Source: Desulfobacter postgatei (lineage in GTDB: Bacteria; Desulfobacterota; Desulfobacteria; Desulfobacterales; Desulfobacteraceae). From it: a stretch of 46,880 nt of DNA. The stretch is taken from the NCBI GenBank assembly GCA_002747145.1, contig PDTI01000024.1, positions 1 through 46,880 of the forward strand, in the 5' to 3' direction. Of this stretch, positions 1 through 46,880 are shown piece by piece. The position numbers and the translations under genes are program-made. The notes under the pieces are model-generated. The model was not told the DNA's origin. It did no database searches and worked only from the letters and a program-made list of their open reading frames with translations. Each line of letters begins with the position of its first letter. Position 1 is the stretch's first letter.

Positions 1-778
1 ACTGGTCAAAGCTGTTGCCCACGCCATCCGTCAGGGTGGCATCAGCACCTTTGACAGATCCGTAAATCGGGGTATAGGTGATCTTGTCATGTACATATTC
101 GTAAATCAGATCCACATCATTTTTAAGCGCCCTGGCCATGGCCTGGATACGGTCTGTTAGTGCCGCAGCCTCAATGTCCTTATCCAGCGTCACGATTTTT
201 GTGTCTTTGGCATAACCCTTTGGGGCCGCAAGAATTTTACGGGCCTGTTCAGGATTTACAAATTCTGCCGTAACCCGATGAATCCCGGGCAATGCATCAA
301 TTTTTTGTGCCGCATAGGAATGGGTCGGCAGCATGGTTCCAAAAATGATGCTGAACAGGGCAACAGGCAAAATGATAACGGTTCTTCTGCCAATACCTAT
401 TTTCAAGCATCCTAAAATGAAAAGAAGCACCAGGGCGATAATAAATCCCATGGATGACAGCGCAGGAACAGGCGTTGCGCCACCTGGTACGGAAGAATTA
501 TCCCGGGGATCAGACCCAGCAGCATACTCTTCCAGATTGGTGTAGCCGTCTCCATCCGGATCCTGATCTGCGTCATCGGAAAGCGGGTCAAGCATATATG
601 CCACTTCCCATCCATCGTCCATGCCGTCATTTTCTGTATCGGCATTTAAGCTCATGGTCTCTCCGGCATCTTTCCACCCGTTTCTGTTGGCATCTTCCTG
701 ACCATCTAGAAGGCTGTCACCATCTGAGTCAGGGTTATCCGGAAGGGAGCCGGAAAGGCTCTCAAGATAATTACAGTA
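1..778 (-). CDS. Partial ORF running off the left edge: TSP3-like Ca-binding repeats, an IPTL-CTERM-like segment, then a signal peptide and the start of a transglutaminase-like protein, all in one frame
   Basis: Manual minus-strand translation: ...NPDSDGDSLLDGQEDANRNGWKDAGETMSLNADTENDGMDDGWEVAYMLDPLSDDADQDPDGDGYTNLEEYAAGSDPRDNSSVPGGATPVPALSSMGFIIALVLLFILGCLKIGIGRRTVIILPVALFSIIFGTMLPTHSYAAQKIDALPG...NDVDLIYEYVHDKITYTPIYGSVKGADATL. In-frame TAA upstream (rc of 779-781). A TTG at 406 is an alternative start for the secreted protein. Confidence 0.6.
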
Positions 779-943
779 TTAAAAAATGTTTTGTAATACC
801 TTGATTTCACTGAATTGCACTATTTTCAAAAAAAGTGATAAAATATAATTGAAAACGTATAAAAAAACACAAAGATTTTTATTCAACTTGGTGAGCTGTT
901 GTGCGAGAATAAACTTAAACTTGCTGAACTGAAAGGCAGATTA

Positions 944-1747
944 ATGAAAGGATTTCTCAAAATTGTTGTTGATGTCAAAAATGAGGAGATAAACCAGGCC
1001 AAACGCAAATTGCCCTTAACTGCCATTCGGCATGATGCAGAACACACGCCGGTCCCGGTTTCTTTTGCAGATGCCATGGCAGATTCCACCCGTGAAGCCG
1101 TAGGTATCATTGCTGAGATCAAAAAAGCATCACCTTCCAAGGGGGATATCAGAACCGATATTGACGTAACCGCCTATGCCGATGCCTGCACCCAAGGCGG
1201 GGCAAGGGCCATATCCGTGCTTACGGAATCAAAATATTTTAAAGGCACCTTGTCCGATCTTGAACTTGTATGTCAACACACAGATTTACCCGTGCTTCGG
1301 AAGGATTTTATCTTTTCGGAATATCAGATCTATGAAGCTAAGAAAGCAGGGGCGTCTGCCGTGCTTTTGATCACCACCCTGCTGGACCCGGCCCAGCAGT
1401 CAGAGCTCACCTGTCTTACCCGGGAGCTTGGCATGGAGCCCCTGATGGAGATCAATTCTGAGTTTGAATTTGAACAGGCATACACAGCCAAAGGACGGGT
1501 GGTGGGCATAAACAACAGAAATCTTTCCACCCTTGAGGTGGACACAAGTGTGGCAAAGCGTGTGGCAAAAATTTTTCCTGATGAAATCATCCCGGTGGAG
1601 GCCTCGGGCATTTCAGGCCGGTCCGGCATTGAAGCCGGTATTGAAAACCGTATTTTAAATTTCCTTGTGGGGGAAAGCATTGTCCGGTCAGAAGATCCAG
1701 CCCAATTTATCAGAACCCTTACCGGTATCAAAGAAAAGAGCGATTAA
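944..1747 (+). CDS. trpC: Indole-3-glycerol phosphate synthase
   Basis: IGPS motifs: EIKKASPSKGDIR, LTESKYFKGTLSDLELV, PVLRKDFIFSEYQIYEAKKAGASAVLLI, VGINNRNLSTLEVD, VEASGIS. Start may be 899 or 944. Confidence 0.95.
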   Translation: MKGFLKIVVDVKNEEINQAKRKLPLTAIRHDAEHTPVPVSFADAMADSTREAVGIIAEIKKASPSKGDIRTDIDVTAYADACTQGGARAISVLTESKYFKGTLSDLELVCQHTDLPVLRKDFIFSEYQIYEAKKAGASAVLLITTLLDPAQQSELTCLTRELGMEPLMEINSEFEFEQAYTAKGRVVGINNRNLSTLEVDTSVAKRVAKIFPDEIIPVEASGISGRSGIEAGIENRILNFLVGESIVRSEDPAQFIRTLTGIKEKSD

Positions 1748-1748
1748 G

Positions 1749-1863
1749 AAGGCCCATGATCAGAATTAAATCTGCCACAGATACGCCGGATTTTAAGTCA
1801 CCATCAAGGCACGCCAACAGACGCATATTGGTTATATGTGTCTGCTGGCGTAACGCCGAGGGC
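1749..1863 (-). repeat. Family F1 palindromic element, truncated copy at trpC stop / trpF breakpoint
   Basis: AAGGCCCATGATCAGAATTAAATCTGCC...TTTTAAGTCACCATCAAGGCACGCCAACAG...TGGCGTAACGCCGAGGG matches the reverse complement of the 16103 and 33724 copies; the last ~48 bp are missing. Confidence 0.88.
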
Positions 1864-2053
1864 CCTTGAAATGGCAAAAAAAGTGCGTTTGATGCTGGCC
1901 GGCGGGCTGAATCCCCAAAATGTGACAGATGCAGTCGAAAGGGTCCGTCCCCATGCCGTAGATGTCTCTTCGGGTGTTGAAAACGCAAAGGGAATTAAGG
2001 ATATTTCAAAGGTCAAAGCCTTTATCAAGGCCGCTAACTCCGTTGCTATCTGA
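1838..2053 (+). pseudogene. trpF: Phosphoribosylanthranilate isomerase, C-terminal third only
   Basis: ALEMAKKVRLMLAGGLNPQNVTDAVERVRPHAVDVSSGVENAKGIKDISKVKAFI is a TrpF C-terminus. The apparent GTG start lies inside the F1 element and the N-terminal ~135 aa are absent. Confidence 0.85.
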
Positions 2054-2750
2054 CCAATAAATTACCCCCGGGATAAATTTTATCTTCCGGCGTCAGATTA
2101 TTCAGTTTGCGTATGGCTGCCACACTGGTTTTATATTTTTGGGAGATCGACCACAGCGTCTCACCCTGTTGAACCGTATGAAACTGGCCGGTCTTCTTTG
2201 GTGTCACAACTTTTGATTTCTGAACTTTTTTCTGTGCTACCTGAACCTTTTTCTTGGGTGCTATTGCCGGCTTTTTCACTTTAGGCGCAGGTTCAGTAAC
2301 CTTTTTGGGCGCAGGCGTCGAGGCCACAACAGCCAATTTTCTTAATTGGTCTTCAAGTTTGTCCACACGCTCAATCAGGGTGTCAAGTTTCAGATTTACT
2401 GCGGTTTCGATTCGTGTGATCCGTTCATCAAGGCTGGAGATGGCCCGTGCTGCAGCCTGTTTTTCTTTCTGGCTCGCAGAAGATGCTATTTGAGCCAAGG
2501 AAATTTCAATCGCGGAGATGCGTGCCTCAAAATTCGGGGAGGCTTGGTCTGCCACTTTACCTGAAACAATTTCCTGTTCACTGGGCTTTGGTGTGGATGA
2601 CCCTTTGAAAAAAAAGAAAAAAATCAAGACCGTGATCACCAGGGCAGTGATCAGAATCATGGTAAATTCATTTTTTTTCAGCAATGAGGGGCCTTGCCCA
2701 ATGGCAGGCACCCCGGATTCATTTTTTTGGGGGGGTGTTTCTTTTTTCAT
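2046..2750 (-). CDS. Single-TM coiled-coil protein with C-terminal LysM domain
   Basis: TM segment FTMILITALVITVLIFFFFF; coiled coil; C-terminal FHTVQQGETLWSISQKYKTSVAAIRKLNNLTPEDKIYPGGNLLV (LysM). Confidence 0.88.
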   Translation of the reverse strand: MKKETPPQKNESGVPAIGQGPSLLKKNEFTMILITALVITVLIFFFFFKGSSTPKPSEQEIVSGKVADQASPNFEARISAIEISLAQIASSASQKEKQAAARAISSLDERITRIETAVNLKLDTLIERVDKLEDQLRKLAVVASTPAPKKVTEPAPKVKKPAIAPKKKVQVAQKKVQKSKVVTPKKTGQFHTVQQGETLWSISQKYKTSVAAIRKLNNLTPEDKIYPGGNLLVR

Positions 2751-2825
2751 TTACCGGCTCCTGAAAGAAGATCTCTTAAAGCCTTTTAATAGCATGTCAG
2801 TCAGTTATTTCAAGTCCAAACAATA

Positions 2826-3615
2826 AATTTGCAGACCCGTTTACTTTTTTATCAATAAAATCGGAATAAAATTTGTCCTGATTCCAGCAGGATCCTTCAT
2901 TATGGGAAGCCCTAAGTTAGAGAAGGGGCGGCAGAAAAACGAAAAACAGCACAAGGTGGTGATCACCAAAAGTTTTTACATGTCTGAAACCGAAGTGACC
3001 CAAGGTCAATGGAACCGCCTTGTATCTCCGAACCCGTCATCCTTCAAGCTGGGCAGTTACTATCCTGTGGATACCGTGTCCTGGTATGAGGCCGTTGAGT
3101 TTATCCGGCTTTTAAACAAGAAAGAAGGCACCCGGAAATACCGTTTGCCCACCGAGGCGGAATGGGAATATGCCTGCCGGGCCGGCAGTCAGACCGCCTT
3201 TTTCTCGGGCAACGTGACCACCTTTTCCTGCAAGGCCCCTGAACCCGCCCTTGTGAATCATGCCTGGTACTGTTTCAATTCCGGTGGTTTTTCGCCGGCA
3301 GGGGATTTTAAGCCCCATCCTGTCAAGCTTCTTAAGCCCAATAAATGGGGACTTTACGACATGCATGGCAATGTTCAGGAATGGGTTCAGGATGCCTGCG
3401 AATGGCGCACAATCTGGAGTGCGGGAACCGGAACAACAACCCGGACCTATGTGGACGGCATTACAGATCCTTTGGAGACAAAAGGTGTGCACCGGGTGGT
3501 CAGAGGCGGCGGATGGTTCCAGAACAGTAAATACCAGCGATGCGCCTACCGCACGCATTACAAACCTGTGGCCCGCCGCAACAGCCTGGGATTCAGAATC
3601 GTACGGGACCAATGA
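2826..3615 (+). CDS. Formylglycine-generating enzyme (SUMF1) family protein, probably lacking its N-terminus
   Basis: KFVLIPAGSFIMGSP...YMSETEVTQGQWNRL...YRLPTEAEWEYACRAG...GLYDMHGNVQEWVQD...VVRGGGW...GFRIV. The conserved FVLIPAGSF strand is upstream of the first ATG (2902), with a TAA at 2823-2825 in frame. Confidence 0.85.
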
Positions 3616-3682
3616 ATATCGTGTTTGAGCGGAACCCAACCTGCAGCTCTGAGAACGGGAGGTTCTATTTTGATCTTTCGCC

Positions 3683-4174
3683 TTAGCTATCTCTTCTTTT
3701 TTCAAACAGCCTGAAAAGATAAACCCCTGCCCCGAGTAGCCCAATATCCCTGACAAGCAGCCAGACTGAAGACCAGACCCCTTTGGTATTCCCCAGGGAA
3801 AAACATCCGCAGTCAAATTCATGGCCCCGTATCAGATTAAAGCTGATCAGAAAAATAAAGCCCACCAGCATGGCAATCATCAATAAAAGGCCCGAACGTT
3901 TCAGCAGGCCGGTTATCAGGGTGATACCGCAGACAAGCTCCACAAAAGGCGTGACAATGGCCAGGATATTTATAGTGAGGGGGGGGAAAACACCATAGCC
4001 GTACAAAATTGTGGCAAATTGATCCGGTGACAGGATTTTGTGCCAGGAGGCAGCAATAAAGGTGCCTCCTAAAAACAGACGCAAAGCCCATTCAATGATG
4101 CTTGTTTGGCGGCTCAAACCCATGGATGACAGATCAGCACAATTTTTAAATTTAAAACGAACGATATTACTCAT
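3683..4174 (-). CDS. DoxX/MauE-like integral membrane protein
   Basis: SIIEWALRLFLGGTFIAASWHKILSPDQFA...PFVELVCGITLITGLLKRSGLLLMIAMLVGFIFLISFNLIRGHEFDCGCFS. Confidence 0.8.
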   Translation of the reverse strand: MSNIVRFKFKNCADLSSMGLSRQTSIIEWALRLFLGGTFIAASWHKILSPDQFATILYGYGVFPPLTINILAIVTPFVELVCGITLITGLLKRSGLLLMIAMLVGFIFLISFNLIRGHEFDCGCFSLGNTKGVWSSVWLLVRDIGLLGAGVYLFRLFEKRRDS

Positions 4175-4682
4175 GAGGCAGTTCCCTGGATTCGATCTCA
4201 AATCCCATCTCTTCCCATTCAAAAAAACCGCCGGCATAAACCGCCACATGGGCAAACCCCATGTCAACCAGACGGGTGGCAAATGTATGGGAATCATGGC
4301 AGGTCACACTTGCACAATACACAAGGATCTCATCTTCAGGGGTTATGTTTGACAGCAGTTCTTTTTCCTGTTCTTCAAAATCATCCACAGGAAAATTCAA
4401 TGCTCCGGGGATATGCCCCTGGTCATACATCTCGGACCAGCGGACATCAATCACGATCATTGTCCCGGATTCCACCAGTTGTTTCACTTTAAGGGGATTG
4501 TTGATCTGCATAATATCAACGGTCCGGGCCTTGTTTGCCCCGGCCATGACCACCCCCTGATCCGGATCCCATTGGCCTGTCAGGGCAATACCGTTGGGGG
4601 AGAGCGCATTCATGCCAAGGCTTAACACCACACTGAGGATTAAAAGAATAAAACACCCTGAAATATCCTGTTTAATGATCAT
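4167..4682 (-). CDS. Rhodanese-like domain protein, membrane anchored
   Basis: MIVIDVRWSEMYDQGHIPGALNFPVDDF...DEILVYCASVTCHDSHTFATRLVDMGFAHVAVYAGGFFEWEEMGF; active-site Cys present. Confidence 0.9.
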   Translation of the reverse strand: MIIKQDISGCFILLILSVVLSLGMNALSPNGIALTGQWDPDQGVVMAGANKARTVDIMQINNPLKVKQLVESGTMIVIDVRWSEMYDQGHIPGALNFPVDDFEEQEKELLSNITPEDEILVYCASVTCHDSHTFATRLVDMGFAHVAVYAGGFFEWEEMGFEIESRELPHE

Positions 4683-4996
4683 AACCGGGCCTTGATATTT
4701 TTAAGGATCTCCACCCGTTTCTGCAGGACAACCCATCTGAGCCATGTGTCAAGCAGATGTACCACCCGGGTCTCTTTGGTACGGGTTGGCCCTGAAATAT
4801 CAGTGTCTGGGCCGTTTAAATCTTGTGCGGCACCTGCATGTTTTTGTGTGTCAAGCCGGGAAATGGCGTCGCGTATCTCCTGGGCATCCGGATTTTGATC
4901 TGTATCCATTGCCCTGTAGATCTCAAGGGCATCGTCTATATACCCCTGTTTTTCGTACTCACGGGCCAGGGGCAGGCTTGCAAAATTATGGGTCAT
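4679..4996 (-). CDS. Small TPR-like protein
   Basis: ASLPLAREYEKQGYIDDALEIYRAMDTDQNPDAQEIRDAISRL; coupled to neighbours by 4-bp overlaps. Confidence 0.65.
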   Translation of the reverse strand: MTHNFASLPLAREYEKQGYIDDALEIYRAMDTDQNPDAQEIRDAISRLDTQKHAGAAQDLNGPDTDISGPTRTKETRVVHLLDTWLRWVVLQKRVEILKNIKARL

Positions 4997-5301
4997 TTTT
5001 CAGCTCCTTGGTTTTCAGGCTTCGGTTTCTCTTTGAAAACCAGTTCATTCCGGGCAGCCATTTCATGCTCATGTTTAGCCAGATGCCTGATATATTCAAT
5101 ATCGGTTTTAAGTCTGAGGATCTCTTTTTCCAATTTTGAATTTTGCCTGACCGCAATGGCAGTCCGGGCTTCAAGCTCCTCCTGCCTGGATTTCAGCTGG
5201 TGATAGTCCATGACCCCTCTGGTGGAAAAAAAAAACATTAAAAAAAGGATAACCGCCCCTGCCAAGGCCAGGTAAAGGCATATTTTTTCTATACAGGTCA
5301 T
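4993..5301 (-). CDS. FtsB/DivIC-like septum formation initiator family protein
   Basis: One N-terminal TM followed by a coiled coil: VMDYHQLKSRQEELEARTAIAVRQNSKLEKEILRLKTDIEYIRHLAKHEHEMAARNELVFK. Confidence 0.7.
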   Translation of the reverse strand: MTCIEKICLYLALAGAVILFLMFFFSTRGVMDYHQLKSRQEELEARTAIAVRQNSKLEKEILRLKTDIEYIRHLAKHEHEMAARNELVFKEKPKPENQGAEK

Positions 5302-6884
5302 TTTTTTTTAAGAAAAATCCTTGTGAGCATTGCCATTTCCGGATTTGATGTAAGGTGAGCTCCCACCAGGTAGCTGCCGCCCCCGATACTGATGCTGACA
5401 ACAAGGCCTGCGGCCTGAATTACAGGGGAAGACGCCGACCAGAAACTCCATATCCATCGAACAAGAAAGAACATTATAACAGATATGAAAACCGCTCTGC
5501 AAGCGCAAAACAGAACCGCTTTCCCCTGAATTCCAAAAGGCCCGGATGCCCCAAGCAGCATAAATCCGACCACAGCGGACAGGGATACGGCCAGACTCAG
5601 CCCGGTCACACCCATGGACGCCACAAGAAAACGGCACAATACAACATTGCACCCAATGGAGACAACGCCTGCTGTAAACGGCTGCCGGATATTGGACAAC
5701 GCATAATGAAACGCCACAAAAAGCCGGGTGCCGGCAACCGCCCAGAGCCCGAGAAGCATGAACACAAGACATTGGCCGGTCTGGTCCACGGCAGTCAAAT
5801 CAAAGGCCCCCCTGCCGAACAGCAACAGCACAATGGGACGGTTTAACGCAAGGATACCGAATATTGCAGGAATAATTAAAAAAAACACCATGCGGACACC
5901 GGCGTCAAACAACAGGCTGCAATCCTGGGTATCCTGTGCTGGGTCAAAAAAATCTAATTTCCGTACCCGTCCGGTCTGTTTACCGGTTTCCAGGCCGGTC
6001 ATTGCAGAAAGCAGGGGCAACAAAACCGTGGCAATGGGAGAGGCAACCAGGGCCAAGGGAAACTGAACCAGACGTTCGGCATAATTAAGATAAGAGACCG
6101 CGCCCGGATCAAGCGTTGAGGCGGTAAGTGCGGCCACCATCAGATTAATCTGGAAAGCTGCCGCTCCGATCATGGAAGGAGCAAGGATCATAAAGGCTTT
6201 TTTTACCTGGGGGTGCGCCCGGACAAAGACCTTGAGATTGAACATACCAAGTTTTGCAAGGATTGGAATCTGAAAGGCCAGCTGAACAATGCCGCCCACG
6301 GTTACTCCCAGGGCCAGCACGGCAACCTTTGGTGTTACGTAGTTGGAAAACACCACAGCTGCGGTGATCATACAAAGATTGAGCAGAACCGGTGTGACCG
6401 CAGGCACATGGAAGTTTCCCTTTGCATGGAGCACGCTCATGGACAAGGCCAGAAAAAAAATAACGAACATATAGGGCAGCATGATCCTGAACAGCAGACA
6501 GGACAATGTATGGGCATAGGAACCTGCACCATACCCCGGTGCAAAAAAATCAACTAGAAAAGGGGCAAAATAGATCCCTAAACCCACCAGCACCGCCCCT
6601 GCAATGGAGATAAAAAACAGGGCATTTAAAAACAGGGCCGCAGCCTGGTCTTTTTTATTGTGGGCAAACTGTTTGGCAAATAACGGGATGAATGAGATAC
6701 TTAAAATGCCGTCGGACATCATTTTCCGGAGCAGATCAAAGGGTCTGAATGCAATGAAAAAAGCGTCAGAAACCCTGGCGGCACCAAATATAAAGGCAAT
6801 TACGGCATCCCTTATCATGCCAAGTATCCTTGAAAGCAATGTAATTGAACTGATAGATGCTGCTTTTTTGATAAAATGAGCCAC
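5298..6884 (-). CDS. murJ: Lipid II flippase MurJ (MviN)
   Basis: 528 aa, many TM segments, MIRDAVIAFIFGAARVSDAFFIAFRPFDLLRKMMSDG; GTG start. Confidence 0.93.
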   Translation of the reverse strand: MAHFIKKAASISSITLLSRILGMIRDAVIAFIFGAARVSDAFFIAFRPFDLLRKMMSDGILSISFIPLFAKQFAHNKKDQAAALFLNALFFISIAGAVLVGLGIYFAPFLVDFFAPGYGAGSYAHTLSCLLFRIMLPYMFVIFFLALSMSVLHAKGNFHVPAVTPVLLNLCMITAAVVFSNYVTPKVAVLALGVTVGGIVQLAFQIPILAKLGMFNLKVFVRAHPQVKKAFMILAPSMIGAAAFQINLMVAALTASTLDPGAVSYLNYAERLVQFPLALVASPIATVLLPLLSAMTGLETGKQTGRVRKLDFFDPAQDTQDCSLLFDAGVRMVFFLIIPAIFGILALNRPIVLLLFGRGAFDLTAVDQTGQCLVFMLLGLWAVAGTRLFVAFHYALSNIRQPFTAGVVSIGCNVVLCRFLVASMGVTGLSLAVSLSAVVGFMLLGASGPFGIQGKAVLFCACRAVFISVIMFFLVRWIWSFWSASSPVIQAAGLVVSISIGGGSYLVGAHLTSNPEMAMLTRIFLKKK

Positions 6885-6988
6885 AGGTTTTCCTTGACAT
6901 GTTTATCTGTTTTATATATCTTGCTGAATTTGATATAAGTTTTATTATTTATTTTTAATTCACTATTTTATGAAGGAGCTATACCAAG

Positions 6989-7240
6989 TTGGCGAACCAT
7001 AAATCAGCAAAAAAACGCGCAAAACAAAATCAGGTCAGACGGATGAGAAACAAATCCGTAAAAACCTCCCTTAAAACCCTTGAAAAAAAACTTCGTGCAG
7101 CGAAAGAAGCGGGTGAAAATACTGAGGAATTGATGAAAAAGACCCAGTCAGCTATTCACAAGGCGGCTAAAAAGGGTGTTGTTCACAAAAAGACAGCATC
7201 AAGGAAAATCTCAAGACTGTTCAAATTCGTCAACGCATAA
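6989..7240 (+). CDS. rpsT: 30S ribosomal protein S20
   Basis: ANHKSAKKRAKQNQVRRMRNKSVKTSLKTLEKKLRAA; TTG start with upstream GGAG. Confidence 0.96.
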   Translation: MANHKSAKKRAKQNQVRRMRNKSVKTSLKTLEKKLRAAKEAGENTEELMKKTQSAIHKAAKKGVVHKKTASRKISRLFKFVNA

Positions 7241-7292
7241 GTTGCGCACTTTTGCACCACTTCAGCTTCAGCTCAGCCAATCCAGACTATAA

Positions 7293-7348
7293 GCCGGCGT
7301 CTGTCTGCCCAATGTAGGCCTTAAGAAACAGACGCCGGTTTTGTTTTA
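7293..7348. terminator. Probable bidirectional intrinsic terminator between rpsT and lptE
   Basis: CCGGCGTCTGTCT...AAACAGACGCCGG followed by TTTTGTTTT between convergent genes. Confidence 0.75.
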
Positions 7349-7353
7349 CTCTA

Positions 7354-7866
7354 TTAAAAATTGTTTGTCATTTGACTGACCAGACGTTCGGCTACACGTT
7401 TGGCAATGAGATCAATCGCCTCCCGCTTATTGGCTTCATTATCCACGGTACTGCTTGATACGGTATAAGCTTTCTTGGCTGAAAAACCCTTCACTGACCA
7501 AATAATATTTCCCCCGGCCCCGGTCAGAACCACATCAACCAAGGCCTGAACCTGCCTTTTCGTCACATCTTCCGAAGAAGATCTGGACAATGTGGAAAAG
7601 GTAATGGATTGAATTTTACCCGAGATTTTGCGGGTGGCATTGCCCGCACCCACAACAATGGTATCTGTTTTTGCGGTGATTTCCCGAATCAGTTCATTGG
7701 TAAAAGAGATCCCGGCTCTGGATTCGCTACTCTTGTTTTCAAATATCGCCACGGACACCCGTGGGACATCATTAACAAGAAAGCCTCCCCCAGCCAGTCG
7801 GTATCCACAGCCTTGAGTGGTTATCAAAAAAGAAACGAGCATCAGCCATGCCATAGATGTTTTCAT
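7354..7866 (-). CDS. lptE: LPS-assembly lipoprotein LptE
   Basis: Lipobox TTQGCGYRLAGGG; VPRVSVAIFENKSSESRAGISFTNELIREI; directly downstream of leuS. Confidence 0.85.
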   Translation of the reverse strand: MKTSMAWLMLVSFLITTQGCGYRLAGGGFLVNDVPRVSVAIFENKSSESRAGISFTNELIREITAKTDTIVVGAGNATRKISGKIQSITFSTLSRSSSEDVTKRQVQALVDVVLTGAGGNIIWSVKGFSAKKAYTVSSSTVDNEANKREAIDLIAKRVAERLVSQMTNNF

Positions 7867-7869
7867 AAG

Positions 7870-10470
7870 TTACACCACGATATTCACAAGGGTCTGTTTT
7901 TTACGGATCACAATGATCTTACGGATCTCTTTTCCTTCAATGTATTTGACAATTCTTGAATCCCCGAGGGCGGCGGCTTTAAACGCATTTTCATCTGAAT
8001 CCGCATCCATGGAAAACTTTGCCCGCAATTTTCCGTTCACCTGAACCACAACAAGCACCTCGTCGCTCTTCATGGAATCTTGTCTGAACTCAGGCCAGGG
8101 CTGTCCAAGAATAGAGTGCTTGTTCCCCATTTGGGCAAACAGCTCCTCGCAGAAGTGGGGAATAATGGGGCTGAGCAAAAGCACGACATTTTCAAGGCAG
8201 AACCAGACCACAGATTTGAGTTCATCATCGGCCTTGTCAAGTTTAACCGTATACATGACATTGACCAGCTCCATAACAGCGGCAATGGCTGTATTGAAGT
8301 GAAAATTGGTTTCAATATCCGCAGTGACCTTCTGGATCGTCTGGTTGGCCTTGATATACAATTGCTTTGCCTGATCCGTCTGAAGGGAACCTGCCGGACC
8401 TTTGTACGCGTCAACCCCCTGAATGGTTTTCATGCAGGCCGACGCCAGACGCCAGACACGGTTCACAAAACGTTTACTGCCTTCAACACCATCCTGGCTC
8501 CACTCCAGATCCCTTTCAGGGGGGGCTGCAAACAGACAGAACAACCGGGTCACGTCAGCCCCGTATTGTTCCAGAAGTTCATTGGGGTTGATCACGTTTT
8601 TTTTGGATTTCGACATCTTGATCACACGTCCGACATCCACATCCTTGCCGCACATGGTACATACAACCTTACCATCCTTTTTTTCACCCTGCTCGGGAAA
8701 CAGAAACCCGTGCTCGGGACAGGTCATGGTCTCCTTGCACACCATTCCCTGGGTCAAAAGCCGGGTGAACGGCTCTTTAAAGGGCACAAGCCCCAGGGTG
8801 TTGAGAACACGCAGAAAATACCGGGAATAGAGAAGATGCATCACAGCATGCTCCACACCGCCGATATACTGATCCACGGGCATCCAGTATTCCACAGCCT
8901 TGGGATCAAACATCCCCTTGTCATACCGGGGGGAGCAATAGCGCAGGTAATACCAGGAAGACTCAACAAAGGTGTCCATGGTGTCGGTATCCCTTTTGGC
9001 GTCTTCCCTGCCGCAGTCAGGACAGGTGGTTTTGGCGAAATAATCCAGCGTTGGCAGCGGAGATTGGCCGTTATCCAGCAGATTGGCATCTTCGGGCAGG
9101 GTAATGGGCAGATCCGTTTCCGGCACAGGAACCACACCGCATGAGGGGCAGTGGATCACCGGAATGGGGCTTCCCCAGTACCGCTGGCGGGAAATTCCCC
9201 AGTCACGCAGACGGAAAGAGACGGCACGCTTACCAATACCCGAGGCTTCAAGCCAGTCCGCCATTTTTTCAATGGCCTCTTTGCTGTCCATGCCGTTAAA
9301 TTGTTCAGAATTGACCATGATACCACGGCCGGTATAGGCCTCGGTCATGGTTGCGCCGTCAAGGGTCTCCCCTTCGGGCTGCACCACCACCCGGACCTCA
9401 AGGCCATATTTTCTGGCAAATTCAAAGTCCCGCTGGTCCCCTGAAGGTACGGACATGATAGCCCCAGTGCCATAGCCCATCAGAACAAAATTCGCCGTAT
9501 ACACTGCAATCTTTTCACCGGTGGCTGGATTGATACAATAGGCGCCGGTGAACACACCTTCTTTTTCATATTTTTCAATGCCTTCGGCAGAGCGCTCCTG
9601 CCGGGACACCTTCTGAACAAACTGGGCGACGGCCGCTTCCTGTTCCGTGCCCCTGGACAAGGTTTCCACCAGGGGATGCTCCGGAGCCAGACACATGAAG
9701 GTGGCACCAAAGATGGTATCAGGGCGGGTGGTGAACACATTGATCACTTCATCACGCCCATCCACCTTGAAATCAAGGGCTGCGCCGACACTTTTACCGA
9801 TCCAGTTTTTCTGCATGGTGGTGACATTGTCCGGCCAGCCGGGAAGCTGATCGCAATGGACCAGGAGGTCTTCGGCATAGTCGGTGATTTTAAAAAACCA
9901 CTGCCACAACTTTTTTTGCTGAACCAACTGGGAACACCGCCAGCACTTGTCCTGCTCAACCTGCTCATTGGCCAGCACCGTCTGGCATTTTTCACACCAG
10001 TTCACATAGGATTCCTTGCGGTAGGCCATGCCCTTTTCAAACATTTTTAGAAACAGCCACTGTTCCCAGCGGTAGTACTCCGGCCGGCAGGTGGCGATCT
10101 CCCTGTCCCAGTCATAGGAAAATCCCATCTTCTTAAGCTGGGCCCGCATGGACCTGATATTTTCATAGGTCCAGGCTGCCGGATGGGTCTTGTTGTCAAT
10201 GGCCGCATTTTCTGCGGGCATACCAAAGGCATCCCACCCCATGGGATGAATGACATTAAGGCCTCTCATGCGCTTGTAACGGACCACCACATCTCCAATG
10301 GTGTAATTGCGCACATGTCCCATATGAATCTTCCCCGACGGGTAGGGAAACATCTCAAGCAAATAATATTTTTCCCTGGACGGATCTTCCTGTACTTTGA
10401 AAAGCTGGGTATTTTTCCAGTATTCCTGCCACTTGGGTTCGACCTGGGAAGGGATGTACCGTTCCTGCAT
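7870..10470 (-). CDS. leuS: Leucyl-tRNA synthetase
   Basis: [22 protein letters not shown] (HIGH), [12 protein letters not shown] (KMSKS), editing domain; likely start MQERYIPS. Confidence 0.98.
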
Positions 10471-10737
10471 TATTTTTATTCCTTTCGAAAACATATCTAT
10501 ATTTATCTTTGAACTTTTTTAGATGCCACAAGACAGAGGAAATAGCAAAGGTATTGTTAAATTTGTTCCAAAATCCTTTGCCGCTGTTCTGTGTTGATCA
10601 ACTTTTTCCATCACAACGCTTCAATGTTCAAGCCTATAATTAAACCAGATATTTAGCTTGACCACAACTATATAAAATGATAGGAAGGATAGTTTTATTG
10701 TCCTGAGCTGGACAATACGTATAACTATTTTATCCTT

Positions 10738-10774
10738 GCTCCGGGGTATATCTTAAAAGGTGTTCCGGGGCTTT
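10738..10774 (+). promoter_or_regulatory. Candidate r-protein leader hairpin upstream of rpsF
   Basis: GCTCCGG...CCGGGGC stem (one G-U) enclosing an A/U-rich inner loop, ~20 nt upstream of the rpsF ATG. Confidence 0.35.
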
Positions 10775-10793
10775 ATAGCCACAGGGAGGAAAA

Positions 10794-11297
10794 ATGAAGA
10801 AGTACGAAACCGTATTTATTTCTGATCCGGACATGCCGGATCAGGCCCGTGAAGAGCTGCTCGAAAGAGTCACAGGTATCATTGACAGGGAAAAGGGCAT
10901 TCTTCTGAGCGTTGAAGAATGGGGCTTAAAAAAATTATCCTATGAGATCAAAAAGAAACTGCGCGGATACTATGTCTGCCTGACTTACGGCGGCACCGGA
11001 GAACTTGTTACAGAGCTTGAAAGAAATTTCCGCCTCAGTGATTTTATCATGAAGTTTATGACCATCCTCATCACGGAACAGGTCACCGAAGAATCTCTTA
11101 GACAAGAAGCTGAAAAGGCCGCACAAGCCGCCCAGGAAGAAGCCGCCGCCCAGGAATCAGCAGCAGCAGCAGAAGAAGAAGAAGGGGAGGCGGAAGAAAA
11201 AAATGATACGGCTGAACAGAATGCAGATGATCAGGATGATGCCCAGGAAACTGAATCTGAACAGACATCTGAACCTGCCGAAGCACCCAAGGAATAA
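10794..11297 (+). CDS. rpsF: 30S ribosomal protein S6 with long acidic C-terminal extension
   Basis: [26 protein letters not shown]...[23 protein letters not shown]; tail [53 protein letters not shown]. Confidence 0.95.
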
Positions 11298-11320
11298 TTC
11301 AAGTACAAAGGAGATCAAAT

Positions 11321-11578
11321 ATGTATAAAGGTCATAGAGGCGGCGGAAAAAACAGATTCTATCAGCGCCGGAAAATCTGCAGGTTCTGCGTGGACAGCGC
11401 CATGGACATTGATTATAAAAATCCCAAAACACTGAAACAATTCATTACGGAACGGGGCAAAATCATCCCCCGTCGTATCACAGGCACCTGCGCCAAACAC
11501 CAGCGCAAGCTGACACTGGCCATTAAGCAGGCCCGGCAGATTGCACTGCTGCCCTTTGTGGGCCGCCCCTTAAATTAA
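11321..11578 (+). CDS. rpsR: 30S ribosomal protein S18
   Basis: [62 protein letters not shown]. Confidence 0.97.
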
Positions 11579-11611
11579 AACAAATTAAGATTTTAACAGG
11601 TTTTTAAGGAT

Positions 11612-12544
11612 ATGCCCTTATCCATCACACACCCGGTTTTCATCAGGGAGACGTTGACAGGCATTCTTTTTTGTCTGTTGATCTGTGGTGTGGTGTTTGC
11701 AGCGCCTTTGCCCGGCATATTTGTGCTTTTGTTTCTGCCCCTGCCGGTCCTTTTTTACCGTCTTAAAATCGGCAGAAACAGCGGGGCGCTGATCGCAGGG
11801 GCAAGTTTTTTTATACTCGTGCTCATGGCTAACGGTGTGGCGTTTGACACACTTTATTTTGGCCTGCTCCTGGCAACCGGTATGGTTTTAGGAGAGTGTC
11901 TTGAACGGCATATGAACATTCAAAAAACCATGGGCCTGACCGCGTTAATCGCGGCAGGCACCGTCATTGCAGCGCTTATGGTTTACAGCATCAGTCAGAA
12001 CCGGACATTGTCCGCTATCATGACCGATTACATAAACCAGTCTTTGAGTATTGCCAAACAGCTGTCTCCTGAAATCACAATGGATCAAAAGATGGCCCAG
12101 AAGCTGGCCTCCTCTATGGTGGTTTTCATGCCAGGCATGTTCATGATGTCGTTTATAACAACGCTGTGGTTGAATATCCTGAGCATCAAAAGGCTGTTAA
12201 AACATAGGGGCATAACCATCAAAAGTATTGAACACTTAAATCTTTATAAAGCGCCGGACATGCTGATCTGGGTATTTATCGGGTGTGCATCGGCATTGAT
12301 GATCCCTTCTGATCCTGTGAGAATCTTTGGCATCAACTGCCTGATTGTTTTAATGCTTGTTTATTTTTTCCAGGGAATTGCAGTGGTTTCCTTTTTTTTT
12401 CAGCAAAAAAACGCCCCCATGGCGCTGAAAGGATGTTGTTATGTTCTCATTGCCGTACAGGTGTACGTTTTAATCCTTGTCATTGGGCTTGGTTTTTTTG
12501 ACAACTGGATTGATTTCAGGAAACTGTCTGCATCACGAAAATAA
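11612..12544 (+). CDS. DUF2232 (YybS-like) membrane protein
   Basis: Polytopic membrane protein between rpsR and rplI, a conserved context for this family. Confidence 0.75.
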   Translation: MPLSITHPVFIRETLTGILFCLLICGVVFAAPLPGIFVLLFLPLPVLFYRLKIGRNSGALIAGASFFILVLMANGVAFDTLYFGLLLATGMVLGECLERHMNIQKTMGLTALIAAGTVIAALMVYSISQNRTLSAIMTDYINQSLSIAKQLSPEITMDQKMAQKLASSMVVFMPGMFMMSFITTLWLNILSIKRLLKHRGITIKSIEHLNLYKAPDMLIWVFIGCASALMIPSDPVRIFGINCLIVLMLVYFFQGIAVVSFFFQQKNAPMALKGCCYVLIAVQVYVLILVIGLGFFDNWIDFRKLSASRK

Positions 12545-12588
12545 AGATATGCCGGACCGTAACACAACGGCCGGATTGGAGGTTTACA

Positions 12589-13047
12589 ATGAAAGTCATA
12601 TTAAAGGAAACCATCGACACTTTGGGTATCGCAGGTACCGAGTGTAAGGTGGCCGAAGGTTATGGACGCAATTATCTGCTGCCCCAGGGTAAAGCGGTTC
12701 TTGCCACCCCTGCCAACCGCAAGGTTATGGAACAGGCCCGGGCTAAATTAGAGCTTCAGATTGCCAAAGAAAGAAAGATCGCCGAAGAGATGGCGGCAAA
12801 GGTGAAAGAAGTGGCGGTTACAATCAAGGCAAAGGTCCGGGAAGAAACCTACCTTTACGGGTCTGTTACCACCCATGACATCAAAGATGCCTTGGATGCA
12901 CAGAATGTTAATGTTGAACGCCGTTCGATTCTGCTTGCCGAACCTATCAAGGAGACTGGTGAATACAAGGTGCCCATCCGTTTGTATAAGGATGTTGAAC
13001 CGGAAATCACTGTGACGGTTGCCGCAGAAGAGAAACAGGATAAATAG
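12589..13047 (+). CDS. rplI: 50S ribosomal protein L9
   Basis: MKVILKETIDTLGIAGTECKVAEGYGRNYLLPQGKAVLATP. Confidence 0.97.
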   Translation: MKVILKETIDTLGIAGTECKVAEGYGRNYLLPQGKAVLATPANRKVMEQARAKLELQIAKERKIAEEMAAKVKEVAVTIKAKVREETYLYGSVTTHDIKDALDAQNVNVERRSILLAEPIKETGEYKVPIRLYKDVEPEITVTVAAEEKQDK

Positions 13048-13107
13048 TTCCGCCACATGTCTGCAAGTCTTTAACCCCCAAAGGCTTGCAGGCATCTTCT
13101 AAGGTCT

Positions 13108-14490
13108 GTGATGGCAAAAGAGAAATCCGTTAAATCCGATCCCCTGCTGAACCGCACCCCGCCCCATGATACAGATGCAGAGGCCTCACTGTTGTCCGCC
13201 ATCTTTATCAATAATGACAGTTTGCTAGATATCGTTGAACTCCTTAAACCCGATGATTTTTATAAAGGGGCGCATAAAAAAATTTTCAGGGCCATCACAG
13301 AACTTTCCAGAAAAGAGGAACCTGCCGACCTTGTCACCGTTGCCAATCAACTGAATGAAACAGATGAGTTGGAAGGTGTTGGCGGCCCTGCATTTCTTGC
13401 CGCCATTTCCGATGCAGCACCCGTGGCGGTCAATGCCGTGTATTATGCACGGATCGTGCGTGAAAAAGCCACCCTGCGCAGACTGATTCATGCATGCACC
13501 AGTACCATTGAGCGCTGCCTTGAAGACAAAGGCGACTTCAAAGATATACTTGATGACTCCCAGGCCGCAGTCCTGAAAATTGCCGACCGTCAACTCGGCA
13601 GTTCTTTTAAGCCCTTGTCGGAGCTTATCAATCTGAACATTGACCAGTTAGAAGCGCTCCAGGGTAAGGAAGGCGGGCTTGCAGGACTTTCAACCGGATA
13701 TCCAAGGTTTGACAGGATCACATCCGGGCTCCAACGTTCGGATCTTATCATCCTGGCTGCCCGTCCCTCCATGGGAAAAACCGCCTTTGCCCTGAACATT
13801 GCCAGAAATGTCGCATTTCACCACCGTAAACCCGTGGCGGTCTTCTCCCTTGAGATGTCCAAAGAACAATTATCCATGCGGCTGTTGACATCCGAAGCAC
13901 GGGTGGATGCCAACCGGCTGCGCAGTGGGGCATTCAGCCCCGAAGACTGGCAGAATTTTACGGATGCCGCAGGAGTTCTCAATGAGATTCCCATTTTCAT
14001 TGATGATACGCCGTCCATATCGGTCATGGACCTTCGGGCCAAAGCCAGGAAACTGTTCCAGAGAAATAAAGAGATTGGATTACTGGTGATTGATTATCTG
14101 CAGTTAATGAAATCATCCATCCATTCCGACCGAAGAGATCTTGAGATTGCCGACATTTCCAGGGGGTTAAAATCCCTTGCCAAGGAGCTTAACGTGCCGG
14201 TGCTTGCACTATCCCAGCTGAACCGCGCCCTGGAGCAGCGATCGGACAAACGGCCCATGATGTCGGATTTGCGTGAATCCGGTGCCATTGAACAGGATGC
14301 AGATATTATCTCCTTTATCTACCGGGACGAAGTTTATAATAAAGAGCCGGACAATCCCAAAAAAGGTACGGCAGAGATTATTGTTGCCAAAAACCGTAAC
14401 GGCAGTATTGGTACCGCACACATGGTCTTCAACGGCCAGTACACCCGGTTTGAAGAGCTGGCCCCCGAAGTGTATCAGGGATTTAAATGA
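13108..14490 (+). CDS. dnaB: Replicative DNA helicase
   Basis: RTPPHDTDAEASLLSAIF; DLIILAARPSMGKTAFALNIARN; LLVIDYLQLM; LSQLNRALEQRSDKRPMMSDLRESGAIEQDADIISFIYRDEVY. Confidence 0.98.
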   Translation: MMAKEKSVKSDPLLNRTPPHDTDAEASLLSAIFINNDSLLDIVELLKPDDFYKGAHKKIFRAITELSRKEEPADLVTVANQLNETDELEGVGGPAFLAAISDAAPVAVNAVYYARIVREKATLRRLIHACTSTIERCLEDKGDFKDILDDSQAAVLKIADRQLGSSFKPLSELINLNIDQLEALQGKEGGLAGLSTGYPRFDRITSGLQRSDLIILAARPSMGKTAFALNIARNVAFHHRKPVAVFSLEMSKEQLSMRLLTSEARVDANRLRSGAFSPEDWQNFTDAAGVLNEIPIFIDDTPSISVMDLRAKARKLFQRNKEIGLLVIDYLQLMKSSIHSDRRDLEIADISRGLKSLAKELNVPVLALSQLNRALEQRSDKRPMMSDLRESGAIEQDADIISFIYRDEVYNKEPDNPKKGTAEIIVAKNRNGSIGTAHMVFNGQYTRFEELAPEVYQGFK

Positions 14491-16103
14491 AACAGATTGT
14501 CTACGGCACCCTTGACGGGCTGAACAAAGCCCAGATCAAACGGATTGAAAATCTTTACACGATCAAATCACCACCGGAATTTATCCTTTCCCCCCAGGCC
14601 GCCATTGAGATTGTTGACATCAGCCGGGATATCCGCCGCCAGGTCGGTCTTCTTCTGGATCGAAACGGAAAAGTGGTCTGTGTGATTGCCGGAGAACCCC
14701 ACCGCATTGTTATTCCGGTAACACCGGATTTTAAGCCGGGGCCGGGGCGGCTTAAGGGACTGCGCTGCATTCATACCCATCTGTCCCACGAGACCTTGAC
14801 ACGGGATGATCTTACGGACCTTGCACTGCTGCGTCTGGATTATATCACTGCCATCTGCCTGAATCCCGATGGCAGTGCCGGCTCTGTGTACTCAGCACAT
14901 ATTTTACCCGACCCCCAAGCAGAGCCTTACAGGATCCTTGCCGGTACATCCCTTGACCATCTGGATATAGACTGCCAGGCCCAGATTCTTGAACTTGAGT
15001 CGGAACTTTCGCGGCACAGCCGCCGGTACAGCCCGGAAACCGGCCGGGAAAACGCCTATCTGATCAATGCGGCCACCCAGGGTATCCGTTCTGCACAGGT
15101 GTCAATGGATGAGCTCAGGGAATTGTGCAAAACAAGCCGGATCAACGTGGTGGGAACGGCCATCCAGCAAAGAAAAAAAATTGATCCTAAATTTGTGGTG
15201 GGGAAAGGTAAATTATCTGAACTGATTATCAAGGCCATCCAGAATTACGCCACATTGATTGTCTTTGACCGGGAACTGAGCCCATCCCAGATCCGTTCCA
15301 TCACCGATTTTGTGGAGATGAAGGTCATTGACCGCACCCAGCTGATCCTGGATATTTTTGCCAAACAAGCCAAATCCAGTGAAGGGAAATACCAGGTGGA
15401 GCTGGCCCAGCTTGAATATATGCTCCCCCGGCTGATCACAAAAAATACAGCCATGTCCAGGCTGACTGGCGGAATTGGGGGCAGAGGCCCCGGGGAAACC
15501 AAGCTTGAGGTGAACCGCCGCCGTGCCCGGGAGCGGATCACCCGGCTGAAAAAAGAGATCAAGAAAATCCGCAAACAGCGCCATCAGCAGAAAGCAAGGC
15601 GGCAAAGAAGGTCACTGCCGGTCATCTCCATTGTGGGGTATACCAATGCTGGTAAGTCAACGCTGCTCAACACCTTGACCCAAAGCAAAATTATCGCTGC
15701 AAACCGTCTGTTTGCCACCCTGGACCCGTCCTCACGCAGGCTCAGATTTCCCCAGGATAAGGAAGTGATCATCACAGACACCGTGGGCTTTATCCAGAAC
15801 CTGCCAAAGGAGCTTTTAGAAGCATTTCACGCCACGTTGGAAGAACTTGAACAGGCAGATGTGATCCTTCATGTCATTGACATTTCAAACCCCAGGTACA
15901 TGCAGCAGAAACAGACCGTGGACCAGTTACTCAACTCATTGAATCTGGATAAGATCCCAACATTGTATGTATTCAATAAGATGGATCTGGCTGATTTGGA
16001 CAATTTTGATTCACCCTGGCTGTTAAACCAGGGTATTCTGGTGTCAGCCCGTCAAAAATCAAGTCTTGCCCCTTTGGTGGAAAAACTTGAAGCCATGGTA
16101 TAA
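14487..16103 (+). CDS. hflX: GTPase HflX
   Basis: VDMSxDELRELCKTSRINVVGTAIQQR; GGIGGRGPGETKLEVNRRRARERI; VGYTNAGKSTLLNTLT; ITDTVGFIQNLPKELLEAFHATLEEL. Confidence 0.96.
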   Translation: MKQIVYGTLDGLNKAQIKRIENLYTIKSPPEFILSPQAAIEIVDISRDIRRQVGLLLDRNGKVVCVIAGEPHRIVIPVTPDFKPGPGRLKGLRCIHTHLSHETLTRDDLTDLALLRLDYITAICLNPDGSAGSVYSAHILPDPQAEPYRILAGTSLDHLDIDCQAQILELESELSRHSRRYSPETGRENAYLINAATQGIRSAQVSMDELRELCKTSRINVVGTAIQQRKKIDPKFVVGKGKLSELIIKAIQNYATLIVFDRELSPSQIRSITDFVEMKVIDRTQLILDIFAKQAKSSEGKYQVELAQLEYMLPRLITKNTAMSRLTGGIGGRGPGETKLEVNRRRARERITRLKKEIKKIRKQRHQQKARRQRRSLPVISIVGYTNAGKSTLLNTLTQSKIIAANRLFATLDPSSRRLRFPQDKEVIITDTVGFIQNLPKELLEAFHATLEELEQADVILHVIDISNPRYMQQKQTVDQLLNSLNLDKIPTLYVFNKMDLADLDNFDSPWLLNQGILVSARQKSSLAPLVEKLEAMV

Positions 16104-16263
16104 GGCCCATGATCAAAATAAAATCGCCCATCTACTTGTCTTTTAAGTCACCCTCGGCGTTACGCCAAAGGACACATATAACCAATATGCGTACGTTGGC
16201 GTGCCTTGATGGTGACTTAAAATCCGGCGTATCTGTGGCAGATTTAATTCTGATCATGGGCCT
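16103..16263 (+). repeat. Family F1 palindromic element, full-length copy
   Basis: AGGCCCATGATCAAAATAAAATCGCCCATCTACTTGTCTTTTAAGTCACCCTCGGCGTTACGCCAAAGG...GGTGACTTAAAATCCGGCGTATCTGTGGCAGATTTAATTCTGATCATGGGCCT; begins at the hflX stop codon. Confidence 0.92.
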
Positions 16264-16376
16264 AAGGAATAAATCCTGGTTGAAAAAAACTTGTATATTT
16301 TAAGGGTGGGGTACATAAATGGTGCAAACCCTGTACTGTGTAACAAATCTAAAAACTAATTGCTTTGGAATTTCAA

Positions 16377-16595
16377 ATGGAAATACAATTAGACCGGTTA
16401 ATGGAAGAAATGAATATTACAGAAGACTCAATGGACATTCCGGAGTGCTTTGGGGACTTTGATAAGAACCGCCGGCTTTGTTGTGAGTATTGCGCAATAT
16501 CCATAAAATGCTGCATCATGCAGTCCCATCATCCTAAAATCGATATTCTGGAAAAACTATTAATCTACAATGATTATGCCGCAAAACCCAACTGA
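16377..16595 (+). CDS. Small Cys-rich protein
   Basis: MEIQLDRLMEEMNITEDSMDIPECFGDFDKNRRLCCEYCAISIKCCIMQSHHPKIDILEKL; C-x3-F...C-x2-C-x5-C pattern. Confidence 0.6.
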   Translation: MEIQLDRLMEEMNITEDSMDIPECFGDFDKNRRLCCEYCAISIKCCIMQSHHPKIDILEKLLIYNDYAAKPN

Positions 16596-16605
16596 TGATT
16601 ATGAG

Positions 16606-18024
16606 TTAGAATTGACCTGAGTCAAGCTTATCAGTCAGATACCTGACCTGCTCGTAACGCTGCCCTTTTTGTTTCATCTCTTTTTCAATGGCATTGACGG
16701 AATAGATGGCAGTTGCATGGTAACGTTTAAAACTGGCGCCAATTTTCTTTATGGGTTGGTCGGTATACTTTTTGGCAAGAAACATTGCCACCTGACGGGG
16801 TTTGACAATGCGGTGTTTCCTGGATTTAGAGAGAAGTTCCTGTTCGGAAACATCAAACGCTTCACAGACCAGCTTTTTAATCAGGTCAATGGTAATACGT
16901 TTACGCGTCCCCGCCACTTTTTCAAGCACGCACCTGGCAAGCGCAAGATCAATTTTCCGGTTCATCAGCTGCCCCCTGGTGACCACACTTAACAACGCAC
17001 TTTCAAGCTGGCGGACATCATCACACGCTTCCTGGGCAATATATTCGGTCACCGGTGTGGGCAACACACATTGAATGGCCTTGGATTTTTTGTCTAAAAT
17101 TCTAACCCGGGTGCCAAAATCAGGGGCTTTGATCTCTGTGACAACCCCCATATTCAACCTGGATTTCAGATTATCATTTAAATTAGGGATCTGATCGGGC
17201 CGTTCGCAGCCGGAAAAAATAATTTTCTTATCTGCATCAATCAGATAGTCCAGGGTCATGGCAAGCTCTTTCTGGGTGGCGGACTTTCCGGTCAGAAAAT
17301 GGACATCTTCCAGGATCAGTACATCACATTTAAGACGGTATTTTTCCTTAAACTGATCAATACTTTTATTTCTCAAGGAATAGATCATTTCATTGGTGAA
17401 GTCTTCGGCTGTGACATAAAAGACCCGCTGGGCTGCGTCTTGCGTCAGCATATGGTGGCCCACGGCCTGGGATAGATGGGTTTTGCCAAGACCTGTCTTG
17501 CCCAAAAGAAAAAGTACGCCGGTGCCGTTAAGTTTACCCTGGGCCAGATATAAGGAAGCGGTATAGGCAAAACTGGAATTGTCCCCCACAACAAAATCGT
17601 CAAAGGTAAAATTCTTTTTAAGCATGCGCCCGCAATTAAATGCCGGTGTCATGCCGGGCAACTGTGGATGAAAGTCCGATGGAATACCCACATGTGCCGG
17701 AGTGCCAGGCAACACACCGGCTGTTTTTTGTGCCCGGCCTGTTTGCCCCTGGGTCAGACTTGATTTGAGTTGCCCGGATTTTATCTTTTTTTTGCCAACC
17801 TTGAATTCAATGTGGGCCTTTTGACCCAAACGTAAAAACCCCTCTTCAAAAAAGCCTAAATAGTTTTCTTTAAGCCGTTTGACATAGAAATCATTGGGCA
17901 CTGACAACACAAGCGTATCAGCATCATGGGCACAGAATATAACAGGTTCAATCCACATCCGATAACAATGATCTGGAACTAATTCTTTAATATGCAGCTT
18001 AACTTTCTTTAACAATGAATCCAT
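16606..18024 (-). CDS. dnaA: Chromosomal replication initiator protein DnaA (diverged motifs)
   Basis: FTFDDFVVGDNSSFAYTASL...LLGKTGLGKTHLSQAVGHHML...VLILEDVHFLTGK...RLNMGVVTEIKAPD; C-terminal RQVAMFLAKKYTDQPIKKIGASFKRYHATAIYSVNAIEK. Confidence 0.92.
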   Translation of the reverse strand: MDSLLKKVKLHIKELVPDHCYRMWIEPVIFCAHDADTLVLSVPNDFYVKRLKENYLGFFEEGFLRLGQKAHIEFKVGKKKIKSGQLKSSLTQGQTGRAQKTAGVLPGTPAHVGIPSDFHPQLPGMTPAFNCGRMLKKNFTFDDFVVGDNSSFAYTASLYLAQGKLNGTGVLFLLGKTGLGKTHLSQAVGHHMLTQDAAQRVFYVTAEDFTNEMIYSLRNKSIDQFKEKYRLKCDVLILEDVHFLTGKSATQKELAMTLDYLIDADKKIIFSGCERPDQIPNLNDNLKSRLNMGVVTEIKAPDFGTRVRILDKKSKAIQCVLPTPVTEYIAQEACDDVRQLESALLSVVTRGQLMNRKIDLALARCVLEKVAGTRKRITIDLIKKLVCEAFDVSEQELLSKSRKHRIVKPRQVAMFLAKKYTDQPIKKIGASFKRYHATAIYSVNAIEKEMKQKGQRYEQVRYLTDKLDSGQF

Positions 18025-18517
18025 TAAACAATACACAGCCTTCCAAAAAATACAAAGCAAAGCGGCTTAGAACGTTTGGGGTTAAAAACAGCGATTATAG
18101 AGACTACAACATCTTGGTCAGTGTTTTTATGTGAATCTGATTTATTGGTCAAATGGAATAAAGATCGTTGGATCCCAGTTAGAAAACCGTGTGGTATATT
18201 TTTTTAATCTACTGTTTTTATAGTATATTTTTTGTGAAACAATGAGAATGCTTACTGATTACAATGGGTTCGACAACTCTCTATTTTCAAAAGGTATTTT
18301 TTTAAAAATTAAAAATTCGCACAGAATGTTATTTTTTTTTCCTCCGATTCTTGCCGATTTTCTATGAATTACTTCTAATTAGACAAAAATTAAAAAAATT
18401 GTCAAGCCTTAAACTAATAAGGGTTTCACAAATTTCCCCCAAATTGTATTTACAACGGTGGTGAGCCAATAGTATATGTTTTAAATTTAACATAATAAAT
18501 AACAGCAATAGTTAATT

Positions 18518-19543
18518 ATGGATATCAGTTCAAACCGGCCTGTTTTAGGTATAACTATGGGAGATCCTTCAGGTATTGGCCCTGAAATAGTACTTAAAAG
18601 TCTTGCTGACCCTGAAATTATGAATGTATGTATCCCTGTTGTTTTAGGTGATCTTGACATATTAAAAAAAGGCGATGTTAATTTGAAGGCACTTTCTAAG
18701 TTAGCCACGACCGACGATTTGCATTACGATTTTTCTAATCTCCCCAGGGGGGGGCTGGTTTGCCTTTCCAACTTGAATCCGGATGTCACTGAACTTGGCC
18801 ACCCCACCCCGGATACCGGAAGCGCCATGGAAACCTATATCAATACCGGGGTGGATCTTGCCTTGTCCGGTGCCATTGATGCCCTGGTCACAGCCCCCAT
18901 AACCAAAACAGGCCTGAAACTGGCCGGGTCATCTTTTCATGGCCATACAGAATTAATTGCAGATAAAACAGGGACGGATAATTTTGCCATGATGATGGCA
19001 GGATCACGCCTGAAAGTGGTTTTAACTACCATTCACATCCCCTTATCCCAGGTACCGGAGCAACTGAGCAGCCGGGAGATCACAAGAATCATCAACCTGA
19101 CCCAGGACACGTTGATCACACGTTTTGGCATCCAAACCCCCAGGCTTGCCGTGGCAGGCCTCAATCCCCATGCAGGCGAAGCGGGCATGTTCGGTCACGA
19201 AGAGACGGATATTATTTTACCGGCCGTCATAAACGCCCAGGAACAAGGGGTTGATATCACAGGGCCGCACCCTCCGGATACCGTATTTTTCAATGCGGTT
19301 GACGGCCGGTTTGACGCCGTGATCTGCATGTATCACGACCAGGGGTTGATCCCTTTTAAACTGATACATTTCAGGGACGGGGTGAACACCACCATCGGGC
19401 TTCCCATTATACGTACATCCGTGGACCATGGTACCGCCTATGACATTGCCTGGAAAGGAATTGCAGACCCCACAAGCATGAAAGAGGCCATTAAAATGGC
19501 GGCTGTCCAGGCGATTAATCACAAAAGGCATGGCAGACCATAG
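18518..19543 (+). CDS. pdxA: 4-hydroxythreonine-4-phosphate dehydrogenase
   Basis: GITMGDPSGIGPEIVLK; ALVTAPITKTGL; GHTELIADKT; AGLNPHAGEAGMFGHEE; MYHDQGLIPFK; VDHGTAYDIAWKGIAD. Confidence 0.97.
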   Translation: MDISSNRPVLGITMGDPSGIGPEIVLKSLADPEIMNVCIPVVLGDLDILKKGDVNLKALSKLATTDDLHYDFSNLPRGGLVCLSNLNPDVTELGHPTPDTGSAMETYINTGVDLALSGAIDALVTAPITKTGLKLAGSSFHGHTELIADKTGTDNFAMMMAGSRLKVVLTTIHIPLSQVPEQLSSREITRIINLTQDTLITRFGIQTPRLAVAGLNPHAGEAGMFGHEETDIILPAVINAQEQGVDITGPHPPDTVFFNAVDGRFDAVICMYHDQGLIPFKLIHFRDGVNTTIGLPIIRTSVDHGTAYDIAWKGIADPTSMKEAIKMAAVQAINHKRHGRP

Positions 19544-19545
19544 TC

Positions 19546-22371
19546 ATGGCAATGGATCACATTATAATCAAAGGCGCCAGAACCCATAATCTGAAAAATA
19601 TTGATGTCAGCATCCCTAAAAACAGTCTGACCGTCATCACCGGGCTGTCAGGCTCCGGCAAATCCACCCTGGCCTTTGACACCCTTTATGCCGAAGGCCA
19701 GAGACGTTATGTGGAATCTTTATCCACCTATGCCCGCCAATTCCTAGGCCGGATGGACAAACCGGATGTGGATGCCATAGAGGGGTTATCTCCAGCCATT
19801 GCCATTGAACAAAAAACCGCCTCCCACAATCCAAGATCCACAGTGGGAACCGTCACGGAAATTTATGATTACCTGCGGCTTCTTTTTGCCAGGATCGGCA
19901 CACCCCACTGCCATATTTGCGGCAAACCCATTTCATCGGCATCCATTGACCAGATCATACAGGGCATCCTTTTTCCAATGCCTGAAAAACCCCAGAAAAT
20001 AATGGTATTGGCCCCTGTGGTCACAAACAGAAAAGGCGGGCATGAAACGCTTATCCATCACTTGAAAAAAGACGGGTTTGCCCGGCTCAAAATTGACGGG
20101 CACGTCTGCTTAATCGAAGACACCCCCCAACTTGATAAAAAAAAAGCACATACCATCGCAGTGGTGGTGGACCGGCTGATTTTAAAACCAGGAATTGAAC
20201 AACGGCTCACCGATTCCGTTGAAACCGCCCTATCCCTGGCACAAGGCCAGGTGGTTATCGATAATCTGGATCTAAAAACACAGACCCTGTTCAGTGAATC
20301 AGCCACCTGCCACACCTGCGGCATCTCTTATGCTGAATTTACCCCAGCCCGTTTTTCGTTTAATTCACCCCAGGGTGCATGTCCCCATTGTGACGGCCTT
20401 GGCCATCTGAAGGAATTCGACCCTGAAAAAATTGTCCCCAACCACCACCTCTCCCTGCGCCAGGGGGCGGTACTGCCCTGGGCCGAAAAGGATTCCGTCC
20501 GTCATATGGAATTTTTAGATGCCCTGGTAACCCATTATAATGAAGATATTTATACTCCTTTTAAGGACCTTAATGCGGACTTTCAACGGGTTGTTCTTTT
20601 GGGGTCCGGCATCCATAACATCCCCTTTTATGTTGAACAGGCCGGCAAAAAAATTGTTTATGAAAAACCTTTTGAAGGGGTCATTGAACAACTTGCCCGG
20701 CGTTTCCGGCATACAAAATCAGCATCAGTCAGAAAAGAGCTTGGCAAATACATGGGGTATAAAGTCTGCCCTAAATGTTATGGCTCCCGTTTGAACCCTG
20801 ACGCTTCGGCCGTACAGGTGGCAGATAAAACCATCCATCAGATTACAACTATGTCCGTCAAACAAGCCATTGTTTTTTTTAACACACGCCCATGGACAGG
20901 CCGGGAAAAAGCCGTGTCTGAATCCATTCTTGGTGAACTGTCCCAGCGGCTTTCCTTTCTGGAAGATGTGGGCCTTGACTATCTCACCCTTGACCGGTCC
21001 GCTGCAACCCTTTCGGGCGGAGAAAGCCAGCGCATCCGGCTGGCCACTCAGATCGGCTCCAAACTGTCCGGGATCCTTTATGTGCTTGATGAGCCCAGCA
21101 TTGGTCTTCACCAGCGGGACAATGCCCGCCTGCTCAGTACGTTGATGCATCTAAAGGATCTTGGCAATACCGTACTGGTGGTGGAGCATGATGAACAGAC
21201 CATGCTGGCCGCAGATTACATTGTTGATGTGGGTCCCAAAGCCGGTGTTCACGGCGGACAGGTGATGTTTTCAGGTCCGCCCGAAGAGCTGGTCAACGCA
21301 TCCTGTCTCACTGGGCAATATCTGTCCGGAAAACGAAAAATCCCTGTGCCTGACATAAGGCGTACAGGCACCCAAAAATTTCTAACGGTTCAAAAGGCAA
21401 GTGAAAACAACCTTAAAGATATTGATGTGTCGTTTCCGTTAGGATGTTTAACCTGTGTGACCGGGGTATCAGGATCAGGAAAATCGACCCTGGTTCTGTC
21501 CACCCTTTACCAGGCCCTTGCAAGCCGGATGAACAGATCTGAAAAACCCGTAGGAAAACATGCCGCCATAGAAGGCATGGAATATATTGACCGGGTTATC
21601 CATATTGACCAGTCCCCCATCGGCAAAACCCCGAGATCCAACCCGGGCACCTACACAGGAAGTCTGACCCATATACGGGAATTGTTTGCACAGACACCCG
21701 AGGCAAAGGCCCGGGGATACAAGTCCGGGCGGTTCAGTTTTAATGTCAAGGGCGGCAGGTGCGAATCCTGCAAAGGGGACGGCATTGTTAAAATTGAGAT
21801 GCATTTTCTGCCTGATGTTTATGTGATCTGTGATGTCTGTAAAGGCAGACAATTTAACCGGGAAACCCTTGAAATAAAGTACAAAGGAAAAAATATCGCC
21901 CAGGTTCTGGACATGACCATCAATCAGGCCCTTGAATTTTTTGACAATATATCATCAATTCGGCACACCCTTGCCACACTGGTGGAAACAGGGTTGGGAT
22001 ACATCAAACTGGGCCAGGCTGCCACCACACTGTCCGGCGGGGAAGCCCAGCGTATAAAAATTGCCAGGGAACTGTCCAAAAAAAGTACGGGGAAAACCAT
22101 CTACATTCTGGATGAACCCACCACAGGCCTGCATACCGATGATATCAAAAAGCTTTTGGCTGTGCTGGACAGACTTGTGGATGCAGGCAACACCGTAGTG
22201 GTCATTGAACATCACCTGGATGTCATTAAATGTGCAGATTATGTGATTGATCTTGGCCCCGAAGGCGGGGACCAAGGCGGGCAGATCATCGCTAAAGGCA
22301 CCCCGGAGCAAGTCGCTGGTACACCATTATCCCATACGGGGTTTTATCTGGGCCGGGTTTTAGGTCCATGA
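19546..22371 (+). CDS. uvrA: Excinuclease ABC subunit A
   Basis: IIIKGARTHNLKNIDVSIPKNSLTVITGLSGSGKSTLAFDTLYAEGQRRYVESLSTYARQFL; two ABC cassettes and zinc fingers. Confidence 0.98.
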   Translation: MAMDHIIIKGARTHNLKNIDVSIPKNSLTVITGLSGSGKSTLAFDTLYAEGQRRYVESLSTYARQFLGRMDKPDVDAIEGLSPAIAIEQKTASHNPRSTVGTVTEIYDYLRLLFARIGTPHCHICGKPISSASIDQIIQGILFPMPEKPQKIMVLAPVVTNRKGGHETLIHHLKKDGFARLKIDGHVCLIEDTPQLDKKKAHTIAVVVDRLILKPGIEQRLTDSVETALSLAQGQVVIDNLDLKTQTLFSESATCHTCGISYAEFTPARFSFNSPQGACPHCDGLGHLKEFDPEKIVPNHHLSLRQGAVLPWAEKDSVRHMEFLDALVTHYNEDIYTPFKDLNADFQRVVLLGSGIHNIPFYVEQAGKKIVYEKPFEGVIEQLARRFRHTKSASVRKELGKYMGYKVCPKCYGSRLNPDASAVQVADKTIHQITTMSVKQAIVFFNTRPWTGREKAVSESILGELSQRLSFLEDVGLDYLTLDRSAATLSGGESQRIRLATQIGSKLSGILYVLDEPSIGLHQRDNARLLSTLMHLKDLGNTVLVVEHDEQTMLAADYIVDVGPKAGVHGGQVMFSGPPEELVNASCLTGQYLSGKRKIPVPDIRRTGTQKFLTVQKASENNLKDIDVSFPLGCLTCVTGVSGSGKSTLVLSTLYQALASRMNRSEKPVGKHAAIEGMEYIDRVIHIDQSPIGKTPRSNPGTYTGSLTHIRELFAQTPEAKARGYKSGRFSFNVKGGRCESCKGDGIVKIEMHFLPDVYVICDVCKGRQFNRETLEIKYKGKNIAQVLDMTINQALEFFDNISSIRHTLATLVETGLGYIKLGQAATTLSGGEAQRIKIARELSKKSTGKTIYILDEPTTGLHTDDIKKLLAVLDRLVDAGNTVVVIEHHLDVIKCADYVIDLGPEGGDQGGQIIAKGTPEQVAGTPLSHTGFYLGRVLGP

Positions 22372-22382
22372 TCAAACACCCA

Positions 22383-22940
22383 TTAACATTCGTCACAATA
22401 GTTTTCGAACATACAAGCCCCATGTACCAAGCAGGCAAAAGCAATCTTTTCAGCCTGACTACGTTTTTTGGCGGACACCGTTTCAAATGTATCCGGCAAA
22501 GATTTTATAAGATGATGATCAGGCCCGGGAATGGCAGATATCCCCTGTGCTTGCACCTTTCCGGTATTTCCTGAAATCAGTTCGGCATCCTCACCATTGG
22601 TGATCACCACCCAAGGGATCTGGTACTCAAAAATCAACCGTGACAATGCCAGAGTTGGCAAACGCCGGGTCACAAGGGATCCCGGGGCATAATTGACCAT
22701 CATGACAGCACGTTGATTGCCGTATACCAGAAAATCAGCTTTCACAACCTCACTGCGTCCAATGGTGCGCAGTGTTATGTCCCGCCCTGCCTCAATATCT
22801 GATTTATCAAATCCCAGTTCGTTTACCAGATGCCGGACAATTTGTTGACGGTACCGTTCATCGTGGGTGTCCGTAATCGTTTCGCCACTTAAAAAATCAA
22901 CCTGCTCACCTAAAATCAAGTGATAGGAGTAATCATCCAT
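22383..22940 (-). CDS. HsdR N-terminal (HSDR_N)-like orphan protein
   Basis: DERYRQQIVRHLVNELGFDKSDIEAGRDITLRTIGRSEVVKADFLVYGNQRAVMMVNYAPGSL...PWVVITNGEDAELI; no hsdM/hsdS adjacent. Confidence 0.65.
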   Translation of the reverse strand: MDDYSYHLILGEQVDFLSGETITDTHDERYRQQIVRHLVNELGFDKSDIEAGRDITLRTIGRSEVVKADFLVYGNQRAVMMVNYAPGSLVTRRLPTLALSRLIFEYQIPWVVITNGEDAELISGNTGKVQAQGISAIPGPDHHLIKSLPDTFETVSAKKRSQAEKIAFACLVHGACMFENYCDEC

Positions 22941-23072
22941 AACGTTCCCTTTAATTTTACTTTGTCCAAACACGGACGGGTTTTCCGTCCGGGCACGAAT
23001 TAAGTTATTGACCTTATATGCAGAAAAACATTATGAATACCACAAGATTTTATAAAAAAGGAGTTCTCTGTC

Positions 23073-23987
23073 ATGCTGGATATTCTTCCCTTCGCGGTTA
23101 AGGGGGTACTGTCATTTATTGGATATTTAATGAACACCCTTTGCCTGGCTGTGCCTTTTTTTTTAACCGCCATTTTAAAATGTATTCTGCCCTTTAAAGG
23201 AGTGGTGGTGTTACTGGACAAAATCCTTATTGGGATTGCAACCCTGTGGATCAGTATCAACTGCATGAATTGTGATCTGTTCAACAAGATAGACTGGCAG
23301 GTGAACGGATTGACCCCATTGAAAAAAAAGCAGTGGTATCTTGTCATATCCAACCACCAGTCCTGGGTGGACATCCTGGTTCTGCATAAAATCTTTAACC
23401 GTAAAATCCCCATGCTGAAATTTTTTTTAAAAAAAGAACTGATCTGGATACCTTTTCTGGGGATTGCCTGGTGGGCGCTGGATTTTCCGTTCATGAAACG
23501 GTATTCCAAAAAATACCTTGAAGCTAACCCTCACCTGAAGGGAAAAGATCTTGAAAGCACCCGCAAGGCGTGTGAAAAATTCAAGCATACCCCGGTGTCG
23601 GTGATGAATTTTGTGGAAGGTACCCGGTTTACCCCGGAAAAACATGAACGTCAAAACTCTCCCTTTGAGCGGCTCCTCTTGCCCAAGGCAGGCGGTATTG
23701 GCTTTGTGCTGGGCTCCATGGGCGAATACCTTCACAATATTATCAATGTCGCCATTGCCTATCCAGGCGGGGTGCCAACCTTCTGGGATTATATCTCAGG
23801 CAAAACAAAAACGATCATTGTGGACATAGATGTATTCCCTGTGCCCGAACAGATGATCGGTGGTGACTTTAATAATGATGAGTATAAGCAACAATTCTGT
23901 GATTGGCTCAATCAAATCTGGCAGGAAAAGGACAAAAAATTGGGTGAACTGCTTCTTTGCGAACCAGCGGGCAGACCATCGGCCTGA
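23073..23987 (+). CDS. PlsC-type acyltransferase
   Basis: LVISNHQSWVDILVL (NHxxxxD); FVEGTRFTPEKHERQ (EGTR); multiple TM segments. Confidence 0.88.
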   Translation: MLDILPFAVKGVLSFIGYLMNTLCLAVPFFLTAILKCILPFKGVVVLLDKILIGIATLWISINCMNCDLFNKIDWQVNGLTPLKKKQWYLVISNHQSWVDILVLHKIFNRKIPMLKFFLKKELIWIPFLGIAWWALDFPFMKRYSKKYLEANPHLKGKDLESTRKACEKFKHTPVSVMNFVEGTRFTPEKHERQNSPFERLLLPKAGGIGFVLGSMGEYLHNIINVAIAYPGGVPTFWDYISGKTKTIIVDIDVFPVPEQMIGGDFNNDEYKQQFCDWLNQIWQEKDKKLGELLLCEPAGRPSA

Positions 23988-24049
23988 CCAGGGCAATTAA
24001 CCCAATAGACAGAATCCATCTATCAATTTTATGGGTAAAGGGTAAAAAT

Positions 24050-24086
24050 TAAAAAAAGCTTTCAACAAAATCGTTGAAAGCCTATC
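24050..24086 (-). terminator. Intrinsic terminator downstream of tRNA-Phe
   Basis: Minus strand GGCTTTCAACGATTTTGTTGAAAGCTTTTTTT. Confidence 0.75.
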
Positions 24087-24103
24087 TAATATTTTTTTTA
24101 ACG

Positions 24104-24179
24104 TGGTGCCCAGGAACAGAATTGAACTGCTGACACGGGGATTTTCAGTCCCCTGCTCTACCGACTGAGCTACCTGGGC
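24104..24179 (-). tRNA. tRNA-Phe (GAA)
   Basis: Minus strand GCCCAGGTAGCTCAGTCGGTAGAGCAGGGGACTGAAAATCCCCGTGTCAGCAGTTCAATTCTGTTCCTGGGCACCA; 76 nt cloverleaf, encoded CCA. Confidence 0.96.
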
Positions 24180-24260
24180 ACATCAAACAACGTCAGTTCT
24201 ATATGGTCTTTAACCATTTAAGTCAAGCAAAAAATTAGAAAAGCGTTAAGGATATTATTT

Positions 24261-24998
24261 TTAGCGCCCCCCCATATCACCAAGCAAATACTGGATTAAA
24301 CCACAGGCACATACCGCTGCTGTTTCTGCCCTTAAAATCCTGGGGCCAAGGGAATAGCTTGTAAACCCGAATTCAACGGCATGTCTGATCTCTTCTTCTT
24401 CAAACCCACCCTCTGGACCGATCAGGATAACCGCTTTGCTATTTTCTCCTGGGACTGATCCGGCAAGGGGACGGTCCGAGGTTTCCCAGAAAGCAAATTT
24501 ATGTGAGCAGCCTTTTGAGAAGGCCAGAACCTGTTGGAAATCCATGGGCGGGATAATATCAACAAGGCGAGATCGTCCGCACTGCTTTAAAGACTCCCGG
24601 GCAATGGTTTGCCATCTTTGAATCTGTTTTTTCTCCCTTTTTTGACCTGACAATGGAATGGCTCTTTTACAATAAAAAGGAATCCAGCGAGTTACCCCAA
24701 GCTGGGTAATCTGTTTAATGACCTCATCCATCTTGTTGTATTTCAGCATGGCCGTACACAAGGTCAGGTCGAGAGGCGATTCTGTGAGACTTTTTTTTTC
24801 ACTTAAAATGGAAATTTCCACATATTCAGCAGCAGCCTTATTGATGCAACCGGTAAAATCAGTACCATGACCATCGGTCATGGAAATGGTATCTTTGGGT
24901 TTAAGCCTGAGTACTTTGTATATATGTTTTGCATCCTGGCCATGGATGACGGCCTTCTTTGGACCTAACGCCTCTTTATTGATTAAAAATTTCTGCAT
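24261..24998 (-). CDS. rsmE: 16S rRNA m3U1498 methyltransferase
   Basis: HIYKVLRLKPKDTISMTDG; KMDEVIKQITQLGV; KAVILIGPEGGFEEEEI; SLGPRILRAETAAVCA. Confidence 0.94.
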   Translation of the reverse strand: MQKFLINKEALGPKKAVIHGQDAKHIYKVLRLKPKDTISMTDGHGTDFTGCINKAAAEYVEISILSEKKSLTESPLDLTLCTAMLKYNKMDEVIKQITQLGVTRWIPFYCKRAIPLSGQKREKKQIQRWQTIARESLKQCGRSRLVDIIPPMDFQQVLAFSKGCSHKFAFWETSDRPLAGSVPGENSKAVILIGPEGGFEEEEIRHAVEFGFTSYSLGPRILRAETAAVCACGLIQYLLGDMGGR

Positions 24999-25079
24999 TG
25001 GTAAGTCGTAAGTTAATCCGGGCCAGGCTCACGTAACACCCTGTTCATTACATGAGCCCGACCCACAGCGCACATGATG

Positions 25080-25500
25080 AAATCCTTTACACGAAGATAC
25101 CGGTCAACGCAAATCCTGCAGCGGCTTCACTTCCATAAACCGTTTGTGTTCTGCGGTCACAGAACATTTATCGGAACGGTTGATTTCTTTCAGACTCTGG
25201 CTGCGGCGCTGGTGACCGTTTTCCAGATAGAAAACCCCCTAGGGTTTGATGATGCGATGAATGTCGGCCAGAAAACCCGCCGGATCGTCCACCTGATGGA
25301 ACATGTCCAGGGCATAAACAACATCGGCACTATGATCCTGGATTATGTTCGCCTGATCGCCGAGCAGAACCGGAATCACGTTGGTCAGGAGATACTTTTT
25401 TCTTCTGACGCTTTTCACCTTTTCCCAAACGGGTTTTTAGCTCTGACAACTGCCGTCGAATGACAGTAACCCCTTTACCGTCAAAGCTTATCACTTGAAG
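25080..25500 (-). pseudogene. SAM-dependent methyltransferase remnant
   Basis: Minus strand: VIPVLLGDQANIIQDHSADVVYALDMFHQVDDPAGFLADIHRIIKP*GVFYLENGHQRRSQSLKEINRSDKCSVTAEHKRFMEVKPLQDLR*; in-frame TAG, plus an upstream piece VISFDGKGVTVIRRQLSELKTRLGKG in another frame. Confidence 0.7.
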
Positions 25501-25518
25501 ATCTCCTTGGCTTTGCTT

Positions 25519-25570
25519 AGAGCGTGTTTGATAATTAGGGAATCGAAGCGAAATTCCATGAAAATGATTT
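25519..25570 (+). repeat. Family F2 element, single-arm copy
   Basis: AGAGCGTGTTTGATAATTAGGGAATCGAAGCGAAATTCCATGAAAATG matches the arm of the 29534 and 33560 copies. Confidence 0.8.
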
Positions 25571-25626
25571 TCCCGTTACCACTAAATAATTGCGATGAAA
25601 ATTTTATTTATTCGTATAGACGGGCA

Positions 25627-26580
25627 TTATTTAAGAAGAGCAAATTCGTTTCCAGACACTTTACGAACCAGACTCCGATAGTCCTCCGTGGCTGTTGAGC
25701 CCGGTGCAAACTCAAAAATGGTTTTCCCAAAGGAAGGCGCTTCAGCCAGACTTTCGTTATAACGAATGGGTCTACATAATTGCTGGGGATACAAATTTTT
25801 AAGTTGGTTGTACAGCACCTTTGGTCCCTTGATCCGTAAATCAAGGAATGTGGGCACAATGTATTTTAGTTCAATTTCACTTCTGTACTTCTGAATGGCA
25901 CCCAGGCTCTTCATAAACTCGGACATCCCATGCAACGGCATAACTTCCAGGGCAACAGGCACCATCACCTCGGTTGAATAAAAAAGGACATTAACAACCA
26001 ACTGATCCCACCCAGGAGATGTATCAATCAAAATAAAATCGAACTGCTTGTCCAAAGGACTTAAAGCTTCGGACAAGGTAAACTCAGCACCAAAACTTTT
26101 TTTATCAATAATACGCTTAACGCCTGCCAGGGATTTCCCACCCGAAAGCAGCCATAGATTATTCCGTGCCTCGGTGAGGCAGTCAGAGAGCGTAAGTTCA
26201 CGGGTTAAAAGTTCGGTCAGGCCGGCACCGGGCTTTTTCCCGAGAATATAAGAGGACTGCCCCTGGGTATCAGTATCCACCAAAAGTACTTTATAGCCGG
26301 CCAATGCAAGACCTGCACCAAGATTCACACTGGTGGTAGTTTTACCTACGCCACCCTTGCTTAGGGTGATGCAGATCTTTCTGGCCACAGATCCTAATTG
26401 GCGTTCTCTATTAGCAGGTTTTTCTTCCAATGCCAGAAGAGAGGAAAGGGCTACTGGAAATTTAAACTTGCATGATTTGCAGCTGGCCATAATATTTTTT
26501 TTGCCGGCATCTGCAAACGGTTTCAATGCGTCAGGATTTACTTTATGATTTTTGGCACATTTGGGACAGGTTATAATCAC
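25627..26580 (-). CDS. ParA/MinD-type ATPase with N-terminal Zn-ribbon (MJ0042-like)
   Basis: MIITCPKCAKNHKVNPD...MASCKSCKFKFPV then KICITLSKGGVGKTTTSVNLGAGLALAGYKVLLVDTDTQGQSSYIL...FDFILIDTSPGWDQL. Confidence 0.9.
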   Translation of the reverse strand: MIITCPKCAKNHKVNPDALKPFADAGKKNIMASCKSCKFKFPVALSSLLALEEKPANRERQLGSVARKICITLSKGGVGKTTTSVNLGAGLALAGYKVLLVDTDTQGQSSYILGKKPGAGLTELLTRELTLSDCLTEARNNLWLLSGGKSLAGVKRIIDKKSFGAEFTLSEALSPLDKQFDFILIDTSPGWDQLVVNVLFYSTEVMVPVALEVMPLHGMSEFMKSLGAIQKYRSEIELKYIVPTFLDLRIKGPKVLYNQLKNLYPQQLCRPIRYNESLAEAPSFGKTIFEFAPGSTATEDYRSLVRKVSGNEFALLK

Positions 26581-26891
26581 TGATCCTTCTCCTTTTGTAA
26601 CTCGGCCATAATAGCATCAACAGCAATACTTGCCAGTTTGCGCATGGAAATATGGGATGTTTCATCATCACCAACCTTTATTCTGATTTTGGCCTTTCCT
26701 TCCCATATTTCCGCTGAAACATTTTGTTTGGACAAAGTCCATGACGGTTTTGAAACCAGGTTCGAAAACCTATATTCAGCTTCATCGGCGCTGCTTCTGT
26801 AAATCAGGCAGTCTAACTCCTTTGATGAACCGTCAAACTCGTTGTCATCAGTACTTAGAAGGCTGTCCATGACATTTTTTTTCTCAACCAT
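26577..26891 (-). CDS. Hypothetical protein in PilZ/ParA cluster
   Basis: 104 aa, 4-bp overlap with the downstream ParA gene; no family recognised. Confidence 0.7.
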   Translation of the reverse strand: MVEKKNVMDSLLSTDDNEFDGSSKELDCLIYRSSADEAEYRFSNLVSKPSWTLSKQNVSAEIWEGKAKIRIKVGDDETSHISMRKLASIAVDAIMAELQKEKDQ

Positions 26892-26909
26892 TCCTATGTC
26901 ACCATTTTT

Positions 26910-27329
26910 TTATGGGTGTTCTTCAAACAGGTCTTTAACTATCAAGGCCTTTACTTTGAGCTGCCCAATGGCCTGCTCCAACGTTTCTTTGTGTTCAGTA
27001 GTCATGTCCACCCATTGAAATCCAAACTGAAAACAGCCTGAATCATGCACGGAGCAGTGGATCGCCTTGGCGCATACTCCTGTAATATTGACATCCCCAA
27101 TCCTTAAACGGGCATCATCTGTAATCTGGCCGGAATCAAACTCAAGGCAAGAATTGACCTTTACGGCAACACCGGTTGAAGATAAATTGATTACTAAGTA
27201 TTCGTTTCCGCCAAAGTTTACCCAGATATCATCTATTATGGAGACCGACACCCGGAACAAATGGCGAACTTGTCCGTACTCGGCATCTTCTCCGGGTATC
27301 GGCTGGAACTCTATGGAATCTTCAGTCAT
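26910..27329 (-). CDS. PilZ domain protein
   Basis: RHLFR (RxxxR) ... NLSSTG ((D/N)xSxxG) ... FQFGFQWVDM. Confidence 0.8.
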   Translation of the reverse strand: MTEDSIEFQPIPGEDAEYGQVRHLFRVSVSIIDDIWVNFGGNEYLVINLSSTGVAVKVNSCLEFDSGQITDDARLRIGDVNITGVCAKAIHCSVHDSGCFQFGFQWVDMTTEHKETLEQAIGQLKVKALIVKDLFEEHP

Positions 27330-27555
27330 TCTATTCCTTCTCGCGAGTTGATGTAGTTGAACAGCCGGATCTGACCTGGTCTATTACACCCAAGTGAATT
27401 CAACACCCTTGGGGTGGTAGTATTGCTCCCCAAAATAGAAATTCTCATACTATCACGATATTTTCGTAATCTGTCGGGATTTTCATTTAAATGTCATTTA
27501 CGAAATTTAATACGTTATCACAGATAATATCAGGATAACTTTATTCATGCAAGAA

Positions 27556-27598
27556 AAAACAAAAGGGATATCTCCATAAAGAGACATCCCTTTTTAAA
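27556..27598 (-). terminator. Intrinsic terminator downstream of atpE
   Basis: Minus strand AAAAGGGATGTCTCTTTATGGAGATATCCCTTTTGTTTTTT. Confidence 0.75.
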
Positions 27599-27624
27599 CG
27601 AATGTATTGTTAAACAGCTGCGTA

Positions 27625-27894
27625 TTAATGTCCGCCAAGTGCATCAACAGCAGGAGCGATTGCAGGATGAACGAACAGAAGGATCATCGCAACAACAAGC
27701 GCATAGATACACAAAGATTCGATCAGAGCAAGACCGATCAGCATGTTCACCTGGATTTTACCAGCTGCTTCAGGGTTTCTTGAGATACCGGACATGGCAC
27801 CATTCAAACCAAGGCCCTGACCAATGCCGCAACCAAATGCAGCGATACCAATGGCAAAACCTGCTGCCCAGACACTACCAACGAGAAATTCCAT
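27625..27894 (-). CDS. atpE: ATP synthase Fo subunit c
   Basis: [57 protein letters not shown]. Confidence 0.96.
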
Positions 27895-27967
27895 GAGATT
27901 TACTCCTTTAATAAAATGTTATAACCGAACGGGCTTCTTCCAAAATCCCGTAAAAACGCCTAAGATT

Positions 27968-28087
27968 AGGCCCATGGTCACAATTAAATCTGCCACAGCT
28001 GCACGCCGGATTTTAAGTCGCCATCAAGGCACACCAATGGCGGCTTACAAGACAAGCAGATGGGGGATTTTATTTTGACCATGGGTC
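27968..28087 (-). repeat. Family F1 element, shortened copy between atpB and atpE
   Basis: AGGCCCATGGTCACAATTAAATCTGCCACAGCTGCACGCCGGATTTTAAGTCGCCATCAAGGCACACCAATGG...AAGACAAGCAGATGGGGGATTTTATTTTGACCATGGGTCT; both arms kept, centre deleted. Confidence 0.88.
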
Positions 28088-28101
28088 TTGATTCATCAAA
28101 T

Positions 28102-28791
28102 TTAATGTGCTTCTTCAATGGCGCCAGCAATGTACATGGTAGGCAGCAGGAAGAACACGATAGCCTGTATCAAAGAAACAAGGATACCCATGGCCATGAT
28201 GGGAAGCGGCACCAGAAAAGGACCGGCCAGCATCAAAAGGATACCTACCACCAGCTCATGGCCCATCATATTACCGAAGAGACGCAAAGTCAAAGACAGT
28301 ACCCGTGCCAGGTGCCCAATGATTTCAATGATAAAGAAAAGGGGCATAAGCAGCGGTACGGGGCCCAGAAAATGTTTAATATATTTTGCACCGTGTTTTT
28401 TGATGCCTATCACATGGCTCCAGGCCACAACAATGATGGCCAGGGCAACAGTCGTGTTGATGGAGGCTGTGGGCGGGTAGAATCCGGGAATCAGGCCGAA
28501 CAGGTTGCCTAAAAGAACAAACAGGAAAACAGTCAGCAGCAGTGGATAGGAATCTCTTCCCTCTTCACCGGTAATATCAACCATAAACTCTTCAAGTCCG
28601 GAAATGATCACCTCGAAAAAATTCTGAGCAGTCTTGGGTACAAGGGCGACACTTTTACCGCCAATCAAGCCGAGAATAACAAGAATTATCATTGCAAACC
28701 ACATGTAAGTGACATGCGGATGGGCTCCTGCCCATTCTTCCAGACCAAACGAACTAAATAACGAAGTAAGAAATAGATATGGATGTTCCAC
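28102..28791 (-). CDS. atpB: ATP synthase Fo subunit a
   Basis: EEFMVDITGEEGRDSYPLLLTVFLFVLLGNLFGLIPG...LTLRLFGNMMGHELVVGIL. Confidence 0.96.
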   Translation of the reverse strand: MEHPYLFLTSLFSSFGLEEWAGAHPHVTYMWFAMIILVILGLIGGKSVALVPKTAQNFFEVIISGLEEFMVDITGEEGRDSYPLLLTVFLFVLLGNLFGLIPGFYPPTASINTTVALAIIVVAWSHVIGIKKHGAKYIKHFLGPVPLLMPLFFIIEIIGHLARVLSLTLRLFGNMMGHELVVGILLMLAGPFLVPLPIMAMGILVSLIQAIVFFLLPTMYIAGAIEEAH

Positions 28792-28792
28792 C

Positions 28793-29194
28793 TTAAACCG
28801 CCTCCCTGAATATAATCTTGGTTAATTCAATTGCCGCTGCGACAAACGTACTCGCCACTACTACGGAAAGGCCTGCCAAAAGCCCTGCCGGATGTACACT
28901 GCGGTTTACGATCAACAGAAAAATAATCACTGCCGTCAATGCAAAACGCAGATAATATTTCACCAGAAGCGCACCGATCAGAGATTTTCCCTTTTCAAGC
29001 ACCCGCTTTGGGTTGAGATTTTTATCCACTGTATTTTTGAGCACATGAAAGTTGATTGTCACAATCAAGCCGCCCAGAAAAATCCCAAGATATACTTTCG
29101 GGGGGGCCAGAATCAATGCCGCCAGACTGGACCCCAGAAACAGAATCCAGTTGGTTCGTGTGATAAAATCTACTATTTTTTCAAGCTCGTCCAT
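28793..29194 (-). CDS. atpI: ATP synthase subunit I
   Basis: Four predicted TM segments, ATP-synt_I-like, directly upstream of atpB. Confidence 0.75.
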   Translation of the reverse strand: MDELEKIVDFITRTNWILFLGSSLAALILAPPKVYLGIFLGGLIVTINFHVLKNTVDKNLNPKRVLEKGKSLIGALLVKYYLRFALTAVIIFLLIVNRSVHPAGLLAGLSVVVASTFVAAAIELTKIIFREAV

Positions 29195-29455
29195 TTAATA
29201 TCTTTCCGCTTTTTTTCCAGCCCTGATAATGTTGCTGAACCCGGCTGCTATACCGAACCCAAGCCCTACCAGCAAAAGAACGGGTTTTGTATCAAAAACA
29301 GTATCCAGCCAGTATCCCAGCGCCAGTCCGATGACAATGGAAAGAGCCACGGAGATGCCAAGACTGGCAAAATATCCCAGCTCACGAAAGGTTTTTCCCT
29401 TATCTTTATCTGCCATTTTCATCAACCTTTCACCGGCAGCTTGTTTGCCGATCAA
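29195..29455 (-). CDS. AtpZ/AtpI family protein
   Basis: FRELGYFASLGISVALSIVIGLALGYWLDTVFDTKPVLLLVGLGFGIAAGFSNIIR. Confidence 0.8.
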   Translation of the reverse strand: MIGKQAAGERLMKMADKDKGKTFRELGYFASLGISVALSIVIGLALGYWLDTVFDTKPVLLLVGLGFGIAAGFSNIIRAGKKAERY

Positions 29456-29533
29456 CCGGCAATTTAGATCTTTAAATTATCTTGAGAACAAATATCATAT
29501 GATCCGGATGAAGTCAACGTGAAAAAATGATTT

Positions 29534-29616
29534 AGAGCTTGTTTGGGAATTAGGGGATCGAAGCGAAATCCCATTTTCATGGGATTGCAGCCGATTCATC
29601 AATTACCTAACAAGCG
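29534..29616. repeat. Family F2 element, compact hairpin copy adjoining the selD stop
   Basis: AGAGCTTGTTTGGGAATTAGGGGATCGAAGCGAAATCCCATTTTCATGGGATTGCAGCCGATTCATCAATTACCTAACAAGCG: two complementary arms around a short loop. Confidence 0.88.
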
Positions 29617-29617
29617 T

Positions 29618-30667
29618 TTACATAATATCAAGGAATCCGTTGGTATACGGCCCCTTCACCTTTCCGATCAACCTGGCCGAAATGCCGTTTTTTTTCATGA
29701 TATCCGCACATTGTGCCGCCTGTTTCCGGGCCATAAAAAGCAAAAGCCCGCCTGAAGTCTGGGGGTCAAACATTAAATCGATTTGCACCCGGTCGATTCC
29801 TTCTGCCACACGGATATGGGGGGTAAAAAAACGTCTGTTTTTATGTGCACCCTCCGGAAGCAGGCCCATGGCGGCCAAGTCCATTACGCCATCCAGCACT
29901 GGGATCTTTTCCGTATAAATTTCAATGCGAATATCCGCGCCTTTGGCCACTTCAAGCAAATGTCCCCCGAGCCCGAAGCCTGTGACATCAGTACAGGCAT
30001 GGACATGAAAATCTTTAGCGATCAGCGCGGCTTTTTTGTTCAGGGTAGACATATTTTTTATCGCCTGTTTAACCTGGTCATCGGATGCAAGTCCGCCTTT
30101 GGCCGCCGTGGCAATAACGCCGGTGCCGATGGGTTTGGTTAAAAGAACAGCATCCCCCACCCTTGCACGGCTGTTGGCCCAAATCCGGTCCGGGTGAACG
30201 ATACCGGTCACCGACAACCCGTACTTGATTTCAGAATCATCCACGGAATGGCCGCCCACAAGGGTTGCGCCCGACTCTTTAATTTTATCAAGCCCGCCTT
30301 CAAGAATTCTGGGAAGAATATCTTTTTCAATGTCGCATGACGGAAAACAGACAATATTCATCACAGTAATGGGCATGCCCCCCATGGCATAGACATCTGA
30401 CAATGAATTGGCCGCAGCAATCTGACCAAACTCATAGGGGTCATCGGCCACAGGCGTCAAAAAATCAAGGGTCTGGACGATGGCGGTATCTTGGGACAAA
30501 CGGAATACACCGGCATCATCCGGATGTTCAAGTCCGATGATCAAATCCGGATGGGACGGCAGTTCAAGTTTTGAAACGATTTTATCCAGGCCCCCTGGAT
30601 CCAATTTGGCAGCTCAACCTGCTGCTTTGACCGTGCGGGTTAAAAAAAACTGTTCCGATTTATCCAT
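29618..30667 (-). CDS. selD: Selenide, water dikinase, selenocysteine-containing form
   Basis: ATG at 30667 gives MDKSEQFFLTRTVKAAG-UGA-AAKLDPGGLDKIVSKLELPSHPDLIIGLEHPDDAGVFRL...; UGA (rc of 30614-30616) falls at the conserved Cys/Sec site. Body: VGGHSVDDSEIKYGLSVTGIV, TDVTGFGLGGHLLE, DPQTSGGLL. Confidence 0.93.
30584..30616 (-). promoter_or_regulatory. Candidate bacterial SECIS element in selD
   Basis: UGA-GCUGCCAAAUUGG-AUCCAGG-GGG-CCUGGAU: perfect 7-bp stem with GGG loop starting 13 nt after UGA. Confidence 0.7.
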
Positions 30668-30679
30668 TATCCGGCATCC

Positions 30680-31462
30680 TTAATCTTTAAGCACAATCAC
30701 TGCGGCAAAGCGTCCGGTGACCTTGTTTGCTCTGTAAGAATAAAACAGATCGGTACGGCACCGGGTGCAAAGCCCCATGGTTTCAATGTGTTCATCCAAC
30801 ACACCGCAAGCCCCAAGCTGATCCCGGGAGATCTGCCAGAAATCAAAATAGGGGCGGCCTTTCTCTTTATATGGCCACAATCCTTTGGGGATCTCCCGCT
30901 TATAATTTATAAACTGTGCACAGCAGGGGCCAAGGGAGGGGGAGATGCCCGCCCGGATGTCCGCAGGGGTACACCCGAACTGAGTCACCATGGTATCAAT
31001 GCAGCGGCCAATAATATCAGCCACACTGCCCCGCCAGCCGGAATGGACATTGGCAATCACCTCTTTTTGCGGGTCGTACAGAACAACCGCCTGGCAGTCT
31101 GCCACCTGGATCACAAGCCCAAGGCCTTTAAGATTTGTAACAGCGGCATCTGCTTTAAATATTAGAGAAGGTGCCCTCCCCTGCCCTTTCCAGACAGCCT
31201 GCGCTGCCTCTTTTTCCGATCTAATCACAGCAATGCCGGTGCCGTGCACCTGATTTAAAAAAAGCGCCCGGGTCAGGCCCATAGACGACAGCATCAATGC
31301 CCTGTTCCGGTTCACAATATCCGGGTCATCGCCGGTATGCAATCCCACATTCAATCCTTGGAAATCACCTTTGCTGAACCCTTCGGACCTGGAAAAAACG
31401 CCATGGACCAGCCCAGGGAACACATTCAGATGATAAAATGTTAAAGGGCTAGGCACCACCAT
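30680..31462 (-). CDS. pgeF: Peptidoglycan editing factor PgeF (YfiH/laccase-domain family)
   Basis: FLNQVHGTGIAVI; DAAVTNLKGLGLVIQVADCQAVVLYDPQ; IANVHSGWRGSVADI; ISPSLGPCCAQF. Confidence 0.92.
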   Translation of the reverse strand: MVVPSPLTFYHLNVFPGLVHGVFSRSEGFSKGDFQGLNVGLHTGDDPDIVNRNRALMLSSMGLTRALFLNQVHGTGIAVIRSEKEAAQAVWKGQGRAPSLIFKADAAVTNLKGLGLVIQVADCQAVVLYDPQKEVIANVHSGWRGSVADIIGRCIDTMVTQFGCTPADIRAGISPSLGPCCAQFINYKREIPKGLWPYKEKGRPYFDFWQISRDQLGACGVLDEHIETMGLCTRCRTDLFYSYRANKVTGRFAAVIVLKD

Positions 31463-31979
31463 AAAATCTTTGCCCAATACGCTCAATGATCTTTGATGTG
31501 GAAATATCTTCCTCAAAGGCCACGCGCGCCACGCGTCCGCCGCTGTCTTTGACAAATCTGGCCCCAATAATTTTATCCTCGGGCCAGTCCGCTCCCTTGA
31601 CCAGAACATGGGGAACAATGCGTTGAATCAAATCCCCGGGATCAGGCGAATCAAACAGTACCACATGATCCACACAGCTTAGAGCCGCCACAACACGCGC
31701 CCGCTGCACCTGGCAGATCACAGGCCGAAGATCGCCCTTAATCTGCCGGATGGATACATCAGAGTTCAGCCCAAGAACCAGCACATCCCCGAATGATTTG
31801 GCCTTTTCAAGGTAGGCCACATGGCCTGCATGGAGAATGTCAAAGCAGCCGTTGGTAAACACAACGGTCCGGCCAAGGGTTGTGTATTCCCGGGATAGAC
31901 GGCACATCTCGTCCAGTGTAACAATTTTATGATTTATATTAACCGTAGATATCTCCCCTGCGGTCCTGCCCAACGGCAA
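31449..31979 (-). CDS. rfaE2: D-glycero-beta-D-manno-heptose 1-phosphate adenylyltransferase
   Basis: VVFTNGCFDILHAGHVAYLEKAKSFGDVLVLGLNSDVSIRQIKGDLRPV...VLVKGADWPEDKIIGA. Confidence 0.92.
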   Translation of the reverse strand: MPLGRTAGEISTVNINHKIVTLDEMCRLSREYTTLGRTVVFTNGCFDILHAGHVAYLEKAKSFGDVLVLGLNSDVSIRQIKGDLRPVICQVQRARVVAALSCVDHVVLFDSPDPGDLIQRIVPHVLVKGADWPEDKIIGARFVKDSGGRVARVAFEEDISTSKIIERIGQRFYGGA

Positions 31980-32084
31980 CCAAAAATTTGCCCCGGATCT
32001 GCCCGTTTTTCACATCAAACTGCACGACACCAGCTTTGAATGTTGTTTTCGTGATCCTATTACCCTTTAACACAATGATCACAT

Positions 32085-33431
32085 TTAGTGCTTAATCATA
32101 TCAGCAATCTGAAACGCCACCTCCAGGCTTTGCTCGGCATTGAGCCGCGGATCACAGGTGGTATCGTATCGATTGTGAAGTTCTTCACTGACAATATTTC
32201 TGGCCCCGCCCACACATTCAGTTACGTTTTTACCGGTCATTTCAAGATGAACGCCTCCCGGCACCGTTCCTTCTGCCCAGTGAATCTCAAAAAACCGGGT
32301 AATCTCCTTTAAAATATCATTAAAATCCCGGGTTTTGTGTCCGGATTGCGATATGTAGGTATTGGCATGCATGGGATCGCAGTTCCACACAATATGATGC
32401 CCCTCTTTTTTAATTTCCCGGAGCAGGTGCGGCAGTTTATTTTGAATATGATCACACCCCATCCGGGTGATCAGGGTCAATCTTCCGGGTTCGTTTTCTG
32501 GATTAAGGGCTTTAATGAGCTGCTTGATGTTATCAATATCATGGTCCGGACCGATTTTAACCCCAATTGGATTGAGCACCCCCTTTAAAAATTCAACATG
32601 GGCACCGTCCAGCTGCCGGGTGCGTTCACCAATCCAAAGCATATGTGCAGAACAATCATACCAGTCCCCGGTGGTGGAATCAATCCGGGTCAACGCCTCT
32701 TCGTAAGGCAGTAAAAGGGCTTCGTGGGAGGTAAAAAACTGGGTTTGATTGATCTGGGAAATATCCGTGGGAATTCCGATTGTATTCATAAACTTTATAG
32801 CCTGATCAATCTGCCTGGCCAGACGGTTATAGGATCGCCCCATGGGGGATTGGGCCACAAATTCCTGGTTCCAGGCCTGGACCCTGTGCAGGGCTGCATA
32901 CCCGCCCCGGGTAAATGCCCGCAAAATGTTCAGGGTGGAGGCAGCCAGATAATACCCCTTAAGCATGTATTTAGGATTCGGGGTGCGCGTGCTGATGGAA
33001 AATTCGTTTCTATTAACCATATCACCACGATATGACGGCAGTTCAACGCCATCAACAGTTTCCGTATCTGACGAACGGGGTTTGGCAAACTGCCCGGCAA
33101 TCCGGCCCACTTTTATGGCTGGTTTTCCACCGGCATAGGCCATAACAACAGCCATCTGCAGTAAAACCTTCATGGTGTCCCTGATGATGGGTGCCGTGAC
33201 TTGGGAAAAATCTTCTGAACAGTCCCCGCCCTGAATCAGAAACGCATCCCCTTTTGCGGCCTTGGCCAGCAGACCCTTTAATGTTCTTATTTCCCCTGCA
33301 AAAACCAGTGGCGGCAGCAACGCCAAATCTTTAGTGACTTTTTCCAACGCTTCTTGATCCGGCCAGTTGGGTTGTTGAAGAGCCGTATAATTTTTCCAAC
33401 TTGATTTTGTCCATCCATTTTGATCTGTCAT
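32085..33431 (-). CDS. 3-deoxy-7-phosphoheptulonate synthase, class II
   Basis: FLIQGGDCSEDF; KVGRIAGQFAKPRS; LPSYRGDMVN; WIGERTRQLDGAHVEFLKGVLNPIGVKIGP; RMGCDHI; WNCDPMHANT; PGGVHLEMTGKNVTECVGG. Confidence 0.95.
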   Translation of the reverse strand: MTDQNGWTKSSWKNYTALQQPNWPDQEALEKVTKDLALLPPLVFAGEIRTLKGLLAKAAKGDAFLIQGGDCSEDFSQVTAPIIRDTMKVLLQMAVVMAYAGGKPAIKVGRIAGQFAKPRSSDTETVDGVELPSYRGDMVNRNEFSISTRTPNPKYMLKGYYLAASTLNILRAFTRGGYAALHRVQAWNQEFVAQSPMGRSYNRLARQIDQAIKFMNTIGIPTDISQINQTQFFTSHEALLLPYEEALTRIDSTTGDWYDCSAHMLWIGERTRQLDGAHVEFLKGVLNPIGVKIGPDHDIDNIKQLIKALNPENEPGRLTLITRMGCDHIQNKLPHLLREIKKEGHHIVWNCDPMHANTYISQSGHKTRDFNDILKEITRFFEIHWAEGTVPGGVHLEMTGKNVTECVGGARNIVSEELHNRYDTTCDPRLNAEQSLEVAFQIADMIKH

Positions 33432-33559
33432 ACTTTATACCATACTTAGTCCTTATTATTTTTATGTGACCCATTGGGAAATCATAATCTTGTATATTTA
33501 GAATGTTTATTGTAAAATTGTAAAGTATAATAGGACGAAATTTTTTTTGGTTAATCCTC

Positions 33560-33722
33560 AGAGATTGTTTGGTAATTGATGAATCGGCTGCAATCTCATG
33601 AAAATGGCCCCAATTCTCTCAAATTTTATGCGAAGAGTCCGGCTATTAACAGAAAATTTGTAAAAATTGGTTCTCATTTTCATGAGATTTCGCTTCGATC
33701 CCCTAATTAGCAAACAAGCTCT
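33560..33722. repeat. Family F2 element, long copy
   Basis: AGAGATTGTTTGGTAATTGATGAATCGGCTGCAATCTCATGAAAATGG...CATTTTCATGAGATTTCGCTTCGATCCCCTAATTAGCAAACAAGCTCT. Confidence 0.88.
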
Positions 33723-33723
33723 T

Positions 33724-33884
33724 AGGCCCATGATCAAAATAAAATCGCCCATCTACTTGTCTTTTAAGTCACTCTCGGCGTTACGCCAAAGGACACATAT
33801 AACCAATATGCGTCCAGTGGCGTGCCTTGATGGTGACTTAAAATCCGGCGTATCTGTGGCAGATTTAATTCTGATCATGGGCCT
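33724..33884 (+). repeat. Family F1 element, full-length copy
   Basis: Nearly identical to 16103-16263 over its whole length, with a few substitutions. Confidence 0.92.
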
Positions 33885-33885
33885 T

Positions 33886-33957
33886 AGAGCGTGTTTGATA
33901 ATTGATGAATCGGCTGCAATCCCATGAAAATGGCCCCAATTTCCCCAAATTTTATGT
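33886..33957 (+). repeat. Family F2 element, left-half copy
   Basis: AGAGCGTGTTTGATAATTGATGAATCGGCTGCAATCCCATGAAAATGGCCCCAATTTCCCCAAATTTTATG matches the left half of 33560-33722. Confidence 0.85.
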
Positions 33958-33964
33958 CAGAAAA

Positions 33965-34097
33965 AAATAAATCCCCCCATTTTGCTTGTCTTTTTACCTG
34001 GTTTCACGTTGCGCCAATGGGCCTTCAATATTGCGCCCATTGACGCGCTTTGAAAATAGGCAAAAAACCGTCGCTCTATTGGGGTGGGGAAATTTTT
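33965..34097 (+). repeat. Diverged F1-like palindromic element
   Basis: AATAAATCCCCCCATTTTGCTTGTCTTTTTACCTGGTTTCACGTTGCGCCAATGGGCC...GCCCATTGACGCGCTTTGAAAATAGGC...ATTGGGGTGGGGAAATT; same layout as F1 but diverged. Confidence 0.65.
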
Positions 34098-34191
34098 CGT
34101 GATCCTTACTCTCCTTTACGATAAACGCTTTTGATATCCTTACTTTTATGATAAGAATAGAGAAATCATTTAACTTTATGAACTGTCGCAA

Positions 34192-35697
34192 ATGAGGGAT
34201 ATAATGACCCATTCAAAGCTATTGACCATTGCGGATCTGATAGATGAGCTGGATATGGGGAAGGCCACTTTAAAATTCATTTTACGTCGATTCAGCCCAT
34301 GGCTTGCCACACAAATTGTCAACGATGGAACATGTTACACTGAACAGGCGGTTACCACCCTTTTAAAAATCAAAAAGTTTCTGGATGCAGGTATGCTGCC
34401 CCAACAGGTCGAAACTTGCCTTGCACAGGAAGCAGAAATGCTTAACGCCACGGCAAGGGTACAACATTTTACCGACAGTCAAGGGACAATTCCTTTGGAT
34501 AGGGAGGCGGTATCTATGTTCAAGGATCTGTTCCAGGTATATATAAAAAAACAGGACCGTATTGCTTCAGCCCAGGAAGCACTTGCCCGGGTGGAAGAAA
34601 AAAAAGCAAACGCAATGGAAAAACGGGCTGCTGCTGAAGAGAAAAAAGCCGATGCAATGACGAGCATAGCCCTGGCATTGCAAAAGATGCACGAGCAGCG
34701 CAGCGTTGCTCCCCAGGCGATGGAAATTGCCGGACGTGCCATGGAAAGCTTAGCTCTGGAAGAATCAACCAGGCTTGACCAAAGCACTTTGGATACCGGT
34801 TTTGATGAAAATGACCCTCTGCGTGAAGACCCAGATCCATTTAAAGGTCAGGAGCACGAAGATCTTGACGACACCGGTTCTTCCAACATGGATGATCTGT
34901 CTTTATTGACCCATGAAACAGCCCTGACATCTGACGATATTGATGACCTGTCTGCATTGATTAACGATGACTCTGATCCCCACAGCGACCTTAACGATAT
35001 TGAAAGCCTGCTGGAAGAAGCCCCGTCAGCACCAGAGACAAACAATCTGTCAAATGATATGGATAATTTGTCAACATTAGTTGATTCTGATTTGCCTTTG
35101 TCTGATTCCCCAGATATTAGAGGTCACAATGAAGACGGCCTTGATGATCTGTTCAGTCTTGTGGATATGGATACCGATGCCCCAAAGGATCTGAATGAAG
35201 ATCTGGATGATTTGTCCAAGCTTATTGCGCCTGACGGTGAAAAGGCTGTTGAGGACTTAGATGATTTATCCGTCCTGATTAAAGCGCCACAGCCCCAGGA
35301 ACCTGTGGATGATCTGTCCAAGCTTATTGAGTCTGAAAATGATGAGCCAACCAGCGATGTAGATGATCTTTGGCCCCTGGTCTGTGATGCAGATCGTTCA
35401 CACAAAGAAGTCCAAAGCCCGGCTGAACAGTCAGCTGATGCGCCTGGGATGGATAACCTGTCTGCGCTGATTGATGACACACCCTCAATAAAACCGGATA
35501 TTTCGCCAGATCAGGATATGAAAGCATACAAGGCTGCTATCATGAAAATCATTATTGAATTAAAGGAACAAGGCCTGACAGCCAAACAGACAACGGATCA
35601 GCTCAACCGGGATGATGTCGCCACCCTGTCCGGAAAACCCGCCTGGGGCTTAAAAGCCGTGGAAAAAATTTATGGGTTTATTGATTCTGCAAAATAA
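34192..35697 (+). CDS. MerR-like HTH / coiled-coil / acidic DDLSxLI-repeat protein with recombinase-like C-terminal helix domain
   Basis: N-term LLTIADLIDELDMGKATLKFILRRFSPWLATQIVNDGTCYTEQAVTTLLKIKKFLDAGMLPQQVE; about ten DDLSxLI-type motifs; C-term MKIIIELKEQGLTAKQTTDQLNRDDVATLSGKPAWGLKAVEKIYGFI. Function unknown. Confidence 0.8.
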   Translation: MRDIMTHSKLLTIADLIDELDMGKATLKFILRRFSPWLATQIVNDGTCYTEQAVTTLLKIKKFLDAGMLPQQVETCLAQEAEMLNATARVQHFTDSQGTIPLDREAVSMFKDLFQVYIKKQDRIASAQEALARVEEKKANAMEKRAAAEEKKADAMTSIALALQKMHEQRSVAPQAMEIAGRAMESLALEESTRLDQSTLDTGFDENDPLREDPDPFKGQEHEDLDDTGSSNMDDLSLLTHETALTSDDIDDLSALINDDSDPHSDLNDIESLLEEAPSAPETNNLSNDMDNLSTLVDSDLPLSDSPDIRGHNEDGLDDLFSLVDMDTDAPKDLNEDLDDLSKLIAPDGEKAVEDLDDLSVLIKAPQPQEPVDDLSKLIESENDEPTSDVDDLWPLVCDADRSHKEVQSPAEQSADAPGMDNLSALIDDTPSIKPDISPDQDMKAYKAAIMKIIIELKEQGLTAKQTTDQLNRDDVATLSGKPAWGLKAVEKIYGFIDSAK

Positions 35698-35745
35698 TAA
35701 CAGCCATGGACTGATCGGAACGATTAATTTCCATTATTGAAATTT

Positions 35746-36684
35746 TTATTTTGCCCCTGCCGCGTCGGCGAAACGCGTATCCACAAAGTCATCCAGATCA
35801 ATAAGGGAAGTCATAATATTCATTTTATCCATCATATATTTCTGAATTATATCAAGATCTTCTTTTTGGGGATAAAGTTCTCCTGTCAGAATCCGGTCAG
35901 GCGGATCTGTAAGCACCCGTCTGATAATATCCCTATCCTGGGAAAAAAACTCAGCACCAATAATTGAAGCCGGCTCAGGCTGTGAATCAATGGCAAGTCC
36001 GGACCGTACAAAACTTGTGCAGATTTCCTGAATAGCTTCGGGATTATTTTCAATCACCTCGGAACGCATGACAAAAACACAACAGGGGTGCTTGGCCCAC
36101 AAATTTTTTGACAGCTCAAATTCTTCTCCATGCCCGGCTGCGATCACCTGGGAACCAAATGGTTCAGCGACGATAAACCCGCCGATTTCGCCCTCTTCGT
36201 CATACTCAAGGGCTTCGGGCATCTGGAAAGGCGCAACAACCTCAAGGGTAACATCAATTCCCTTTTCCGTGGCACGTCCGGGTTTCAACCCTTTCTCGGA
36301 TAACAGTTTGTGAAACAGCATATTGTGGATGGAGAGCTGATATGGAATCAAAACGGTCTTACCCGCGAAATCTTCAACGGAATTGATGCTGGCTCTTTTG
36401 TTTTTAACCAGAACACTGCCTGATTTATGGGCCAGCAACAGCAGTTTAAGATCAACACCGGCTTTGAAAAGATCCATGGCTGTTGGTGCCAGAACCAAAG
36501 CCCCGTCCAGGGATTTCACAGCAAGCGCATCAGCAACTTCATTCCACCCGTTTTTAACCACAGGTTCCAGTGTGCAGTGTTGAAAGGTTTCCATACGTTG
36601 TTGCAATTTTCGAGCTGTTACACCGAGAATGAAATGATCAGTGATTTTAAGATATCCGATCTTGATCGCGGGCTTTTCCGCCAT
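35746..36684 (-). CDS. NrtA/SsuA-like substrate-binding protein fold without recognisable signal peptide
   Basis: IKIGYLKITDHFILGVTARKL...VEDFAGKTVLIPYQLSIHNMLFHKLLSEKGLKPG...GFIVAEPFGSQVIAAGHGEEF...LWAKHPCCVFVMR. Confidence 0.75.
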   Translation of the reverse strand: MAEKPAIKIGYLKITDHFILGVTARKLQQRMETFQHCTLEPVVKNGWNEVADALAVKSLDGALVLAPTAMDLFKAGVDLKLLLLAHKSGSVLVKNKRASINSVEDFAGKTVLIPYQLSIHNMLFHKLLSEKGLKPGRATEKGIDVTLEVVAPFQMPEALEYDEEGEIGGFIVAEPFGSQVIAAGHGEEFELSKNLWAKHPCCVFVMRSEVIENNPEAIQEICTSFVRSGLAIDSQPEPASIIGAEFFSQDRDIIRRVLTDPPDRILTGELYPQKEDLDIIQKYMMDKMNIMTSLIDLDDFVDTRFADAAGAK

Positions 36685-36767
36685 TTCAAGTACCTCCGGG
36701 GATGATTTAGTATGTCATAAATATTCTGAATCTGCCACAATTTCGCAATAATGTAAACCCTGGGGCT

Positions 36768-37538
36768 TTATAAAATAATAGAATCAGAGAACCCGGTCAA
36801 TTCAGCCTTTTCTTTTGCTCGGATTAGTATGCCTGCGAAAATCAAATCCTGGGGAGCGGTGAGTTTGATGTTAAACGGACCTCCGTCCACCATGGCCACC
36901 GGTATTTTCGCATGTTCACAGACTGAGGCTTCGTCTGTGCCCGAAAAGCCGGTATTCCAGGCATGGGAAACAGCCTTGATAATCAGATCCAGGCGAAAAA
37001 CCTGGGGTGTCTGGGCCCGGAACAGTCCATCCCGGTCAAGGGTGCAGATGATCCTGCCGTTGTGATCAACCTTTTTTACGGTATCTAAGATACCCAGGGC
37101 CGGAATGCAGGCACCATTTTTCAAAGCACCATCAAGGCACCGGTCAATCAGGTTTTCACCCACAAAGGGCCGGACCCCGTCATGAATCAGCACAAATGTT
37201 GTTTCAGGTCGGGCACAAATTTTCAACGCTTTATCAACTCCGTTACCCACGGAATCCTGACGGGTAACACCGCCTTGGATAATATGCAACGGTGTAGAAA
37301 ATGAAAACCGGTGCAAAAGGTCGTTGCGGATAAAATCCAGATCCTGTTCCGGAACCACCAGAATAATTTCATTCACCCGGAAGTGCGCGTCAAAGGCGGA
37401 TAGCGTACGAACGATTACCGGAACACCTTCCAGCTCAATGAACTGTTTTTTAACAGTAGACTGCATGCGCAGACCTTTTCCGCCCGCCACAATCACAGCA
37501 ATATTTTTAACGTTTTTTTTATTTTCTACATCAGACAT
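36768..37538 (-). CDS. ispD: 2-C-methyl-D-erythritol 4-phosphate cytidylyltransferase
   Basis: NIAVIVAGGKGLRMQSTVKKQFIELEGVPVIVRTLSAFD; LIHDGVRPFV; RAQTPQVFRLDLI; TDEASVCEH. Confidence 0.95.
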   Translation of the reverse strand: MSDVENKKNVKNIAVIVAGGKGLRMQSTVKKQFIELEGVPVIVRTLSAFDAHFRVNEIILVVPEQDLDFIRNDLLHRFSFSTPLHIIQGGVTRQDSVGNGVDKALKICARPETTFVLIHDGVRPFVGENLIDRCLDGALKNGACIPALGILDTVKKVDHNGRIICTLDRDGLFRAQTPQVFRLDLIIKAVSHAWNTGFSGTDEASVCEHAKIPVAMVDGGPFNIKLTAPQDLIFAGILIRAKEKAELTGFSDSIIL

Positions 37539-37543
37539 AAACG

Positions 37544-38857
37544 TTAAATCAAATAACTTAATTCACTGGGCAAGGGAATACCCTTACCCATATGGTCTTC
37601 GCCGTAATTGACGCCGGAAAGGATTTTTAAATCATTCAACGCTCTGGAATCTCCCTCAAAGACGACCGTCTCAATCTTCTCTTTTTTAATTTTTCCCCCG
37701 GCCCACTGGATATCAAGGACCGAGGATGCATCAAACTGATCTTCTCCCACATGAAGCTTAACTTCGCCGCCATAATATTGAACGATTTTTGCCACCAAAA
37801 GGCTTGGTCGGCTGTGAAAGCCCCTGTCTTTGGGAATTCCCACTTCAATTGTGCCCGATTCCATATTGTCATTTAAAACCTTTGTAGCCACAGCCTTGCC
37901 CGAGGATAAAAAGCGGCCTGCATAATATAAACAATAATTCATGGCACGGTCCAGAACAGCATCCGGATCAATGAGATCGCCAAGGGACAAAGTGATGTGC
38001 TTATAAACTTGTTTAAAACCGGTATCATACAGGTGGCGTTCATAAAAATGAAGTAAACGTCCTAACACCTGAAGAATATGAAATACGATGGAAAAATGAC
38101 TGCGCAACTGGCTTAAAAGTGATGCATCAGGGGATTGCAACGTCGTGACCACATAGGAATCAAAGGAAGACTGAATATTATGCACCCGCATCTCATAGCT
38201 TCTGATTGTCACCTCGTTGATAACATCAGGGACAAGCTTGTAGATGGTTTCAAGGTCATAACGTTCATAAAAGGTAAATTGTTCAAAGTCCCGGATCAGT
38301 TCAAGAAACTGACTGGCGATTCGTGTCAGATTTTTTTTCTGATCCTTTTTGGGCATGGCGTCGTCAATATTATGTTCCAGCTGACTGGCCGTGGCAATGC
38401 CCGGGAAATAGTTCAGGTCATATTCGGATTCCGGAATCGTGATTTCCAAACGTTTTGCCTCCCCCAAGGCAACAGGTGCAGCCTGGTGAATCGCATCCTG
38501 GAGAAATTGAAGCATATCCAGTGCTTCCTGTTTAAAGGCAGTGTGATTCTGATCCCCGAAATTGTAAAAATCGAACCGGTCCAGGGTGTGACGCTGGGAA
38601 TAACAGGCAAGGGAAAGGTGTCGAATTGCTGCTGAAATGGCACGGTAAAACACCCAGTCCTTATTTTTCTTTGCACCATGAAAGTCAAGAAAATCTTCCA
38701 TGATGTGGGAGGTGATTATCAATTTTGAGCAAAGCTTTTTGGTAAAAAGATAGTCGGTGTCGTCATTCAATCCAATAATGAACAAAATACATTGAAGATA
38801 CTCATGTGAAAAGATATTTGCTTTTTCTTTAAACGATATGTCACAGGTGTTATTCAT
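37544..38857 (-). CDS. Large uncharacterised domain fused to C-terminal HPr-like domain
   Basis: C-term VGIPKDRGFHSRPSLLVAKIVQYYGGEVKLHVGEDQFDASSVLDIQWAGGKIKKEKIETVVFEGDSRALNDLKIL (HPr-like His site FHSRPS); N-terminal ~340 aa not recognised. Confidence 0.75.
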   Translation of the reverse strand: MNNTCDISFKEKANIFSHEYLQCILFIIGLNDDTDYLFTKKLCSKLIITSHIMEDFLDFHGAKKNKDWVFYRAISAAIRHLSLACYSQRHTLDRFDFYNFGDQNHTAFKQEALDMLQFLQDAIHQAAPVALGEAKRLEITIPESEYDLNYFPGIATASQLEHNIDDAMPKKDQKKNLTRIASQFLELIRDFEQFTFYERYDLETIYKLVPDVINEVTIRSYEMRVHNIQSSFDSYVVTTLQSPDASLLSQLRSHFSIVFHILQVLGRLLHFYERHLYDTGFKQVYKHITLSLGDLIDPDAVLDRAMNYCLYYAGRFLSSGKAVATKVLNDNMESGTIEVGIPKDRGFHSRPSLLVAKIVQYYGGEVKLHVGEDQFDASSVLDIQWAGGKIKKEKIETVVFEGDSRALNDLKILSGVNYGEDHMGKGIPLPSELSYLI

Positions 38858-38912
38858 AAAAAATTTCCATCAGTTAGTACCCGAACAAAAACCGTGAATT
38901 TTGTCGATTACT

Positions 38913-39009
38913 TTTATATGAAAGAACTTAAGTTAACCGATCAGTTTCTTTCATGATTTGTTGTGGGCAAACCTCGGTGAAAGACCAGGTCGGCCCATAG
39001 CCGTTCGTT
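38913..39009 (+). repeat. Family R3 repeat, copy A
   Basis: TTTATATGAAAGAACTTAAGTTAACCGATCAGTTTCTTTCATGATTTGTTGTGGGCAAACCTCGGTGAAAGACCAGGTCGGCCCATAGCCGTTCGTT; second copy at 46016. Confidence 0.85.
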
Positions 39010-39024
39010 GGTCACAAAAATGTT

Positions 39025-39494
<470 letters not shown>

Positions 39495-39496
39495 TT

Positions 39497-39514
39497 AAGG
39501 CCCATGATCAGAAT
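39497..39514. repeat. Short F1 arm fragment between rnpB and the downstream gene
   Basis: AAGGCCCATGATCAGAAT, identical to the F1 terminal arm. Confidence 0.6.
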
Positions 39515-39515
39515 A

Positions 39516-40226
39516 TCAGCCCTTCTCATAATAAAGAATGCGGCTGCACTGGGGGCAAAATATCAACTCATTTCCGCGCTGAACTTCAATATACAGCTGG
39601 GGTGGAATATTCATAAAACATCCTAAACAGACCTGATCCTGCACCCCGGCAACGGCAGATCCCTGATTCATTCTGGAAATGCGTTTGAACTGCTCTAAAA
39701 GTTTAGGATCCAGACTTGCACCAATCTCTTTCTGGCTTTCAAGATATTCCCCAAGACGTTTGCGGTCTTTTGTGGTTTGTTCTTCAATCTGATTCTGCTC
39801 CGCTTTGATCTGTTCTTCAAGCTGCTGATATTCTTTTTTACTTTCATCCACAATAGTCTGGGACTTTTCCCGATCTTCCATGATTTGTAACAATTCTGTT
39901 TCTAAGGCATCTTTTCTTTTTTTGTTATCATCCACCTCCCTGAGCAACACCTGATACTCTCTATTTGTGGTTACATTGCGAAGGGTTTCATTGCTTTTGA
40001 CAATACGGGCATCAACAATTTTAATTTCATTTTCACTGTCAAGACAATTTTTTTCCAGCTTTTCAAGTTGTTCTGCATTTTCTTTCAACGCTGCTGCAAA
40101 CTGTTTCAGTCTGGATGCCAGTTTGCTTTTCTTTTTTTCAATCTCGTTTAGGACCTCATTAAGACGGACAATTTCGGTTTCAGCCTCCTGAAGTTTTACA
40201 AGGGTGGCAATATCTGGTTTTGACAT
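39516..40226 (-). CDS. Coiled-coil zinc-ribbon protein (zf-RING_7/DUF164 family)
   Basis: Long coiled coil then CLGCFMNIPPQLYIEVQRGNELIFCPQCSRILYYEKG. Confidence 0.88.
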   Translation of the reverse strand: MSKPDIATLVKLQEAETEIVRLNEVLNEIEKKKSKLASRLKQFAAALKENAEQLEKLEKNCLDSENEIKIVDARIVKSNETLRNVTTNREYQVLLREVDDNKKRKDALETELLQIMEDREKSQTIVDESKKEYQQLEEQIKAEQNQIEEQTTKDRKRLGEYLESQKEIGASLDPKLLEQFKRISRMNQGSAVAGVQDQVCLGCFMNIPPQLYIEVQRGNELIFCPQCSRILYYEKG

Positions 40227-40240
40227 AAGGTGTTACATCC

Positions 40241-41056
40241 CTATATGGTTAAAAATGGATCTTGTTCCTGCTCATATGTATGAATTACAATTTCATATTT
40301 TCCGGTATCAAACACCTGCCCAAGACGTTTGCTCAAAAGCTCAACAGCAATGGATTCGGAAGAAAAGTGGCCGATATCCACAGCGGATTTACCATGGGCC
40401 TCTATATCCCGTGCCTCGTGGTATTTCAAATCCCCTGTGATATATACATCCATGCCTGAACCTAAAAATTGAGTCGTCAAAGAGCCGCCTGAACCCGAGC
40501 ACAGTACTGCTGTCGACACCATGTTTCCGGGATTACCAATAATTCTTACCCGGGGAATTGCCAATTTTTCTTTAATCCGGTAAGCCAGTTGTTCAAGTGT
40601 CATGGCCCCGCCAAGCTGCCCCATGCGACCAAGACCTTGAATCTGATCGTCAGGTTCATTTTTCGTTGCATCCGCAAGAAAAACATCGGTGCAGAAAATG
40701 TCCAGTTTTTGAGCCAGATAATCGTTCAGACCATCCTGGGCTTTATCCAGATTTGTATGGGCACTAACGATGGCGATCCGGGATCTGGCACTGATCAGAA
40801 TGGCAGATCCAGGCATCCTGGCGAAATCAATCTGTTTTTCAGGGGACATGATCAGGGGATGATGGGTAATCAGCATGTCGCACCCCAACTTTTCTGCTTT
40901 GCCCAGTGCCCTGTCCGTCACATCCAGCGCAATTAGAATCTTAGATACCTGCCAGCTGGGATCACCTGCCTGAAGCCCGGAATTATCCCAGGATTCAGCA
41001 AGGGAAAAAGGCGCAATTTGATCTACAATATCGATAATATGTTTTACCGTGGACAT
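40241..41056 (-). CDS. Nif3-like dinuclear metal center protein
   Basis: SWDNSGLQAGDPSWQVSKILIALDVTDRALGKAEKLGCDMLITHHPLIM; SAHTNLDKAQDGLND; VLCSGSGGSL; YITGDLKYHEARDIEAHGKSAVDIGHFSSE. Confidence 0.93.
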   Translation of the reverse strand: MSTVKHIIDIVDQIAPFSLAESWDNSGLQAGDPSWQVSKILIALDVTDRALGKAEKLGCDMLITHHPLIMSPEKQIDFARMPGSAILISARSRIAIVSAHTNLDKAQDGLNDYLAQKLDIFCTDVFLADATKNEPDDQIQGLGRMGQLGGAMTLEQLAYRIKEKLAIPRVRIIGNPGNMVSTAVLCSGSGGSLTTQFLGSGMDVYITGDLKYHEARDIEAHGKSAVDIGHFSSESIAVELLSKRLGQVFDTGKYEIVIHTYEQEQDPFLTI

Positions 41057-41076
41057 GTTTTTAATCCGACTTCTAA

Positions 41077-41107
41077 AAAAAAAGCGTGGAGTACACTCCA
41101 CGCTTAA
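41077..41107 (-). terminator. Intrinsic terminator downstream of the tRNA (CAT) gene
   Basis: Minus strand AAGCGTGGAGTGTACTCCACGCTTTTTTTTT. Confidence 0.8.
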
Positions 41108-41182
41108 AATTTGGGTCTATTTTTGTATTGCGTTACAGGCATATCCATGTATAACCTGATCATCCTTTCCCTTCTTAACTCT

Positions 41183-41324
41183 ACAGGCTGTTACAGAATG
41201 CTAATTTTCCCAATTTCCTGGTTGGACAATAAATTTGATCCTTACGAATACTCCATGTATGCCTGCGGTCAAATTGATTTTCCGCCTTGAACTTGAAAAA
41301 ATTATCTATTCCGTAACAGCCTGT
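41183..41324. repeat. Family R4 element with inverted terminal repeats
   Basis: ACAGGCTGTTACAGAATGCTAATTTTC ... AAAAAATTATCTATTCCGTAACAGCCTGT; left arm recurs at 45982. Confidence 0.8.
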
Positions 41325-41394
41325 CAAAAATCAAATTTCAGTATACGAATTAGCTTTCCCTCCTGTGTAAGACCTCATAAATGAATAGGCGCTT

Positions 41395-41471
41395 TGGTGG
41401 GCCCACCTGGATTCGAACCAGGGACCGACCGGTTATGAGCCGGTGGCTCTGCCAAACTGAGCTATAGGCCC
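41395..41471 (-). tRNA. tRNA with CAT anticodon (elongator Met or Ile2)
   Basis: Minus strand GGGCCTATAGCTCAGTTTGGCAGAGCCACCGGCTCATAACCGGTCGGTCCCTGGTTCGAATCCAGGTGGGCCCACCA. Confidence 0.93.
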
Positions 41472-41543
41472 GGAAAGCCGCTTTGATACTGCGTTGCAAG
41501 CAAATTTTGACTATATATAGTAACACCGGTTTACTGTCAAGCA

Positions 41544-43433
41544 CTAATTCTCTATGAATGTTTTTAGCTTTTTACTCCTGGTCGGATGACGAAGCTTACG
41601 CAAGGCTTTCGCTTCAATCTGGCGAATACGCTCCCTTGTAACGGTAAAATCCTTTCCAACTTCTTCTAAGGTGTGATCAGACTTTTCTCCGATACCAAAA
41701 CGCATCCTTAGCACTTTTTCCTCCCTGGGTGTCAGCGTTGCCAATATTTTACGCGTCTGCTCGGCAAGGCTTAAATCAATCGCTGCCTCGGAAGGAATAG
41801 AAAATTTCTTATCTTCGATGAAATCGCCAAGATGGCTGTCTTCTTCTTCACCAATAGGTGTTTCAAGGGAGATAGGTTCCTTGGCAATCTTGAGTACCCG
41901 CCGCACCTTATCAATGGGGATTTCCATTTTTTCGGCAATCTCTTCGGGTGACGGTTCCTTACCCATCTCCTGAACCAGATACCGGGAGGTGCGGATCAGC
42001 TTGTTAATCGTTTCGATCATATGAACTGGAATTCTGATCGTTCTGGCCTGATCTGCAATGGCACGGGTAATTGCCTGGCGGATCCACCAGGTGGCATATG
42101 TGGAAAACTTGTATCCCCGGCGGTACTCAAATTTATCCACTGCTTTCATCAACCCAATATTGCCTTCCTGAATCAAATCAAGGAACTGCAGCCCCCTATT
42201 GGTGTATTTCTTGGCAATACTTACCACAAGCCTTAAGTTGGCGCGGACCAGTTCACGTTTGGCAGAATCTGCTTTTCTACGCCCTATTTCAATCCCCTGG
42301 ACAATTGCGTTGAGGTCATCCACACTGCCTTTGATCAAGTCCTTTTTTTCTGTAATCTGATCACACAACGCCTTGATATCATTAAAAAGGAGAACAGCAC
42401 GTTCCGGAGTGATATCGCTTCTTGCCCCGGCCCATTCAAGAAAATTAGCTTGGTTTTTTGCCTGTTTCATCATCGTGCTGGGCTTGACATTAAATGTTTT
42501 TGCACATCTGGTCAGCAGATTATCCACAGTTTTAAACCAGATTATCGTGTTTCGGATACTCTTTTCCATGTTGTCAATGACATTGGATTCAAACCGCCAG
42601 CTTTTAAGCAGTTCAAAAATTTCTTCTGTGTTGCAATAGATCTGTTCCCCAAGCCTGCTGTGTTTTTTGGTACCTTTCCTGGTGGTTTTAAGTTCATCAC
42701 GGCAGGACTGACTCTGAGCATGCAAGGTTTTTATCCGGGCTAAAGATTCAAGAAATTTTTCCTGTTTGGTGGCTTCATCAACCACCCCGTCTCCCTCATC
42801 CACGTCCCGGAGTACGTGCTTGGGACGCATGGACTTATCTTCCATTTTTTTACCGTACATAAAAATGGTGTTCAGCGCCAAAGGACAATCCAGCATGGCC
42901 CGCAGTATATCCCGTTCTCCAACCTCTATTCTTTTGGCGATCTCAATTTCACCTTCACGGCTGAGCAGGGTGACCATCCCCATCTCTTTAAGATACATCT
43001 TCACAGGATCAGTGACCGCGCCAAATTCCATATCGGAACGTTCACGCTGGGAAGCAAATACATCCTTGTTCCCTTTCTTATCCATATCGTTTTCAAGACC
43101 TTCGTCATCCCCCCCCCTGGGGGCTCCGGAGGATCCAGAATTTTTGATTTTTTTGTCTTTTGATGACCTGGAAGCCTGTTTGGAGCTTTGGACCTTGCCT
43201 GGGTTAACGGCAGACGCACCATCGCCTTTGTCACCAACCAGTTCTATACCCCGTTCCTGAAACTGAATGACAATATCATCAATCTGCTCAACGGATTGCA
43301 AATCATCTGAAATGGCGTCATTGATTTCGGCAAAGGACAGAACGCCTGTCTCCTCTCCCTTTTTGATGAGCTTGCGCATCTGGTCCTCGCTGATCACCAT
43401 GCTTTGCTCAGACCTGTTGGTCTTTTCTGCCAT
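41544..43433 (-). CDS. rpoD: RNA polymerase sigma factor RpoD
   Basis: [131 protein letters not shown]. Confidence 0.98.
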
Positions 43434-45270
43434 ATATGCCTCCCAAAGGCTCATAGTTAACTGTTACTGGCGTGTTATGCAACTGCTGAATCTGCTGTTG
43501 TTTAAGTTTAAGCAGCTCAATCGCATCAACATCACAGCCCTGTTTTGCTTTAGTTAATTCACTGACAATTACTCTGTCTGTCTTATTTTTTATTTTTATG
43601 ACCCGGTTGACCAGGATGGCAAACGTCTGCGCGGGCTCTTGGACTCCGGCATAATCTTCCATAGCCATGGATGCAATCAACTGCCGGTCTTCATCGGTTT
43701 CAACCCTGGCCATGACAGTACTTACAATATCTTGTGCGTCCGTTCCACTGTCCATAATTAAACAGCCAAGCCGCTTAAGCTGCGTTGAATAAAAGGCGGA
43801 GAGCACCTTTTTTTCCGCGGCAACAGGTATCAGTTCAGGCCAATGAAGCATCATGGAAAGGATCTGCTTTTCCCTTGGATCAGATTCCAGAACGCTTTTG
43901 GACGCCTCATCAACCTCAGGAATCAAGGGACCACGGGCCTGTCTGTTTGCCTGTTTTTCATAGGCATCCTTGACCTTTTCAAGCACAGCTTTTTCATCAA
44001 TATTAAGTGTTTCAGAAAGTTCACGAACATAGATTGAACGGACCGCATAATCCTGAATTTTAGCCAGGTGGTGCTTCATCTCGTCCAGAATTTTTATACG
44101 GCCCTCAATGGAAGTACCGTGGGTATCCAGGGCCAGCTGGAGTAAAAACTGCATCACTGTCTTGGCAGTATCTGCAAGCGCAATAAAGGCATCCCGGCCA
44201 TGAGCCATGACATAGGAGTCGGGATCATTGTTGCCGGGAAGCACCAGAATCCGGGTATCAATCCCTTCCTGGACAAAAATGTCAATGCTTCTTTTAGCTG
44301 CTTTTATACCGGCATCATCAGAGTCAAACACCAGGATCATGGTGGTTGCATAGCCTTTAAGAATTCTGACGTGCTCCCGGGTCAGGGCTGTGCCAAGACT
44401 TGCCACACTATTTTGAATCCCGTGCTGATAAAGTGAAAGGAAATCAAAATAACCTTCCACAATAAATACCTTATTCTGCCTGCGGCACGCCTGCTTTGCC
44501 GCATGTAATCCGTAAAGAATACGGCTTTTACTGTACACCGGGGTTTCAGGAGAGTTCATGTATTTGGGCATGCCGTCGTCCATGACCCGGCCGCCAAATC
44601 CGGCCACCTGCATATTGATGTCGAAAATAGGAAACATCAACCGGTTTCGAAATCTGTCGTAAAACCCGTTTTTCTGTTTTTTTTCCAGCACCAGACCGGA
44701 ATTGAGTGCTATCCCTTTGGACACCTTCTCTTTTCTTAAAACATGAACAATGGTATCCCAGGCATCGGGGGCGTATCCAAGTTGAAACTGCTCAATGATC
44801 TGTTCACTGGTTCCCCGCTGTTCAAGATAGTGTCTTGCAGCATTGCCCTTTATAGGGTCTTTCAGGAGATCCGTATATACCTGCATTACCTTTTTATTGA
44901 GACGAAAAAGAGATTCCCGGGATTGAACGGCTTTGCGCTGTTCCGGATTCATCTTTTGAGTTTCAATGATAATGTTATATTTTCTGGCCAGCATTTTTGC
45001 GGCTTCGGGAAAGGATATCCCATGATATTTCATGACAAATGACAGGGCATTGCCACCAGCACCGCACCCAAAACAATAAAAAATCTGTTTGTCGGGATTA
45101 ACGGAAAAAGAAGGCGTTTTTTCGGCATGAAAGGGGCACAAACCAAAGAAATTTCTGCCTGACTTTTTTAAAATAACAGCCTCGGACACAACATCAAAAA
45201 TATCCGCGGCAGATAGAATTTCTGCAATTTTTTCTTCAGGGATAAGCATTTTGGGTGGTGCAGGCTCCAA
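43408..45270 (-). CDS. dnaG: DNA primase
   Basis: [104 protein letters not shown]. Confidence 0.98.
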
Positions 45271-45336
45271 AATCTCAAATCTTTATGCACTTTGCCTAAA
45301 GTAAGCAGTGAATACAACCTGTCAATAACGAATTGA

Positions 45337-45924
45337 CTATAAACATCCTTTGCTTGATAATGCACCTGACACCTGAGAAATGGGACGGGTGGCAGTATAC
45401 AAGGAGCGGCCAAACGCTTTAAATATGGATTCAAGGGCGTGATGCTCATTCTCACCGTAAAACGTATTAATATGCAGATTAAATCCGCCTTTGACACAAA
45501 CTGCCTGGAAGAACTCCCTGGCAAGATAGGCATCAAAAGTCCCCCGGGATTTCAAATCATCGGGAATATTGTAAACAAGATAAGGCCGGTTGGATAAATC
45601 AATGGTCACCCGGGACAGGGATTCATCCATGGGAACGCTTGCATCACCAAACCGCTGGATCCCCGCTTTTTCAGACAAGGCCTGCTGGATTGCCTGCCCC
45701 AGCACAAGGCCTGTGTCCTCTACGGTATGATGGAAATCGACGTCAAGATCGCCTGTTGCTGAAATTCCAAGGTCAAAAAAACCATGCACTGTAAATGCTG
45801 TAAGCATGTGATCAAAAAAAGGAATGCCAGTACGGATCTCAGCCTTTCCCTGTCCGTCCAGATTCAGCCGGATATTTATCCGGGTTTCATTAGTCTGCCT
45901 TGATACCTCAGATTGTCGACTCAT
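45337..45924 (-). CDS. hisB: Imidazoleglycerol-phosphate dehydratase
   Basis: GTGIPFFDHMLTAFTVHGFFDL-type motif (RTGIPFFDHML); DVDFHHTVEDTGLVLGQAI; GENEHHALESIFKAFGRSL. Confidence 0.96.
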   Translation of the reverse strand: MSRQSEVSRQTNETRINIRLNLDGQGKAEIRTGIPFFDHMLTAFTVHGFFDLGISATGDLDVDFHHTVEDTGLVLGQAIQQALSEKAGIQRFGDASVPMDESLSRVTIDLSNRPYLVYNIPDDLKSRGTFDAYLAREFFQAVCVKGGFNLHINTFYGENEHHALESIFKAFGRSLYTATRPISQVSGALSSKGCL

Positions 45925-45981
45925 AAAAAATTCCTTGAAATCGGCAAAAATCTGTTTTATAGGGGTATATCATTTAATTTG

Positions 45982-46015
45982 ACAGGCTGTTACAGAAAGC
46001 TAATTTTCCAATTTC
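45982..46015 (+). repeat. Family R4 left arm joined to R3
   Basis: ACAGGCTGTTACAGAAAGCTAATTTTCCAATTTC matches the left arm at 41183. Confidence 0.75.
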
Positions 46016-46111
46016 TTTATATGAAAGAACTAAGTTAACCGATTAGTTTCTTTCATGATTTGTTGTGGGCAAACCCCGGTGAAAGACCAGGACGGCCCAT
46101 GGCCGTTCGTT
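46016..46111 (+). repeat. Family R3 repeat, copy B
   Basis: TTTATATGAAAGAACTAAGTTAACCGATTAGTTTCTTTCATGATTTGTTGTGGGCAAACCCCGGTGAAAGACCAGGACGGCCCATGGCCGTTCGTT. Confidence 0.85.
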
Positions 46112-46194
46112 AAATGAATCATAACGATATGGTTCTATAGATAACTTTTTGATAATATTAAACATTAATTATTACAAACCGGAGGCAAAAAATC

Positions 46195-46548
46195 ATGAGT
46201 ATGACCGTCCAGAACAATGTTTCAGCGTTGCAGGCCTTTTCAACCCAAATGGCGGTTTCTTCAAACAACGTTGCCAACTCCCTGTCAGACGAATTCAAGG
46301 CAGACAGAGCGTATAATGTCGAAGCAGAAAACGGACAGGTGCAAGCTTCCATCTCCCAAACCCAGTCAAGTGCACCTCTGGTTGAAGATTCCATCAAAAA
46401 TGACGGGTCCTTAAAGGAATTATCCAATACAGATATTTCAGAGGAAATGGCTGTGCAGATTCAAGCCCAGAAAGGGTTTGAGGCCAACGCCAAAATGATT
46501 CAGGCCTATGATGAAACAACCGGAAACCTGTTGGATATCATCGGATAA
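46195..46548 (+). CDS. Small flagellar rod-like protein (rod N- and C-terminal signatures)
   Basis: N-term VSALQAFSTQMAVSSNNVANSLSDEFKADR; C-term EEMAVQIQAQKGFEANAKMIQAYDETTGNLLDIIG. Confidence 0.75.
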   Translation: MSMTVQNNVSALQAFSTQMAVSSNNVANSLSDEFKADRAYNVEAENGQVQASISQTQSSAPLVEDSIKNDGSLKELSNTDISEEMAVQIQAQKGFEANAKMIQAYDETTGNLLDIIG

Positions 46549-46589
46549 ATCAGCAGGTTTAGAATAAGGCCCCACACCACTGTGCCAAA

Positions 46590-46785
46590 GCTTACAATAG
46601 CCGATGTATTTCCGCTATGGCCACCGTTATATTACCATGCCCGCCGGCCTTGTTTGCCTGATCAACCAGACTTCGGGCCCGGTCAGCATATGGAAAAACG
46701 TGGCCGCAGTTTCAAATACATCCGTAACCGGCTCAACATACATATACCGAGACCCACCTGGGTGGCGGAGCGATCATGCGGCCCA
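46590..46785 (-). pseudogene. Remnant of Ser/Thr kinase and PP2C phosphatase coding sequence
   Basis: Minus strand frame 1 GGSRYMYVEPVTDVFETAATFFHMLTG (kinase-like); another frame ADRARSLVDQANKAGGHGNITVAIAEIHRLL* (PP2C C-terminus-like). Confidence 0.45.
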
Positions 46786-46880
46786 AGCCTATTGCCGTAT
46801 CTCCAGTTACTCAACTTTCGGTGTTAATTTAAAATCATTTAAATTCAATTAGTTAATTTCTTGAACAGCTTGATTTTTTT

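Follow-up and report, generated by a model that had tools for sequence, protein, structure and literature searches.

What purpose is served by a protein in which some ten copies of a short acidic peptide are set between two ends that resemble DNA-binding domains? The question is raised by an open reading frame of 501 amino acids from Desulfobacter postgatei, found within a stretch of 46,880 nucleotides (contig PDTI01000024.1, assembly GCA_002747145.1), the whole of which is referred to here as the window. A preliminary description of this DNA had listed ten motif strings of the DDLSxLI type between a MerR-like head and a recombinase-like tail, and had read the product as a DNA-tethered scaffold that offers many copies of a binding motif to a partner. 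All ten strings are present in the frame. That the protein has the anatomy set out below, and that its motif is under selection, is virtually certain; the function proposed for it, as a scaffold of a chemosensory pathway, is put forward tentatively.

Organization of the Protein

The product of 34192-35697 yielded nothing useful in NCBIfam, PHROGs, PADLOC or PDB sequence searches, and no characterised family in these collections or in Pfam covers it, so that assignment to one, named beforehand as telling against the earlier reading, was not obtained; PADLOC (5027 models, E up to 1) matched it to no known anti-phage defence protein. It represents an undescribed protein family assembled from known kinds of parts (Table 1). 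Residue 5 is its likely start, since a Shine-Dalgarno-like GAGG lies just 5' of the ATG at 34204 and many orthologues begin at this methionine.

The N-terminal winged helix-turn-helix is of the MerR type by profile and by fold. Its match to Pfam MerR_1 (E=2.8e-4, 21.4 bits) lies marginally under the gathering cut-off of 21.6, and a profile of the head run against PDB sequences matched TnrA (0.0015), CarH (0.009), and RacA (0.15). In an AlphaFold (AF2) model built on 40 aligned relatives, pLDDT exceeds 90 over most of the head, and its closest folds in Foldseek were RacA (TMt 0.75-0.79 at rmsd 1.6-1.8) and GlnR (TMt 0.72), with other MerR regulators also matched. Disorder over most of the model keeps the Foldseek E-values of the complete structure weak (0.02-0.05), yet the matches agree. 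The head is followed by a long coiled-coil helix, in which Q117, E125, A135, A137, A142, E145, and K148 of alignment A2 are invariant; a MerR-like DNA-binding domain leading into a coiled coil, as in RacA, was thus recovered by both AF2 and Foldseek.

At the other end of the protein, a three-helix tail was modelled with a pLDDT of 95.5 (confident about residues 443-500). Its top five Foldseek matches are all serine integrases, the best with a TMq of 0.57 and an rmsd of 1.6 across 51 residues (E about 2), and weak sequence matches were found to Pfam Recombinase (PF07508; E=0.035 over residues 447-493, under the cut-off) and, by profile, to residues 205-242 of YokA (E=0.16). These results support a predicted resemblance to the DNA-binding part of the large serine integrases (SPbeta YokA, Bxb1; PF07508), although only about 60 residues are in common and no catalytic resolvase domain was detected in the protein by Pfam at E-values up to 10. 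Neither head nor tail is strongly basic. Both end assignments of the preliminary description are therefore supported by profile and fold matches, that of the tail less firmly than that of the head. A Pfam match to TPR_20 (E=0.43) was discounted, as it falls in the disordered part of the protein.

Table 1. Coordinates of the protein, its parts, its convergent neighbour, and the related fusion proteins. Positions are those of the window unless a locus is named.
Feature	Position	Strand	Basis or remark
Whole open reading frame, 501 aa	34192..35697	+	true start probably at 34204 (Met5)
MerR-like winged helix-turn-helix head, residues 12-92	34225..34467	+	Pfam, AF2, Foldseek
Long coiled-coil helix, residues 104-170, repeated R/E-K-A-x-A pattern	34501..34701	+	AF2 helix
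Disordered acidic linker bearing the motif array, residues 191-439	34762..35508	+	pLDDT, composition
Motif 1, MDDLSLLT	34888..34911	+	
Motif 2, IDDLSALI	34939..34962	+	
Motif 3, LNDIESLL, relaxed copy	34990..35013	+	direct reading
Motif 4, MDNLSTLV	35059..35082	+	
Motif 5, LDDLFSLV	35140..35163	+	
Motif 6, LDDLSKLI	35203..35226	+	
Motif 7, LDDLSVLI	35257..35280	+	
Motif 8, VDDLSKLI	35305..35328	+	
Motif 9, VDDLWPLV	35359..35382	+	
Motif 10, MDNLSALI	35449..35472	+	
Three-helix tail, residues 440-501, conserved SGKxxW and I-Y-x-x-I	35509..35694	+	AF2, Foldseek, profile
NMT1_2 (SsuA/NrtA-like) ligand-binding protein, convergent neighbour	35746..36684	-	Pfam NMT1_2 5.3e-32
REC-NMT1_2-CheW fusion	L246:1776-3752	-	
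REC-NMT1_2-CheW fusion	L249:2395-4380	-	
REC-NMT1_2-CheW fusion	L250:1827-4022	+	
REC-NMT1_2-CheW fusion	L251:1612-3624	+	
REC-NMT1_2-CheW fusion	L247:1968-5567	+	

The Motif Array

Between the coiled coil and the tail lies a linker with pLDDT values below 50 over most of residues 191-428, a D+E content of 30%, and a net charge of -62. With strict copies defined by the pattern [DNE][DN]L[STWFGADN]x[LMF][LIVAT], it holds nine of these and one relaxed copy (LNDIESLLEE), the consensus being [LIM]DDLSxL[IV]; 300 shuffles of the linker's own composition gave a mean of 0.07 copies and a maximum of one. Starts of successive copies are 16-40 residues apart. Among 287 copies from 40 relatives, L2 is invariant, D0 is found in 283, L5 in 285, and V, I, or L at position +6 in 282, while position -1 is usually hydrophobic. 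Judged from the sequence, this pattern would form an amphipathic helix with an acidic face.

The earlier claim that the motif is conserved, and not a long repeat, is borne out by comparison of 10 congeneric sequences: identity is 0.84 in the motif and 0.87 in the tail vs 0.54 in the spacers, and the synonymous share of codon changes is 0.61 and 0.62 vs 0.25, respectively. The motif codons are under purifying selection, unlike those of the spacers. Moreover, near-exact tandem units of 14, 15, 18, or 19 residues occur in different lineages, each retaining the motif core; as tandem arrays of differing unit length arose separately, it is the peptide itself that is selected. The preliminary description had also called for a search for the motif in other proteins. 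Scans of 12 genomes with degenerate patterns revealed no second array in any other protein, and single copies were scattered matches only, those frames that were read being unrelated globular proteins or antisense frames.

These data bear on whether the linker might simply mimic DNA and so autoinhibit the DNA-binding ends, with the motif a mere helix-forming spacer. The net charge of the linker, which ranges from -24 to -111 across relatives, would suit such a role, but that role would call for acidity alone and not for the exact L2/L5 pattern, and it is the spacers that lose sequence and not the motifs; this explanation is regarded as very improbable.

Distribution of the Family

The array is retained by relatives from no fewer than five families of a single order of sulfate reducers, the Desulfobacterales, usually with 4-12 copies vs approximately 0.1 expected, so that its loss in orthologues, named beforehand as grounds for abandoning the reading, was not what was found. 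In the first set of related genomes, 26 of the 58 others contain such a protein, and more were found in further families of the same order. Among 297 genomes of the phylum, no full-length relative was detected outside the order; head-like or tail-like pieces alone were found there, in shorter proteins, and those read had no array. Within the order, the motif has drifted to DNLWxLV in one family (L161-L166), and one relative (L160 of genome G123; 5943-7130, minus strand) has two decayed copies only, TDDLVDLI and TDDLADLI.

Two distant relatives, L167 and L225, have lost the MerR head and kept the coiled coil, array, and tail. The head is thus not essential to the family and was rejected as its defining part. 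Other proteins have the tail and no motifs. Two identical copies in L060 (4936-5901 and 10683-11648, both on the minus strand), 5.7 kb apart, and one in L189 (4605-6182, plus strand) join a MerR-like head to the same tail. Proteins of about 200 amino acids (L177-L188, L193-L196, L239; e.g., L178:4680-5255, plus strand) are widespread in the Desulfobacterota and read M[ND]DFLxxLR...coiled coil...FSGRGKWHAQTIHRLC, with a coiled coil and tail of the type described here. Array and tail are therefore separable modules, as L060, L189, and L177-L196 carry the tail without the array.

The last point weighs on a further possibility, that the motifs dock on the protein's own head or tail and so build a network or condensate on DNA with no separate partner. 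No parts of the protein are more constrained than the tail and the motif, which are always together, as self-assembly would have it. Nonetheless, tails of the same kind exist without motifs (L060, L177-L196), and AF2 modelled the motifs as disordered (pLDDT no higher than about 50) and showed no ordered contact between them and the head or tail; self-assembly is accordingly thought improbable.

Gene Neighborhood

The convergent neighbour in the window encodes an NMT1_2 protein that begins MAEKPAIKIG; a signal peptide is not evident by eye and the protein is read as cytosolic. Across most of the genus, its sequence identity is 93-96%. An NMT1_2 gene adjoins the array gene in 40 of 47 examined loci from several families, tail-to-tail in nearly all and often with fewer than 10 bases between them. 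In L167 the pair is head-to-head, and hence their adjacency has survived a rearrangement. In one genus (g2; L058, L059, L176) the NMT1_2 gene lies at another site, and the array gene stands directly 5' of cheW on the same strand, an order also seen by coordinates in G173, G631, and G633. Neighbours differ in family f31, where a protein with a cNMP-binding domain is encoded (L157, L159) or, next to the decayed array of L160, one that is PilZ-like by eye and has no Pfam match; the genome of L160 has no NMT1_2 homologue.

The two kinds of neighbour are brought together by gene fusions. NMT1_2 is fused to receiver domains as REC-NMT1_2 in L217 and L218; five further proteins have the form REC-NMT1_2-CheW (Table 1), among them that of L247, in which two REC-NMT1_2 units accompany CheW. 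The CheW linked to the array gene in g2 shares 53-65% identity with its counterpart in these fusions. Two different neighbours of the array gene are thus joined elsewhere in one signalling protein. The domain order of the REC-NMT1_2-CheW proteins suggests CheV-like adaptors with a built-in solute-binding domain, and a literature search turned up no description of such fusions. Like CheV, a CheW-REC adaptor (PMC12691637), these paralogues of the neighbour join CheW and REC, but they hold NMT1_2 between the two; the array protein itself has none of these domains, a Pfam scan having found no MCP signalling, CheW, or REC domain in it.

A MerR-like head beside a gene for a ligand-binding protein, together with the similarity in fold to GlnR and further MerR regulators seen in Foldseek, could be expected of a MerR-family transcription regulator, the head of which binds promoters of NMT1_2 or of chemosensory genes while the acidic motifs recruit RNA polymerase or a coactivator in the manner of an acidic activation domain. 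This is considered unlikely. A local regulator would be expected to be divergent from its target, whereas nearly every genome has the array gene and NMT1_2 in convergent orientation; ten strongly constrained, freely spaced copies are unusual for bacterial activators; L167 and L225 dropped the head and kept array and tail; and, where a MerR regulator would have a C-terminal effector-sensing domain or act on a promoter by distorting DNA, no known effector domain was found in the protein by the domain searches.

Several other features of the locus were recorded. In most of the family the array gene is divergent from a prkA operon (e.g., L034:248-5553), the next genes of which are DUF444- and SpoVR-like by eye; in the window, a DAHP synthase gene (32085-33431, minus strand) takes its place through a local rearrangement. 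A 75-nt direct repeat (33556-33630 and 33882-33956, 89% identical) and a 56-nt inverted-repeat pair between 33696 and 33912, with a further core copy on the minus strand at 29583-29605, lie upstream of the array gene and look like a small repetitive element. The gene at 37544-38857 (minus strand) encodes a conserved 437-amino-acid protein with no Pfam match and a C-terminus that is HPr-like by eye, and its order with ispD is conserved in the family. A plasmid or phage origin of the array gene was considered and rejected: there was no tblastn match, and the neighbours are housekeeping genes in an order conserved in the family.

Co-Occurrence With Chemosensory Genes

Among 86 genomes of the family, which are related and not phylogenetically independent and include incomplete MAGs, both the array protein and NMT1_2 were found in 54 and neither in 27, with the array protein alone in two and NMT1_2 alone in three. 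In the two genera that vary (g13 and g14), there was no discordance in 32 genomes that were at least 80% complete; because the genes are adjacent, their joint loss can be a single deletion. The median number of CheW matches in the 86 genomes is 11 with the array protein vs 1.5 without it, and of the genomes at least 80% complete, all 46 that have the protein contain at least four CheW matches vs 8 of 24 that do not, a correlation that may be a proxy for lifestyle. FliM tracks the protein less closely (42 of 46 vs 8 of 24 in the same completeness class). The protein is an accessory to chemosensing and not essential to it, as genomes G020, G084, and G644 are rich in CheW and lack it.

This distribution is relevant to a role in organizing the chromosome or anchoring it at the pole. 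RacA, a chromosome-anchoring protein that binds polar DivIVA and ram sites, is composed of a MerR-like helix-turn-helix and a coiled coil, and it is among the closest folds to the head. With DNA-binding ends acting as in RacA, the motifs would bind a polar or ParA-type partner, and acidic repeats of this sort have a counterpart in HubP/FimV, polar scaffolds that typically have long acidic cytoplasmic regions as recruitment platforms (PMC12918733). The array protein differs from RacA in adding an integrase-like tail and a disordered, motif-bearing region of approximately 240 residues. It differs from HubP/FimV in that its ends are DNA-binding-like and in that it has no LysM or FimV domain (Pfam), no TPR in the AF2 model, and no transmembrane segment by eye. 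It is also missing from many relatives within the same genera and co-varies with CheW and NMT1_2, which would be unexpected for a housekeeping segregation factor; there appears to be little likelihood of such a role.

Proposed Function

The protein is proposed to be a DNA-docked multivalent scaffold of a chemosensory pathway in the Desulfobacterales, the mechanism as a whole being held with somewhat less than even confidence. The MerR-like head and the serine-integrase-like tail would dock it on DNA, and the coiled coil would oligomerise it. The acidic linker would then display its roughly ten amphipathic [LIM]DDLSxL[IV] peptides, each docking one copy of the partner, such that cytosolic signalling proteins would be concentrated as a cluster on the nucleoid. 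This partner would be a component of the neighbouring and co-occurring NMT1_2/CheW/receiver module, to which, on the strength of linkage and co-occurrence, it most likely belongs. The anatomy and motif conservation given in the preliminary description thus stand; its DNA-tethered scaffold is plausible only, DNA binding being presumed and the head absent from L167 and L225. The chemosensory link is new in the present analysis.

Within the module, CheY is only one candidate partner beside CheW and NMT1_2. The EIDALL motif of FliM/FliY, which binds CheY-P (PMC9126983), is likewise a short acidic-amphipathic helix with a DExxxLL-like register by eye, but it is present as a single copy vs the array seen here. 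Alluring as the likeness is, similarity of the motif to the FliM peptide is weak and kept as a lead only, since the FliM peptide scores near background with the motif profile: the score is -8 for FliM of E. coli and about 0 for local FliM, vs a median of 25 for true copies, and the score of the local FliM N-termini is reached by 0.7-2.4% of background N-termini.

A precedent is FrzCD of Myxococcus xanthus, which is nucleoid-bound and draws signalling complexes to that site (PMC5716589), as the proposed role would likewise assemble a chemosensory cluster on the nucleoid. However, FrzCD is a receptor that binds DNA by a basic tail; the array protein has neither receptor domain nor basic tail and has a peptide array instead. 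It may even, though this is more doubtful, represent a new class of protein, a DNA-anchored coiled-coil organiser whose ten-fold array of one new short linear motif gathers cytosolic NMT1_2/CheW/receiver proteins into nucleoid clusters and is re-expanded independently in different lineages to tune valency.

Few large bacterial proteins have been recognised in which a single short docking motif is repeated many times. If the proposal is true, DDLSxLI would provide a defined peptide for fishing out the partner, and the family would offer a second route, besides that of FrzCD, for the placement of chemosensory clusters on the nucleoid.
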